NCBI GenBank assembly: GCA_028288675.1
Contig: JAQBNG010000127.1
Location: forward strand, 85,654 to 149,653
Direction of reading: 5' to 3'
DNA: 64,000 nucleotides
Source of the DNA: Flavisolibacter sp.
GTDB taxonomy: Bacteria > Bacteroidota > Bacteroidia > Chitinophagales > Chitinophagaceae
A program made the translations under genes and the position numbers. The first letter of the stretch is position 1. The number at the start of each line of letters is the position of its first letter. Of this stretch, positions 1 through 64,000 are shown one piece after another. Below the pieces are notes generated by a model, which was not told the origin of the DNA, made no database searches, and saw only the letters and a program-made list of their open reading frames with translations.

Positions 1-1
1 T

Positions 2-94
2 GATACGGCTGTACCTTTTAATATAGAATTGGAAGGAGCGTTTTTAGCAAAAAGCAGGTTGAATGAGTATGTGCAAAAATTAATGAGCTACTGA
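2..94 (+). CDS. C-terminal fragment of a small protein (5' truncated by window edge), possibly the upstream partner of the zeta-like kinase
   Basis: Open frame DTAVPFNIELEGAFLAKSRLNEYVQKLMSY* whose TGA overlaps the next ATG (TGATG). Confidence 0.5.
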   Translation, partial: DTAVPFNIELEGAFLAKSRLNEYVQKLMSY

Positions 95-655
95 TGCCCG
101 CCCTCTACATTATAGCAGGGCCAAATGGTGCCGGTAAGACAACTGCAGCAGAGTTTCTGTTGCCCGAAGTTTTTGGTACTTCTATTTTTATTAATGCTGA
201 TCTTATTGCTGCGGAGCTGTCGCCAATTAATCCGGAAGCGGCGGCGTTTCAGGCCGGAAGAATCATGCTTACTCAAATTCAGGAAAGGCTTTCTAACAAA
301 GAAACATTTGCTATTGAAACTACGCTGGCCATTCGATCTTATCTTAATCTTGTAAAGCAGGCGCAGTTATTAGGATATGATGTTGTGCTCTATTTCTTTT
401 ATTTGCCTTCGGCAGAAATGGCTAAAGAGAGGGTGAAGCTTAGAGTAAGTAAAGGCGGTCATAATATTCCGCCTGGTGTAATTGAAAGGAGATATGAAGC
501 AGGATTAAAAAATTTTTTTGAACAATAAAATAGTAGATCATTGGTTCTTATACAAGAATGTAGATTCGCCTCCGGAGCCTGTTGCAGAAGGTGAATTGGA
601 TGGAAAATTAATAGTGTATAATTTAGTATTATGGGAACAACTAAAAAACAGGTAG
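94..655 (+). pseudogene. Zeta-toxin-like P-loop kinase, frameshifted near its C-terminus
   Basis: GPNGAGKTT Walker A; ORF 94-528 stops after T7 (513-519); the +1 frame continues NNKIVDHWFLYKNVDSPPEPVAEGELDGKLIVYNLVLWEQLKNR* to 655. Confidence 0.7.
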
Positions 656-813
656 GTTTTTCTGACCGTCATAAAGAGTTGAGTAAAGCCACAGAAGCCG
701 CTTTAAAAAAGGTTAGAGCAAAGCTGGTTGCGGAAACGAAAGCTAAAAATTCTTATCTCGTTGTAACGGACGAAGCCGGCAATATCAAAAAAATACCTGC
801 CAAAGATTTATAA
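631..813 (+). CDS. Small Lys-rich conserved hypothetical protein downstream of the zeta-like kinase
   Basis: 60 aa ORF; start overlaps the restored kinase C-terminus by 25 nt. Confidence 0.65.
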   Translation: MGTTKKQVGFSDRHKELSKATEAALKKVRAKLVAETKAKNSYLVVTDEAGNIKKIPAKDL

Positions 814-1035
814 TCATCGCCCGGTGCGAAACCCAACCGCTTCTTTGTCTTCCCCATTTATCTTTCGTATCAAATCTTCAGCCCGCATCGCTACGTTTAC
901 AGGATCACCGGACAACCCTGCCAGTTCAATGCTACTTTGGCTATCATTGTCAAGCTTTGTTATCAAAACAACTTTATCAAGGTTGATAAAAACGCTTGCC
1001 TTCCGGCTTTCGCAATAAACATTTAAAAATTTCAT
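814..1035 (-). CDS. Hypothetical protein
   Basis: 73 aa ORF, convergent with the previous gene. Confidence 0.5.
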   Translation of the reverse strand: MKFLNVYCESRKASVFINLDKVVLITKLDNDSQSSIELAGLSGDPVNVAMRAEDLIRKINGEDKEAVGFRTGR

Positions 1036-1087
1036 GCTAACAAATTACGTTCTTCTCAAAAGAGTGATTTTGTTTTCTCCTGTTTCC

Positions 1088-1870
1088 CTAAACATTTATC
1101 CCGCCACTCACTTCAATCCTTTGCCCGTTGATCCACCTTGCTTCATCGGTGCATAAAAAAGCTACTACCCCGCCAATGTCATCCGCGGTACCCACTCTTC
1201 CCAATGGCGACATAGAACTTAAAAACCCTTTCATCTGAGGGTTGTTTCTAATACCGGCATTATTAAAATCAGTTTCAATCGGGCCGGGTGCAATTACATT
1301 GGCTCTAATTCCTCTTGCTCCTAATTCTTTTGCCAGGTATTTAGTAAACACTTCTACTGCTCCTTTCATAGATGCATATACTGAGTAACCGGGGTTGGCA
1401 AACCTTGTAGTGCCTGTGGAGATGTTAATGATGGCACCACCATCTGCTAAAAGCGGCAAACATTTTTGAGTGAGAAAATAAACACCTTTAAAATGTACAT
1501 TCAAAAATTCATTGAAAATTTCTTCCGTTACATCGGTAAAAGGTACGGTAGCACCCATGCCTGCATTGTTAACCAGGTAATTAAAGTGCGTCACATTCCA
1601 CACTGTCTTTAACTCAATTGTTACTGCCTGAACAAAAGCATCTAAAGAAGAAAAAGCATTCATATCTAAAGCAACGGCAACCGCTTTTTGACCGAGATCT
1701 TCTATTTGCCTTACCACTTCCTGTGCTTCCTCTTTTTTTGTGCGGTAGGTAAGCACTACGTCCATTTGTTTGCGGGCAATGCTTATAGCCATGTCTTTGC
1801 CCAGTCCGCGGCTGCCACCGGTTACCAGGGCTATTTTAGTCTGATTCATGCAAAAAAATTTGTGCATCAA
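1088..1870 (-). CDS. SDR family oxidoreductase (FabG-like)
   Basis: TGGSRGLGK nucleotide-binding motif, NNAGMG, YSVYASMKGA catalytic YxxxK. Confidence 0.9.
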   Translation of the reverse strand: MMHKFFCMNQTKIALVTGGSRGLGKDMAISIARKQMDVVLTYRTKKEEAQEVVRQIEDLGQKAVAVALDMNAFSSLDAFVQAVTIELKTVWNVTHFNYLVNNAGMGATVPFTDVTEEIFNEFLNVHFKGVYFLTQKCLPLLADGGAIINISTGTTRFANPGYSVYASMKGAVEVFTKYLAKELGARGIRANVIAPGPIETDFNNAGIRNNPQMKGFLSSMSPLGRVGTADDIGGVVAFLCTDEARWINGQRIEVSGGINV

Positions 1871-2174
1871 AGCTATGCTTCGATAAGAAAGCGACTTTGA
1901 TTATTCAACACTAAAAGAGTAAAATCAGGCCATAAAAGATAACAGCCTGATTACGGCTTTTATTTCCTGTATGGCTTATATCACTGCCGACCTTGTTTTT
2001 AATTCTTCACCGGTAAAAATGTCTTTACTGCTAAGGCTCACGGTAATGTTGTTTAAAGTAAAAGGCATGGTAGTTGCAACCCCAACAGTACAGATATTCT
2101 AACTTTTGAATAGCCTTTAGCATTAATTCTTAACACGGACTTTCTATATACTTAACTAACGTCTAAAAAATACA

Positions 2175-2642
2175 ATGAAAAAAATCATGTTCTTCGGGTC
2201 GGCCATGCTGCTTATGATGGTAAGCCTGCCTGCAATTTCCCAGAAATATAAATCGGCGTCTGATACGGTAAAGCTGAATAAAGAATGGGTGGATCTTAGC
2301 AATGATATTGCGAAGCTTCAGGCTGAAGTAACGATAGCCCAAAATAATTTGCCGGGTTATAACAGTAAGGTTAGCGACAAGGTTTCAGATGCACAAACGG
2401 CTGCGCAGCAAAGCAGCGACCAGGCATATAAAGCTACCAATGGCGATTTAGGCGATGCAAAAGATGCAAATAAGAAAGCTAAAAAAGCATTAAACGAGGC
2501 AGAAGATGCCCAATCGGCCAAAGACAAAGCAAAAGACCAGGAGAAGAAAATTGATAAGCTGAATTCTGAGCTACAGAAAAAGCAAAAGAAATTAGCGGAG
2601 TTAGAGCAAATGCGGACAACTATAAGAAGCATGCATCAGTAA
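2175..2642 (+). CDS. Secreted coiled-coil hypothetical protein
   Basis: Signal peptide followed by Ala/Lys/Asp-rich heptads. Confidence 0.7.
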   Translation: MKKIMFFGSAMLLMMVSLPAISQKYKSASDTVKLNKEWVDLSNDIAKLQAEVTIAQNNLPGYNSKVSDKVSDAQTAAQQSSDQAYKATNGDLGDAKDANKKAKKALNEAEDAQSAKDKAKDQEKKIDKLNSELQKKQKKLAELEQMRTTIRSMHQ

Positions 2643-2657
2643 GCATACAGAACTAAA

Positions 2658-2702
2658 TGTATAAAGCCACTTCAATAATAAGATTGATAGTGGCTTTATA
2701 CA
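2658..2702 (+). terminator. Intrinsic terminator-like hairpin
   Basis: TGTATAAAGCCACT ... AGTGGCTTTATACA. Confidence 0.6.
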
Positions 2703-2743
2703 TTTCACCTAATATTTAAACTTCTTAAACAACAATAAAAATC

Positions 2744-3139
2744 ATGAAACAGAAACATCAAAAGCAGTACGCAGGCGTATGGCTTGATAACACAAAAGCG
2801 CTCATCATAGCAGATACCTCTGAAGGTGATACCAGTGAGTACACCATACTTGATAAAGTGAAAGCAAACGAGGCTCATGGCGGTGGCAGTGAGCATAGCA
2901 TGAACAATGCAAAGCAGTCGGACATGTTGAAGTATTATAAAACCCTTTCGACCCTGTTGCTTGACTATGACGAAATATTTGTATTTGGTCCAGGCAAATC
3001 GCAGGAACAATTTCAACATCACCTTCAGCAAGATGCCCAATTCAATAGCAAGAAAATTACCATTGACAGCGCTGAGCAACTTACCGACCCCCAAATGATA
3101 GCAAAAGTTCGTGATCATTTCAAGTCACGCCAGTCTTAA
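2744..3139 (+). CDS. Conserved hypothetical, eRF1-like / translational-machinery-type small protein
   Basis: AGVWLDNTKALII start and alternating alpha/beta pattern; family assignment tentative. Confidence 0.55.
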   Translation: MKQKHQKQYAGVWLDNTKALIIADTSEGDTSEYTILDKVKANEAHGGGSEHSMNNAKQSDMLKYYKTLSTLLLDYDEIFVFGPGKSQEQFQHHLQQDAQFNSKKITIDSAEQLTDPQMIAKVRDHFKSRQS

Positions 3140-3142
3140 ATT

Positions 3143-3177
3143 TTATAAGGCCATGAATTACCAACATGGCCTTATAA
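3143..3177 (+). terminator. Hairpin terminator after 2744-3139
   Basis: TTATAAGGCCATG ... CATGGCCTTATAA. Confidence 0.6.
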
Positions 3178-3217
3178 ATTATCTCCCCAAAATTTCTTTT
3201 AGGAAAATTAAATTAGT

Positions 3218-4216
3218 ATGAAAACAGCCATATTCAGCGCACATAAATTCGAAAAAGAGTATTACGCTAAACAAGCCGCTGAAAAGCATGACCTGCTTTG
3301 GATCGAAGCCCCGCTTTCCGAAGACACTGTTATGCTGGCACATGGCTGTAAGGCTGTATGCATATTTGCCAATGATGATGGTTCTGAAAAAGTGATCAAA
3401 AAATTGGGAGAGGCCGGTATAGAATTTCTTGTATTGCGTTCAGCGGGATTTAACCATGTTGACCTTAAAGCCACTAAAGCAGCAGGTATAAAGGTTGCCC
3501 GTGTTCCGGAATATTCGCCATATGCTGTTGCCGAACATAGTGTAGCGCTGATGTTGGCCCTGAACCGGAAACTGATAAAAGCGAACAACAGGATAAGGGA
3601 CGGAAATTTTTCGTTAGATGGGCTTACCGGGTTTGATATGCATGGCAAAACCGTTGGCATTATCGGTTTGGGGAAAATAGGAAAGATCGTAGCTTCTATT
3701 GTTCATGGCTTTGGCTGCAACATCGTGGTATATGACCCTTCTCCGGACAGAGAACTGGAGCAAAAATTCGGTGTTATTTATACAGATATTGATTCGGTTT
3801 GTAAAGCGTCAGATATTATTACGCTTCACGCCCCGCTTACCAGCGAAACAAAATACCTGGTTAACAAAGACAGGATAGAGCTGATGAAAAAAGGAGTGAT
3901 GCTGATTAATACAGGCAGGGGAGGTTTAGTGAATACGAGGGATGTAATTGCAGGATTGAAGTCGTGCAAAATTGGGTATTTAGGCCTTGATGTTTATGAG
4001 GAAGAAAAAGGATTATTCTTTGAAGATCATTCGGGTGAAGTGTTGCAGGATGATGTTATTGCCCGGTTGATGACCTTTCAGAATGTTTTAATTACCAGTC
4101 ACCAGGCTTTTTTAACCAATACTGCCCTTGCGAATATTGCCGATATAACTATTAGTAACCTGAATGATTTTGAAGCCGGCAAAAAATGCGTAAATGAAAT
4201 AGATGAAAATACTTAG
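3218..4216 (+). CDS. ldhA: 2-hydroxyacid dehydrogenase (D-lactate dehydrogenase type)
   Basis: GKTVGIIGLGKIGKIVA NAD motif, NTGRGGLV, LDVYEEEKGLFFEDHS. Confidence 0.88.
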   Translation: MKTAIFSAHKFEKEYYAKQAAEKHDLLWIEAPLSEDTVMLAHGCKAVCIFANDDGSEKVIKKLGEAGIEFLVLRSAGFNHVDLKATKAAGIKVARVPEYSPYAVAEHSVALMLALNRKLIKANNRIRDGNFSLDGLTGFDMHGKTVGIIGLGKIGKIVASIVHGFGCNIVVYDPSPDRELEQKFGVIYTDIDSVCKASDIITLHAPLTSETKYLVNKDRIELMKKGVMLINTGRGGLVNTRDVIAGLKSCKIGYLGLDVYEEEKGLFFEDHSGEVLQDDVIARLMTFQNVLITSHQAFLTNTALANIADITISNLNDFEAGKKCVNEIDENT

Positions 4217-4409
4217 TTTGTAAAAAGTAATGTTGTATTGCCTTGTTACTTTCCTGCCTATAGCTCGCTATTTATTTTGAATAATTCACCACGTGATAAA
4301 ACCCATCTAAAATAGGTTAGCATTTTGGAACAAAGTAACCGGCATATTACCGCAGCAAAGCTTTGTACATTAGCTTAAAACTGTAGCAATCTGCCGGCAT
4401 AGCCTAAGA

Positions 4410-4568
4410 TTAAATTCCCCTTCTTCCGCCCAGCAACTTTACCAGGAACAGGATAATGGCAATAACCAGCAGGGCATGTATAAAGCCGCTGCTTACATTA
4501 AAGGCGAACATTCCTAATAGCCATCCGATAATTAGGATAACGGCTATGATGTACAATAGATTTCCCAT
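4410..4568 (-). CDS. lmo0937-like small membrane protein (52 aa)
   Basis: Read directly: MGNLLYIIAVILIIGWLLGMFAFNVSSGFIHALLVIAIILFLVKLLGGRRGI*; below the supplied ORF length cut-off. Confidence 0.8.
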   Translation of the reverse strand: MGNLLYIIAVILIIGWLLGMFAFNVSSGFIHALLVIAIILFLVKLLGGRRGI

Positions 4569-4861
4569 AAAAAAATTTGTTTAGAAATGAATATGAAGGT
4601 TACCAGCTTATAGATTATAATAATCTTGCCAACTCTGCGGGACAATCAAATCCCCTTATCAGCAAGTAAAGCTGCCAAAGCTATTCAACCACCAATCACT
4701 ACATGCAATAATGGCGTTAAGGACAAGCAGATTGAATAGCCACTATTTCTGTTATTGTAGGCTGTTTGTGCGTATATCAACCACTGCGGACCGCAAGCAT
4801 TATTTCGAATTGCTATGTTTAACAAATACCAGGTAGTAGTTTAGCCGCTTAATCTCTACTC

Positions 4862-5344
4862 ATGAAAAAAACAATCTTATTCTGTTCGCTGCTTTTAACT
4901 GCCCTTATTGTTCATGCACAGGAGGTGCCTAAAACGCTTGATGATCTCAAACCATTTATCGGGCTCGATTGCTCAAAGCTGGAAAAACTGATGAAGAAAA
5001 AAGGCTATATCTACGAAGGCAAAGAGGAGGATGATATATCAGGGCCTTATACTTGGAAATCCTACACATCTGAGGAGAGTGACGTTATCCCCATATGCGA
5101 TAATGAAAAAGTAGTTGGGGTATGCTATGAGGATTTTACGGCCTCCGATTACGCTAAAATTCTTTCTTACCTTAAATCGAATGAGTATAAAAAAACGGTG
5201 GATAGCAAAGGAGGTTTAGAAAGAGTTGACCTCTGGGTGAGCCGTGATGATAAATGGAGCGTGAAGGTTGTGTATGGCGTATATAGTAAAGAAAAGCCAA
5301 ATAACGTAACCATCACCACCGGAATCAAATGGGGTTTCGAATAA
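4862..5344 (+). CDS. Secreted hypothetical protein
   Basis: Signal peptide MKKTILFCSLLLTALIVHAQ. Confidence 0.7.
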   Translation: MKKTILFCSLLLTALIVHAQEVPKTLDDLKPFIGLDCSKLEKLMKKKGYIYEGKEEDDISGPYTWKSYTSEESDVIPICDNEKVVGVCYEDFTASDYAKILSYLKSNEYKKTVDSKGGLERVDLWVSRDDKWSVKVVYGVYSKEKPNNVTITTGIKWGFE

Positions 5345-5390
5345 ATTTTTCTATCGATAAATGGCCTCCCTGGCACAGACGCGAAGGAGG

Positions 5391-8189
5391 CTATTTCGTT
5401 TTAAGGGGTCGCTTTTTTGTTTCAAGTTTATTAAGATTATACTGAAACCGCACGGTAAAATAATTACGCAGCGTAGCCATCTGCACATCTTCAATATAAT
5501 TTTCGCCCACGGTTCTTCGCAGGTCATTATTGGTAGTGAGTAAATTAAGCGCCTCTAATTTCAACTGGCCTTTACCTCCTTTAAATAGATAGGCCGATGC
5601 ATATAAATTGAGGTTTGGCATTCCTTTACTTCTACCTGCCGGCACCTGTGTATTATAGGTATAAGTGAAAGCCGATTGCAGCGAATACCGCTTTTTTATC
5701 TGTACGGTCAGGTTATTAGAAATAAAGTGAGAGCTGTATTCGTCATTGCGGCGAAGCGCTGAATGATAATCGAGTTTGTTGTACCCAACCAGGTACGATA
5801 AAGTTGCATAAATAAAACCGGCTACTGTAAGTGCGCCTTCAACCTTAGGTACAATGTTTATCCGTGTGGTATTTAAAATGCTGGTATTCGCCGGTGTCCA
5901 GTTGCGGTTAAAAGATGAAGCCAAGGCAACGGTATAGCTTGTTGGTTTAGCTACCGCCTCCCGTTTAGAAAAAGAAATTTCTCCTCCTGTTGTATAATTG
6001 CGGGAATAGTATTGGTTGTTGCTTTGAAAGAAAACCTGCTGCCCATACGCACCGTTTGAAGAAAAACTCCAGCCCTGTGACCTTTTATCTTGTCGTGCTG
6101 TTTTTGAAAAAGAAAAGTTACCCCGCATAGAATAGACGTTCGTAACATTAATGAAACGGGAAGTTTGTTTTCTGAATTCATCGTAATAAACAGCGTTCAC
6201 AATTTGGTTGCTTACAGGCGAATAAGTAAAGCCGGCCACAACCACTTTCGCCAGCGAATAATGATTATAAGTAAGGCCATAGTTCTGTGCAAAAGCGGTA
6301 CGCAAGTTAGGGTTCCCAAGGCGGATGTAAAGCGGGTTGCTGTTATCAGGTACGGGTTGCAATTGATCGATGGTGGGTTGAATGGTAGTTGCAGAAAAAT
6401 TAGCCCGCAACGTTTTCCCTTTAGAGACCGAATAAGTGGCATTTGCAGAAGGCGAATAACGCAAAAGAGTTTGTTTGATATCTTCCTTTTGAAGGGTCCG
6501 TAGTGTTTGCTGCAAAACTGTTGTCAGGCCTGTTGTTACATTCCATTTTTCAGTGGTATAAATGAACGAAGCGGCCAGGTTTTGCGTGTTGTACGACGAC
6601 AGGATCTGGGCTGAATACAAACTGTCGTATTCAGCGGTATGTGAAAGAGAGTCAAGGTTATAAATGGCCCGCACTGTTGTTGTTTTATTAAAATCCAAAT
6701 CGCTTTTAAGATTGATGCGCACTGTTTTGCTGACAGGTTCCGAATACGAAAAGTTCACGGAATACCCTTTGATACTGTTACTTGTTTTAGTATACCTGTT
6801 TAATGTATCGCCGCTGACAGGCACACCATTTTTAAAATACGTATTGGCTGACACCGTATAAAGGTTAGACCCCTGGTCACTGCTATTTGTTCTTGCATTG
6901 ATGGATACGTTTCGTCCTTTATTATTAAGCCGTTTCGCCCAAAACAATGTAGCTCCCAGGGTTTGATTTTCACCGGCAGAAGACGATTGGTTATTGCTTT
7001 GATTGCGTAAGGAACCATTTTCGACAGTTATGGAAGCAGCGCTGTTTTCACTGTTATTTTTAGTGCCGGTAAAAGAAATACCAATATCCAGTGTGCTGGT
7101 AGAATCTATAGCCCAGTTAGCACCAATATTAAACCGTTGGCCGCTGCTCTTATAGTTAAAGCGGTTGGTGCTGCGGGTAAAAAAAGAAGTGTCTGCTGTA
7201 ATGATCTGCGTTCGCTCCCTGTTTAGTTCATTACTGTTGGCGTTCTCATTATAACCATAGCTGCCGTTTAGCTTTACATCGCCCCATTTGTTCCCATAGT
7301 TTATACTGGCATTTGTGGATGAACTTGTAGGGCCCGTTCTCATTTTTACAAGCCCATGTTTATTACTGCTATTGAACGAACCCATAGCACTGATACGTTT
7401 TGCGTCGTCGAATACACTTAACATGACATTGCTTTCCAATTGATTTTTTGTTCCTGCTAAAGCATCTGCGGAGCCAAAGGTTTTGGTCCCCGCCTTTAAT
7501 TTTATATTGAGGGTTTTGTTGTCACCATCTGCAGGGGTACCGTTAAACAGATCCTCCAGGGTTTTGGTATCCATCACCTGTATTTTAGCCACCATCCCCG
7601 CCGGTAATTTTTTCATAGAGAAAGTAACATCACCACCAAACATATCTTCGCCATCTACTAAAATCCGCGTAATGGGTTTGCCCTGGAATGTCATCTTTCC
7701 TTCGGCATCAATCTCCAACCCGGGCAGGCGTTTTACCAGGTCTTCCACTACATCATAAGGTTCAAACATTGCGGAGTCAATGTTGAACTCGGTGGTATCA
7801 CCCCTGATCACGACAGGTGGTACTTTGGCTTTAATTACAATGCCTTCCATCACCAGGTTGACTGGCGCCAAAAAAATAGTATCGAAGCTGACCTGCTTTT
7901 CAGTAATTAAAACGGTCAGGCGAAGTTCGGTGTAGCCAACATGCCTGACAACCAGCAATGCGGAATCGGCTTTTACTGTAAAAGAAAAAAAACCTTTGTC
8001 ACTGGTGATTGTTTTTTGGGAAGCCCCGTTTTTGGGGTTAAAAATTACGGTGCATTTTTCAATGGGGGTTTTGTCTATCGAGTCAATGATAATGCCGGTA
8101 ACAGGTTTTTCCTCCTGCGCCCATACTTGTATCGTAGCCGGAAGAAGAAGGCAGATAAAAAGAATTTTATGTAAACCGGCAATCCTCAT
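5391..8189 (-). CDS. TonB-dependent receptor / outer-membrane beta-barrel protein with carboxypeptidase-like N-terminal domain
   Basis: Signal peptide, CarboxypepD_reg-like N-terminus, plug (KRLPGLEIDAEGKMTFQGKPITRILVDGEDMFGGD), long barrel. Confidence 0.88.
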   Translation of the reverse strand: MRIAGLHKILFICLLLPATIQVWAQEEKPVTGIIIDSIDKTPIEKCTVIFNPKNGASQKTITSDKGFFSFTVKADSALLVVRHVGYTELRLTVLITEKQVSFDTIFLAPVNLVMEGIVIKAKVPPVVIRGDTTEFNIDSAMFEPYDVVEDLVKRLPGLEIDAEGKMTFQGKPITRILVDGEDMFGGDVTFSMKKLPAGMVAKIQVMDTKTLEDLFNGTPADGDNKTLNIKLKAGTKTFGSADALAGTKNQLESNVMLSVFDDAKRISAMGSFNSSNKHGLVKMRTGPTSSSTNASINYGNKWGDVKLNGSYGYNENANSNELNRERTQIITADTSFFTRSTNRFNYKSSGQRFNIGANWAIDSTSTLDIGISFTGTKNNSENSAASITVENGSLRNQSNNQSSSAGENQTLGATLFWAKRLNNKGRNVSINARTNSSDQGSNLYTVSANTYFKNGVPVSGDTLNRYTKTSNSIKGYSVNFSYSEPVSKTVRINLKSDLDFNKTTTVRAIYNLDSLSHTAEYDSLYSAQILSSYNTQNLAASFIYTTEKWNVTTGLTTVLQQTLRTLQKEDIKQTLLRYSPSANATYSVSKGKTLRANFSATTIQPTIDQLQPVPDNSNPLYIRLGNPNLRTAFAQNYGLTYNHYSLAKVVVAGFTYSPVSNQIVNAVYYDEFRKQTSRFINVTNVYSMRGNFSFSKTARQDKRSQGWSFSSNGAYGQQVFFQSNNQYYSRNYTTGGEISFSKREAVAKPTSYTVALASSFNRNWTPANTSILNTTRINIVPKVEGALTVAGFIYATLSYLVGYNKLDYHSALRRNDEYSSHFISNNLTVQIKKRYSLQSAFTYTYNTQVPAGRSKGMPNLNLYASAYLFKGGKGQLKLEALNLLTTNNDLRRTVGENYIEDVQMATLRNYFTVRFQYNLNKLETKKRPLKTK

Positions 8190-8321
8190 TTGGCAGATGG
8201 TAAAACAGAAACGAAGTAATGTAGAAAAAAGTACGATGTATTGTGGTTACTGATAAATTTTGGTTGCGGATTTAAGTATAAGGGCTTAGGGACAACGCCC
8301 CTGGAGCCGCTATCAAGATCA

Positions 8322-8476
8322 GCTCGGAAAGAGGTACGTGGTTATAGAAACCCTTGTAATAAATGAGAGCAAGGCCGCATGGAGCCCCCTGTTCAGAAGC
8401 GTAGAACACGCAGCTTTTAACGGAGCTGAAAGCCTCCCTGTTCCATATTTCTATAAACGCGGCGATCTTCCAGAGC
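8322..8476. ncRNA. Candidate structured RNA (strand unresolved)
   Basis: Long closing helix GCUC-GGAA(A)GA-..CGUG-.-UUAUAGAAA / UUUCUAUAA-.-CGCG-..-UCUUCC-.-GAGC; internal UGUUC..GAACA and CAGCU..AGCUG hairpins; no ORF. Confidence 0.45.
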
Positions 8477-8566
8477 GAAAAAAAACCTAGCTATACCAGC
8501 TAAGACACATGGGGTTGAAATTTTGAAAATGTCGGTCACATTTGATAGCATTGCATCTCTTTCAAC

Positions 8567-8595
8567 TTACCAAATAGTAACTTACCTTTTGGTAA
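8567..8595. promoter_or_regulatory. Tandem operator-like palindromes TTACC-AAAT-AGTAA and TTACC-TTTT-GGTAA
   Basis: Two adjacent 14-bp palindromes, 15 bp centre-to-centre. Confidence 0.5.
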
Positions 8596-8600
8596 CCTAA

Positions 8601-10190
8601 CTATATAGGCCGTATGGAGCTGCTGGAGGAAGACAACGTTTGACCGCTACGTGTACCTATGTGTTTACCTTCCTCCACTACTGCCTTTCCGTTTACCAAC
8701 ACATACAAAAACCCTTTTGAATACGCATGTGGCTTTTCAAATGTGGAAACATCGCTGACTTCTTTTTCATCAAAGATTACAATGTCAGCAGCAAAGCCTT
8801 CCCGTAATAAACCCCTATCCCGCAAGCCAAATTTCTGTGCCGGCAAAGAGCTCATTCTTCGTACTGCTTCTTCTAAAGAAAGCACGCCTTCTTCCCTCAC
8901 ATATTTACCCAGCACTCTTGCATTGGTACCATACCCGCGGGGATGAGGTGCACCCTGGTTATAAACCCTGATAGAAGCATCCGACGCAAACATATTGAAC
9001 GGGTATTGCATAATGCTTTTTACATCGTTCTCGCTCATGCCATGAAACACCATACCGGCACCGCCTTTTATCATCATATCCATTACAGTCTCTGTTTCTT
9101 CTTTCAGTTTATGCTTGCGGCCCATAAGCAGGTTAACCTGTTCGATACTTTTACCGTTCATGGTTGTATCAGCTTTGTAGTAGGCTACTACAGGGTAGCT
9201 AAAATGCTTCAGCTTACGCTTCTTTAATTTTTTCAGCATATATTCCGTTACATATTTGCGCACATCGGCACGGCCTAATCTTGCTTTAATGGAGTCTTGT
9301 CCATCGGCTAAAATTTCATCAGGAATTAATGTACTAAGGCTTGTACTGCTGGCGGTGTATGGATATTGGTCAATAGTTACATCTATACCTTCTTCCCTTG
9401 CCTTAATGATCATAGGAATTGTTTCGCTGCTGCGCCCCCAGTTTTGCTGTCCGCTTAATTTAAAGTGCGAGATCTCAACCGGCATCTTTGCCTCTCTTCC
9501 AATATGTATCGCTTCGTTGATAGCCGCTACAACGCTATCACCTTCATCACGCATGTGCGATGCATACACGCCTTTGTATTTAGCAGCGGCTTTAGCAAGA
9601 CCAACCACTTCTTCGGTGGATGAATAGGTGCCCGGTATATAAATTAAGCCGGTGCTAAAACCAACAGCGCCATCCTGCATAGCTTTCTCTACCAAGGCTT
9701 CCATTTTCGTTTGTTCATCTGCTGTTGCTTTACGATTAGCAGTTCCCATTACCGCACGGCGTACATTGTTATGGCCGATTAGCGAGGCAACGTTAATAGA
9801 AAGTTTTATGGAGTCAAGCCTTTGCAGGTAGGCCTTTATGTCTACGCTTGATGAGCCGCAGTTGCCGGTAACAACCGTTGTTACACCATCATAAATAAAA
9901 TTATCGGCAGTAGGGTTCTCTACTTCATCGCCTTCAATGTGTGTATGTACATCAATAAAGCCGGGAGCTACTACCAGGCCTTTTGCATCAATGGTTTTTG
10001 TTGCCGTTATATTTTGCAGAGAGCCAATCTTTACTATTTTCCCATCCTTCACCGCAACATCTGCATAGAACCAGGAGTTGCCTGTACCATCTAAAATGCG
10101 GCCGTTCTTTATTAAAATATCAGCAGTTGTTTGTGCCTGCACTATACAATTAAGAAGGAGAGCGGCTGTAATAAAAAGTATAAACTTCAT
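8601..10190 (-). CDS. N-acyl-D-amino-acid deacylase / D-aminoacylase-type amidohydrolase
   Basis: GFIDVHTHIE metal motif, VVTGNCGSSS, signal peptide. Confidence 0.88.
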   Translation of the reverse strand: MKFILFITAALLLNCIVQAQTTADILIKNGRILDGTGNSWFYADVAVKDGKIVKIGSLQNITATKTIDAKGLVVAPGFIDVHTHIEGDEVENPTADNFIYDGVTTVVTGNCGSSSVDIKAYLQRLDSIKLSINVASLIGHNNVRRAVMGTANRKATADEQTKMEALVEKAMQDGAVGFSTGLIYIPGTYSSTEEVVGLAKAAAKYKGVYASHMRDEGDSVVAAINEAIHIGREAKMPVEISHFKLSGQQNWGRSSETIPMIIKAREEGIDVTIDQYPYTASSTSLSTLIPDEILADGQDSIKARLGRADVRKYVTEYMLKKLKKRKLKHFSYPVVAYYKADTTMNGKSIEQVNLLMGRKHKLKEETETVMDMMIKGGAGMVFHGMSENDVKSIMQYPFNMFASDASIRVYNQGAPHPRGYGTNARVLGKYVREEGVLSLEEAVRRMSSLPAQKFGLRDRGLLREGFAADIVIFDEKEVSDVSTFEKPHAYSKGFLYVLVNGKAVVEEGKHIGTRSGQTLSSSSSSIRPI

Positions 10191-10206
10191 TCCTAAAATT
10201 AAGGAA

Positions 10207-11442
10207 CTACAAATAACTCAGCCACCATTGTTTGTGAGTTTGCTTGTAAATGCTGAACCATTTGCAAAGAGGATAGAGCGAGGCTACAACAAGTATCCAA
10301 ACGAGATAGACAATTGCTAAAGAATACCCTTCGCCCGGTACCAGGAATTTAGCAAAGCTGTTGGGGTGTATTACCTGGCCTTCTTCAAACGAATGTCCCC
10401 TGGCAAGAAAAAAAGCGGCAGATAAAATATGAATAAGGTAAAAATGAAGAACATAATAAAAGAAAGGCACCTTGCCATACACCGTAATGATTTTTGACAA
10501 TACCGTTTTTATGTTACCTACCCATGCCAGGAACAAAATGGCAGGGCCGATAGTCATGCACATGTATAATAACGAAGGCGGATATTTTACCGTATCAACA
10601 AAAGACAGGACTGTGTACAACAGGTTCTTTTGTGTTGACCAGTGTTGCGCATCGCCGTATTTATTTGTGGCTCTTAAAACAATAAAGAAGAGAATAATAC
10701 CAAGCCCTAACCATGTTAGAATTTTTCTTCTTTGTATTCCTTCGTAGCTCGTAAAAAATTTTCCAAAGCAATAACCGGCTATCATTAATCCTGTCCATGG
10801 CAAAAAGGGATATAAAATCAACAGGTCGTGGCTGCCGGGAACATCATGAAAGTTAGGACGGTGCAGCAAATCATATACTAAACCAAGCTGCATTCCTCTT
10901 TTGCCGGCTTCGTAAAAGTCAAGCGAATTATGACCAAGCACAATGAGCAGTCCAAGTGCGGCAATCAGTTTAAACGGTAACCAAATTACCAGGCCAAGGA
11001 TACACATACTAATACCAATCGACCAGATGGTTTGTAAGGCCACCACGCTGAAGCCGAGATCGAAACTAAAAGCAAAATTCATCAGGATCAATTCAATCAG
11101 TATCAGCCAAAGCCCTCTTTTAATTAAAAAGCCGCTTAGCTCTTTTTTGGTTTTCCTGGCGCTTTGAAAGTAAGCGGATGTACCGGCAAGAAAGACAAAA
11201 ACAGGAGCGCAAAAATGGGTGATCCATCTTGTGAAAAACAAGAAAGGCGTAGTAGTTTGCAAATTAAGCGGGTCTTCGGTAAAAGCCGGTGCATGAAAAA
11301 AGTCACGGGTATGATCCAATGCCATAATGATCATCACCAGGCCGCGTAACAAGTCAATGCTATTGACACGAAATATTTTTTGATTTTGCAGCGGAGGCAA
11401 AGTGGCGGGCATCCAAATGGCGGATGTAACAGCAGTTGGCAT
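10207..11442 (-). CDS. DUF1624 / heparan-alpha-glucosaminide N-acetyltransferase-like membrane protein
   Basis: SIDLLRGLVMIIMALDHTRDFFH and multiple TM segments. Confidence 0.82.
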   Translation of the reverse strand: MPTAVTSAIWMPATLPPLQNQKIFRVNSIDLLRGLVMIIMALDHTRDFFHAPAFTEDPLNLQTTTPFLFFTRWITHFCAPVFVFLAGTSAYFQSARKTKKELSGFLIKRGLWLILIELILMNFAFSFDLGFSVVALQTIWSIGISMCILGLVIWLPFKLIAALGLLIVLGHNSLDFYEAGKRGMQLGLVYDLLHRPNFHDVPGSHDLLILYPFLPWTGLMIAGYCFGKFFTSYEGIQRRKILTWLGLGIILFFIVLRATNKYGDAQHWSTQKNLLYTVLSFVDTVKYPPSLLYMCMTIGPAILFLAWVGNIKTVLSKIITVYGKVPFFYYVLHFYLIHILSAAFFLARGHSFEEGQVIHPNSFAKFLVPGEGYSLAIVYLVWILVVASLYPLCKWFSIYKQTHKQWWLSYL

Positions 11443-11519
11443 ATGAATTAGTTTAGGTGGAAGAATGAATCATACACAAGATATTACTATCTGCAAAAAA
11501 TAATCGTAACCGGTTTCGG

Positions 11520-11978
11520 CTATTGCATCATTGATAAATACGCCTTTGTTGACACAGGCTCCCATTGTAACAATTTTTCTTCTTTAACCGGGTGTAGCCT
11601 TTTTACAATTTGTACTTCTGAAATATTATATGGATTGTACCGGATGGTCATACTTCCGTTGATGGCCGTATGCAGCAATTCGTGCGGAGGAAAAAATGAA
11701 TCTACACTAGCGATAAAACCGGCCCCTTTTGACGGCAGCACGGCCACTTTGAGTTTTAAAAAGGGAAGATAACGGCCAGGCTCATTTATCACTTCTATTT
11801 TCAGGATTTGTGCGGCTGCTTCTATACCGTTTTGTTGCAACCATCTTGCCTTTTGCCACCTGCTAATAATAGCGATACCAAAGTGAAGAACAAAAAAGCT
11901 TGCGCTGCTACCAATGGCCGCTGTGAAAAAGAAGAAGAAACTCATGGCTGAAAATTTATATGAGTAAGATAAAGGCAA
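11520..11978 (-). CDS. DUF3592-like membrane-anchored hypothetical protein
   Basis: One TM segment plus beta-rich domain ending GSMTIRYNPYNISEVQIV. Confidence 0.6.
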   Translation of the reverse strand: MPLSYSYKFSAMSFFFFFTAAIGSSASFFVLHFGIAIISRWQKARWLQQNGIEAAAQILKIEVINEPGRYLPFLKLKVAVLPSKGAGFIASVDSFFPPHELLHTAINGSMTIRYNPYNISEVQIVKRLHPVKEEKLLQWEPVSTKAYLSMMQ

Positions 11979-12190
11979 CTTGTTTCCCGGATCAAATAGA
12001 TTTAACCAACGGCAGGTTTCGTTTAGTAAACGGGAAAAAATGAAGCAGTGCTTACTGGCACTGCTTCAAAATAAAAACCATCCGATTGTACTTACTGAAG
12101 TAATCTAAAGAAAAGGGCAGTAGTAGACTTGTTAATTATCAGCTTCCTTAGGGATTGTCCTGAGCTTGCCGAAAGATCAGGATGACAAGA

Positions 12191-12432
12191 TTAATTGCGC
12201 AATACCATTATTTCTTTCGTATTGGCGGGGTTGTATTTTACTTTTAGCATACTGCCGATGCGAAGTTGGCTAAGGTCAATAAGGGTAAGCACCGCACGGG
12301 TTTCGGATACAAAATTTCTACCGGCTGCCGGATGCACTTGTAGCTGTAGTTTTATTTGCGGCTGCTTGTTTACATATAGGCCTGTTTGCTCCATGTGTAA
12401 GAGTACTGCGTTAGCTTCAAGGCCTTCTGCAC
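12191..12432 (-). pseudogene. C-terminal fragment of a DUF3592-like paralogue of 11520-11978
   Basis: EGLEANAVLLHMEQTGLYVNKQPQIKLQLQV...GSMLKVKYNPANTKEIMVLRN*; no N-terminus. Confidence 0.65.
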
Positions 12433-15052
12433 CATCACATTTCGCTTTTCATCCAATAGATACACTACACAATCTTCCAGCTTCAATTGCGAGATGCAGT
12501 TGCGGGCAATATCCCAGCAAATTTCATTTGCCGAGTTTTCGCCGTAAAGCGAATTAGCAAAATAATCTATGGTTTCATCCATGCGTTGTTCTGCCTTACG
12601 TTTTTGCCGGAAACGGTAAATAAAATAAAAGCTGAAGGCGCCCCCCTATTGCGAATAAACTTATAGCCCACCAGCTTAACCAAAAAGGTGCAAGAATGCG
12701 TATGCTGATTGGCGCCGCCTCTTTCCATTTGCCAAGTCCGTATTGTGTGCGGAGCAAAAGTTTATACCTGCCCGGTGGCACATTGGTATAGCTCGCCGAT
12801 GTTTTATCAATCACCCTCCAATCTTTATCAAAACCTTCCAGGCGATATGCATATTGCAGACCAGCGGTTTGGTAAATCAAGAGCGGAAAAATCAAAGGAG
12901 AAAAAATTTCATTGTATTTCAATTCTACATCGGTAAGCTCATAGTAAGACTTATTGAATAGCTTAGGCTGATCAAAAACTTTAAAATTTACCAGGTGTGG
13001 TGCCGACATGCCTTCCCTCGGTTGAAACGCCTTTTCGTTAAGTACGCAAAAGCCTTTGTTGCTGCCGATCCATGCGCTGTTTTCATCATCAATAACAGCG
13101 AACGTTTAGATAAGATGACATGCGGCAGCAAAGCGTTCAAATTAAACGATACGGCTTTGCCTGTATTTGCATCCAGCTTTACAACCTCGTTGGTTGTTGT
13201 AACCCATATAGTCTCTCCATCCCTGGCAGCTACATTAAACAGGTTTTGCGTAGTCGCAGGCAAAGGATACAACGGGCTTTTTTTTGTTTTAGGATCATAG
13301 AAAACCAGGCCGTTATTTGTAGCCAGCCATACTGCACCCCTGCTATTTATTGCCATTGCTGTAATCGTTTTCATTACGCTGTCTTTTTCATAAAAATGAC
13401 GGGTGCTTTTTTTAGTTAGTAGATCATATTCATGCAATTGGCCGCTGCCTGACTCTACCCAAAGCTTTTTATGCAACGTATCATACGCTGAAGAATTAAT
13501 ATCATGAAAAGAAAAAAGAGAATCGGTGCCATCGGAATTACTGCTGTAAAAGCAGTGGCCAGTTTTTATATCATACCGTGCTGCCCCGCCATTAAATTCC
13601 ATCAGCAGGAGTTCGCCCGGCACTGTATAATAAGTTTTAGCTATGCCATTTGTAAAAAGCTCGAATGGCTGCAGCTTCATTTCATCTTTTGCAATAACAC
13701 GTTTGAAAGCTGCTGTTTTTTTATTGTAAAACGATAGGCCGAAATCAGTAGCCATAATAATAGTATCGCCATGCATAGTTAATGAACGCATAGCCCCTGC
13801 AGGATAATTTCCGGAAGCAGTAACGGAATAAGTGTAGTTAAAAAACCGGCCGTTGCTTTTAGTGAGTTTACTTAACCCTTTACTTGTCCCTACAAACATT
13901 TCATCTTTACCAACAGGTAAAAATCCATGAACACCATCATCGGCAAGGGATGCAGGGTTAGAATAATCACGCTGGTATATTTTTATAAAATCCTGCCTCG
14001 GTTGAAACCATACAACCCCTCTTTGCGACGTGCCGTACCAGATATCACCATCCCGATCTTCAAATACATTCATGCCTTTGCCCTCTTGCTCCACATACGG
14101 ACGGGGTAAGAAGGTTCGCTCTTCAACGGGTAGATGCTGTTGCCGGATAGAATGTATTCTACAAGACCGTAAACAGAATTGGCCAGCCAGATCCTTCCCT
14201 TTGAATCTTTAAGCACACCACCTGTTTCATTATATTTTTTAGAAGTAAATGGGTCAAAAGGCGGCGGCGCAGGCCTGAACTGCAAGGTTCGGGTGTTGAA
14301 TAACACAAAGCCCGGTCTCGCCATAGAGATCAGGATCTCGTCACTATTTACAAATTCTCCATCGTGCATGGAAGCCATTCCATAGCCATACTTTTCTTTA
14401 TCAAAGGGAATTTTTTTAATGGCATTCTTCAGTAAGTCATAAAAGAAAATACCACCGTCGGTTAGTATCCACATCTTGTCTTTACCCTGCGGAATAATCA
14501 TAGCGACACCTTCATTTTCTATACTACCGTTAAATAACGGGGTCAGGTCTTCTATAGCCTTTGTTGTTTTTGTATAGCGAAGCAGTGTACCACCGCAGGC
14601 GAAGTAGATCCTGCCTTGAAGGTCTTCGTAAACACCCCAAACCGCGGCATTATACTTTTTTCCATTTTTAATAACCTCGTAAGCGGCAATCTTTTCAAAC
14701 CGTCGGTAGCGTAATTATATTTTACAACACCCTGGTGCCCGCAGGCCAGCCACATATCGCCATCTCTATCCTTAAACAGCCAATAAATAACGTTGCCGGG
14801 AATTGAAAAAGGATCTTTCGCATCGTGCAAATATTGTTTGATGCCATGGCCATCGTAACGGTTAAGTCCATTGGTGGTGCCTATCCACATAAAACCGTAT
14901 TTATCCTGGCTAATGCTCGAGGCAAAATTGCTGGATAAACCCTGGTCCATACCAAGTGTTGAAAAATGATAGCTGGATTGACACTTTGCAAAAAGATAGG
15001 GGAAGTACCAACAGCAGTATAAATAGTCGTATCCGCATAAAGATGAAGGCAA
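12421..15052 (-). pseudogene. Two-component-type propeller sensor (Reg_prop/Y_Y_Y/GAF start), frameshifted and truncated before the kinase
   Basis: Fragments 14552-15052, 14070-14501, 12988-14094, 12596-13009, 12370-12582 in different frames give one collinear protein; ends in GAF-like ARNCISQLKLEDCVVYLLDEKRNVMVQKA. Confidence 0.85.
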
Positions 15053-15247
15053 AAAGATACCTTTTCAATTTAGAACGAATTGCACCAAACAGCGAACGGC
15101 AGGTGTGGATTCACCAACGGTGAAAATGTCTTTACTGATTTTGCGACTTAAAAGGAGCATTGCTTACCTGCTTATAAAATTCAATTCACCTGGTTTCATC
15201 AAAGCATCATGTAGCAACTGAGTAAATCAATAACGTTTTAAAAAGAC

Positions 15248-15279
15248 AAAGAGGCTGTCTCATTACGGACAGCCTCTTT
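15248..15279 (-). terminator. Intrinsic terminator region between the propeller pseudogene and the M48 gene
   Basis: AAAGAGGCTGTC ... GACAGCCTCTTT. Confidence 0.6.
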
Positions 15280-15325
15280 ATAAATAGTTAAGAAAAGTTT
15301 TTTGCATCTTCATCGCCCTACTGCA

Positions 15326-16213
15326 TTAAGGCACTTCAATCACCGTCCACGAGTTAGTGCGGCGGCTCCATATAATAGCATAGTCTTTACCATGTAATAA
15401 TTTATAAGTACGGGCACGACTATCGTTGCTAAAACGTAACCAGCCGTAATTATATACATCGAACTTAAATACAAATGGCTGTGTTGTTTCAAGCGCAGCC
15501 GCGTTAAACTTTTTCCCATCATCCGACAAATAAACATTCATAGCGGTATTGCCGTAAAGCGATAGATAGATCCAACTGGCATCAGGCGCAGATGGCGGCG
15601 GATTTTCCTGGGGTTGCGGCGCTGCTCCTCCTGATCCGCCTGAAGTGGTATTGGCTGATCCGTTTGCATAATTCCAGCCTTGCAAAATATATTTTAAGCG
15701 GTCAGCTTTTCCCGGATGCGTAGAACTGGCCGCGGCCGAAGCAATTTTTTGCATAGCGGCCATTGCTTCATTTGCAGTGGCGCCAAGCTTTGCCATTACA
15801 TAGCCCGAAAAATAATCGGCTTCAAGCTCTTTAGGTGGCGTGCTTCCCTGGCGATCCACTACGTGGTTGCGGTAATGATGTCCCATCTCGTGTGCCAGCA
15901 CGCTGATAGAAGCCCATTTTGTACCGGCATAGCTATCTAGGTTCTCTAAAAAATCATTGTCGTAAATAATGTAGCGTTTGTTACGGATGATGGTTGCGTA
16001 TGCATTGTTGATGCCGTTTTGTTCCTGCACCAAAAAATTCTCTTTCCAGTTAATGCTGTCAAGCATTGTAGTAACATATTCCCTGGCTTCGTACACCGAA
16101 TTAAAATTTGATTTTACAGAAGCAGGAGGAATAATAATGCCGCACTGATTTACTTTTTGTGCAGGAGCGAAGGAGTAAATAAAGATGGCAATAAGCAATA
16201 AAGCTTGTTTCAT
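15326..16213 (-). CDS. Secreted M48-like zinc metalloprotease
   Basis: Signal peptide, SVLAHEMGHHYRNH (HEXXH), KELEADYFSGY. Confidence 0.82.
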   Translation of the reverse strand: MKQALLLIAIFIYSFAPAQKVNQCGIIIPPASVKSNFNSVYEAREYVTTMLDSINWKENFLVQEQNGINNAYATIIRNKRYIIYDNDFLENLDSYAGTKWASISVLAHEMGHHYRNHVVDRQGSTPPKELEADYFSGYVMAKLGATANEAMAAMQKIASAAASSTHPGKADRLKYILQGWNYANGSANTTSGGSGGAAPQPQENPPPSAPDASWIYLSLYGNTAMNVYLSDDGKKFNAAALETTQPFVFKFDVYNYGWLRFSNDSRARTYKLLHGKDYAIIWSRRTNSWTVIEVP

Positions 16214-16432
16214 ACAGGTAGTTATTTTTTAATGAACACTAAAGCTGTACAGTCAATAAACAGGCCAACACATTAATTGATTTCAATGGCATAGACCGGT
16301 TCACAAAGTTTTAAGATAATGGCTGGCTAATAAATTGCATAGTCTGTACAAGTAACACTCTACTGCTTTTGTCATCCATGTTCAATGGCAATATATCATG
16401 GCTTTTGCATTTTTAGGTTACGATAGCCTTAC

Positions 16433-19003
16433 ATGAAAAACAGGCTGTATTTCGTAAGTAAACATGAAGTTGTGAAGAAGGCAAACCAATTATTAATTAT
16501 AGAAGCCGACGCCACCCTGGAGCCACTGCTTTCCCAATTCAATTCTATATTTCAATCGTTGTCAGATACACCTGTTATAGTAGAGCCTTTATTGAATGTT
16601 GCAAATGCCCTCATAGATTCATCGCCGCAGCTTGTACTGTTACATAGCAATCTCACTACTATGCAACACCTGCAGCAGTTCGTTCACCTGCTTACCTTAT
16701 TGCCTTTTTCAAACTTCATCATCGTAAGCAATGAGCAGGACGAGGAATTATGCCTGATGGCATTGGAAGCCGGTGCTGGTGATAGTATAAAAAAAGAACA
16801 CCTCTCCCTTTACTACCTGCGTAAGGCAATCTTATTAAGCCGTCGTAAAAACCGCGTTCAAAAAGAGTTGAACCAAAACAGGGAACAACTTTTAGCCTGT
16901 ATTCAAAACACCCCAAACGTTGCCGTACAGTGGTATAACAGCAAAGCCGAAGTATTATTCTGGAACGAGGCATCGGAACGCATTTTTGGCTGGACGGCGG
17001 AAGAAGCAGTAGGAAAAACTGTTGACCAATTAATTGTTATTCCTGAGAACAAGGAGTTTTGGGTGCATAGGATTAATGAGCTTTCAAAAACCGGCACACG
17101 CTACCAAACAGAAGAGTGGTCGTTCAGCTACCGTGACGGACGCGAAGGATGTTGCATCTCTACACTTTTCCCAATCCCTTCTTTTGGTACAGAGCCGTGG
17201 TTTGTTTGCATGGATGTAGAAATTACCGACCGCAAACAAATGGAAAAAGCCTTGCGGAAAAGCGAAGAGGGCTACCGTACGCTTTTTAACCAGGCTTCGG
17301 ACGCCATTTTTATTAATGATGATAAGGGCCGGCTTTTAGATATGAATGAAATGGCTTGCCAACTTTCTGGCTATACAAAAGAACAGTTAGTAGAAATGAA
17401 CATAACCGATTTGTATGGCAGTGAGGAATTGGCGGCCCGGCCGATTATGTGGGAAGAACTTTTGGCAGGAAGGCGAACCGCTTTGGAACGCAACCTGCTC
17501 CGTGCAAACGGTAACAACATTCCAATAGAAGTAACGGCGCAAATGTTTAACGATGGACGTGTTATGGCCATCATACGTAATATTTCGGAACGAAAAAACA
17601 CCGAAGAAGCTTTGAAGCGAAGCGAGGAAAAGTATCGCTCATTGGTAGAGCAACAGGCCGATGCCATTACCATTTTTAATGCAAGCGGAAAAATACTGGA
17701 TGTAAATACCAGTGCCATGCAAATGCTTAAATACACAAGAGAAGAACTTCAGAACATGACCTTGACGGATATACTTTTAGAAGAAGGTGCAGCCAATAAC
17801 CCTGTTAGTTTTACCAGCTTGAAAGAAGGTGCAGCCACTATAAAGCAACGTAAAATGCGCAGAAAAGACGGTGGCCTGGTAGAAACAGAAGTGAATGCCA
17901 AGCACCTGGGTGATGGGCTATTTATTGCCTCTGCCCGCGACCTTACTGAACGTATAGAAGTACAGCGTGAAGTAGAAAAAGGAAACGAACTTTTAGATTC
18001 TATCATAAACAGTATGCCGGGGCTTTTTTATTTATTTAAAAAAGATGGCGGTTACCTGCGATGGAACAAACAGCTTGAACTCATCACAGGATATTCGCCA
18101 GAAGAGATTAGCCGCATATCGCCGCTCGATTTTTTCAGTAATGAAGAAATGCCCCTTATTGTAAAAGCAATTGAGAAAACCTTTGAAAATGGTAGCTGGA
18201 AATTAGAAGCAAACCTGCTTACAAAAGATGGCCGCAAGATTCCGTACTATTTTACCGGCGCTCTCATAAATTATGCTGATACCGAGTGCTTGCTTGGAAT
18301 GGGCATCGACCTTTCAGCAATAAAAAACCTGGAGAAGGAGCTATCGCAACAAAGAATTGCAGTGCAAAAAAAGATCATGCAGGCAATGATTGATGCCGAA
18401 GAAAAAGAAAAGGGCAAACTAGGCCTGGAACTGCACGACAATATTAGCCAGATACTCTCCGTAGTGCGGATGTACCTTACCATACTTGACTCCAGTCATG
18501 TGCCCGAAGGAGTTACCCTGTCACGAACCATTCAATTACTGGATACCGCTATCAATGAAATTCGCGACCTCTCACATAGCCTTGCCATCAGCTATAAATT
18601 TGAAGTAGGTTTAACTGAGGCTTTACAGGAAATGATTGATAAGATCAGGCTAACCCGTGGTTTTTCTATTGACTTGATACTGCATCCTGCGTTGAATGAA
18701 CGTACAAACAGCCATCAAAAATTAGCCCTTTACCGTATTGTACAGGAACAGTTGAATAACATCATTAAGTATGCAAAAGCATCGGAGGTAGCAGTGCATA
18801 TTGATGTAACACACGATAAAGTGCATTTAAAAATAAGCGACAATGGCGAAGGCTTTAACCCGCTAAAAGTTGATAAGGGTTTAGGGTTGAATAACATCAC
18901 CAACCGCGTGGAGGCCCTGGAAGGGAAAGTTACCATTCAATCGGCTCCTGGTAAAGGTTGCGTGGTAACAGTAAACCTGCCAACGCAAACAAGAAAAGAG
19001 TAG
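16433..19003 (+). CDS. Multi-PAS sensor histidine kinase (HisKA_3-type)
   Basis: Several PAS repeats (FNQASDAIFINDDKGRLLDMN...), LELHDNISQILSVVRMYL dimerisation motif, HATPase SDNGEGFNP / GLGLNNI. Confidence 0.9.
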   Translation: MKNRLYFVSKHEVVKKANQLLIIEADATLEPLLSQFNSIFQSLSDTPVIVEPLLNVANALIDSSPQLVLLHSNLTTMQHLQQFVHLLTLLPFSNFIIVSNEQDEELCLMALEAGAGDSIKKEHLSLYYLRKAILLSRRKNRVQKELNQNREQLLACIQNTPNVAVQWYNSKAEVLFWNEASERIFGWTAEEAVGKTVDQLIVIPENKEFWVHRINELSKTGTRYQTEEWSFSYRDGREGCCISTLFPIPSFGTEPWFVCMDVEITDRKQMEKALRKSEEGYRTLFNQASDAIFINDDKGRLLDMNEMACQLSGYTKEQLVEMNITDLYGSEELAARPIMWEELLAGRRTALERNLLRANGNNIPIEVTAQMFNDGRVMAIIRNISERKNTEEALKRSEEKYRSLVEQQADAITIFNASGKILDVNTSAMQMLKYTREELQNMTLTDILLEEGAANNPVSFTSLKEGAATIKQRKMRRKDGGLVETEVNAKHLGDGLFIASARDLTERIEVQREVEKGNELLDSIINSMPGLFYLFKKDGGYLRWNKQLELITGYSPEEISRISPLDFFSNEEMPLIVKAIEKTFENGSWKLEANLLTKDGRKIPYYFTGALINYADTECLLGMGIDLSAIKNLEKELSQQRIAVQKKIMQAMIDAEEKEKGKLGLELHDNISQILSVVRMYLTILDSSHVPEGVTLSRTIQLLDTAINEIRDLSHSLAISYKFEVGLTEALQEMIDKIRLTRGFSIDLILHPALNERTNSHQKLALYRIVQEQLNNIIKYAKASEVAVHIDVTHDKVHLKISDNGEGFNPLKVDKGLGLNNITNRVEALEGKVTIQSAPGKGCVVTVNLPTQTRKE

Positions 19004-19057
19004 GCAGTAATTAGTAAGCAGTAAACAGCCAGAACGTTCACTACACTTACTGCTATC

Positions 19058-19603
19058 CTACTCATTACCGCCACCTTTATCACCCACAAACCACTGCTCC
19101 TTATTTTTAAAAAGAACATTAAACGTGGTAAGCGAACCATAGATACGTGTGATATATTGTTGCAGGTTCACCTTGTCTTCATCGGTTAGCTTTTTATGCG
19201 CATTGATCTGTTGCTCCATAACACGGATGCGGTCGCGCAGCATTACAATCTTATGGAAGAAGTCTTCAATTGGGATCTCTTTTGGCTTAAGTGATTTATC
19301 CGCCGGTTGCAAGCTCATGATTCCTTTTTGCCAGCGGTCGCCTAAGGGAACTATTTCATTGACACCATTCCAAAGGCGTAAAATTTTCAGCAACGATTTC
19401 TCCACTTCGGAATGTGTTTCTACTTCTTCAGTTACATTTTCGGGAATGATCTCTTCCAGCGCCGTATCGCCTTTATCAACTTCTTTAATGCCATGATAAA
19501 TAAAGGAGATAAGATAGGTTGCATAGCGAACGCCAACAATAACGCCCGGGCCGTGCTGGGTATGTTGAAGTCGGGTGCCGATGCCTAAAGTCAGTTGATC
19601 CAT
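19058..19603 (-). CDS. Conserved hypothetical with N-terminal Tudor/UvrD-C-like domain
   Basis: GIGTRLQHTQHGPGVIVGVRYATYLISFIYHGIKEV; remainder helical. Confidence 0.55.
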   Translation of the reverse strand: MDQLTLGIGTRLQHTQHGPGVIVGVRYATYLISFIYHGIKEVDKGDTALEEIIPENVTEEVETHSEVEKSLLKILRLWNGVNEIVPLGDRWQKGIMSLQPADKSLKPKEIPIEDFFHKIVMLRDRIRVMEQQINAHKKLTDEDKVNLQQYITRIYGSLTTFNVLFKNKEQWFVGDKGGGNE

Positions 19604-19694
19604 TTTATTTTGTTTTTATAAATTCGTTTGAAGCAAATTTTGTATAAGCAATGCTGTAATTGCTCACGCTAAATAAAAGATTGTAGGAAAAAGG

Positions 19695-20867
19695 TTATAA
19701 TCCGTTCACAGTATTGGCAGTAAATACCCGGATAAAATTTTCGCCTAAAATTTTTCTTACGTCCGCTTTACTGTAGCCTCTTTTTAAAAGTGCTTTTGTA
19801 ATCAGTGGCATGGCCGTAACGTCTTTTAATTCTTTGGGGGCAGATGAAATGCCATCGAAGTCGGAGCCAAGGCCTACGTGGTCTACGCCAATTAAGCGAA
19901 CGATATAATCAATATGGTCTATCAGTAGTGAAAGAGGCGGTTTCAGGTTTTTTGCTGCTTCAGGATATTTTGCCAGGAGGTAGCCTTCAATTTCATACCC
20001 TGCCCATTTAAGAATAGTAAGTGAATCTATTTCACGTTTATATAAAGCACTATACTTATCCGCCTTTTTTTGAAAGGTGCTGTCTAAAAACAGCGAGAAA
20101 AAATTAAGATGAATAACCCCGCCGTTTTTACCTATGGCTTTTATCTGTTCGTCTTTTAAATTTCTAAAAACAGGGTTAAAATTATACACGCAACTATGCG
20201 AAGCAATCACCGGTTTTGTTGTGGTATTGATGGCATCCCAAAAGGTTTGTTCGCCTACATGCGAAATGTCAACCATCATTCCCAGGCTATTCATGCGTTT
20301 GACAATATTTTTCCCAAAGGCATTCAATCCTTTATGAACAAGCGAATCTTTCTTTGTTGTTTCATCAAGCGCAGATGTGGCCCAGGAGGTAGAGTTATTC
20401 CAGGTAAGCGTCATATAACGGACGCCACGTTTGTAAAACGCATCTAAGTAAGAGAGGTTGTCTTCTATCATGTGGCCACCCTCTACACCCATCAGGCAAG
20501 CCAGCTTTTTTTGCGCGATGGCTTGCTGCAATTGCAGGGGGTTAGTCACCATCATCATTTTATCCGGGTTGCGGGCAACGATGGCATACAGGGAATCTAT
20601 TTCGATGTTGGCAAACTTGTAGGCTGTGTCTTTGCCAAAACGTTCATTACAAAAGATGGAAAAAATTTGTGCATCTACGCCGCCTTTTTTAAAGCGGGCG
20701 ATGTCGGAGTGTGTTTTACCAGTAAGGTCATTCTCAATGTTTAGTCCCTTCATGGTAGCGGAGGAAAGAACATCGTTATGCGTATCAACAACAATTGCTT
20801 TTTGGTGAAGTGATTTATAAGATTGACAAGAGAATAAAAAGATGGAGAATAGAAGAAGAAGCCGCAT
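19695..20867 (-). CDS. Membrane dipeptidase (M19/renal dipeptidase family) lipoprotein
   Basis: VVDTHNDVLS, MGVEGGHMIEDN, VDISHVGEQTF, HVGLGSDFDGI; Cys after signal (LFSCQS). Confidence 0.9.
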   Translation of the reverse strand: MRLLLLFSIFLFSCQSYKSLHQKAIVVDTHNDVLSSATMKGLNIENDLTGKTHSDIARFKKGGVDAQIFSIFCNERFGKDTAYKFANIEIDSLYAIVARNPDKMMMVTNPLQLQQAIAQKKLACLMGVEGGHMIEDNLSYLDAFYKRGVRYMTLTWNNSTSWATSALDETTKKDSLVHKGLNAFGKNIVKRMNSLGMMVDISHVGEQTFWDAINTTTKPVIASHSCVYNFNPVFRNLKDEQIKAIGKNGGVIHLNFFSLFLDSTFQKKADKYSALYKREIDSLTILKWAGYEIEGYLLAKYPEAAKNLKPPLSLLIDHIDYIVRLIGVDHVGLGSDFDGISSAPKELKDVTAMPLITKALLKRGYSKADVRKILGENFIRVFTANTVNGL

Positions 20868-20987
20868 GTAAAGAATTTGATTTCAAAGTACAGCTTTCTG
20901 CAAATGCTTCTTCAAAAACATAGAAGGTCTTTGCAGAGGCTAACAATTAAAATAACCAAGCGGATACCTTCTATGTTTAGGATAGCC

Positions 20988-21746
20988 TCAAATAGCCTTT
21001 GTTTTCTTATACTCTTCGTAAGCTATCTTAATAAAAAACTGGAAATCGTAATCGGAGGTGCCGGTTGTAAACTCAAGCGTAGGCCGGTATCTTTTCATAA
21101 AGTCAGCAAGCTCTTCTTCTTTAGTAATGCCTGTTAACTTTTTCACCAGCCCCTTATTAAAACGGCGGTCAATGGCCTTATCTATTTCTTCCTGCTCCAG
21201 CCGTTCGCGAAAGCGTTCCATGCTCCTGTTTTTTCTGAACTGGAACAAGCGGATTATTTCCTGTACATCAAAGCCAACACCTGAAGAAGTAACAGAAGTC
21301 ATTGTTTCAAGCGAAGGCCTTCTGAAGTTAAATGCTTTGGCATAATCCTTCCGGTTTTGTACAGAGTCTTCTTTATAGTTGCGGGTTTTTATTCTAACTT
21401 CTTTCATCACATCGCTCTTCAGCCGCAGGGCAATATCAAACTGCATCACATCGGCAATTTTCAGTACCGGGTATTTGGGCGTTGGCTTGCCTAAAAAAGA
21501 AAACCATATTGAATCTTTTTCTGCAACATCAATCATATAATAACCGGCGGTGTCTGTTACTGATACCCTTCCCCCTGTGCTTTGCACAGTCACCAACTCA
21601 ATAGGATAGGTGCGGGAACTGTCGTAAACATGGCCTTTTACTTTGTACTGGGTAAAGCCTTGTTGTGTAAACAATAGAAGAAAGAAAAACGAAATGATGG
21701 TATAAAAGATTGCCTTTTTCAAAGTGGAAAGCAAGTAACAAAACAA
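20988..21746 (-). CDS. Carboxypeptidase-like regulatory domain protein
   Basis: YKVKGHVYDSSRTYPIELVTVQSTGGRVSVTDTAGYYMIDV. Confidence 0.75.
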   Translation of the reverse strand: MFCYLLSTLKKAIFYTIISFFFLLLFTQQGFTQYKVKGHVYDSSRTYPIELVTVQSTGGRVSVTDTAGYYMIDVAEKDSIWFSFLGKPTPKYPVLKIADVMQFDIALRLKSDVMKEVRIKTRNYKEDSVQNRKDYAKAFNFRRPSLETMTSVTSSGVGFDVQEIIRLFQFRKNRSMERFRERLEQEEIDKAIDRRFNKGLVKKLTGITKEEELADFMKRYRPTLEFTTGTSDYDFQFFIKIAYEEYKKTKAI

Positions 21747-21848
21747 ATTGTAAATGGTATGGTAAAGAATAGAGAATGCGATGCATGGGAATGATGGAGT
21801 GAAGTTTTAAGCTATTAACAGAATTGCTATTTGACAGTAAGGTTGTTT

Positions 21849-21967
21849 GTCATCCCTAGGCACGAGGGATCTTTGAACTGCATTGCAAGCGACGGTGGTA
21901 AAAAGTAAAGCCGGTTGCATAAGTCGTTTATAGGGTTTACCTCAGATCACTCCTCCGTCGGGATGAC
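21849..21967. repeat. Inverted pair of GTCATCCC-containing intergenic repeats
   Basis: GTCATCCCTAGGCACGAGGGATCT (21849-21872) versus reverse complement at 21944-21967 (GTCATCCCGACGGAGGAGTGATCT). Confidence 0.5.
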
Positions 21968-22090
21968 AAGTGAGAGTGTTTATGATAGCAGTTAGGTTAA
22001 GTATTTGAAGAGTGGTTGTGCAATGCACAATAGAATTATATCGATGATGTGTTAATTCAATAGCCAAATGCTTATCCTTTTGTTTGGCCT

Positions 22091-22110
22091 CCTTCTCCAT
22101 GCGGAGAAGG
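22091..22110. repeat. Perfect palindrome CCTTCTCC-ATGC-GGAGAAGG
   Basis: 8-bp stem in intergenic DNA. Confidence 0.6.
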
Positions 22111-22248
22111 ATAAGAGGATGAGGCTCTTTTGCTGAGTAGCAAACAAAGCGTACAAGAGTGCGACGCAAGAAAGCCTGCTAGCAGTAGTACTTAGCTTGG
22201 TACATAAAAAGCGATAAATTAAAGAACGGTTTGAAGAAGATAGCGCCT

Positions 22249-23214
22249 CTACCCAGTGCCTCCTTTTGAAGATGGGGGAAACACCTTCTCCCACAAAACC
22301 GGTATCCGCTTCATCCATACCAGCTCCTTCTTTTTTGTCATTGCATCTTCAACAGGCGAACCAAAATATTTTCTACCACCCTCTATAGTTGCCGGCACGC
22401 CGCTTTGTGCATATACTTCTGCGCCTTTGCCGATAGTGAGTGTTTTGCTAACCCCTACCTGTCCCCAAAGGATAACTTCATCTTCGATAGTAGTGGCACC
22501 GGCAATACCTACCTGTGCAGCCAGCAAACAGTTTTTACCAATGACCGTATCATGACCTATGTGTACAAGGTTATCTATTTTGGTACCTGCACCTATAACC
22601 GTATCGCCACTAACGCCACGGTCGATGGTACAGTTAGCGCCAATCTCAACGTCATCTTCCACCACCACTCTGCCGCCGCTCAGCATTTTTTTATAGTGAA
22701 CCTCCCTGGTTGTTTTTTTGTTGTAGTAGAAGGCATCGCTGCCTATAACCGTTCCGCTTTGGATGATCACGTTATTGCCGATGATACAATGATCCATGAT
22801 AACAACATTCGGATAAATGATCGTGTCCTTTCCTATCTGAACATGATTACCGATAACAGCACCAGGCATAACAAAAGTTCCTTCGCCAGTGTTTGCAGAG
22901 TCGCTTATTGTTTTTTGAAGCGGCATAAACGGACGATAGTGCGCAACTATTTTTTGATAGGCTTCAAATGGTTCATCTACCAGCAATAAAGATTTATGGG
23001 CAGGAAAATCCGTTACCTGGTTAATGATGATATAGGTAGCTGCTGAGTTAATGCATTTCAGGTAGTACTTAGGGTGGTCAACAAAAACGAGGTCACCTTC
23101 TTCTACCTTATGAATTTCGTTGATGCCGCTTGCAGCACCTTGTTTACTACCGATAATTTGAGCGCCAATTAAGCTTGCTATTTCTGTAAGGGGAACAATA
23201 GTAGGGAAGCGCAT
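22249..23214 (-). CDS. lpxD: LpxD-like UDP-3-O-acylglucosamine N-acyltransferase (left-handed beta-helix)
   Basis: Hexapeptide repeats ([42 protein letters not shown]), [22 protein letters not shown]. Confidence 0.82.
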
Positions 23215-23228
23215 CTAAAAAGTTTTTC

Positions 23229-23236
23229 CAAAGGTA
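23229..23236 (-). promoter_or_regulatory. TACCTTTG, Bacteroidota-type -7 element for the lpxD-like gene
   Basis: CAAAGGTA on + strand, ~15 nt before the start codon. Confidence 0.5.
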
Positions 23237-23531
23237 AAAGTGATTTGCAGTTTCAAATTGATGAATAGAAATTACTGGATGCAGTGCTTATCGTTTTTAT
23301 CAACCATTGTAAATGTTGATGCATACCATGATGATTTAAAGAAATAGAAACGATGCGAAGAAAGAGGCTGTAAATTTTTGCTATCATGATCATCAACTGT
23401 GTTATCAATTCACACCTCCATAAAAAAAATGTGAATAAAAAAAGTATGATTTTTTTTCTGTTAGTGAAAAATCTTTTTAATATTGTGGTGGGAAATTTAT
23501 TTTCTCTTACTTACTAACCCATCTCAATATT

Positions 23532-23556
23532 AAGCCCCGCATCTGCGGGGCTTTTT
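23532..23556 (+). terminator. Strong intrinsic terminator with no upstream + strand gene
   Basis: AAGCCCCGC-ATCT-GCGGGGCTTTTT. Confidence 0.8.
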
Positions 23557-23627
23557 CTTTGCCTTATATTTACCCCTTTGGTTAACCGGAATAAATAAAT
23601 TTACATTCTTCATATAAAAATAAGTGC

Positions 23628-24503
23628 ATGTTAAAATCAATGACAGGTTTTGGAAGAGCTGAGCGAAACGTAGGGAACAAAACTTTTTTGGTCGACATTA
23701 AATCATTGAACGGAAAACAATTTGACCTGCAGTTAAGAATGCCTGCTTTTCTAAAGCCATTCGAATTTGACATTCGTAAAATTCTTTCGGAAAAGCTGGG
23801 GCGGGGAACGGTTGAATGCAACATCAACTTGAAAGAAACCGGCAATGCAAAGCCGGTAACCATCAATACAGATTTGGCAAAGGCCTACTATAAACCACTG
23901 GAAGCTTTATCTAAAGAGCTAGGCTTAGATACAAGTTCTATTTTAAGTACGCTGGTTAAATTGCCGGAGGTTATTACGCCTACCAGTGAAACGTTGACCG
24001 ATGAGGAATGGAAAGTCTTTGCTACAATTGTACAAGCGGCTATTGATGAATTGAACAATCACCGCGAAGATGAAGGCAGGTCCTTAAAAACAGAACTGGA
24101 ACTGCGCATTAAAAACATTTTAACGCAGCAGGAAGAAGTAGCAAGGCTTGCACCGCTGCGTCAGCCTAAAATAAAGGAAGGGATAAAAAAACTCCTGGAA
24201 GAAAACGTAGGCAAGGAAAATTATGATGAGAACCGCCTGGAACAGGAATTGGTTTATTACGTAGAAAAAATTGACATCACCGAAGAGCAGGTGCGGCTAA
24301 GAAACCACTGCGAGTATTTTACTACCATTCTTAATGAAGAAGAGGAAAGTAAAGGCAAAAAGCTGTCTTTCATTCTGCAGGAAATTGGAAGAGAAATAAA
24401 TACTACCGGCGCCAAGGCTTATGATTCTACCATACAAAAAAGCGTGGTGATGATGAAGGATGAATTGGAAAAAGCAAAAGAACAGGTGTTGAATGTGTTG
24501 TAA
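23628..24503 (+). CDS. YicC family protein
   Basis: MLKSMTGFGRAE start, C-terminal LSFILQEIGREINTTGAKAYDSTIQKSVVMMKDELEKAKEQVLNVL. Confidence 0.93.
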   Translation: MLKSMTGFGRAERNVGNKTFLVDIKSLNGKQFDLQLRMPAFLKPFEFDIRKILSEKLGRGTVECNINLKETGNAKPVTINTDLAKAYYKPLEALSKELGLDTSSILSTLVKLPEVITPTSETLTDEEWKVFATIVQAAIDELNNHREDEGRSLKTELELRIKNILTQQEEVARLAPLRQPKIKEGIKKLLEENVGKENYDENRLEQELVYYVEKIDITEEQVRLRNHCEYFTTILNEEEESKGKKLSFILQEIGREINTTGAKAYDSTIQKSVVMMKDELEKAKEQVLNVL

Positions 24504-24567
24504 AAGAAGCTATGAGTTATCAGTAATCAACATTCAGCATTTGACAATACCTTTTTAGTTTTACAGC

Positions 24568-25062
24568 ATGATTTATAGAAAGAATGTTTATGACTTTCTC
24601 TGCCTGCCGCTGATAGCTTGCAGTTTGTGGTTTTCCTCCTGCAACACTATTGATCTTTACGAAAAGGTTGTGGCCGTTCCAAAGCATCAATGGCAAAGCA
24701 GCTATAAGCCTCAATTTACTTTCACGATAAAGGATACAACCGTTCCTTACCAACTGTACCTGGTTGTACGCCATAACAACAAGTATAGGTACAATAATAT
24801 CTGGGTAAACCTTTATGCAAAAGGTCCTGTTGACAGTGTACAAAAATTTAGTTTAGAGTTACCGCTCGCCGGAAAAGAAGGCTGGTTGGGTTCCGGCATG
24901 GATGATGTTTTTGATCACCGTATTGCTTTCACCCTTGCCCCCGAAAAGTTCTCCTTTTCTAAACCGGGCGATTATACTTTTTCGCTTGAACAAATCATGC
25001 GGGATGATCCTTTAACTGACGTAATGAACGTTGGCATCCGCATTGAAAAGAAAATGCAATAG
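24568..25062 (+). CDS. gldH: Gliding motility lipoprotein GldH-like
   Basis: SSCNTIDLYEKVVAVPKHQW, lipobox, length and C-terminal pattern. Confidence 0.8.
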   Translation: MIYRKNVYDFLCLPLIACSLWFSSCNTIDLYEKVVAVPKHQWQSSYKPQFTFTIKDTTVPYQLYLVVRHNNKYRYNNIWVNLYAKGPVDSVQKFSLELPLAGKEGWLGSGMDDVFDHRIAFTLAPEKFSFSKPGDYTFSLEQIMRDDPLTDVMNVGIRIEKKMQ

Positions 25063-25064
25063 CT

Positions 25065-26042
25065 ATGGCTAACGACAGCAAACGCAAACTGCGCATTGCC
25101 ACTATTGTTTATTGGGTGCTACTCTTATACATACTCACTGCACTGGTTTGGTGGTCATTTTCACTTCTTCAACAGAACAAGGAAATACACGAATTAAAGA
25201 AGGAAGGTTTAAACCCTGCACAAATGGATTATGTGCAGCAGGTAAAACAAATTGAAGCACAACAACTGCGCGGCGTTTATAAATATGTAGGTGAGGGAAG
25301 TGCATTCTTACTCCTGATTTTTGTAGGTGCTGTTTTTATTTATCGTTCGGTGCGTCGCCAGTTTAATTTGCAACAGCAACAGCAAAATTTTGTGATGGCC
25401 ATAACCCACGAGCTCAAAACACCAATAGCCGTCTCCCGGCTTAATTTAGAAACCATGCAGAAGTATAACCTGGAAGAGGAGAAAAGAAAAAAACTTCTCC
25501 AGGCTACTTTGCAGGAAACGTTGCGGCTGGATACGCTGATCAATAATATCCTGATCTCTTCTCAATTAGAGGGAAATGCCTACAGTATTTCAAAAGATGA
25601 ACTGGATTTTTCAGAATTGGTAAAAGATGTGGTAAAAGGTTTTCAGTCACGCTACCCCGACCGGATGATAGTTGCCGACATAAGCGCAGAGGTGGAACTG
25701 GAAGGCGATACTATGCTGTTGAAACTTTTGCTTTCCAATTTGCTGGAGAATGCCAATAAGTATTCTCCAAAAGAAAAAAGCATCGTCTTACGATTGTGGA
25801 AAGAAGCCGGTAAGATTTTGCTGGAGGTAGCTGATGAAGGCTGCGGTATTCCCTCCGAAGAAAAGAAGGCCGTGTTTCAAAAATTTTATCGTGTAGGTAA
25901 TGAACAAACCCGGACAACGCAAGGCACAGGCCTGGGATTATACATCTGCAAAAGACTGGCAAAGGAACATAATGGCGATATATTGATAAAGGATAATCAG
26001 CCAACAGGAAGTAAATTCATTGTTCAATTTTATACACCATGA
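25065..26042 (+). CDS. Sensor histidine kinase
   Basis: FVMAITHELKTPIA H-box, LLSNLLENANKYSP N-box, GTGLGLYICKRL. Confidence 0.92.
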   Translation: MANDSKRKLRIATIVYWVLLLYILTALVWWSFSLLQQNKEIHELKKEGLNPAQMDYVQQVKQIEAQQLRGVYKYVGEGSAFLLLIFVGAVFIYRSVRRQFNLQQQQQNFVMAITHELKTPIAVSRLNLETMQKYNLEEEKRKKLLQATLQETLRLDTLINNILISSQLEGNAYSISKDELDFSELVKDVVKGFQSRYPDRMIVADISAEVELEGDTMLLKLLLSNLLENANKYSPKEKSIVLRLWKEAGKILLEVADEGCGIPSEEKKAVFQKFYRVGNEQTRTTQGTGLGLYICKRLAKEHNGDILIKDNQPTGSKFIVQFYTP

Positions 26043-26746
26043 TTGATCTATCAAAACCCTCCATACTTCTTGTTGAAGACGAAGCCAACCTGCACGAAAC
26101 ACTAAAGATGAATTTAGAGCTGGAAGGTTTCCAGGTAACATCTGCTTTTGATGGCATACAGGCAATGAAGGCGGTAGGCAATGAATATTTTGATTTGATC
26201 ATCATGGATGTAATGATACCTGAAGTAGATGGCTTTAGCGTTACGCAAAACATTCGTTTAAGTAATGCAGAAGTTCCTATTTTAATACTCAGTGCAAAGG
26301 ACAGCAGCGCCGACAGGGTAATGGGTTTAAAAAAAGGTGCTGATGATTACCTGACCAAGCCTTTTAATTTAGAAGAACTTTTATTGCGGGTACAAAAACT
26401 CATTCACAAAAACAAAAGGTTGCAGGACAAATCTTCTGTTGGCGATACTTACCTTTTTGGTGGCAACACAGTTGACTTTAAAGCACAACAGGCAACAACG
26501 CACGGCGGCGAAAAAATTGATTTAAGTAAAAAAGAAGCGATGCTCCTGAAGTTGTTGATTGAAAATAAAAATGAAGTAGTGCCAAGAGAAAAGATCCTGC
26601 AATCGGTTTGGGGCTATAATGTGTACCCTACCACAAGAACGATAGATAATTTTATTTTAAGCTTTCGCAAGTATTTTGAAGAGGATAGCCGAAATCCTAA
26701 ATATTTTCATTCGGTAAGAGGGGTAGGGTACAAGTATGCGGAGTAG
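26039..26746 (+). CDS. OmpR-type response regulator
   Basis: Receiver DLIIMDVMIPEVDGF; winged-helix C-terminus; ATGA overlap with the kinase. Confidence 0.94.
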   Translation: MIDLSKPSILLVEDEANLHETLKMNLELEGFQVTSAFDGIQAMKAVGNEYFDLIIMDVMIPEVDGFSVTQNIRLSNAEVPILILSAKDSSADRVMGLKKGADDYLTKPFNLEELLLRVQKLIHKNKRLQDKSSVGDTYLFGGNTVDFKAQQATTHGGEKIDLSKKEAMLLKLLIENKNEVVPREKILQSVWGYNVYPTTRTIDNFILSFRKYFEEDSRNPKYFHSVRGVGYKYAE

Positions 26747-26845
26747 TATTTTCTTTTTTACTTGCTAAGTAAGTAAACTGTAGTAATAAATAAACTTAGC
26801 ATTTTGGTTTTGTAGTGTGGCATATAAGAAGCGCAATTCCAGGTA

Positions 26846-27790
26846 CTAGAACACAACAGGTCTTTCCATGCTTTCATGATAGCATAATACCCCCTTGGCA
26901 AAATAATGCATCACCAAACTTTTTCGTGTTAAAGAGAGATCCTTTTTGGGATGACTGCCGTGTAAGAGGTTAGCATGCCAAATCATCACGTCGCCTTTTT
27001 TCGGTAAAAAGGTTTCTGGCTTCAACTGATTTTCCTGAATAACCTGTGCAACTTTATCTTCATACTTTTCATTTAGCCTTACATCAATGCTCCAGGTGTT
27101 GTTTTTTGCATTAAAGTCTTGATTCATTATGTATTTAAACTTATGACTTCCGGGATAATAAAAAAATTCGCCACTACCAGGCACAACATCTTCCAGGGCT
27201 ACCCATACACCAACTAAATACCCCAAAGGCTCTGTGGTAAGATGTAGGCTGTCACTGTGTGCAAGCTGCGAGGAACTTTTATAAAAATTAATGGTTTGGT
27301 AAGGCAGTGCCTCTTTGCCAAGTATAAAGGACAATAACTTTAATAATTCAACATCTCTAAAGAGAGAGTCTACCAGCTTATTTGTTTTATGAAGATTAAT
27401 AACGCGATTAGAAAAATATTTTTCCTTATTCTTTTCGGTAAGATCAGTTGTAATTGACCGTTCAGTCTTATCTATCTCTTCACTCTTAAAAAATCGAGGA
27501 AGAACAATAATGCCTTTCTCCCGCCAGAGTAAAAGTTGTTGCTGAATATTATTATTAAATGATTTGTATAAGGGCATGTTCTGGATAGTTTCTGTAGTAA
27601 CAGGCTGATCCATCCAGGGGAAATCGTCACTATGCCGGGGTATGGAATTGTATGATAAACCTTGCCAAAGCTTTTTCTTTATTCCATATTTTTTATATAA
27701 AATATTATTTTTTCGCAGACTATTGAAATGCTTTAAAGCAGATAATATTCTTATGATCCCTAGCTTTCTAAGTTGATTCACTAAACGCAT
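26846..27790 (-). CDS. Phytanoyl-CoA dioxygenase (PhyH) family protein
   Basis: HSDSLHL, VWVALEDVVPGSGEFFYYPGSHK, WHANLLHGSHP. Confidence 0.85.
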   Translation of the reverse strand: MRLVNQLRKLGIIRILSALKHFNSLRKNNILYKKYGIKKKLWQGLSYNSIPRHSDDFPWMDQPVTTETIQNMPLYKSFNNNIQQQLLLWREKGIIVLPRFFKSEEIDKTERSITTDLTEKNKEKYFSNRVINLHKTNKLVDSLFRDVELLKLLSFILGKEALPYQTINFYKSSSQLAHSDSLHLTTEPLGYLVGVWVALEDVVPGSGEFFYYPGSHKFKYIMNQDFNAKNNTWSIDVRLNEKYEDKVAQVIQENQLKPETFLPKKGDVMIWHANLLHGSHPKKDLSLTRKSLVMHYFAKGVLCYHESMERPVVF

Positions 27791-28239
27791 TAACCATCAG
27801 TATTACTTTAAACAATCTTCGATACTTGAGAAAAGTAATACGTTAAGGCGACTAATACAAATAGTAATGAGAAATGTTAACCTTAAGCAACAATATAAAA
27901 TAAAGTAGACTATAACCGTATCTGCTATCTGTAGTAGAAAATGGAAAAATTGGTATGTCTAAATACTTCTTCTCCATTGTGTTTCCTACGGCAGAGTAGT
28001 ATTGCTGTCAATATTTAATGGCGGGGAGGCGTTTGTTTTAATGTCCGCTTTCTGAAAACGATGAGTCTGCTCTATTCACACCAGGTTTAGCAATAGTACG
28101 TATCAGAAAAAGAGAAAAGACGCATTGACGTAAAACACAAATGAAATCATCCCTTTTTCTAAAAGTTTGCCAATTATTTTCAATAAGCACGGCCTTGCGG
28201 CAAACCTCCGTAAATTGGTAAAACCAAATTTTATCAACC

Positions 28240-28980
28240 ATGCAAATGAGAAATGCAATTCTGCTCTTACTAATTGTAAGCACCGTTTCCTGCTCGCCCA
28301 AATATGTAACTCCCGGAAGTGACGTGAAAATCTCAGAACTGGCCGATGCTGACATTTCAAAGCTATTGGCCAATAAGCCTGCCGCTGAATTTCCTGTAAA
28401 CATCGCTGTGGTAAGGCTTCAATCTCCATCTTATACCAACCACCGGTATAGCAATAGATACAACCCACAACCAGAGCCGCAGGATAAGTTTTCAATGATT
28501 CTTACAAGAGATGCAGAGGAGGAGGAAGCCTTTAATAAATTGGCCCAAATGGAAGGTGTAAAACAGGCATCTCCTTTTAACCGTCTTTTATTGCCTTATA
28601 CTTATAACTCTATTAAAGATCTACGGCTGGCTGCTGCTAAAATGAAAGCCCAGATGTTATTGGTCTATACTTTCGACACACAATTTTTTGTGGATACAAA
28701 GAACTATGGACCGCAGAATGTAATAGCGCTTGGCTACTTAAAAAATAAAGAAGTGAAAGCAGTTACCACAGCATCTGTTGCCCTTTTTGATGTGCAAACA
28801 GAATATTTATATGGTTTGGCAGAGGCAACCGCCACTCAAAAAAAGAGAGCTAATGCCTGGAAAAAGCTTGACGAAGTTGACAACCTTAGAATCGACACAG
28901 AAAAAAAATCGTTTAACCAGTTAATAGGTGAGATTGAAAAAATGTGGAAGGGAGTGATGCAGGAATATGCGAAGAAGTAG
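28240..28980 (+). CDS. Lipoprotein, hypothetical
   Basis: Lipobox TVSCSPK, no recognised domain. Confidence 0.75.
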   Translation: MQMRNAILLLLIVSTVSCSPKYVTPGSDVKISELADADISKLLANKPAAEFPVNIAVVRLQSPSYTNHRYSNRYNPQPEPQDKFSMILTRDAEEEEAFNKLAQMEGVKQASPFNRLLLPYTYNSIKDLRLAAAKMKAQMLLVYTFDTQFFVDTKNYGPQNVIALGYLKNKEVKAVTTASVALFDVQTEYLYGLAEATATQKKRANAWKKLDEVDNLRIDTEKKSFNQLIGEIEKMWKGVMQEYAKK

Positions 28981-29021
28981 GAGGCTGACTCAATTGGCCG
29001 TTAGCCGTATTTGCAGAGCCG

Positions 29022-29531
29022 CTAAGCCTCTTTTTGTTTCCTGAACCTAAACCAAATCGGGTGTTCCCGGGAATCGAGTTCTTTTGCCATTAAGGTGCGC
29101 AATTTTGAACATCTTTTACGCAAATCCTCATACTCAAGATCGTTTAACCTGATTTTGTTATTTACCCTATCCGCCGAAAGTGCAGCTACAATATATTTTT
29201 GTAAATCAAAATACATTTCCCGAAAATATCTGCTTATAACTATTCCGTTCCCTTCAAAATACCAATCTCTGAAGCCTATACTAAGCTGTAAAACATCTTG
29301 CCAGTTAACTTGGTTGTGGAAAGGGTATTGTGGAAATAAGGAAGTTAGTTTCACAAATTTGGTATACGCCTCCAGCCTTTTTTGCCACAGATTTTCCAGA
29401 AGTTTTGCCTGGTAGTCCATGTAAAGTTTTACAACTCCACCAACTACTCCTAAAATAATCAAAGCAATTAATGCTTTTTGCATTTCCTCATACATATACC
29501 TGACATTTATTAGCAGTTCATAATTGTTCAA
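29022..29531 (-). CDS. Hypothetical protein with one N-terminal TM segment
   Basis: ALIALIILGVVGGVVKLYMDY. Confidence 0.65.
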   Translation of the reverse strand: MNNYELLINVRYMYEEMQKALIALIILGVVGGVVKLYMDYQAKLLENLWQKRLEAYTKFVKLTSLFPQYPFHNQVNWQDVLQLSIGFRDWYFEGNGIVISRYFREMYFDLQKYIVAALSADRVNNKIRLNDLEYEDLRKRCSKLRTLMAKELDSREHPIWFRFRKQKEA

Positions 29532-29676
29532 CCATTAAGTGCTTCACCTATTACATAACCTGAAGACCTTTTAAAATAAGCTTATTCTGATGGGTTCCAG
29601 ACATTCCCCAAAGTTCTAAGTCATGACGAATCAAGAAAGAGAAACCTCCTAAAAACATAATTGATAAACTATAGCA

Positions 29677-30120
29677 TCACACCCCAAACTGCTTTAAATG
29701 ATGATCCATATGTCTATACCCAAGCACCGCCCATTCCTGTGCTGACATCTTACCAAAAAAAGGATGCACACTTGAGGTAACCGTGTAGCCTTCCGTAGCA
29801 AATCGGTTAATATAAACAATGAGGCTTTCCTTCTCAGCCTCAAAATCTTTTTCACCCGACATTTTATATTGGGAGTCTGTTGGTAAGCCTTTGCCAATTG
29901 GCGCAGTACTGAACATTTTTTTCTTTGCCATTTTACCAAACAACTTTCCTATGAATGCCTGCTTGATCTTCAACTCGCCAAAATAATTTTTAAACGTGGC
30001 TGTGCAATGGGCCATCATCTGGGCGGCATTCATCTTGCCCCATTGAGCAGGTGTATTGGAATGGATGGCATTGAGGCGGGAAAGTATTTCCTCTGTGGCA
30101 GTAGTTTCAAAAAGATTCAT
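29677..30120 (-). CDS. DUF1569 (DinB-like fold) family protein
   Basis: WGKMNAAQMMAHCTATFK ... HPFFGKMSAQEWAVLGYRHMDHHLKQFG. Confidence 0.82.
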   Translation of the reverse strand: MNLFETTATEEILSRLNAIHSNTPAQWGKMNAAQMMAHCTATFKNYFGELKIKQAFIGKLFGKMAKKKMFSTAPIGKGLPTDSQYKMSGEKDFEAEKESLIVYINRFATEGYTVTSSVHPFFGKMSAQEWAVLGYRHMDHHLKQFGV

Positions 30121-30210
30121 ATAAGTTTAATTAAAAAAGTAAGATAGAAAATTTAACGCATGCCTGCGCTAAAGAACCCTAAACTCTAAACGCCAAACCC
30201 CAAACCCTTT

Positions 30211-30218
30211 TATCTTTG
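30211..30218 (+). promoter_or_regulatory. TATCTTTG -7 element, 4 nt before the ATG of 30223
   Basis: TATCTTTG-CCCG-ATG. Confidence 0.6.
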
Positions 30219-30222
30219 CCCG

Positions 30223-32082
30223 ATGGACCGCAAACAAGAAGTTTTACAAGACGTAGTTATAAAATTCGCTGGTGATAGTGGAGATGGAATGCAGCTTACC
30301 GGCACACAGTTTACCAACAACACTGCTATGTTGGGCGCCGACCTTTCTACCTTCCCCGACTTTCCTGCTGAAATACGTGCACCACAAGGAACCCTGCCAG
30401 GGGTAAGCGGCTACCAGTTGCGGTTTTCAAGCGAAAGCATTCATACTCCCGGCGACTACTGGGATGTGCTTGTGGCGATGAATGCCGCCGCCCTAAAAAC
30501 AAACTTAAAGAGTTTGAAAAAAGGCGGGAAGGTAATTGTAAACGTAGATGGCTTCGATGTAAAGAACCTGCGCCTTGCGAATTACCCCGATGGTATTAAC
30601 CCAATCGAAGACAATACACTGGAAGGTTACGAAGTGATAAAGATGGACATTACTAAAATGACCCGCGAAGCCCTGAAAGATTACCAGATGGGCACTAAAG
30701 AAAAAGACCGGGCAAAGAACATGTTCGTGCTGGGCTTTTTATATTGGATGTATGGTCGCGATATGAAAAACACGGAGCAATTTTTAGAAGAAAAATTCAG
30801 CCGCAAGCCTGATATTATGGAGAGCAATTTGAAAGCATTGAAGGCGGGTTATAACTACGGCGATACCACTGAAACTTTCACCACGCAATACAAGGTTGAA
30901 AAAGCGAAAATGGACGCCGGTTCTTATCGCAGCATCATGGGCAACCAGGCCCTTGCTTATGGATTAATTGCAGCATCCGTAAAAAGCGGCCTTACACTTT
31001 TCCTGGGAACATATCCTATCACTCCTGCTTCCGACATTTTACACGAACTAAGCAAGCATAAAAATTTTGGTATAAAAACCTTCCAGGCCGAAGATGAAAT
31101 TGCCGGTATCTCTGCTGCCATCGGCGCATCATACGGTGGGCTCTTTGGTATCACCAGTACATCCGGTCCGGGCCTGGCATTAAAAGGCGAAGCCATGGGT
31201 TTGGCCATGATGCTGGAAATTCCTTTGCTCATTATTAATGTACAGCGTGGCGGTCCTTCAACAGGGCTTCCTACTAAAACAGAACAGAGCGATCTGATGC
31301 AGGCCTACTATGGAAGAAATGGCGAATCACCGATACCTATTGTTTCCGCCTCTACGCCGAGCGATTGTTTTGAAGCAGTGTATGAAGCCGTCCGTATTTC
31401 AGTGGAGCATATGACACCCGTTATCTTTTTAAGTGACGGCTATATTGCCAATGGTGCAGAACCGTGGAGATATCCTAATACAGAAAACCTGCCGAACATT
31501 CATGTAAAATTCAAAACAGAATTAGGTCATGGCGAAACAAAGTTTCAACCTTATCAAAGAGATGAAAAATTAGTACGTCCCTGGGCTTTACCGGGTACAC
31601 CGGGATTGGAGCACCGCATCGGCGGATTGGAGAAAGAGAACATTACCGGCAACGTGAGCTACGATCCCGAGAACCACCAGTTGATGGTGAAAATCAGGCA
31701 GGAGAAGGTTGATAAAATTGCACAGTACATACCTGAACAAAAACTGGATAACGGGCCTGAAGAAGGTGATGTATTAGTGTTGGGTTGGGGTTCTACTTAT
31801 GGCGTTATTAAAACCGCTGTTGAAGAATTATTAGCCGAAGGCCATAGTGTAGCACATGCGCATTTACGGTATGTTCGTCCCTTTCCTAAAAACTTAGGAG
31901 ACATATTAAAGAAGTATAAAACTGTTTTAATTCCAGAGATCAACAACGGACAATTGATTAAAATTATTCGTGACCAATATTTGGTGGATGCAAAGGGTTA
32001 TAATAAAATTATGGGTGTACCTATTACGAAGGCGGAGTTGATAGAGGAGATCAAAAAATACCTCATGCTGGCTATTGCTTAA
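30223..32082 (+). CDS. korA: 2-oxoacid:acceptor oxidoreductase subunit alpha (KorA-type fused gamma-alpha)
   Basis: FAGDSGDGMQLTG gamma domain; YPITPASDILHELSKHKNFGIKTFQAEDEIAGISAAIGASYGG alpha domain. Confidence 0.92.
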   Translation: MDRKQEVLQDVVIKFAGDSGDGMQLTGTQFTNNTAMLGADLSTFPDFPAEIRAPQGTLPGVSGYQLRFSSESIHTPGDYWDVLVAMNAAALKTNLKSLKKGGKVIVNVDGFDVKNLRLANYPDGINPIEDNTLEGYEVIKMDITKMTREALKDYQMGTKEKDRAKNMFVLGFLYWMYGRDMKNTEQFLEEKFSRKPDIMESNLKALKAGYNYGDTTETFTTQYKVEKAKMDAGSYRSIMGNQALAYGLIAASVKSGLTLFLGTYPITPASDILHELSKHKNFGIKTFQAEDEIAGISAAIGASYGGLFGITSTSGPGLALKGEAMGLAMMLEIPLLIINVQRGGPSTGLPTKTEQSDLMQAYYGRNGESPIPIVSASTPSDCFEAVYEAVRISVEHMTPVIFLSDGYIANGAEPWRYPNTENLPNIHVKFKTELGHGETKFQPYQRDEKLVRPWALPGTPGLEHRIGGLEKENITGNVSYDPENHQLMVKIRQEKVDKIAQYIPEQKLDNGPEEGDVLVLGWGSTYGVIKTAVEELLAEGHSVAHAHLRYVRPFPKNLGDILKKYKTVLIPEINNGQLIKIIRDQYLVDAKGYNKIMGVPITKAELIEEIKKYLMLAIA

Positions 32083-32109
32083 CCGCCGCCGCGCTTGCAA
32101 CGATGTTTT

Positions 32110-32143
32110 AAAACTCAATTATATCTTATGATTGAGTTTTTTC
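32110..32143 (+). terminator. Terminator after korA
   Basis: AAAACTCAAT..ATTGAGTTTTTTC. Confidence 0.7.
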
Positions 32144-32355
32144 TTTTTTACCAAACAGCAGTACTACAATTGATCTTTTGTACTAATGAACAAAATTTAT
32201 CGGCAGCAGAAATCAACAATTTACAAATGTTTATTTTCATTGTGTTAATGGTACAACCGTTAGGAAATCTTGCGTCCCGCTTGTTTCATCCAGCCTAGAG
32301 CAAGGCTTGTACGTGTTGTAATTCTTTCTATTCAACAGCCTCGTAGAGGCTTCAT

Positions 32356-32492
32356 CTTGGTAGAAAATAAATAGTGATTACAACACCGGCTCTGTAGGAG
32401 CCGCACCTCAAATGAACCGAAGATTAAATACCCTTCCATCAATGTTCGACTCCTATGATCGCAGGCCATTTGATTCGTTCTTTTCTACCAAG
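32356..32492. repeat. Inverted repeat CTTGGTAGAAAA / TTTTCTACCAAG with an internal hairpin
   Basis: 12/12 nt arms (32356-32367, 32481-32492); CGGCTC-TGTAG-GAGCCG at 32387-32403. Confidence 0.6.
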
Positions 32493-32578
32493 GTTATTCT
32501 CCTACGGAGATGAAGAAAAAATGGCAAATGCAATATTTATGATCTGCCTGCGCAAACGGGTGTATAAAGTGGGTTAGT

Positions 32579-33699
32579 TTATTTCTTCCCGCTAACCTCC
32601 ACGCCGTTTACATAAAAAGGCCCATAAAATATTTTACCGGCGTTAAAAGTGATGGAGGCTACATCACCAACGCTTAAAAAGCCAACTCCCACATTATTAT
32701 CAATTATACAGTTTTCAAACACGCCGTTTCTGATAAGACCTAATTCAGCTTCCATATCTATCCCTGCTCCCGGCGCTGAGGCAACTGCCGATTTCAGGGC
32801 AACATTTACGGTTTTACCTGTATTGATAAACCGGCAGTTGAGGGCAGATAAATGATTGCCGCCAACCCACGAAAAACCTTGCCTTGTGTTACCATCGAAA
32901 GTGCTGTTAAGAAGGGTTATTCTTTTTACTGCTGCCTTTTCATTAGGGGTGGTATTGCCTGTCTGAATACCATCCTTTGGGAAATATTTGCTTGTAACAC
33001 GATCCACAAATAATTCATCGTTATCTAAACCAGCAATTCCATCACCCGGCAATTGAATGCCTGTATCTCCCCAATAACCTCCAATAACCAAATTTTGCAC
33101 GTTACCATCTAATGCCAGGTTGCGAATAGTGGCTGACTTGTTGCGGGTGAGGTCAATCATGCTTTGAGGATAGGCAACGAAATCATAATTATAAAAGCCA
33201 CCTGCAGGTGCATTGTGCCTTGCTCCCGTTATACTTTGAAAAGAGCCGAAGTGTAACCCATTTGCCAGCTTTATAGTAGCTCCATTGCCTTTATAATAAC
33301 AGGTTTTGTGCAACTATCAATCTTTAGCATTGTCCGGCCCAAATAAGCATAGCCTTTACCGATGCCGCGGGCAAATGTTTCGCTGCCTACAGTATAAATG
33401 CCCTTGTTAATTATCAATATTACGCCGCCACTCATGCCATTTATTTTTGCACTAATACGCTGTAAAGCACTTGTGTTTACAGCCGCAGTTGCCGAAGGCA
33501 AAAACCCGAAAGTGCTTGCATTTATTTTAATGGCTGGCAGGTTGTAACTAAAAGCCCTGGATGTAAATTTTACTTTAGCACCGGATAATAAGGTTTGCTA
33601 ACTCCACTTTTATTTTCATCTTCTGCCCTATATAAAGTTGTGGCCTGAATAGTTATAAAAGCGGAGAAAGAAAGAAGCAGAAAAAAGAAAGTTTTTCAT
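32579..33699 (-). pseudogene. Secreted parallel beta-helix protein, multiply frameshifted
   Basis: Collinear fragments 32579-33313 and 33271-33501 plus signal-peptide and N-terminal pieces up to 33699 in different frames. Confidence 0.75.
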
Positions 33700-33913
33700 T
33701 GTTACAATTTGAACTTTTACCCCATAAAGATGGTGCAGTATTCAAAAGGTAAACTTACCAAACTGACAATTAGGATTTCTTTGACGTACCAGCAGCCGCA
33801 TAGAAGAATGTAAAATCAGCAAGGGTATTATATTTCAGTACATGACAATTTTAATCAGTTGTTTTCCGATAACAGTGCGAAGCTGCTGTATGTTCAGTTG
33901 GTAATAATGGTTC

Positions 33914-35422
33914 TTAATGCCTGAAATGCCTCATGCCCGTTATTACCATTGCTAAGTTATTTTCTTTACAATATTCAATGCTATCCTTATCACGTATTGA
34001 TCCACCGGGTTGAATAAATGCAGTAATACCCGCCTCATGTCCCATTTTCACACAATCGTTAAACGGGAAGAAGGCATCGCTTGCCATTACTGCTCCGGCC
34101 AAGTCGAAATTAAATTGCTTTGCTTTTTCAATGGCCTGGCGTAAGGCATCAATTCGGCTCGTTTGGCCGCAGCCTTTACCAATGAGCTGACCATTTTTTA
34201 CTAAAGCGATGGCGTTACTTTTTAAATGCTTGCAAACTATGTTGGCGAATAGCAAGTCCTGTTTCTCAGCTTCGGTGGCTTGGCGTTCTCCTGCTTCATT
34301 CCATGTAGCAAAGTTGCCTTCATCCTTACCTTGTTGCAAGGTTCCGTTCACAACATTCTTGTAAATAACCGGTGTTGTAGTTGTACTTTTTAACTGAAGC
34401 AAAATGCGGTTCTTTTTTGTTTTCAATTTCTCTAATGCATTCTCAGAAAAGGAAGGAGCAAGCAGAACTTCGAAAAATATTTCATTGATGGCTTCTGCAG
34501 TGGCAGCATCAACTTCCTTATTGCAAACCAGCACACCACCAAAAGCACTTTCAGGGTCACCGGCCAGGGCGTAATTCCATGCGTCGATAACTTCTTCCCG
34601 TTGAGCAATACCACAAACGTTAGTGTGCTTGATAATAGCAAATGTTGTTTCCTCAAACTCTTTTATCAACTCAATCGCTGCATCAATATCAACCAGATTA
34701 TTATAAGAAATTTCCTTTCCATGTAACTGGTTAAAACTTTCAGCCAGGTTACCAAAGAACACTGCTTTTTGATGAGGGTTTTCGCCGTAGCGTAACGGCG
34801 TTTGTTGTCCCGCCCCAATCACAGTTAACGGAGTTGCAGCATTAAAATAGTTATTGATAGCAATATCATAATTGGCAACTACCTGGAATGCTTTTGCTGC
34901 AAAAGCTTTGCGCTGTTCCAATGAAATAGAACCAGCTTGTTGTTGCAGTAAATCAACTAACGGTTGATAATCATCTTTTGATGCAATCACGGTTACGTCA
35001 CTAAAATTTTTCGCCGCGGCACGAATCATGGATGGCCCGCCAATATCTATCTTTTCAATAATTAAAGCTTCCTCGTTAGTGGTTGCTAACGTTTCTTCAA
35101 ACGGATACAGATCAACAATCACTAAATCCAATATTGGAATGTTATACTGCTGCATTTCCTCCACATGCTTTGCATCATTCCGTTTGCCAAGTATGCCGCC
35201 AAATACGGATGGATGCAACGTCTTAACTCTTCCCCCTAAAATAGAGGGATACGATGTAAGCGCTTCTACCGGTATCACTTCAATACCTAAGTCTTCAATA
35301 AATTTTTGTGTACCCCCGGTGGAGTAAATGGTGGCGCCCTGGGCTTGTAACTGGCGAACAACTGGTTCTAATCCATCTTTATAAAAAACAGAAATAAGTG
35401 CTGAGGAGATTTTCTTATTCAT
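33914..35422 (-). CDS. purH: Bifunctional AICAR formyltransferase/IMP cyclohydrolase
   Basis: ALISVFYKDGLEPVVRQL, STGGTQKFIEDLGI, RYGENPHQKAVFFG. Confidence 0.95.
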   Translation of the reverse strand: MNKKISSALISVFYKDGLEPVVRQLQAQGATIYSTGGTQKFIEDLGIEVIPVEALTSYPSILGGRVKTLHPSVFGGILGKRNDAKHVEEMQQYNIPILDLVIVDLYPFEETLATTNEEALIIEKIDIGGPSMIRAAAKNFSDVTVIASKDDYQPLVDLLQQQAGSISLEQRKAFAAKAFQVVANYDIAINNYFNAATPLTVIGAGQQTPLRYGENPHQKAVFFGNLAESFNQLHGKEISYNNLVDIDAAIELIKEFEETTFAIIKHTNVCGIAQREEVIDAWNYALAGDPESAFGGVLVCNKEVDAATAEAINEIFFEVLLAPSFSENALEKLKTKKNRILLQLKSTTTTPVIYKNVVNGTLQQGKDEGNFATWNEAGERQATEAEKQDLLFANIVCKHLKSNAIALVKNGQLIGKGCGQTSRIDALRQAIEKAKQFNFDLAGAVMASDAFFPFNDCVKMGHEAGITAFIQPGGSIRDKDSIEYCKENNLAMVITGMRHFRH

Positions 35423-35445
35423 GAGAAGAGTGCTTTTAAGAGCGG

Positions 35446-35453
35446 CAAATGTA
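35446..35453 (-). promoter_or_regulatory. TACATTTG -7 element upstream of purH
   Basis: CAAATGTA on + strand, ~23 nt before the ATG. Confidence 0.55.
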
Positions 35454-35455
35454 GG

Positions 35456-37531
35456 TTACTGCACCTTCATCACAAAAGCGCCTCTTTCGCTTACATTATA
35501 ACAGGGAATTTTTAAACTATCGCAATCTTTTTGCCATAGCGCCGCTTTCCATTGTGGCACGGAGCCATCAATTACCATCTGTTTTATAGCGAAGGATTTT
35601 GTAAGAGTTGAAATGTAAAGCTTTGGATTTCTTGATAGCACCAATAAATCAATTTCCTGTTTTATAGAACCCTCTTTATACAATAAATCTTCATCAATGA
35701 TCAATACCTGCTTTGCTCCAACTTGAAAGCTTTTTATAGCCGGATCATTATCCGGCCATAAAGAAATCCGGTGCATAATACGTGACGGCTGTAAATGAAA
35801 ATTGCGGATAAAATCATCGTACACCAAAGTAGAATCGCCAATAAAAGAATAACGTCTTCCATTAATAACATCAATTGCGGGATGCTTGGGTACATTGTAA
35901 ACAATTAGTTGTTGTTGCCGGTAAGCTTCGGCAAAAGATGCACTTCGCAATAGCATAAAGGCGCATAACGACAAACCTGCTATCCAGCCAAAATACTTTC
36001 TGGCTTCCATCAGCCAATAACAGGCAGCAACTACAAAAAATAGCAGTAAGATCATTTGCGGAACTGAAATAGATAACCCGTTCCAAACAGAAAACGGCAC
36101 AGCATCCAATCCTTCAATGTAATAGTTCATTATATAAATTCCCTGGTGAATAAGAGTGCCGATAAGCGTTGCAACAGGCTGGATAAAGTTGAAAGCGCAT
36201 AACAGGATCTCACCAATTAAAATAAGTGAGCTTAATGGCACGGCTATAAAATTGGTGAACAAAAACAAGAAGGGCATCTGGTGGAAGTGATAGATGGAAA
36301 TTGGCAGTGTAAGCAACTGTGCAGAAATAGTAACGGCTGTAAGGCTCCAGAAAAAGTCTACTATTTTATTAGGGAGGTAGAACCAATTATACACTGGCCG
36401 GAAGAAAACAATAATGCTTAACACCGCCGTATAAGAAAGCTGGAAACCAACATCCCATAACCAGAAAGGATTAATGCAAAGCAACACAAAAGCGGACAGC
36501 GCCATCGTGTTATAAATAGAAGTTCTTCGCGAAGCCAGCTGGCCAATGGCGATAATAGTAAACATAATGGCAGAGCGCAACACCGATGGTTGTGCTCCTG
36601 CTAAAAGAGTAAATGCCCAGAGAGCGGAAATCGTTAGTAACAACCGAAGCCACACCAGATTTTTATGGCGTTTCAATGGCTTAGTAATAAGTAACAGCAG
36701 CCAGTAAATGATGCCAAGATGCAAGCCTGAAATAGCGATGATATGCACAACACCTGTATTAGAATAGGACTGCACGAGGTTCTTATCCAAATCATCTTTA
36801 TAGCCAATCAGTAAAGCCTCTGCAAGGCCGCTTTCCTTATCGCCGGGAATGTATTTTTTTAATGTGCTGATCACCCAACTGCGGGTACTGAAAATAAATT
36901 CTTTTAACCAGTCTTGCTCTCCTTGCGGCAATAGTTCGTAATCTTCTTTAGTTAAGTAAGCCTGGTGTGTGATGCCTTGAAAAAGTGAATACCTTTTATA
37001 ATCGAAGCTGCCGGGATTACCGCTATTTTTTATTTCCTGTAAGTTTTTACTAAAGATGATCTGGCTGCCATATTTAAGTAGTGGTGGTAAAGAATCCTTC
37101 TTGAAATATAAAATCAGATCGCCTGTTGCTTTATCTACAGAATCGTTTTTGGTAATTGCAACGAATCTTGCAACAGCTTTGTATGAGTTGGCTTTTTCAA
37201 CCAACGGCTCCTGGAGAACAGCAATTATGTTATCACCTTGTTTATACTTTTGTCCTACCCATGCTTTATTGTTTCTTATGTCTTTTAGCCAAATTAATAA
37301 GGCTCCCATACAAACAAGTAAAAGCAAAACTGCCATGCCATTAACAACTGATAACAGGTAACGCAGCCTGATGGAACTGAATGAATAAACACCGATAATA
37401 AGAAGGCAAGCAACAAGACCACCAAGTGAATAATTAAGCGGTAGCTGTAAATGCCATTGAAGTAAAATGCCACACATTAAGGCAAGAAGCAAGCGAGTAA
37501 AAGGAGCCTTGTGCCAAAACTGTGCAGCCAT
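35456..37531 (-). CDS. comEC: ComEC/Rec2-type membrane protein
   Basis: DUF4131-like N-terminus; VVHIIAISGLHLGIIYW and competence-domain TM region; start set at MAAQFWHKAPF rather than the upstream extension. Confidence 0.85.
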   Translation of the reverse strand: MAAQFWHKAPFTRLLLALMCGILLQWHLQLPLNYSLGGLVACLLIIGVYSFSSIRLRYLLSVVNGMAVLLLLVCMGALLIWLKDIRNNKAWVGQKYKQGDNIIAVLQEPLVEKANSYKAVARFVAITKNDSVDKATGDLILYFKKDSLPPLLKYGSQIIFSKNLQEIKNSGNPGSFDYKRYSLFQGITHQAYLTKEDYELLPQGEQDWLKEFIFSTRSWVISTLKKYIPGDKESGLAEALLIGYKDDLDKNLVQSYSNTGVVHIIAISGLHLGIIYWLLLLITKPLKRHKNLVWLRLLLTISALWAFTLLAGAQPSVLRSAIMFTIIAIGQLASRRTSIYNTMALSAFVLLCINPFWLWDVGFQLSYTAVLSIIVFFRPVYNWFYLPNKIVDFFWSLTAVTISAQLLTLPISIYHFHQMPFLFLFTNFIAVPLSSLILIGEILLCAFNFIQPVATLIGTLIHQGIYIMNYYIEGLDAVPFSVWNGLSISVPQMILLLFFVVAACYWLMEARKYFGWIAGLSLCAFMLLRSASFAEAYRQQQLIVYNVPKHPAIDVINGRRYSFIGDSTLVYDDFIRNFHLQPSRIMHRISLWPDNDPAIKSFQVGAKQVLIIDEDLLYKEGSIKQEIDLLVLSRNPKLYISTLTKSFAIKQMVIDGSVPQWKAALWQKDCDSLKIPCYNVSERGAFVMKVQ

Positions 37532-37614
37532 GCAAAAAGATACAGTTAAGTTTTTAGGTATGCAAGAGGGAAGAATTGGCAATAAGCAATTTGCAACCTG
37601 CAATCAGCAAAGTC

Positions 37615-38805
37615 TCAAATTGATATTGTAGAACTGTCAATCCCTTTGTATCTATAAAAAATAAAAAAGTATAGAAGTACAACTAAGGCAACACCTCCTG
37701 TTACAAAGAAGGTTACACTACTGCCAAAGCTGCCCCATAGCAAGCCAGCAAGTATGCTTGCAAGTAAAGTGCAAATGCTTTCGCAGGAGGTATAAAAGCC
37801 AATAGCCGTAGCAGTATTAGCGCCATGCGATAAATTAGAGATCCACGCCTTGGTAATGCCTTCGGTAGCCGCAGCATAGAGGCCGTAAATGAAAAATGCA
37901 ATAAAAAATACAGCGGTTGTGTTCCCAATCCCAAACAAAAAATAGACAACCGCAAACAGGCTCAATCCTGCTAAAAAGACTTTTTTGATCCCGATCTTAT
38001 CAGCCAGAACGCCTAAGGGATAAGCGGCTATTGCAAACACCATATTGTATAAAATATAAGCGCCAACAGCAAGGCGGTCGTCACCAGTAGCTTCTTTAAT
38101 CTTTAGCAGCAGGAAAATATCTGAGCTATTGAAAAGTGCTAACAGCAACAAACCTGTCACCAGCTTTTTATACTGTAGCGAAGCGACTTTCCAGTATTTA
38201 AAAAATGAAAAAAAGGTTCCCTTTCCTAAAGTGGACGATGGCTTCTTTTCTTCTTTCAATAAAAAAATAAGTGCAACAGAAATTAGCCCCGGAATACCAG
38301 CTATTAAGAAAAGGAGACTATAATTTTTAGGGAATAAAATGAGTAACAACAAGGCTAACACCGGCCCAATAGCTGCTCCAAGCGTATCCATGCTGCGGTG
38401 AAAACCAAACACTCTTGCCTTTGTTTGGGGCGTAGCATTATCGGAAAGCAAGGCATCTCTTGCTGCTGTTCGCAAGCCTTTGCCTAAGCGGTCGGTGGTT
38501 CTGGCAAAGAATATCCATATCGGGTAAGCAAAGGCAGCCAGCATAGGTTTGGAGATAGCACTTAAAAAATAACCAAGCCTGACAAACGGAAGCCGCACGC
38601 CTTTTTCATCGCTCAATTTTCCAAAATAACCTTTACTAAGTCCGGCGGTAAAATTGGCTACGCCTTCCAAAATCCCAATGAGTAAAATTGAGAAGCCAAT
38701 CTCTTTTAAATACACCGGTATGATGGGATACAACATCTCACTGGCTACATCGGCAAACAAGGAAACAAGAGAAAGAATAATGACAGTGCGGTTGAGGATT
38801 TTCAC
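37615..38805 (-). CDS. MFS transporter
   Basis: 12-TM-like pattern, RTTDRLGKGLRTAARDALL. Confidence 0.85.
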   Translation of the reverse strand: MKILNRTVIILSLVSLFADVASEMLYPIIPVYLKEIGFSILLIGILEGVANFTAGLSKGYFGKLSDEKGVRLPFVRLGYFLSAISKPMLAAFAYPIWIFFARTTDRLGKGLRTAARDALLSDNATPQTKARVFGFHRSMDTLGAAIGPVLALLLLILFPKNYSLLFLIAGIPGLISVALIFLLKEEKKPSSTLGKGTFFSFFKYWKVASLQYKKLVTGLLLLALFNSSDIFLLLKIKEATGDDRLAVGAYILYNMVFAIAAYPLGVLADKIGIKKVFLAGLSLFAVVYFLFGIGNTTAVFFIAFFIYGLYAAATEGITKAWISNLSHGANTATAIGFYTSCESICTLLASILAGLLWGSFGSSVTFFVTGGVALVVLLYFFIFYRYKGIDSSTISI

Positions 38806-38950
38806 GCAGTGAAATTAGTTCACAAGCCAGTAAAAAAGTTTGCAGTTGACAGCTTGCAGTTTGCAAAAAAGTTAGTAGAAGTCTTACTTCGTGAGCAAAA
38901 AAAAAGACAGTAGCCAGCGAGGTGCCCACTGCAAACTGGTAACTGCCATC

Positions 38951-38958
38951 TAAATTTG
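38951..38958 (+). promoter_or_regulatory. TAAATTTG -7 element, 5 nt before the ATG of 38964
   Basis: TAAATTTG-TTGTT-ATG. Confidence 0.5.
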
Positions 38959-38963
38959 TTGTT

Positions 38964-39491
38964 ATGAATCTCTCAATTCGCCACGCTACCACTTTTGATG
39001 CCGCACTTATTGCTGATATGAGCCGGCAGACTTTTTCCGACACATTCGCTCCTGATAATACAAATGAAAACATGGATAAATTTTTATCAGAACAATTTAC
39101 CAAGGGTGCTTTGATGATGGAAGTTGGACTAAAAGAGCATACATTTTTACTGGCATACGCCGATGAGGAAGCGGCTGGATATGTAAAACTAAGAGACGGT
39201 AAAAAGCCGCCGGAAATAAAAGGGACAGCCATTGAGATTGCCCGGTTGTATGCAACAAAAAGCTTTATTGGCAAAGGTGTGGGCAGGCTGCTGATGGAAG
39301 CTTGTATTGACGAAGCCAGAAAGAAAGAAAAAGAAATCATTTGGCTTTGCGTATGGGAGAAAAATAAAAAGGCAATTGATTTTTATACCGCCTGGGGGTT
39401 TCAAAAATTTGGTGAATGTGATTTTGTTTTAGGGGATGATGTACAGCATGACTGGATGATGAAGAAAGACCTTACCGAATCAGTTTTTTAA
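38964..39491 (+). CDS. GNAT family N-acetyltransferase
   Basis: IARLYATKSFIGKGVGRLLMEACIDEA acetyl-CoA motif. Confidence 0.9.
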   Translation: MNLSIRHATTFDAALIADMSRQTFSDTFAPDNTNENMDKFLSEQFTKGALMMEVGLKEHTFLLAYADEEAAGYVKLRDGKKPPEIKGTAIEIARLYATKSFIGKGVGRLLMEACIDEARKKEKEIIWLCVWEKNKKAIDFYTAWGFQKFGECDFVLGDDVQHDWMMKKDLTESVF

Positions 39492-40848
39492 ACCACTTAA
39501 GCTTACCCTTAAACGGTGGGTATTTTATTTTAGGGTCGAACCATGTTGGTGTTTTCATTACTCCTTTTTTATGGCTGAAAACATCGAAAGAATACTTGCC
39601 ATGATATGCGCCCATGCCGCTATTACCGCGGCCGCCAAAAGGCAAATTAAAATTAGTTAAATGCCAGGATGCATTGTTAACGCAACCACCGCCAAATGGA
39701 ATTTCTGTTAACCACCGCTCTTCTTTTTTATTGCTGCTGGTAAATACATAAAAAGCCAGGGGGTTTGTATTTTTATTGATGATACCTTTTGCTTCTTCAA
39801 ATGAATCAAAACAAATAATTGGCAGCAACGGGCCAAAAATCTCTTCACCCATCACAGCGCTTTCATCTGAAATATTTTCAATAATAGTAGGTTCAATGTA
39901 TCGTGTTACCGCATCATAGTTGCCTCCGTAAACTATAGTGCCTTCTTTTAGGTAAACAAGTAAACGGTTAAACCCTTTTTCGTTGATGATCTTTCCATAA
40001 TTATAACTCTCGGAAGCATCAGCCGTAAAAAATTCGTTGATAGCTGTTTTTAGTGCAGTAATAAATTCCTCTTTTACAGATTGATGCACTAACACGTAAT
40101 CAGGTGCTACGCACATTTGGCCGGCGTTAGAAAACTTCGTCATAGCAATTCGCCTGGCCGCAATTTTTATATCTGCATCGCTTTCCACTACACAAGGACT
40201 TTTGCCGCCAAGTTCCAACGTAACTGGTGTAAGTTGTTTGGCGGCCATCTCATAAATAAGCTTTCCAACGCTGGTGCTTCCTGTATAAAAAACATGGTCG
40301 AACCGAAAGTTATTCATCATCGCCGGCACTACCTGGGCGCCATCGCCTTCTACATATAAAACATAGTCTTTCGTAAAAACTTCTTCTATCAATTTTTTCA
40401 TAACAAGCGCCGTAGCCGGTGCAAATTCACTTGGCTTTAGTACCACGCAATTACCGGCAGCAATAGCGCCAACCAATGGTGCAAATAATAATTGCAAAGG
40501 ATAGTTCCAGGGGCCAATAACCAGCACAACACCCAGCGGCTCTTTATACACATAGCTTTTACTGGGAAAGTTCAAAAGGTTGGTAGCCACTTTTTTCGGT
40601 CTCATCCACCGGTGCAGATGTTTTAGCGTATGGCTGATTTCAGCCAGCAAAAAACCGATCTCTGTAACCCAACATTCTTCAGGGCTCTTTTTTAAATCAT
40701 CGTACAAAGCCCGCATTAATGCCGGTTCATAGCGAAGGAGTGCCTCATAAAGCGCCTTCAGGTTTTGCTTTCTGAATTGATAGCTACGGGTAGCGCCGCT
40801 GTTAAAATGGTTGCGCATTGTTTGCAGTTGCTGGAGAATGGTTTCCAT
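39472..40848 (-). CDS. Aldehyde dehydrogenase family protein
   Basis: [42 protein letters not shown]. Confidence 0.93.
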
Positions 40849-40910
40849 TGAATAAAAGTAAGATAAGCAGGAATGGTTTTTTGGTAAGCCGGCGCACGGA
40901 ACATCTATTT

Positions 40911-40931
40911 AGCTTTCGTTGCGTCGCACCC
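40911..40931 (-). repeat. Copy of a dispersed short repeat (GGTGCGACGCAACGAAAGCT)
   Basis: Shares TGCGACGCAA core with 22151-22169 and 49517-49535. Confidence 0.5.
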
Positions 40932-40966
40932 TTCAAGGTTCTTATCGCTAATGAGCAACACCTTAT

Positions 40967-40974
40967 TATATTTG
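40967..40974 (+). promoter_or_regulatory. TATATTTG -7 element, 5 nt before the ATG of 40980
   Basis: TATATTTG-CCCCT-ATG. Confidence 0.6.
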
Positions 40975-40979
40975 CCCCT

Positions 40980-41945
40980 ATGTTAAAAGATATACAGCCA
41001 ACAGGGAAAAAAGATACACGAAGCGGCTTTGGTGATGCCATGAACGAGTTAGGAAAAACAAACCCTAATGTGGTGGCGCTTACTGCCGACTTAGCCGGCT
41101 CGTTAAAGCTAAACCAGTTTGCCAAAGACTTTCCTGAACGTTTTGTACAAATAGGTATTGCGGAAGCTAATATGATGGGCATTGCTGCCGGGTTAACCAT
41201 TGGTGGTAAAATTCCTTTCACAGCCACTTTCGCTAACTTTTCTACCGGCCGCGTATATGATCAAATTCGCCAGAGCATTGCCTATAGCAATAAAAACGTA
41301 AAAATATGTGCCTCCCACGCTGGAATAACGCTTGGCGAAGACGGCGCCACACACCAGATACTGGAAGACATCGGCATGATGAAAATGCTTCCTGGCATGA
41401 CGGTTATTGTGCCTTGCGACTATGCGCAAACTAAAGCGGCAACATTGGCTATTGCTGAATATGTAGGCCCGGTATACCTGCGTTTTGGCCGTCCTGTTTG
41501 GCCCATATTTACAGCGGAGCTGCCCTTTGAAATTGGTAAAGCACAACAGTTTTCCGAAGGCACCGATGTTACTATTTTCGCCTGCGGCCACCTGGTGTGG
41601 ATAGCGATACAGGCCGGTGTTGCCTTACAGGAAAAAGGCCTTAGCGTGGAAGTAATAAACATCCATACAATAAAGCCGTTAGATGAAGAAGCGATTCTTG
41701 CTTCTATAAAAAAAACAGGTTGCGCTGTTACCGCCGAAGAGCATAACATAATTGGCGGCTTGGGCGATGCGATAGCGCAGGTGGCTGCTAAAAATTTTCC
41801 GATACCGATTGAGTACGTAGGCACTAATGACACGTTTGGCGAAAGTGGAATACCAGATCAGTTAATGGAAAAATATGGCTTAACCACCAAGCACATTGTG
41901 GAAGCAGCAGAGAAGGTGATGGGCAGAAAGAAAAATAATAGCTAG
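40980..41945 (+). CDS. Transketolase C-terminal subunit (split transketolase)
   Basis: Pyr domain [27 protein letters not shown]; no N-terminal TPP half; start [11 protein letters not shown] preferred over upstream extension. Confidence 0.88.
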
Positions 41946-41989
41946 CTGTAGTTGCCGGTCCTATATCAATAAACACAAATACATAATAC

Positions 41990-42021
41990 AAAAAAGCCAG
42001 CATACCGCTGGCTTTTTTGTA
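41990..42021 (+). terminator. Terminator after split transketolase gene
   Basis: AAAAAAGCCAGC-ATACC-GCTGGCTTTTTT. Confidence 0.85.
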
Positions 42022-42240
42022 TTTATACAGTTAATAGTTTCCAAAAAGAGATTTTTAGGTAAAACCCCTCTTTTATTACTTGCGTACTTTTTTACTTTTA
42101 CCACGTAATTCTGCATAGTAAATGCAGCATTTCTATAAATAGACTGTCTATAAAGAAATCCTCTCCTTCGAAATTACCGTAAATCTTAAAAATCCCTTAT
42201 CTATCAGAAAAGCCGCTTAACAATAAATACACCACACGTT

Positions 42241-42480
42241 ATGCGCACTCTTCTAAGCTTCACCGGATCTGTAATTTACCTTTTGGTAATGAGTATAATT
42301 TGGCCGTTGCTGTTTCTTGTTTATACAGGCTTGGAAACCGTAGCTGCTGTTCAATATTTAAAGCAACAAAGATTACATTTCCCAAATGTTTTTACCTACA
42401 TCAAACTACCATCGTTCCAGTTACCCGGAAAAAGATACGTTCAAACACTGTGGACGAAAGCTGTTCGCTTTCATTTATAA
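42241..42480 (+). CDS. Small hypothetical protein with one TM segment (uncertain ORF)
   Basis: 79 aa ORF with hydrophobic N-terminus; followed by a terminator. Confidence 0.4.
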   Translation: MRTLLSFTGSVIYLLVMSIIWPLLFLVYTGLETVAAVQYLKQQRLHFPNVFTYIKLPSFQLPGKRYVQTLWTKAVRFHL

Positions 42481-42540
42481 AAGCTTTGATGTTCGCCGGG
42501 TAAGAAATTAAGTAAACCGGCAACTAGCACGTTATTGACA

Positions 42541-42567
42541 GGCAATGTTTCGGATAACATTGCCTTT
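42541..42567 (+). terminator. Intrinsic terminator
   Basis: GGCAATGTT..AACATTGCCTTT. Confidence 0.6.
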
Positions 42568-42811
42568 ATTATAAAAAGCAATCGTAAACTTTTTTCTTGT
42601 CCTTTCCGGTAAACTCCTCGCTCCTTATTGTCTTCGGTTAAACTAAAAGTCCTTCAGAGTGGAGAGCCTTTACTCTCTCTGTAGGTTTGAAGGTTTCTAG
42701 ACTGAGCTTAAAAGCAGAACGGCTTTTACGTAGTAACTTTTCGTCACCATAAAGTATCTGCTACTAAAGCATTACCGGTGTTTATGGATTTTGATAGCCA
42801 CAGCAAAACAT

Positions 42812-43424
42812 CTATTTGTCCTGCGCCTTTTCTTTAGGTGACCCAGCATTGTCTTTTAAATACGCTTCTAACCTGCTTAAAAACTACGCATGTAAAAAAG
42901 CTGAACATCATAAGGCGCTGACTCTTTTGCTTGTATTTTGTCTTTAAAAACAATTTCCTTATTGTAAGCCGTTGCGCATAGGCAAATAAAACATTTTCTT
43001 GCCCGGGTACAATTGATGCATAGCCGGTAATGCCTAAGCCCCGGTTGCTTTTAAAAAGGGTACAACAATTTCACGCCATATCCCCGGCTACCTGCTCTGA
43101 TATACAATCACACTTCTGGGCATGTATAGATTCTACGTTCAAATGTTCGTATTTCTGCCCCAGGTTATACGCAGTGATGCCGCCCTGGTAAAATTTCGAA
43201 ACGTCGATCGCTTGTGAAAGTGCGGCTTGCAATAATCCTGAGGTAACGCTTTCGGCAACAGCAATGGTTTCTTCTCCTTCTATAATGAGGTCCTTGTTTG
43301 AGTTAATTAACCCCGGATCGATAAGTGGGTTGTCCATGATCTCCATAAGTAAGACAGTTTCGTTACCAAGGGATAAAATTGTGCCGATAGAGGGTTCTGT
43401 ATAAATGCGGTTGCTAATTAGCAA
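42812..43424 (-). pseudogene. CinA C-terminal-domain (nicotinamide-nucleotide amidase-like) protein, frameshifted
   Basis: IAVAESVTSGLLQAALSQA..FYQGGITAYNLGQK; then in other frames LFKSNRGLGITGYASIVPGQENVLFAYAQ and NKEIVFKDKIQAKESAPYDVQLFYMRSF. Confidence 0.8.
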
Positions 43425-43501
43425 CGCATTTACTTATCTATAAAAAATTATCTTTAGCGTTTTCAATCAAGCCGTAAAATCCAACGCATTAAAATACACA
43501 A

Positions 43502-44056
43502 ATGGCATTAACCGACTCTTCAGACGCATTGTTGCTGCAACAGTTCCGGGCTCCTGAAACAAAGGAACGGGCTTATACGGCCATCATTAAAAAATACCAG
43601 GAGCGGTTGTACTGGCATATCCGCCGGCTTGTGGTTGACCATGACGATGCTAATGATGTATTGCAAAATGTGTTTATCAGGGTTTGGAACGGACTGGCCA
43701 ATTTTAAAGAGGAGTCGCAACTTTACACCTGGCTCTACCGTATTGGTACTAACGAAAGCCTTACTTTTTTAGAAGGGCAGAAAAAGCGTCTTGCGGTTAG
43801 TTTAAGCGATGTGGAGACCGGCTTAAGTAATAAAATAAAGGCGGATAAATATTTTGACCCTAATCGTTTAGAGTGGAAGCTGCAACTCGCCATTCAACAG
43901 CTTCCCGAAAAACAGCGGGTGGTTTTTACCCTGCGCTATTATGATGAAATGCCTTATGAAGAGATGAGCCGGGTGTTGGAAACAAGTGAAGGTGCCCTAA
44001 AAGCAAGCTATCATCATGCGGTGAAAAAAGTTGAGGACTTCATCAAAAATCATTAA
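43502..44056 (+). CDS. ECF RNA polymerase sigma factor
   Basis: Sigma2 DHDDANDVLQNVFIRVWNGLANF; sigma4 LPEKQRVVFTLRYYDEMPYEEMS. Confidence 0.93.
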   Translation: MALTDSSDALLLQQFRAPETKERAYTAIIKKYQERLYWHIRRLVVDHDDANDVLQNVFIRVWNGLANFKEESQLYTWLYRIGTNESLTFLEGQKKRLAVSLSDVETGLSNKIKADKYFDPNRLEWKLQLAIQQLPEKQRVVFTLRYYDEMPYEEMSRVLETSEGALKASYHHAVKKVEDFIKNH

Positions 44057-44091
44057 ACTTTGGATATAGAACAAGGTCGTACATCCCGAAA

Positions 44092-44859
44092 ATGAGTAAC
44101 CAAAAAAACATACAGGATGAATTAAATAGCCTTGAAAGCGGCCTGACCGTCAACAATGACCAGGTATTTTCAGTGCCCGAAGGTTATTTTGAAGGATTTG
44201 CTTCTTCTCTTTTGGCAAAAGTAAAGGCCAGCGAAGTCTCGGCACAAACTGAGCTGGCAGAACTTTCTCCGTTGCTGGCCGGCATTCCTAAAGTAACGCC
44301 TTACTCCGTGCCCTTCTTTTATTTTGAACAGAATGCAGCACTAATCCCAGACTTTTCTGAAGACCCTCAACTATCTTTTTTGAGTGAGATTGGAAAAGCG
44401 GTCGTCCCTTATAAAATACCGCAGGGCTATTTTGATACCTTGCCTGAACAGATTGTGAGTAAAGTAACTCAGCCAATGGCTAAAGTTGTTCCCCTATTTG
44501 CCCGTAAATGGATGCGCATGGTGGCAGCAGCTGTAGTTGGAGGAATTTTATTTGTGGGAGGCTACCAATATTTTAATGACAAGCCACCAGCAGATCTTGC
44601 CGGTAATTCCAGTGATACCACGCAAAATTTTGTAGCGCAAAATGCACCGGCAATTGAGCAGGAAATAAGAAAAACCAGCACAAAAGAGCTGGATGAGTTT
44701 ATAAAAAATGTGGGGATAAATGTAAAGACGGCAAAAGCAGAAACTTCGTCATCAGGTAAGGATAATGCAAAAGAGTTATTGAAGGATGTTTCGGACACAG
44801 AAATGGAAGCTTTTTTATCTGCCTTGCCAACAACTGATGAACTCTTTGTAACTGATTAA
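44092..44859 (+). CDS. Putative anti-sigma-like single-TM protein of the ECF operon
   Basis: Position; cytoplasmic N-terminus, TM MVAAAVVGGILFVGGYQYF. Confidence 0.6.
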   Translation: MSNQKNIQDELNSLESGLTVNNDQVFSVPEGYFEGFASSLLAKVKASEVSAQTELAELSPLLAGIPKVTPYSVPFFYFEQNAALIPDFSEDPQLSFLSEIGKAVVPYKIPQGYFDTLPEQIVSKVTQPMAKVVPLFARKWMRMVAAAVVGGILFVGGYQYFNDKPPADLAGNSSDTTQNFVAQNAPAIEQEIRKTSTKELDEFIKNVGINVKTAKAETSSSGKDNAKELLKDVSDTEMEAFLSALPTTDELFVTD

Positions 44860-44861
44860 CT

Positions 44862-45287
44862 ATGAAAAAGATTATTTACCTACTATTTTTCCTATTTGCT
44901 ATAAAGCCTGCGTTTGCGCAGGATGGTCAGCCTAATGAAGGAAAACTTCGCGAAAAAATGGTGGATTACATTCAGGCTAAGCTTGGATTAAGTCGTGGCG
45001 AGGCTGAAAAGTTTCAACCTGTTTTTGTAAATTACTTCAAAGACCTCAGACGCACTACTAAAGAATTTAAAGGTGATCGTTTAATCCTGCAACAAAAAAT
45101 TGTTGAGGTGCGTCTTCGTTACCGCGACCAGTTTAAACCGATTATTGGCGAAAAACGTAGTAATGAAGTTTTTGAACGCGAAAATGAATTTATACAAACT
45201 GTACGAGGTGAAATCAACGAACGCCGGCAAGAACGCCGGGAGGGCCGTGCTGACAAAGGAAAAAATTCCAAGTTGTTACAAGATTAA
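44862..45287 (+). CDS. Secreted helical Spy/CpxP-like protein of the ECF operon
   Basis: Signal peptide; LGLSRGEAEKFQPVFVNYFKDLRR..RLRYRDQFKPIIGEKRSNEVFE. Confidence 0.6.
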   Translation: MKKIIYLLFFLFAIKPAFAQDGQPNEGKLREKMVDYIQAKLGLSRGEAEKFQPVFVNYFKDLRRTTKEFKGDRLILQQKIVEVRLRYRDQFKPIIGEKRSNEVFERENEFIQTVRGEINERRQERREGRADKGKNSKLLQD

Positions 45288-45426
45288 TTTTCACCTATAT
45301 TTGAGCTTGGTGTTTTTCATAGGTTAGCAACGGCCGGCTCTTTTTAGGGCGGGCCTTTTTTTTGAGCTCAACCTTCCTTTCCATTAACCCGTTCCTGTTC
45401 TTTTATTCATTTCCTATCTTGCCGCC

Positions 45427-46101
45427 ATGCCCTTGATTTTAAATATTGACACGGCCGTGCAATCTGCTTCTATCTATTTGGCAGATGGAGCCACAATTTT
45501 AGATTCTTCCATAAGCGTTTCGGAAAGGGAAGCCGCATCGTGGCTTCATGTAGCGTTAAAAACGCTAATGGAAAAAAACGACCTTCATCTCCAACAACTT
45601 AACGCTGTCGCTATCAGTGCTGGTCCAGGTTCTTATACAGGCTTGCGTGTAGGTATGGCCGCCGCTAAGGGGTTCTGCTACGCGTTGTCAATTCCCCTGA
45701 TCACTATTAACACACTGCAACTAATGGCGGCATCAGTTTCTAAGCCTACTACTAAACTTCTTTGCCCAATGATTGATGCCCGGCGCTTGGAAGTATTCAC
45801 TGCTTTGTACGATACAGCCCTAGAGGAAGTAATGCCTTCAATTGCTTTAATTCTAAATGAAACGTCTTTTATTGATTTGTTAGATGAAAACACCATCACA
45901 TTTTTTGGGAATGGAAGCATAAAGGCAGCATCGCTTATTAATCACCCAAACGCGGTATTTGTAAAAGCTACAGGCACTGCATCTGGCATGGTTTATTTAG
46001 CTGCTAAAAAGTACCAGCAGAAACAATTTTCCGATCTAGCCTATACAGAACCTTTCTACGGTAAGGATATACACTTACCTATATCTAAAAAAATTTATTA
46101 A
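45427..46101 (+). CDS. tsaB: tRNA threonylcarbamoyladenosine biosynthesis protein TsaB
   Basis: ILNIDTAVQSASIYLAD, AVAISAGPGSYTGLRVGMAAAKGFCYAL. Confidence 0.92.
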   Translation: MPLILNIDTAVQSASIYLADGATILDSSISVSEREAASWLHVALKTLMEKNDLHLQQLNAVAISAGPGSYTGLRVGMAAAKGFCYALSIPLITINTLQLMAASVSKPTTKLLCPMIDARRLEVFTALYDTALEEVMPSIALILNETSFIDLLDENTITFFGNGSIKAASLINHPNAVFVKATGTASGMVYLAAKKYQQKQFSDLAYTEPFYGKDIHLPISKKIY

Positions 46102-46193
46102 ACTTTTTAATTGTATATATATGTTGGCTATTAAATGGAATTACTTATAATTAAATTGCATCTTTATTACAACTAAAATAGGAACAAGTATCT

Positions 46194-46517
46194 ATGATTA
46201 TGGAAAAAACCCTATCAGTAAAAGAAGATTTAAAGATTGATGCGATTCAATTAAAGAAAGCTGCACTTGTTTTCAGAGCTGTTAATCACAAGCTTCGCCA
46301 GCAGATCATAAAATTCATCAATCAGAACGGTAAAATTACCGTTACACAGATTTATGTAAAGCTTCGCCTTGAGCAATCTGTTGCTTCGCAGCATTTAGCC
46401 ATTTTACGCAAAGCCGGATTTGTAATTACAGAACGTGATGGTAAGTTTATTTACTATTCTGTTGACAAGAACCGCCTTGCTGAAGTGCATAAGATTGCAC
46501 AGGATTTATTGAAATAA
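46194..46517 (+). CDS. ArsR-type winged-helix regulator
   Basis: KLRLEQSVASQHLAILRKAGFVITERDGKFIYYSV. Confidence 0.88.
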   Translation: MIMEKTLSVKEDLKIDAIQLKKAALVFRAVNHKLRQQIIKFINQNGKITVTQIYVKLRLEQSVASQHLAILRKAGFVITERDGKFIYYSVDKNRLAEVHKIAQDLLK

Positions 46518-46582
46518 GCTTTCATTTTCTTCACCTTTCCTTTAGTGGCGAATGATTTATTTTTGCTGCTAAAGGAAATTTT

Positions 46583-47992
46583 ATGTTCATTAAACAATTA
46601 TATACTGCTTGCTTAAGCGAGGCAGCTTACTTTATAGAAAGCGGCGGTGAAGCGGCAGTAGTTGACCCACTACGCGATATAGATGCCTACATTCAACTGG
46701 CTAAAGAACATAACGCCACGATAAAATATATCTTCGAAACACATTTTCATGCGGATTTTGTAAGCGGCCATTTAGACCTTGCAAAAGCAACCGGCGCCGT
46801 TATTGTTTATGGCCCTAAAACAGAAACGTCTTTTCCGGTGCATGTAGCAAATGACGGTGAAGTTTTTTCCGTTGGCAAACTGTCTGTTGAAGCGTTGCAT
46901 ACTCCCGGACATACCTTAGAATCTACCTGCTATCTTTTAAAAGACGAAGAGGGGAGACAGCATTGCATATTTACAGGCGATACGTTATTTGTTGGCGATG
47001 TAGGCCGCCCGGATCTTTCACAAGAAGGGGCAACTGAAACAATGGATGATTTAGCTGGTATGCTATATGAAAGCTTACAAAAGAAAATAGTTCCGCTGCA
47101 GGATGATGTAATTGTTTATCCTGCCCATGGACCGGGCAGCGCTTGTGGAAAAAACCTTGGCCCCGCTACTACCAGCACTATAGGCAAAGAAAAAGAAACC
47201 AATTATGCCTTAAAAGCAACTACTAAAGAAGCGTTCGTGAAAGCAGTTACCGATGGTCTTTCTGCACCCCCCCAATACTTTCCTATCAATGCAAAAATTA
47301 ATAAAGAAGGTTATGACAGCATAGCTAACATTTTAGAGAAAGGACTTCGGCCATTAAGCGTTGAGGAAGTAAAGAAATATAGCGCTACTGATGCCCTGAT
47401 TTTGGATACAAGACCTGCTTTGGAATTTACGCAGGGCTTTATTCCGGATTCTGTTTTTATTGGTTTAGAAGGCCGCTTTGCTGAGTGGGCAGGTAGCCTG
47501 CTGCCATTTGATAAGGAACTGATTTTAGTTTGCGAACCTGGTAAAGAAAAAGAAACTGTTACCCGCCTGGCAAGAGTTGGCTTTAGCAGAATGGAAGGGT
47601 TTTTACAAGGTGGTATGGAAGCGTGGAAAGCCGCTGGTGAATTACTTGATATGATTATTGATATAGAAGCTGACGAACTGGCTATGGATATTCCCTTTGA
47701 TCCCAACCTTGTAGTGGTTGACGTACGTCGCCCCACGGAGTTTGCCGATGGGCATGTAACTAATGCAATAAATTTATCGCTTAGCGAAATGACCGACCCT
47801 GCAACGATGGCGCAGTTTGGAGAAGAGCAAAACATTTATGTTCATTGCGCAGGTGGTTATAGAAGTGTTATTGCCGCCTCCTTATTAAAGCGGCAGGGCT
47901 TCCATAATTTACGTAATGTATCAGGTGGGTGGAGTGCAATTAAAGAGCAGAAAAAAATCAAAACTGAAAAAGAAAAAAGTGTATTGAATTAA
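46583..47992 (+). CDS. MBL-fold persulfide-dioxygenase-like protein with two C-terminal rhodanese domains
   Basis: ETHFHADFVSGH, HTPGHTLEST, FTGDTLFVGDVGRPDL; rhodanese loops VCEPGKEKE and VHCAGGYRS. Confidence 0.9.
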   Translation: MFIKQLYTACLSEAAYFIESGGEAAVVDPLRDIDAYIQLAKEHNATIKYIFETHFHADFVSGHLDLAKATGAVIVYGPKTETSFPVHVANDGEVFSVGKLSVEALHTPGHTLESTCYLLKDEEGRQHCIFTGDTLFVGDVGRPDLSQEGATETMDDLAGMLYESLQKKIVPLQDDVIVYPAHGPGSACGKNLGPATTSTIGKEKETNYALKATTKEAFVKAVTDGLSAPPQYFPINAKINKEGYDSIANILEKGLRPLSVEEVKKYSATDALILDTRPALEFTQGFIPDSVFIGLEGRFAEWAGSLLPFDKELILVCEPGKEKETVTRLARVGFSRMEGFLQGGMEAWKAAGELLDMIIDIEADELAMDIPFDPNLVVVDVRRPTEFADGHVTNAINLSLSEMTDPATMAQFGEEQNIYVHCAGGYRSVIAASLLKRQGFHNLRNVSGGWSAIKEQKKIKTEKEKSVLN

Positions 47993-48011
47993 CAGTTGTA
48001 TTCTGTTACGT

Positions 48012-48043
48012 AAAAAGCTGAGGGATAAACCCTCAGCTTTTTT
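48012..48043 (+). terminator. Terminator after the MBL-rhodanese gene
   Basis: AAAAAGCTGAGGG-ATAAA-CCCTCAGCTTTTTT. Confidence 0.85.
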
Positions 48044-48390
48044 ATAATCAATATACCCCTAAAAGGGTATTGTTTATATTTTTTTATTATTTGAGATTTA
48101 CAACGATTTTAATTTCTCTGTAGAGAGATGAAAATCAATTGTTTTTATTCTTAGTTGTACGAACGGGGGGCATGTCTATGTTCCCCTTTTTGTGTTTAAA
48201 TAGAAGCGTTACGTACCTTTTCAAACAATAATTAAAGAAACCTTTTTTGCAATACCATAGCCGCTTTGCAAGCATAGTACCTGTTTTGGTTAGATATTAT
48301 TTTAAATATTTATATCCTTGTTTATCTACCCCAAATTGGGTATTTTTAAATAATACTGCATTTACGATCTTTACTAAAACCAGACAAAAC

Positions 48391-48612
48391 ATGCCACTGA
48401 TTATAACACCAAACGGAATGATAAATGATAGTCCGTTAACCCCCAGGGAAAGAGACGTATTACAACTCATAGCTGATGGCCTCCGTCAAAAACAAATTGC
48501 TGAACGATTATCTATCAGTCCGGAAACTGCCAGCAAACACATAAAAAATGCCTATAAAAAATTAGGAGCGCATAGTAAAGTAGATGCTTTGCGTAAATCG
48601 GGAATGTGGTAA
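48391..48612 (+). CDS. Stand-alone LuxR-type HTH protein (73 aa)
   Basis: LTPRERDVLQLIADGLRQKQIAERLSISPETASKHIKNAYKKLGAHSKVDAL; start MPLIITPNG. Confidence 0.85.
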   Translation: MPLIITPNGMINDSPLTPRERDVLQLIADGLRQKQIAERLSISPETASKHIKNAYKKLGAHSKVDALRKSGMW

Positions 48613-48613
48613 G

Positions 48614-49522
48614 CTAAACTATAATTTTTCCGTACTCTTCTTTCCATTCCCACTTCCAGCGCCGATGGCTCCAGAGCCAGTTTTCGGGTTGCTGCTCAAT
48701 TGACCATTGTAAAAAATCCGCATACCTTTTTGTTAAGTCACCGGCCTGGGTAGCAGAAGGGTTTTCTTCCGCCAGTTGAAAAAGTATTCTATAATAGCCT
48801 CGGTTTTCTTTTATAAAAAAACAAAACACAACTGGTATATTTCCACGCCGTGCACCGCTTTCGGGGGCCCGCACAAAGGGAGTAGGATGGTTAAAAAAAT
48901 TAACCCAAAAGGCATTGTTTGGATCACCGGGGTTTTGGTCGGCTACTAAAGCGATTACATAATTTTTGTTGCGATGCGGAAGTATCTCTGCACGAAGATT
49001 GGTCGCAGATAAAAGTATAGCCCCTGTTTTTGCCCGCATTTTATAAAACATCCGATCGAATATTTTACTAGTAATAGGCATATAAACGGTTAGCAAAGGA
49101 TATACTAAATGTAAAGGAATACTGAGGTTGGCATACTCCCAGTTAAAGTTGTGGCCCGAATGCAACTGTACTTTTTGTACGCCTTTTTTATGCAATTCAT
49201 CAAACACAGAAAAGTCACCGGTGAAATGTTTACGGATAAACTCTTCCCCTGCGCTGAAGGCCTTTATCGTTTCGATAAAACTGTCAGCAAAGCTTTGATA
49301 AAACTTTTTGGCAATGGCTTTTCTTTCGGCTTCTGACTTGGAAGGAAATGCAATGGATAAATTATGGTGAACTACTTTTCTCCGATAGCCAATGATGTAG
49401 TAAATAATAAAATAAGCTATATCTGAAAAAAGATATAGCACTTTTAAAGGCAAAAGTGACAAGAGGTACAAAGGACCATAGACGACATAGTACATAGGCT
49501 GCGCAAAGATAGAGAAGTACAA
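48614..49522 (-). CDS. Lysophospholipid / lipid A-type acyltransferase (LpxL/HtrB family)
   Basis: SGHNFNWEYANLSI, ALVADQNPGDPNNAFWVNFFNHPTPFVRAPESGARR, QPENWLWSHRRWK. Confidence 0.88.
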   Translation of the reverse strand: MYFSIFAQPMYYVVYGPLYLLSLLPLKVLYLFSDIAYFIIYYIIGYRRKVVHHNLSIAFPSKSEAERKAIAKKFYQSFADSFIETIKAFSAGEEFIRKHFTGDFSVFDELHKKGVQKVQLHSGHNFNWEYANLSIPLHLVYPLLTVYMPITSKIFDRMFYKMRAKTGAILLSATNLRAEILPHRNKNYVIALVADQNPGDPNNAFWVNFFNHPTPFVRAPESGARRGNIPVVFCFFIKENRGYYRILFQLAEENPSATQAGDLTKRYADFLQWSIEQQPENWLWSHRRWKWEWKEEYGKIIV

Positions 49523-49535
49523 GAGTGCGACGCAA
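49517..49535 (+). repeat. Dispersed repeat copy GTACAAGAGTGCGACGCAA
   Basis: Identical 19-mer at 22151-22169. Confidence 0.6.
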
Positions 49536-49631
49536 CAGACGCTTCATACTTATTCTTCCCCCGGCTCAAAAAACAGCTTTAATTTTTTTCCCTGCAGAAT
49601 ATAGATAAAACTCATTTCCTGCTTTCAACTA

Positions 49632-51230
49632 TTACAGTACTATATTTTGAACCAGCTCTAATTTATCAGGGTAATCTGTATTGAAGTGAAGGCCCCGGCT
49701 TTCCTTCCTGAAGGAAGCGCCTTTAACAATCAGGTAGCCAACTGTAATCATGTTTCTTAACTCCAGCAATTGTTGCGACACCGTAGTTGTGCGATACAAT
49801 TCTTCCGTTTCTTCAAATAACAAATCAATTCGTTTCAATGCTCTTTCCAAGCGAATAGTATTACGTACAATGCCAACATAATCGCTCATGACCTGTTGTA
49901 GTTCTTTAAGGCTTTGAGTAATTAAAATCATTTCTTTTGGCTCTGAGGTTCCCCCGGCATTCCAATCAGGAATTTGCGGGAGAGATATATTGTCATCAAC
50001 TTTATTCACTGCATCCACATAGCATCGGTGCGCAAATACCATTGCTTCTAAAAGCGAGTTACTTGCCAAGCGGTTGGCACCATGCAAGCCGGTGCTGGCA
50101 CATTCGCCACATACATATAAATTCTTTATTGAGCTTCTTCCCCACTCATCGGTTTTAATGCCGCCGCAACTGTAATGCGCAGCAGGCGAAACGGGTATCA
50201 TTTGTACGGCTACATCAATACCAACAGACAAACATTTTTCATAAATATTAGGAAAGTGGTCTTTGAATTTTTGCAAATCCATATGGCGACAATCGAGATA
50301 CACATGCTCGGTACCGCCAATCTTCATTTCATTATCTATTGCTCTTGCCACTATATCCCGTGGGGCTAAATCTCTTCTTTTATCATAACGCTCCATAAAA
50401 GCTTCCCCGGCAGCATTACGCAAAATTCCTCCATCACCCCTGACAGCTTCTGTAATTAAGAATGCCTGGCCTCTTTTGCCGGCCTCATACAAAGCCGTTG
50501 GGTGAAACTGGATAAACTCCATATTTTCAATACGGCCCTTTGCCCGGTAAACCATTGCTACGCCATCGCCCGTGGCAATATATGGATTGGTGGTAGTACG
50601 ATAAACCTGTCCATTACCACCGGTAGCAAGCAAAGTATTTTTCGAAACTATTTTTTCTATTCGGTTCGTTTGCGAATTGAGGACGTATACACCGTAGCAA
50701 CAAATATCAGGAGTAGACTTAGTTACCAGGTAGCCTAGGTGGTGTTGTGTGATAACGTCTATAACAAACAGGTGGTTGAGCAGGGTGATGTTGGGCGAAC
50801 GTTTGATAGTTTCCAGCAAGGCCCTTTCCATTTCTTTTCCTGTCACATCTTTATGATGAAGAATCCGAAACTCGGAGTGGCCGCCTTCTTTGCCTAGCTT
50901 GTAATCCCCTTCGGGGTCTTTATCAAACATAGCACCCCACTCAATAATTTCATCAATTCGTGCCGGGCCTTCCTTTACCACAATCTCAACTACTTCTCTG
51001 TTGCAAAGCCCGTCACCGGCGATCAACGTATCCTCAATATGTTTTTCAAAGGAATCATTTTCTAAATCATTCACTACAGCTACACCGCCTTGTGCGTACT
51101 TGGTATTGGTTTCATCGGGAGCGGCTTTGGTAATGATGATTATTTTTTTATCGGGGCAATGCTGGGCAACTTTTACAGCATAAGTAAGGCCGGCTATGCC
51201 GGATCCAATAACAAGAAAATCTGTTTGCAT
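49632..51230 (-). CDS. nadB: L-aspartate oxidase
   Basis: LVIGSGIAGLTYAVKVA FAD motif, TKYAQGGVAVV, HPTALYE, HYSCGGIKTDEWGRSSI. Confidence 0.94.
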   Translation of the reverse strand: MQTDFLVIGSGIAGLTYAVKVAQHCPDKKIIIITKAAPDETNTKYAQGGVAVVNDLENDSFEKHIEDTLIAGDGLCNREVVEIVVKEGPARIDEIIEWGAMFDKDPEGDYKLGKEGGHSEFRILHHKDVTGKEMERALLETIKRSPNITLLNHLFVIDVITQHHLGYLVTKSTPDICCYGVYVLNSQTNRIEKIVSKNTLLATGGNGQVYRTTTNPYIATGDGVAMVYRAKGRIENMEFIQFHPTALYEAGKRGQAFLITEAVRGDGGILRNAAGEAFMERYDKRRDLAPRDIVARAIDNEMKIGGTEHVYLDCRHMDLQKFKDHFPNIYEKCLSVGIDVAVQMIPVSPAAHYSCGGIKTDEWGRSSIKNLYVCGECASTGLHGANRLASNSLLEAMVFAHRCYVDAVNKVDDNISLPQIPDWNAGGTSEPKEMILITQSLKELQQVMSDYVGIVRNTIRLERALKRIDLLFEETEELYRTTTVSQQLLELRNMITVGYLIVKGASFRKESRGLHFNTDYPDKLELVQNIVL

Positions 51231-51350
51231 GAAAAATACAATAGTTAAGGTGTGAAGTTAGGAAGAGATGCGCTTTTAGTTATTTGAGACGTCAAACACG
51301 CAATAGCTCATATAATAATTTAATTACCTTACAGCCATCAAACTTAATTT

Positions 51351-52265
51351 ATGAGAGTTCTACTTGCTGCTATTGCAGCCCTTCTTCTTTTTAGTTGTAA
51401 AGAACAAAAAGCCCTGTTAACATTATTTATTTAAATAAAGATGCGGTGTTTACGAAAGACTCAGTGCGAAGCTTTTTAAGCACTGTGCCTGATGAACAGG
51501 CGGATAGTAGCAAGGCCGTCTTTTTACAAGGGATTGGCTTGATAAAAAATAATAATAACGCTACCGCAGCAATTGCTTAGTATTTATCCAACTGCCAATG
51601 CTTATTACGAATTAGGCAACGTTTACCTGCAAACCAAAAAGTGGAGTATAGCTTTGCAATCATTTGAAATGGCTGAAGCCATGAATTTTACACCTTCAGG
51701 TAATGTGCTATTTGGACAAGCCAGTTGTTATGCAGAAATGGACAGTACCGAGAAGATATACAGCTACCTTACGTATGCAGTTCACAACGGGTTTGTAGAT
51801 AGAGCAAAAATTCTGACCAACCCACATTTTGCCACGTACAAAAACGATGACATGTTACTAACTAGTTATAATGAAGCCATGAGCGGCAACGGCGACCCTG
51901 AGGAAATTTTATGGCAGGGATACACACAGGATTTTAAGCAAGCATCTTTCCCCTATAAGCTGGATAGTGCCCATAAGATTATCGATTACACAAAGGGGCA
52001 AACTTTTGATGCTTTTACCACTGACAATAAAACGATAGACGCTGTTATCAGAAATTTTGAAATTATTGGCGAAGCAGCGAACCGTTTACCGGACGCTTTT
52101 CGGGATACTCATACTTCTATAGATTGGGCTCGTATCAAGGGGTTTCGAAACAGGATTGTTCATGATTATTTTGGGATTGATTATTCTATTGTGTGGCAAA
52201 TAAAAGAAAGCTTTTTACCTCAACTGATTCAAGAGTTGAATAGGATTGATCTTCCAAACCAATAA
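51351..52265 (+). pseudogene. Decayed TPR-type lipoprotein whose last open frame is fused to a HepT/DUF86-like domain
   Basis: Lipoprotein start MRVLLAAIAALLLFSCKEQK in one frame, linker in a second, ORF 51573-52265 (TPR then HepT-like DAVIRNFEIIGEAANRLP..RNRIVHDYFGIDYSIVWQI). Confidence 0.7.
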
Positions 52266-52273
52266 TTTTGTAT

Positions 52274-52651
52274 ATGCTAACAAAAAAATTCATGAAGACA
52301 TTCCTTACACTATTCCTTTTCACCATTTGCACTATAAACGCATCAGCGCAAAACAAACAACCTGACACAGTTAACCTTGACACAGCTAAAAAAACTCAAC
52401 TCGTTGATGCCTCTTGTGGCCAATGTCAATTTGGTTTAAAAGGCAAGGGTTGCAACTTAGCGGTACGTATTAACGGCCAGGCTTATTTTGTAGATGGATC
52501 TGATATTGATTCGCACGGCGATGCCCACGCCGATGATGGCTTCTGCAAAAAAATAAGAAAGGCTAAAGTGCAGGGTGAGGTTGTTGACAACCGGTTTAAG
52601 GCAACTTATTTTCAGCTTCTGCCGGAGACGGCAAAAAAGAACCGCTCATAA
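52274..52651 (+). CDS. Small secreted Cys-containing protein (DUF6370-like)
   Basis: Signal peptide; VDASCGQCQFGLKGKGCNLAVRINGQAYFVDGSDIDSHGDAHADDGFCKKIRKAKV. Confidence 0.7.
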   Translation: MLTKKFMKTFLTLFLFTICTINASAQNKQPDTVNLDTAKKTQLVDASCGQCQFGLKGKGCNLAVRINGQAYFVDGSDIDSHGDAHADDGFCKKIRKAKVQGEVVDNRFKATYFQLLPETAKKNRS

Positions 52652-52705
52652 AATCTGGAGCGGTTGTTAACGGAATGAATCCCTTTCAATCTTTTGACAA
52701 AAGCC

Positions 52706-53911
52706 TCACTTTGGTTTCTTCGGCAACCAGGGCATATCCGGAATAGCCGCCGGCTCACGATAATAATTATTGCGTAACGAATCACTCCACCCATTCAGAG
52801 GTTTATCAAATGAAGTGCTGCTAAAATAAATTTGTCCCTGAATATTGGGCTGAGTACGGGTACTATCAATCTGCCGGGGAATAAGTGTACGGTCTTTCCA
52901 TGCGGCACTACTACCAGCCTTGTAAATACCTAAGCCAATATAGCAATGTCTTCCGTAGCTATGGCTATTCCACCATTCCAGTATCGGTTGAAACGGTGCG
53001 TTGGGTTGTGTAAACTCCCAATAAATTTGAGGCGCCACATAATCAATCCAACCATTACGTAGCCACAATAATACATCGGCAAATAAATCATCGTAATTGG
53101 TTACACCAGCCCTTGTAGCACTTCCTTCAGGGTCTTTATCCTTATTGCGCCACACGCCAAAAGGCGAGATGCCGAATTTTACCCAGGGCTTAACCTCTTT
53201 GATGACAGCTGATAGTTGACGGATAACGGAATCAACATTACTTCTTCGCCAATCATCCCTCGTCATACCATTACCATATTTAGCATATGAAGCAGCATCA
53301 GGAAATTCTTTCCCCGCAATACGATAGGGATAAAAATAATCATCCATGTGCAGGGCATCAATATCGTAGCGGCTTATCATGTCTTTCATCACCATTATCA
53401 CCCAGGCCTGTGCTTCTTTATTACCGGGGTCGAAGTAAAGTGTAGTGCCGTATTGTACAAACCATTCGGGGTGAAGTTTTGTAATATGCGAAGGAGCGAT
53501 AGAAGCTCTCCCTACTGAAAAGTTTGCACGATAGGGATTCACCCATGCATGATATTCAAAACCGCGTTTATGCGCTTCATCAATTGTAAATTCTAAAGGA
53601 TCGTAAAATGGAACCGGGGGCTTGCCTTGCGTACCGGTAAGCCATTGGCTCCAGGGTTCGTAAGGCGAAGGATAAAAAGCATCGGTTGCAGGACGCACTT
53701 GCACAATCACTGCATTCATGCCGTTGCGTTGGTGTACTTCTAACTGACGAATGAACTCTGATTTTTGGCTATCAACATTCCATTGGTTACGGCGGGGCCA
53801 ATCTATATTATCAACTGAGGCTATCCATACGCCACGGAACTCCGGTTTGGGCTGAGCTTTGGAATGTAAAATGCAAAATGTAAAATATAAAATATAAACA
53901 GCCTTCTTCAT
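52706..53911 (-). CDS. Family 10 glycosylhydrolase-like (GHL10/DUF187) protein
   Basis: EFRGVWIASVDNIDWP, ALHMDDYFYPY, DYVAPQIYWEF; start MKKAVYILYF. Confidence 0.88.
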   Translation of the reverse strand: MKKAVYILYFTFCILHSKAQPKPEFRGVWIASVDNIDWPRRNQWNVDSQKSEFIRQLEVHQRNGMNAVIVQVRPATDAFYPSPYEPWSQWLTGTQGKPPVPFYDPLEFTIDEAHKRGFEYHAWVNPYRANFSVGRASIAPSHITKLHPEWFVQYGTTLYFDPGNKEAQAWVIMVMKDMISRYDIDALHMDDYFYPYRIAGKEFPDAASYAKYGNGMTRDDWRRSNVDSVIRQLSAVIKEVKPWVKFGISPFGVWRNKDKDPEGSATRAGVTNYDDLFADVLLWLRNGWIDYVAPQIYWEFTQPNAPFQPILEWWNSHSYGRHCYIGLGIYKAGSSAAWKDRTLIPRQIDSTRTQPNIQGQIYFSSTSFDKPLNGWSDSLRNNYYREPAAIPDMPWLPKKPK

Positions 53912-54043
53912 GGGATTACGATTAAAGGAAATGAAGATAAGGAGTTCAACTATGCAATCGGCAATGAGCAATTAGCAAACAGAAACACATTTAACAAAAC
54001 TGGCTTCAATGCCGTTGCTTATTGCGTATTGGTCATAAGTCTT

Positions 54044-54493
54044 TCACGACCGCAGTTTATCAAGCAAATCACTCAATTGGCTGGCCTCTTCGTCGGTAAG
54101 ATTATTCATCACTTCATCCATTGCATTTGAATGGGCGTCTAGTTTTTCCAGCAGTTCCAAACCCTTACCTGTTATGATCACATCCACTAAACGTTTGTCT
54201 TTAGGACAAGTGGTTTTTTTTACAAGTTCTTTTAAAATAAGGCGGTCAACAATGCGGCTGGTATCGCTCATTTTATCCAGCATTCGCTCCCGTATTTGAA
54301 GTGTAGAAAGGGGATCGGGATGTGCGCCACGCAAGATGCGGAGGATATTAAATTGCTGGTGGGTTATGTCTTCCGCGGCCAGGAAAGCTTTTATTTTTTC
54401 AATAGCCCAGCCATAAGTAAACAAAAGGTTGATCATTGCCTTTTGCTTCACATTCTGAAACGTATTTTGATGTATGTCTTCCTCTATTCCCAT
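54044..54493 (-). CDS. MarR family regulator
   Basis: ITHQQFNILRILRGAHPDPLSTLQIRERMLDKMSDTSRIVDRLILKELVKKTTCPKDKRLVDVIIT. Confidence 0.88.
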   Translation of the reverse strand: MGIEEDIHQNTFQNVKQKAMINLLFTYGWAIEKIKAFLAAEDITHQQFNILRILRGAHPDPLSTLQIRERMLDKMSDTSRIVDRLILKELVKKTTCPKDKRLVDVIITGKGLELLEKLDAHSNAMDEVMNNLTDEEASQLSDLLDKLRS

Positions 54494-54517
54494 TGCCTCA
54501 AAAATAATAAAATAGAA

Positions 54518-54576
54518 AACCTATGAGACCTGCTAAATTCTACCGTACAAAAACAATTTAACAGACCTCATAGGTT
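54518..54576 (-). terminator. Long inverted repeat, terminator-like, between the SnoaL-like and marR genes
   Basis: AACCTATGAGACCTGCTAAATT / AATTTAACAGACCTCATAGGTT. Confidence 0.55.
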
Positions 54577-54582
54577 AAAAAA

Positions 54583-54939
54583 TTAGTTGTTGTAGTAAAA
54601 CTTCTCTTCTACAATCTTTCCGTTCTTCCAGCGCTGAACAGATACTTGTTTGTAATTACGTACACCATAATCTTTATGGGTATAATCAAACCACCATTCT
54701 GTTGCGGCCACATCATCACTGATGATTGTACTTAAAACTTTAGCGCCACGAAACTCGGTGAGGCCTTCTACGAAAGCTACTTCATATTCGCGGTTAATAT
54801 CAAAACCATCACGCACCGGGTAGTCATTATCCTGCATTTTTACTTCGGGTGCATAAAATTTATCAAAAGCATCTAAAATTTTTCCTTCCAGAACCATTTG
54901 GTTCAATTGATCTACGTTCGTTCTTAAGTCTTGTGACAT
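54583..54939 (-). CDS. SnoaL-like (NTF2-fold) protein
   Basis: MSQDLRTNVDQLNQMVLEGKILDAFDKFYAPEVKMQDN. Confidence 0.8.
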   Translation of the reverse strand: MSQDLRTNVDQLNQMVLEGKILDAFDKFYAPEVKMQDNDYPVRDGFDINREYEVAFVEGLTEFRGAKVLSTIISDDVAATEWWFDYTHKDYGVRNYKQVSVQRWKNGKIVEEKFYYNN

Positions 54940-55109
54940 GGTAAATTGTTTAGAACACAAAATTAATGTTTAAACATTGATTAGTGGGGTTTGTTTTGTT
55001 AAGAAGTAATTTCAAGCTGAAATGTGAGAAATGAAATGGGATACAGTAGTGGATTATAAGTATTAAAATGCCTTCTGCTTCATCCCTGCCGTTCGATGTC
55101 TTACCTAAA

Positions 55110-56135
55110 TCATCCCCATACCTTTACCCCTTCGGAGCAATTAGCGCAGATGTCAATGTTTTGGCGGCTTTGCAGCACCTGGCTGCGGAAATTTTTAAAT
55201 TCTTTATTATGCCAGAGTTCTTTAAAAGGTTGCTGGCGCAGAGAGCCCAGTTTATGTTGCGCATCTTTATCAAAACAGCAGGGCACCACTGTGCCGTCCC
55301 AGGTAATTACGGGGTCGTTCCAAAGTCGCCAGCAGTGGTTGGCATTGTTGCCATTGAAAGCCATTTTACCTTCCTTGTTCTTTTTATACCGGCTGTATTT
55401 TTTGTTGGCCGGAATTAAGTTATTCGGGTCATTTTCATAATCGTAAACCTGTGCTGTTTTCAGCCGCACCTGGTCAACGCCTATTTCTTTGGCCAGCCGT
55501 TTTACGTCTTCTATCTGGTGCTCATTATGCCGTACAACCAAAAACTGAAAAATGATAAATGGCGTTTTGCTTTTTAATTCTTTTTTCCACCTTACAATGT
55601 TGGCAGCGCCGGCTAAAACTTTTTCCAAATTGCCGCCGACCCGGTATTGCTTATATGTTTCTTGCGTAGTGCCATCAATAGAAATTATCAACCGATCCAA
55701 CCCGCTTTCCACGGTTTTCTTTGCTGCCGCATCGGTTAAGTAATGCGCATTGGTAGATGTAGCCGTGTATATTTTTTTTGATGAAGCGTACTTCACCATC
55801 TCTAAAAACTCAGGGTTTAAATAGGGTTCCCCCTGGAAATAAAAAACGAGGTAAGAAAGTTCTTGGTATAGCTGGTCAATGGTTTCTTTAAAAAAATTCT
55901 TTTCCAACATGCCGGTGGGCCGTGTAAAGGCTCTTAAACCACTTGGACACTCCGGGCATCGAAGGTTACAGGAGGTAGTAGGTTCAAAAGAAATAGAAAC
56001 CGGGTAGCCCCACTGAACAGGTTTTTTGGTGTACTTACTATAGAGGTACGAAGCATACACTTTAAAGGCATTAGCCGCTCTTGTAAAGGTTAGCTTACTC
56101 AAAAAATTCATGCTATCACGGGTGTTCCACTGCAT
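55110..56135 (-). CDS. Radical SAM / SPASM domain protein
   Basis: EPTTSCNLRCPECPSG (CxxxCxxC) and C-terminal VVPCCFDKDAQHKLG ... DICANC. Confidence 0.9.
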   Translation of the reverse strand: MQWNTRDSMNFLSKLTFTRAANAFKVYASYLYSKYTKKPVQWGYPVSISFEPTTSCNLRCPECPSGLRAFTRPTGMLEKNFFKETIDQLYQELSYLVFYFQGEPYLNPEFLEMVKYASSKKIYTATSTNAHYLTDAAAKKTVESGLDRLIISIDGTTQETYKQYRVGGNLEKVLAGAANIVRWKKELKSKTPFIIFQFLVVRHNEHQIEDVKRLAKEIGVDQVRLKTAQVYDYENDPNNLIPANKKYSRYKKNKEGKMAFNGNNANHCWRLWNDPVITWDGTVVPCCFDKDAQHKLGSLRQQPFKELWHNKEFKNFRSQVLQSRQNIDICANCSEGVKVWG

Positions 56136-56171
56136 AGAACAAATATAACACCTTGCCGCCTGACCTCCCAG

Positions 56172-56195
56172 CCTCCTCTCCTCGCGGAGAGGAGG
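56172..56195. repeat. Perfect 10-bp palindrome CCTCCTCTCC-TCGC-GGAGAGGAGG
   Basis: Direct inspection. Confidence 0.7.
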
Positions 56196-56254
56196 AGTAG
56201 GACTCCGAAAATTTGAAGAGTGCTTACGATTGGTGTTTTATTTTCTTTGGCTGA

Positions 56255-56335
56255 CGGGCGGCGGGATAGAAGCGCTATCCTTTTTGAGCCTCGCAAAAAG
56301 ATTGCAGCGGATAGCCCGGACGAAAGCCCGGAAAA
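56255..56335. repeat. Compact multi-hairpin intergenic element
   Basis: GGATAG-AAGCG-CTATCC (56264-56280), TTTTTG-AGCCTCG-CAAAAA (56281-56299), then GCCCGGACGAAAGCCCGG. Confidence 0.5.
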
Positions 56336-56458
56336 GAGTTGGTGTTGAAAGCCCCTGATTATTTCTCTGAGCAAGCTGCAATTCATAATTGTATTCATCG
56401 TTATTTGCATACTGTGGCAAAAAGAAAGTCAACTGGAACTCTGCGTATTTTTTTATGG

Positions 56459-57184
56459 ATGACGGCTGTTTTCGCAGCGCTTTTTATTGGCTATCTTATT
56501 TTTTTATGGAGCCGCATTAAAGAGCCGACGTTTATACGCTACAAAGAATTCGGCATTTCCATTCCTACACAATACGAGATACATGGCATTGATGTAAGCC
56601 GCTACCAGAGCACCATTGCCTGGGAGGCTGTAAAGGAAATGAAGGTGAAAAACATTCAATTAGGCTTTGCTTTTATGAAGGCCACAGAGGGAAATGATTT
56701 AGTAGACCCATTTTTTAAACGCAATTGGAAAAAAGCAAAGAGCGCTGGGTTAACAAGAGGAGCGTACCACTTCTTTAACCCTAAAAAAGACGGGAAGGCG
56801 CAGGCGCAGAATTTTTTTGAACATGTAAAACTTGAAAGCGGTGACCTGCCACCGGTGCTGGATATAGAAAAAGCATTTGGAATGAGTGAGGCCAAGTTGC
56901 AAGTGGAAATAAAAAAATGGCTTGATGCGATGGAAGCGGCTTATGGCGTAAAGCCGATTATTTATACCTACGTTACGTTTTATGAAAAATATTTGAAGGG
57001 CAATTTTGATGATTATCCTTTGTGGATTGCACATTATTACCAGGCAGACAATCCTCGCATAAGCCGGCACTGGCATTTTTGGCAACATAGCGAAGAAGGC
57101 CGTGTGAACGGCATTATCGCTAAAGTTGATTTCAACGTTTTCAATGGCGACTCAGCAGCGTTTAAAGCGTTGCTGATACCTTGA
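56459..57184 (+). CDS. Glycoside hydrolase family 25 lysozyme-like protein, membrane anchored
   Basis: HGIDVSRYQSTIAWEAV, FMKATEGNDLVDPFF, GAYHFFNP, PPVLDIE; start within the longer ORF uncertain. Confidence 0.85.
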   Translation: MTAVFAALFIGYLIFLWSRIKEPTFIRYKEFGISIPTQYEIHGIDVSRYQSTIAWEAVKEMKVKNIQLGFAFMKATEGNDLVDPFFKRNWKKAKSAGLTRGAYHFFNPKKDGKAQAQNFFEHVKLESGDLPPVLDIEKAFGMSEAKLQVEIKKWLDAMEAAYGVKPIIYTYVTFYEKYLKGNFDDYPLWIAHYYQADNPRISRHWHFWQHSEEGRVNGIIAKVDFNVFNGDSAAFKALLIP

Positions 57185-57285
57185 AGAAACAGGCAATAAG
57201 CAATAAACAATAAGCAACATTTATTGCTAATTGCAAACTACCAGCTGCCAACTTATGAACAGTAAACTTGTAAACCTAGCACCGC

Positions 57286-57528
57286 ATGGATGAATATGAT
57301 GAATCAGGTATGGGCCCTGAAGTGACAGGGTACTTCAGAAAAATAATGAACTCTTTTGGAGCCGGGCTATTGTGGTTAATCGTTATGGGTACAGCAGGTT
57401 TCTTTTTTAAGCTGGCTATCATACGGGATGCGGTACGATGGTACAACCTTGTTTTTTACAACGTCTTTTTACTTACACTTTCAGCCCTCATTTTATATTT
57501 TTATAAGACATGGCGCAAGAAGGACTAG
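57286..57528 (+). CDS. Small two-TM hypothetical protein
   Basis: 80 aa with two hydrophobic segments. Confidence 0.6.
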   Translation: MDEYDESGMGPEVTGYFRKIMNSFGAGLLWLIVMGTAGFFFKLAIIRDAVRWYNLVFYNVFLLTLSALILYFYKTWRKKD

Positions 57529-57552
57529 AAGATTAAACGTATTTACATTTGA

Positions 57553-58309
57553 TTAAAGAAGCCGCATCAAAAATTGGCCAATCTTATTGAGGAAAATAAA
57601 AACCAATATGCGGAGCTATTAGAATCTTCAAGAAAGTATTTCACCTCATTGCAAACAATCCGGCATAGCGAAGAAGAGAATTGATAACGCAGCGCCGAAG
57701 TGGAATAGCGGCTATATGCCTGGCTTATCTATGGTGATGCTATACACTATTCCTGCCCAATTTAAGCTCACAAAATATATTGAGATTGGAAGCGGTACCA
57801 GCACTAAAATAGCGTACAAGGCAAGAAAGGAAAATGGTTTAAAGTTTACTATTACATCTATTGATCCCTCTCCCCGCCAGGCGATAAAAGCCTTTGCAGA
57901 TGAATGGCACCAAAAGCGAATACAGGATATTTCTATGGATCTATTCAGCGGCTTATCCGGAAATGATATTGTATTTTTTGACGGCACCCACATGCTGCTT
58001 CCCAATTCAGACGTAGCCTGGTTTTTTCTTGAATTGCTTCCTCAATTACCAAAAGGCGTGATTGTTCAAATACACGATATCTACTTGCCTTATGACTATC
58101 CCCAATTCATGTGCGACCGCTATTACTCGGAGAACTATATTTTAGGCGCTGTGTTGTTGGCTAACCCGGATAAGTATAAAATACTTTGTCCGAATTTTTA
58201 TTTAAGTGAAGAACAGCAGTTGGCAGAAATCATTGAATCTTTTTGGCAGCATCCGAACTTACAAGGTGTAGAAAAACATGGTGGCTCTTTCTGGCTAAAA
58301 GTGCAATAG
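57553..58309 (+). pseudogene. SAM-dependent methyltransferase-like gene, N-terminal frameshift
   Basis: LKKPHQKLANLIEENKNQYAELLESSRKYFTSLQTIRHSEEEN* in one frame, IDNAAPKWNSGYMPGLSMVML...YIEIGSGTSTKIAYKAR in the next. Confidence 0.65.
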
Positions 58310-58310
58310 A

Positions 58311-58733
58311 TCAGGAGCTGTGGTCTGCAATAATTACCCAGCGGCCTTTTATCTTTTGCAGGAGTAAATTATAGTGCCCACTTAAGTCGCCAATACTTCG
58401 CTTCAGCATCCATTTGCCTACTACAAAAAAATATTGCGACGATAAGTTTTTTACCGTAATAATATCGAACGAAAGCTTTCCCATCGCTGCAGTATCAGGA
58501 TAGCCTTTTTTATAATTTTCCAAGGTTTGTTGCCAGCCCCTGGTAACACCGCTTTTCCCAATGAACATCAGGGAGTCGCTCTTCCAGTAGGTCTGCATAA
58601 AGCCTTCCAGATCGCCCCGGTTCCAGGCCTCTGTTTGAGATGTAAGCAACTGGCGAATTTTTGTCTCCTCAACCTTTTGTGCCGAAACTTTTATCGTGAA
58701 CAGCAGCATCAAACAAAGCAAGATTTTTTTCAT
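58311..58733 (-). CDS. Secreted SnoaL/DUF4440-type NTF2-fold protein
   Basis: Signal peptide; IRQLLTSQTEAWNRGDLEGFMQTYWKSDSLMFIGKSGVTRGWQ. Confidence 0.85.
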   Translation of the reverse strand: MKKILLCLMLLFTIKVSAQKVEETKIRQLLTSQTEAWNRGDLEGFMQTYWKSDSLMFIGKSGVTRGWQQTLENYKKGYPDTAAMGKLSFDIITVKNLSSQYFFVVGKWMLKRSIGDLSGHYNLLLQKIKGRWVIIADHSS

Positions 58734-58899
58734 AATAGAACATCTTTACAGCAATATAAATCTAAACAAATAGAATACGTCCCTACAAAACTTGTTGCCT
58801 CTGATTCGTGCAACGCACAAAATTCGTGTTCAACCTTCCTGTTAATCCTTTCTTATCCGGCTGATCCGCGGTTAACTTTGCGGCAACAAGTAGCGATTC

Positions 58900-59508
58900 A
58901 TGTCGAAAAAATATATTTTCTATGCCGGGTTTTTTATAGTGCTTACACTGGGATTTTATTTTGCGCTTTCCTCTGCTATTCCGGGGTTTAGCGAAAAAAA
59001 ATTTCCGCCTATAGGCAAGGTGCAGCCCTTTTCATTTATTAACCAGGATGGGAAGCCGGTAACACAAGAACTTATTAAAGGCAAAGTAGCTGTCGTAAAC
59101 TTTTTCTTTACAACCTGTACTTCTGTTTGCCCACGAATGAACAACAACCTGAAGCCAACTTACGAGGCCTTTAAGAATAATGCTGATGTGCTGTTACTTT
59201 CTTTTACCTCCGACCCTAAAAGAGATTCGGCGGTACGCTTAAAACGCTATGCAGATTCGATGCAGGTAAATACGGCTAAGTGGATGTTTATTACAGGCAG
59301 CAAAGACAGCTTGTACCAGGCCGCACGCCATAGCTTTAAAATTGATGACCCAAGTAATTTTGTTACGGGTGATGAAGCAGACTTTCTGCATACACAGTTT
59401 GTGGCGCTGGTAAATAAGAAGGGCGAAGTGATAAAAATTTATGATGGTATCAAGCCCTCAGAATTAAAAACCATGACAGACGACATAAAAAAACTGTTAA
59501 CCGAGTAA
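58900..59508 (+). CDS. SCO family (SCO1/SenC, copper-binding thioredoxin-fold) protein
   Basis: VAVVNFFFTTCTSVCPRMNNNL CxxxC motif. Confidence 0.92.
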   Translation: MSKKYIFYAGFFIVLTLGFYFALSSAIPGFSEKKFPPIGKVQPFSFINQDGKPVTQELIKGKVAVVNFFFTTCTSVCPRMNNNLKPTYEAFKNNADVLLLSFTSDPKRDSAVRLKRYADSMQVNTAKWMFITGSKDSLYQAARHSFKIDDPSNFVTGDEADFLHTQFVALVNKKGEVIKIYDGIKPSELKTMTDDIKKLLTE

Positions 59509-59939
59509 TGCAAACGAAATCTATAACTATACGACTGAATGATATTCTTCATCGCAAGGAGTTAAGTTCTACCGAAAGCCGGCGAAAGATTCTAAGCCTG
59601 TTTTTTAATAGTAATGATGCGCTTACCCATGGCGACATAGAAAAAGAAGTAGGCCATAAATACGACCGGGTAACAATCTACCGCACCTTGCAAACTTTTG
59701 AAGAAAAAGGAATTATTCATGCGATTCCAACGGCTGATAATGCCATTTTATATGCCTTATGTAAAGATTGCACCGAAGGCCATCACCATGATGATCACGT
59801 ACATTTCATTTGCACGGCCTGCGAAAAAACAATTTGCTTGGATGATGTGGTATCGCCTAAAATAGAGTTGCCAAAAGGGTATGTGGCAGATAATGTACAG
59901 GTGGTTATAAATGGGGTTTGTAAGGAGTGTCAGAGCTAA
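59508..59939 (+). CDS. Fur family regulator
   Basis: HGDIEKEVGHKYDRVTIYRTLQTFEEKGIIH; FICTACEKTICLDDV; VCKECQS; TAATG overlap with SCO gene. Confidence 0.92.
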   Translation: MQTKSITIRLNDILHRKELSSTESRRKILSLFFNSNDALTHGDIEKEVGHKYDRVTIYRTLQTFEEKGIIHAIPTADNAILYALCKDCTEGHHHDDHVHFICTACEKTICLDDVVSPKIELPKGYVADNVQVVINGVCKECQS

Positions 59940-59993
59940 CAAGTTTAACCCTTGGCCTGCACAATTTTTAGTAAAAAACTTTGATGAAATATT

Positions 59994-60032
59994 AAAGAAA
60001 GAGTCGTTCATTACTTGAACGACTCTTTCTTT
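59994..60032. terminator. Bidirectional terminator between convergent genes
   Basis: AAAGAAAGAGTCGTTCA ... TGAACGACTCTTTCTTT, 17-bp stem. Confidence 0.85.
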
Positions 60033-60059
60033 ATAAGAAGACCAGGAAGAGCTATATTC

Positions 60060-62480
60060 TTATAGTCCTTTTAATGGTTCTGCTTTTTTCACATACTTTT
60101 CCAGCCACTGGCTTTGCTCCGCCAGCATATGTAATAAATTTTCCTTGCCGGTATAGCCATGCGATTCATACGGCAGCATTACCAGACGCACATTACCACC
60201 ATTGCCCTTAATAGCATTAAACAAACGTTCGCTGTTAATAGGGAAAGTGCCGGGGTTATTATCCGCTTCGCCATGAATTAATAATAAGGGAGTTTTAATT
60301 TTATCAGCGTAGCTAAAAGGGCTCATATCATGGTACAAGTCCGGCGCCTGCCAGTAGGTTCTTTCTTCGTTCTGAAAACCGAATGGAGTAAGCGTTCTGT
60401 TGTAAGCGCCGCTACGGGCAATGCCGGCTTTAAAGAGTTTGGTATGCGCTAACAAATTCGCCGTCATAAAAGCGCCATAGCTATGACCACCAACGGCAAC
60501 CCGGTTCTTATCGCCAACACCCATCTCACTTAGTTTAGCAATAGCCGCTTCGGCATTCATCTGCAATTGCTCTACAAAGTTGTCGTTTGGCTTGCCATTG
60601 CCCTTGGCTACAATCGGCATTTCGGCATTATCCAATACAGCAAAACCCTGCGTAACATAAAACACCGGTGAGCCCCAACTGATAGTAGTAAAGCGGTGTT
60701 GCGAACCTCTAACCTGCGCGGCATCATCGGCTGAATTAAACTCTCTTGGGTAAGCCCAGATAAATGCAGGTAGCGGGCCATCTTTTTCTTTGTTATATCC
60801 TTTTGGCAAATACAGATCGCCGGTAAGGTCAACGCCATCGGCACGCTTGTAAAATACCTTTTGCTTGGTCACGCCTTCTAACTGCGGGTATGGATTAGTA
60901 AAGGCTGTAATTGGACGGTCGGCAATCTTTCGCATTAAATCTTTAATGTAAAAATTAGGCACAGATGTTTGCGATTCACGCCGTGTAAGCACTACTAATT
61001 TTTGAGGATCTAAAACATCAGCTACAAATTCATAACTGCCTTCGGGGCAACGCCAGATAATTTCATTTTTCTTTTCTTTTAAATCATATTTAGCCAGGTA
61101 AGGCAGGTCACCTTTAGCAGAAGAACCAACAGGATTATTCATTAAAATTTTTGATCCGTTATCAACCGTAACAATCACTTCTCTGCCCCAGGCATTCTTT
61201 TTCATCACCGGGCTGCCAGGATTATTGTAAGCGTCGGTTTGATTTAGATCGTAGAGCTTTTCTAATGTACCGGTTGTTGAAATAAACCTGCTAACCCTGC
61301 TTGTTTGCTTTGAGCGAAGTCCTTCGCTTACTAATGCCAACGAAGCATTACCCCAGGTGGTACCGCGATAGCGCATGGTTGTTTTAAACAATTCTTTTGC
61401 TTCACCTGTGAAAGGTGCTGCCAAAGCATAAACCGCATCATGGAAATCTACTTTAGTTTTAATTAAGCCGCTATCTAAAGGCTGTGCCCAAACAATAGTT
61501 GCTGCTTCATCATCTCTCCATTCAAACGCACGGGCGACGTTTTGAGTATTATCATAACCGCTCGGTGTGCCTTCGCTTGATGGTAATTCAGCTAGTTGTT
61601 TTACCACCTTCCCGCTCATATCTGTAATACTTACTGTAGTTGGAAAACCTCCGGCTGTAACGAGGTAAGAAAAGGGCTTGCGGATGGTTCTCACCATCAT
61701 GTATTTTTTATCAGGCGATAGAGAGTTGGTAAGATAAATAGCAGGTGTACCCACTTTTGTTTCTACACCATTAGCATTTTTTATCAGTTGCGATGTGCCG
61801 TAAAATTGAAACAGGTCTTCATCGTAAGGTGTCTTGATCAAATCCTGGAAAGTGGCACTGGGAGCTGCTTTCCCAAGGTTCTCCTGGATAGATGGCCCTT
61901 TTGGCGTAATGCTTTTTTTAGGGGCCGCACCCGGTGTAGCTGTAGCAGTTTTGTAAAGAATTGTATTATCATCTACCCAAGTATAGGCCGCACCTAAGCT
62001 GTTATTTACCGCTTGTTTGTTAAGCTTCGAAACTTTTAAGGCAGTTACATCTACAACATACAAATCAACTTTTGTTGCTGTTGTATTTAAAAAAGCAATC
62101 TTGCTTTCAGATGGATTCCAACTGATGTTTGTTGCCAACAAATCCTTTGGCAAACCGGTTATAGTAACTTCTTTGCCTGTTTTAATATTTTTTAGTTTGA
62201 TGTTGTTGATAAACACCTGCCGGCTGGGCGAAAAATTAGCCGGGTTTAATCGTAGACCAGCAATGCGAAGTTCCGGTTGGCCTAACTCTTCCACTGTTGG
62301 ATAGGGGTTGCGTTCGCTGAGGAGCATCCATTCTGCCTTGCTATCGATACTTACACCTGGGGTAGGTTTGGCAAGGAGCAAATCGGCAACATCTTTTGGT
62401 GGCAGCTTATAACCATCACCGGTTTGGGCATAGGTAATTTGATACGAAATGAAAAGAAATACAATGAATAGTTTCTTCAT
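60060..62480 (-). CDS. S9-type prolyl oligopeptidase / glutamyl-endopeptidase-like hydrolase
   Basis: Signal peptide; VAVGGHSYGAFMTANLLAHT; LLIHGEADNNPG; ESHGY. Confidence 0.9.
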   Translation of the reverse strand: MKKLFIVFLFISYQITYAQTGDGYKLPPKDVADLLLAKPTPGVSIDSKAEWMLLSERNPYPTVEELGQPELRIAGLRLNPANFSPSRQVFINNIKLKNIKTGKEVTITGLPKDLLATNISWNPSESKIAFLNTTATKVDLYVVDVTALKVSKLNKQAVNNSLGAAYTWVDDNTILYKTATATPGAAPKKSITPKGPSIQENLGKAAPSATFQDLIKTPYDEDLFQFYGTSQLIKNANGVETKVGTPAIYLTNSLSPDKKYMMVRTIRKPFSYLVTAGGFPTTVSITDMSGKVVKQLAELPSSEGTPSGYDNTQNVARAFEWRDDEAATIVWAQPLDSGLIKTKVDFHDAVYALAAPFTGEAKELFKTTMRYRGTTWGNASLALVSEGLRSKQTSRVSRFISTTGTLEKLYDLNQTDAYNNPGSPVMKKNAWGREVIVTVDNGSKILMNNPVGSSAKGDLPYLAKYDLKEKKNEIIWRCPEGSYEFVADVLDPQKLVVLTRRESQTSVPNFYIKDLMRKIADRPITAFTNPYPQLEGVTKQKVFYKRADGVDLTGDLYLPKGYNKEKDGPLPAFIWAYPREFNSADDAAQVRGSQHRFTTISWGSPVFYVTQGFAVLDNAEMPIVAKGNGKPNDNFVEQLQMNAEAAIAKLSEMGVGDKNRVAVGGHSYGAFMTANLLAHTKLFKAGIARSGAYNRTLTPFGFQNEERTYWQAPDLYHDMSPFSYADKIKTPLLLIHGEADNNPGTFPINSERLFNAIKGNGGNVRLVMLPYESHGYTGKENLLHMLAEQSQWLEKYVKKAEPLKGL

Positions 62481-62556
62481 GGTTGAAATTATTTGATGGG
62501 TTTAAAGTTAACCTCTATGGTAATAGATTTGTGAGGATTGCAGGATTTACTAAAAA

Positions 62557-62586
62557 AAAGAGTCGCTCAATCCTGAGCAACTCTTT
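62557..62586 (-). terminator. Terminator of the M3 oligoendopeptidase gene
   Basis: AAAGAGTTGCTCAGGATTGAGCGACTCTTTTTTTT on the minus strand. Confidence 0.8.
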
Positions 62587-62611
62587 AGTAGGAAAATACT
62601 TCTTGTCAACC

Positions 62612-64000
62612 TTAATTCGGATGCGTCAACTTCTCCATCTCCCCCTGCACAAACAACATCAGCTCACTAATATAATCAGGAGAAAAACTAAACTTCAAGC
62701 CGGCTGCTTCGTATAGCTGCGGCAACGTTTTGGTACCGCCTAATTGGAGGGCAGCCATATAATTACTGATAGCTTTTTCTTTATCTTTCTTGAACTGCAT
62801 CCATAAGCCAATAGCACCTAATTGCGCAATGCCGTATTCAATGTAATAAAAAGGCACTTCGTACAAATGCAGTTGCCGTTGCCAGCTATATTTACGGTAT
62901 TCCTCCAGGCCGGAAACATCCATGGTAATGGAGGTATAATCATTTAAAATGCTGCGCCAGTTCTCTTCTCTTTCCTCTAATGTATGAGCCGGATTTTCAT
63001 ATATCCAATGCTGAAATTTATCTATTGTGGCAATCCATGGAAAGATGGTCAGTACTCTTTCTAACTGGTGTTGCTTGGCTCTTTGTAAGTCTTCTTCATT
63101 GTCAAAAAACACCTCCCAATAATCCATGCTGAAAAGCTCCATTGCCATAGAGGCTACTTCGGCAATTTCCATCGGGTATTCTTTGAAGGCAGTAAGCGGT
63201 AGCTCGTGTGCCAAAAAAGAATGTATAGCATGGCCACCTTCATGCACCATCGTTGTAACATCGCTCATTTGACCAGCAGCATTCATAAAAATAAACGGCG
63301 CACCGGTTTCCGGCAACGGGCAATTGTAACCACCCGGCGCCTTGCCTTTGCGGCTATCCAAATCAAAGCGGCCCATCTCTTTCATCTTGGTCAGGCACTC
63401 ACCAAAGAAGGGATTCATCTGCGTAAAGCAATCAATGGTTTTAGCTACCAGTTCTTCCCCGGTTGCAAAAGGCCTTAATGGTTTTATACCATCCGGTTCG
63501 GCTTCAGTATCCCACGGACGAAGTGTAGGCAATCCAAGCTTTTGCCGCTTACGGTCGTAAATAAAATCAACCAGCGGACGCACATGTGTTTTTACTGCTT
63601 CATGAAACTGAAAACACTCTTCCTTGGTATAATCAAAGCGGCCAAGGTCAACAAATTTGTAATCCCGATAATTAGCAAAGCCGGCATTTTTCGCAACGGT
63701 ATCGCGTAAGCGAACAAGCTTTGAAAACAATTCGTTCATTTGCTCTTTGTCCTGCAAGCGGCGGTCGCCAATTTTGCGATAAACCTCTTCACGCAGCTCA
63801 CGCTTTGGGCTTTCTAAAAATTTGGCTGCTTGTTGCAATGTGTATTCCTGTCCATCTACTTCAATGCTCATCTTACCGGAGATAACACCATATTGTTGTG
63901 CAAGCACAGCTATCTGCGATTGCAGCGGAATATTTTCTTCCCTGAAAAGTTCAATGCTTTTTTTTACGCTGCGCAGATAAACTTTATAGGCATCGCCTTC
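62612..64000 (-). CDS. M3 family oligoendopeptidase, 5' end beyond window
   Basis: TTMVHEGGHAIHSFLAHELPL (HEXXH); frame stays open to 64000 (EGDAYKVYLRSVKKSIELFREENIPLQSQIA...). Confidence 0.92.
   Translation of the reverse strand, partial: EGDAYKVYLRSVKKSIELFREENIPLQSQIAVLAQQYGVISGKMSIEVDGQEYTLQQAAKFLESPKRELREEVYRKIGDRRLQDKEQMNELFSKLVRLRDTVAKNAGFANYRDYKFVDLGRFDYTKEECFQFHEAVKTHVRPLVDFIYDRKRQKLGLPTLRPWDTEAEPDGIKPLRPFATGEELVAKTIDCFTQMNPFFGECLTKMKEMGRFDLDSRKGKAPGGYNCPLPETGAPFIFMNAAGQMSDVTTMVHEGGHAIHSFLAHELPLTAFKEYPMEIAEVASMAMELFSMDYWEVFFDNEEDLQRAKQHQLERVLTIFPWIATIDKFQHWIYENPAHTLEEREENWRSILNDYTSITMDVSGLEEYRKYSWQRQLHLYEVPFYYIEYGIAQLGAIGLWMQFKKDKEKAISNYMAALQLGGTKTLPQLYEAAGLKFSFSPDYISELMLFVQGEMEKLTHPN

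What the first reader, a model, noticed from the sequence alone, without database searches (positions are those of the whole stretch)
51573..52265. Chimeric ORF: TPR-lipoprotein remnant fused to a HepT/DUF86 toxin-like domain
Residues after ~PYKLDSAHKIIDYTKG read as HepT-like, with the catalytic-type R-X4-H-X-Y motif intact (RNRIVHDY). The front is TPR-like, and its signal peptide and linker are in other frames (51351-51570). No MntA nucleotidyltransferase is nearby. Either a deletion stranded a HepT domain without its antitoxin, or the fusion is a new tethered effector. Persistence of the full motif without MntA is the puzzling part.
Basis: partly seen in the sequence, partly recalled or inferred. 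Interest (0 to 1): 0.65.

Follow-up and report, generated by a model that had tools for sequence, protein, structure and literature searches.

The report
Deletion scar joining two broken genes
In this Flavisolibacter genome a decayed lipoprotein gene has been joined in frame to most of a HepT toxin gene by a local rearrangement that also removed the antitoxin and several neighbouring genes, so it is most likely a recent chimeric gene remnant rather than a new effector.

Summary
ORF 51573-52265 (230 aa, TTG start) is a TPR lipoprotein remnant (aa 1 to about 129) fused to a HepT-like domain (PF01934, E 1.4e-28, aa 131-225) with R192-X4-H197-X-Y199 intact, and no cognate MntA exists in the genome. 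Relatives explain it. F. longurius (G015) has both parents whole and apart: the 365-aa lipoprotein beside nadB (the same locus) and an mntA-hepT pair elsewhere, 65% and 75% identical. The junction (about 51955-51971) lies in a short similar stretch (TGGAxAGTGCC). The window's genome lacks the lipoprotein's C-terminal 40%, the DUF2306 and GH130 orthologues that follow it in G015, mntA, and the first ~13 hepT codons. HepT's 3' end now abuts the DUF6370 gene. The lipoprotein half is also dead upstream: a net -1 frameshift and a 17-nt deletion separate its lipobox from the ORF. No spanning match was found in 399 family genomes or the 80 best genome-collection loci; 78 of those 80 HepTs have mntA directly upstream. 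The 'puzzling' intact motif fits a recent in-frame event: 38 of 39 conserved columns persist, while HepT's start and half of helix 1 are gone. Most likely an unpromoted chimeric pseudogene; residual expression is not excluded.

The parts
51351..51434 (+). Start codon, signal peptide and lipobox of the lipoprotein pseudogene (MRVLLAAIAALLLFSC, then out of frame to a stop)
   Evidence: Translation; aligned with the G015 lipoprotein; tblastn homology
51407..51580 (+). Second fragment of the lipoprotein in another frame (NKDAVFTKDSVRSFLSTVPDEQADSSK...NNNNATAAIA*), after a net -1 frameshift
   Evidence: (58% identity over query residues 26-77)
51574..51590 (+). Approximate site of a 17-nt deletion relative to G015 that brings the frame back to that of the start codon
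   Evidence: Nucleotide alignment; G031 has the same length as G015 here (protein alignment)
51582..51957 (+). In-frame TPR part of the lipoprotein (about codons 83-208 of 365)
   Evidence: 65% identity to G015 and 47% to G031; C-terminal part absent from the whole genome
51955..51971 (+). Junction zone between lipoprotein and hepT; short imperfect similarity TGGAxAGTGCC between both parents
   Evidence: Alignment with both G015 parents and with G011 hepT
51960..52262 (+). HepT-like domain lacking its first ~13 codons; keeps 38 of 39 conserved columns and R-X4-H-X-Y (52146-52169)
49632..51230 (-). nadB, intact; left anchor of the locus, same place in G015, G009 and G007
   Evidence: 86-89% identity
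52292..52651 (+). DUF6370 gene (PF19897); right anchor, same place in G015, G009 and G007, where it follows GH130

Best explanation
This is a chimeric pseudogene left by a local rearrangement. The ancestral order was nadB<- lipoprotein-> <-DUF2306 <-NlpE-like GH130-> DUF6370->, with an mntA-hepT pair at some stage lying between lipoprotein and DUF6370. An illegitimate recombination or deletion at a short similar stretch joined lipoprotein codon ~209 to hepT codon ~14 in frame. It removed the lipoprotein C-terminus, the intervening genes, mntA and the hepT start. The lipoprotein's 5' part carries two further frameshifting indels. With no start codon, promoter match or antitoxin of its own, the HepT domain is most likely silent or barely expressed, and its motif is intact only because the event is recent. 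SHOWN: both parents, both anchors, the missing genes, the junction, the frameshifts. INFERRED: that mntA-hepT had inserted there first, that a single deletion did it, that the event is recent, and lack of expression.
For: Both parents are whole and separate in G015: lipoprotein beside nadB and mntA-hepT on another contig. nadB and DUF6370 flank the same interval in G015, G007 and G009, with GH130 between them. The own genome lacks the DUF2306 gene (where the same query rings in four control genomes), the GH130 orthologue (only a 45% paralogue), the lipoprotein C-terminus and the cognate mntA. Junction similarity and frameshifts. 78 of the 80 closest genome-collection HepTs have mntA within 400 nt upstream; one of the two others has a stop early in its hepT reading frame. 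No match spans the junction in 399 family genomes or among the 80 loci kept.
Against: No relative was found with the intermediate state (mntA-hepT between lipoprotein and DUF6370), so the order of events is inferred. The HepT reading frame and nearly all its conserved residues are intact, which would also fit retained function. No transcript data. Synonymous sites are saturated against every relative, so age and post-fusion selection cannot be measured.
Confidence: 0.85

Rival explanations
1. The fusion is expressed and functional: a cytoplasmic TPR-HepT protein in which the lipoprotein segment replaces the lost half of HepT helix 1 and makes MntA control unnecessary.
For: Open frame of 230 codons; R-X4-H-X-Y and 38 of 39 conserved columns kept. 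AlphaFold2 runs lipoprotein residues and HepT helix 1 together as one helix (residues 109-139) with pLDDT 90-98 over most of the HepT part. Internal ATG codons at 51852 and 51879 could start a HepT-bearing product.
Against: Upstream part frameshifted twice; TTG as the only full-length start; the Bacteroidetes -7 motif TANNTTTG occurs in 51201-52300 only at 51649 and 52263, with no properly spaced TTG upstream, against 20 on this strand of the window; architecture found in no other genome; conserved HepT N-terminus R..LL..D lost; an active unneutralised HepT would be expected to harm the cell.
Confidence: 0.07
2. Assembly artefact: a chimeric contig joining two loci.
For: The genome is a 254-contig draft; no read data are available.
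Against: The reciprocal halves (lipoprotein C-terminus; cognate mntA with the hepT start) occur nowhere in an assembly 99.8% complete and 0.16% contaminated. Both anchors nadB and DUF6370 are the native neighbours of this locus in the genus, so the right side is not foreign. The lipoprotein copy carries its own indels besides the junction.
Confidence: 0.04
3. Same outcome by another route: a hepT fragment was inserted into the lipoprotein-GH130 interval (for instance by template switching) rather than stranded by deletion of a resident mntA-hepT pair. This is a variant of the best explanation's history, not of its function.
For: No genome with a resident pair at this site was found; the hepT relatives looked at lie in varied contexts.
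Against: The intervening genes are missing as well, which a deletion explains in one step.
Confidence: 0.25

Closest known systems
HEPN/MNT (HepT/MntA, type VII) toxin-antitoxin system; Shewanella oneidensis SO_3166/SO_3165 (PDB 5YEP, 6M6U; PMC7641770)
   Same: HepT-like domain with R-X4-H-X-Y; a profile of this subfamily matches SO_3166 with the motif aligned, and the model of the intact G015 relative matches 5YEP, 6M6U and 7BXO best (TM 0.65-0.70 in the top rows, Foldseek E 0.009-0.03)
   Different: No MntA, no HepT start codon, first half of helix 1 replaced by lipoprotein sequence; product, if any, is fused to a TPR fragment
TPR lipoprotein next to nadB and DUF2306 in Chitinophagaceae (unnamed; Flavisolibacter longurius G015, G031, G139, G102)
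   Same: Same locus beside nadB as in G015; 65% identity to the G015 protein over aa 2-133
   Different: Two frameshifting indels and loss of the C-terminal ~155 residues
Decayed HEPN/MNT module on contig C211 of the same genome
   Same: One partner kept, the other broken
   Different: Mirror image: mntA intact, hepT cut to 46 codons

Membership tests
HEPN/MNT (type VII) toxin-antitoxin system | HepT-like HEPN domain | tested here: met
   PF01934 E 1.4e-28; 75% identity to G015 HepT
HEPN/MNT (type VII) toxin-antitoxin system | R-X4-H-X-Y motif with the AMP-accepting tyrosine (PMC7641770) | tested here: met
   R192-NRIV-H197-D-Y199, conserved columns
HEPN/MNT (type VII) toxin-antitoxin system | Adjacent MNT nucleotidyltransferase (GSX10DXD) | tested here: not met
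   None at the locus; no cognate copy in the genome, against 78 of 80 relatives with mntA upstream
HEPN/MNT (type VII) toxin-antitoxin system | Complete HepT with its own start and full helix 1 | tested here: not met
   First ~13 codons and the four conserved N-terminal columns (R, L, L, D) are missing; 8 of 18 residues of helix 1 lost relative to the G015 model
HEPN/MNT (type VII) toxin-antitoxin system | RNase activity and toxicity relieved by AMPylation | not testable with these tools
   Needs expression and assay
TPR lipoprotein of the nadB locus | Signal peptide and lipobox cysteine read through into the TPR part | tested here: not met
   Lipobox present at 51351-51398 but separated by two frameshifts and stops
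TPR lipoprotein of the nadB locus | Conserved C-terminal domain after codon ~210 | tested here: not met
   Query residues 214-365 have no match anywhere in the genome

The most novel reading that the evidence does not exclude
A HEPN RNase has been freed from its nucleotidyltransferase antitoxin by fusion to a TPR fragment that completes helix 1 and keeps the enzyme tame or redirects it, and the cell expresses it.
Probability: 0.05. Interest if true: 0.5.

Novelty: new member of a known kind. Interest (0 to 1): 0.15.

Why it matters
As a chimeric remnant it is ordinary: a clear example of how a toxin domain can outlive its antitoxin when the event that removes the antitoxin also removes the toxin's start. 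It is a caution against reading intact catalytic motifs in fused ORFs as evidence of function. If the fusion were expressed it would show antitoxin-free taming of a HEPN RNase, but nothing here points to that.

Tried and rejected
Tethered effector: rejected as the leading reading because lipobox and ORF are separated by two indels and no other genome has the architecture. Misassembly: examined through reciprocal halves and native anchors, disfavoured. A rescuing MntA elsewhere: three other mntA-hepT loci plus one mntA fragment at a contig end (C129) exist, all 42% identical or less to the expected partner; cross-neutralisation is not excluded but unlikely. dN/dS on the fused gene: synonymous sites saturated, so uninformative about post-fusion selection. 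A first conservation count used the wrong reading frame for the window and was redone. Foldseek with the fused model returned mainly TPR structures at E above 0.04. phmmer of the fused ORF against PDB gave nothing. A promoter scan for the Bacteroidetes consensus found no well-spaced match.

Full report
OBSERVATION. ORF 51573-52265 is real: 230 codons, TTG start, no stop. Pfam places a HepT-like domain at aa 131-225 (E 1.4e-28) and a weak TPR at aa 8-34. The catalytic-type motif is R192-NRIV-H197-D-Y199. The upstream signal peptide (ATG 51351, lipobox LFSC) and linker are cut off by stops or in another frame.

PARENTS. In the relatives searched the two halves are always separate genes. G015 (Flavisolibacter longurius by its hepT contig) has a 365-aa lipoprotein that is 65% identical to aa 2-133, and a separate HepT 75% identical to aa 130-225 with MntA directly upstream. 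G011 likewise has an mntA-hepT pair whose HepT is 75% identical. Among the 80 best HepT loci kept from the genome collection, 78 have mntA within 400 nt upstream. The two exceptions, L132 and L140, lie close to contig starts, and L140 shows a stop soon after the hepT start. In 399 genomes of the family no listed hit spans the junction: HepT hits start at about aa 119 or later, and the hits to the first half are to the lipoprotein or other TPR proteins (the hit list was cut).

LOCUS. In G015 the order is nadB<- lipoprotein-> <-DUF2306 <-NlpE-like GH130-> DUF6370-> (the names DUF2306, NlpE-like and GH130 are my reading of the sequences, not a Pfam result). G007 and G009 have nadB<- GH130-> DUF6370->. 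The window has nadB<- lipoprotein::hepT-> DUF6370->, with 26 nt between the HepT stop and the ATG of DUF6370. The window's genome has no DUF2306 gene of this kind (the query rings in G015, G031, G139 and G102), only a 45% GH130 paralogue, no lipoprotein C-terminus and no cognate mntA (best 42%, beside another hepT remnant). So everything between lipoprotein codon ~209 and hepT codon ~14 is gone.

JUNCTION AND DECAY. At nucleotide level the parents share a short imperfect stretch at the junction: window CTGGATAGTGCC, hepT TTGGAAAGTGCC, lipoprotein GTTGACAGTGGC (51955-51971). The lipoprotein half carries a net -1 frameshift between 51351 and 51473 and a 17-nt deletion near 51576-51589 relative to G015; G031 has the G015 length at the second site. 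The indels add up to a multiple of three, which is why the ORF is in phase with ATG 51351 although stops lie between them. The gene is therefore a pseudogene at its 5' end as well as truncated at its 3' end.

STATE OF THE HEPT PART. Of 39 columns conserved in at least 85% of 78 relatives, the window keeps 38 (one R to K); other single HepTs deviate at 1.6 columns on average. It loses the four conserved columns before the junction (R, L, L, D). Pairwise pN to relatives is about 0.2 with synonymous sites saturated, which shows past purifying selection but cannot date the fusion. AlphaFold2 models the retained domain confidently (pLDDT 90-98 for most of it) and runs helix 1 together with lipoprotein residues in one helix, 109-139. 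In the intact G015 model helix 1 spans residues 4-21, of which the fusion lacks 4-11. In the Legionella relative, helices 1 and 2 and the Y-loop build the dimer interface (PMC11586414), so losing part of helix 1 may matter. That is inference.

EXPRESSION. The Bacteroidetes -7 motif TANNTTTG (consensus from my own knowledge) occurs in 51201-52300 only at 51649 and 52263, without a well-placed TTG upstream, while the window has 20 such sites on this strand. The only full-length start is TTG. Internal ATG codons at 51852 and 51879 could start a short HepT-bearing product, so silence is likely but not shown.

CONCLUSION. The best-supported account is a recent in-frame deletion or recombination scar: a chimeric pseudogene in which most of a HepT domain was stranded without MntA and without its own start. 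It is descended from a HEPN/MNT toxin, but by the tests it is not a functional member, because the antitoxin and the toxin's start are missing. If it were expressed, the likely activity would be that of a HEPN RNase; that is untested.

Noticed in passing
L028 (G000 contig C34, 22000-29000), L191 (G013), L202 (G011); outside the window: An mntA-hepT pair sits inside the Complex I operon between nuoH and nuoI, with hepT ending at or overlapping the nuoI start, in this genome and two other Flavisolibacter. NuoH and NuoI are about 86% identical to their counterparts but HepT only about 35%, while the MntA N-terminus (MLTTxQI...KPVKKVYLFGSYAR) is recognisably shared. A fast-diverging toxin-antitoxin module embedded in a respiratory operon deserves its own look.
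   Followed up: partly
L028 6460-6852 (-): A separate HEPN-domain gene (PF05168) lies directly upstream of the nuoG-like gene in the same cluster.
   Followed up: no
L030 (G000 contig C211, 18036-18628): Mirror case: an intact mntA followed by a hepT remnant of 46 codons.
   Followed up: no
L025 4036-4657 (G015 contig C5): The closest intact mntA-hepT pair lies next to a transposase-like ORF (3211-3909, sequence reading only) in F. longurius, which would fit mobility of the module.
   Followed up: no
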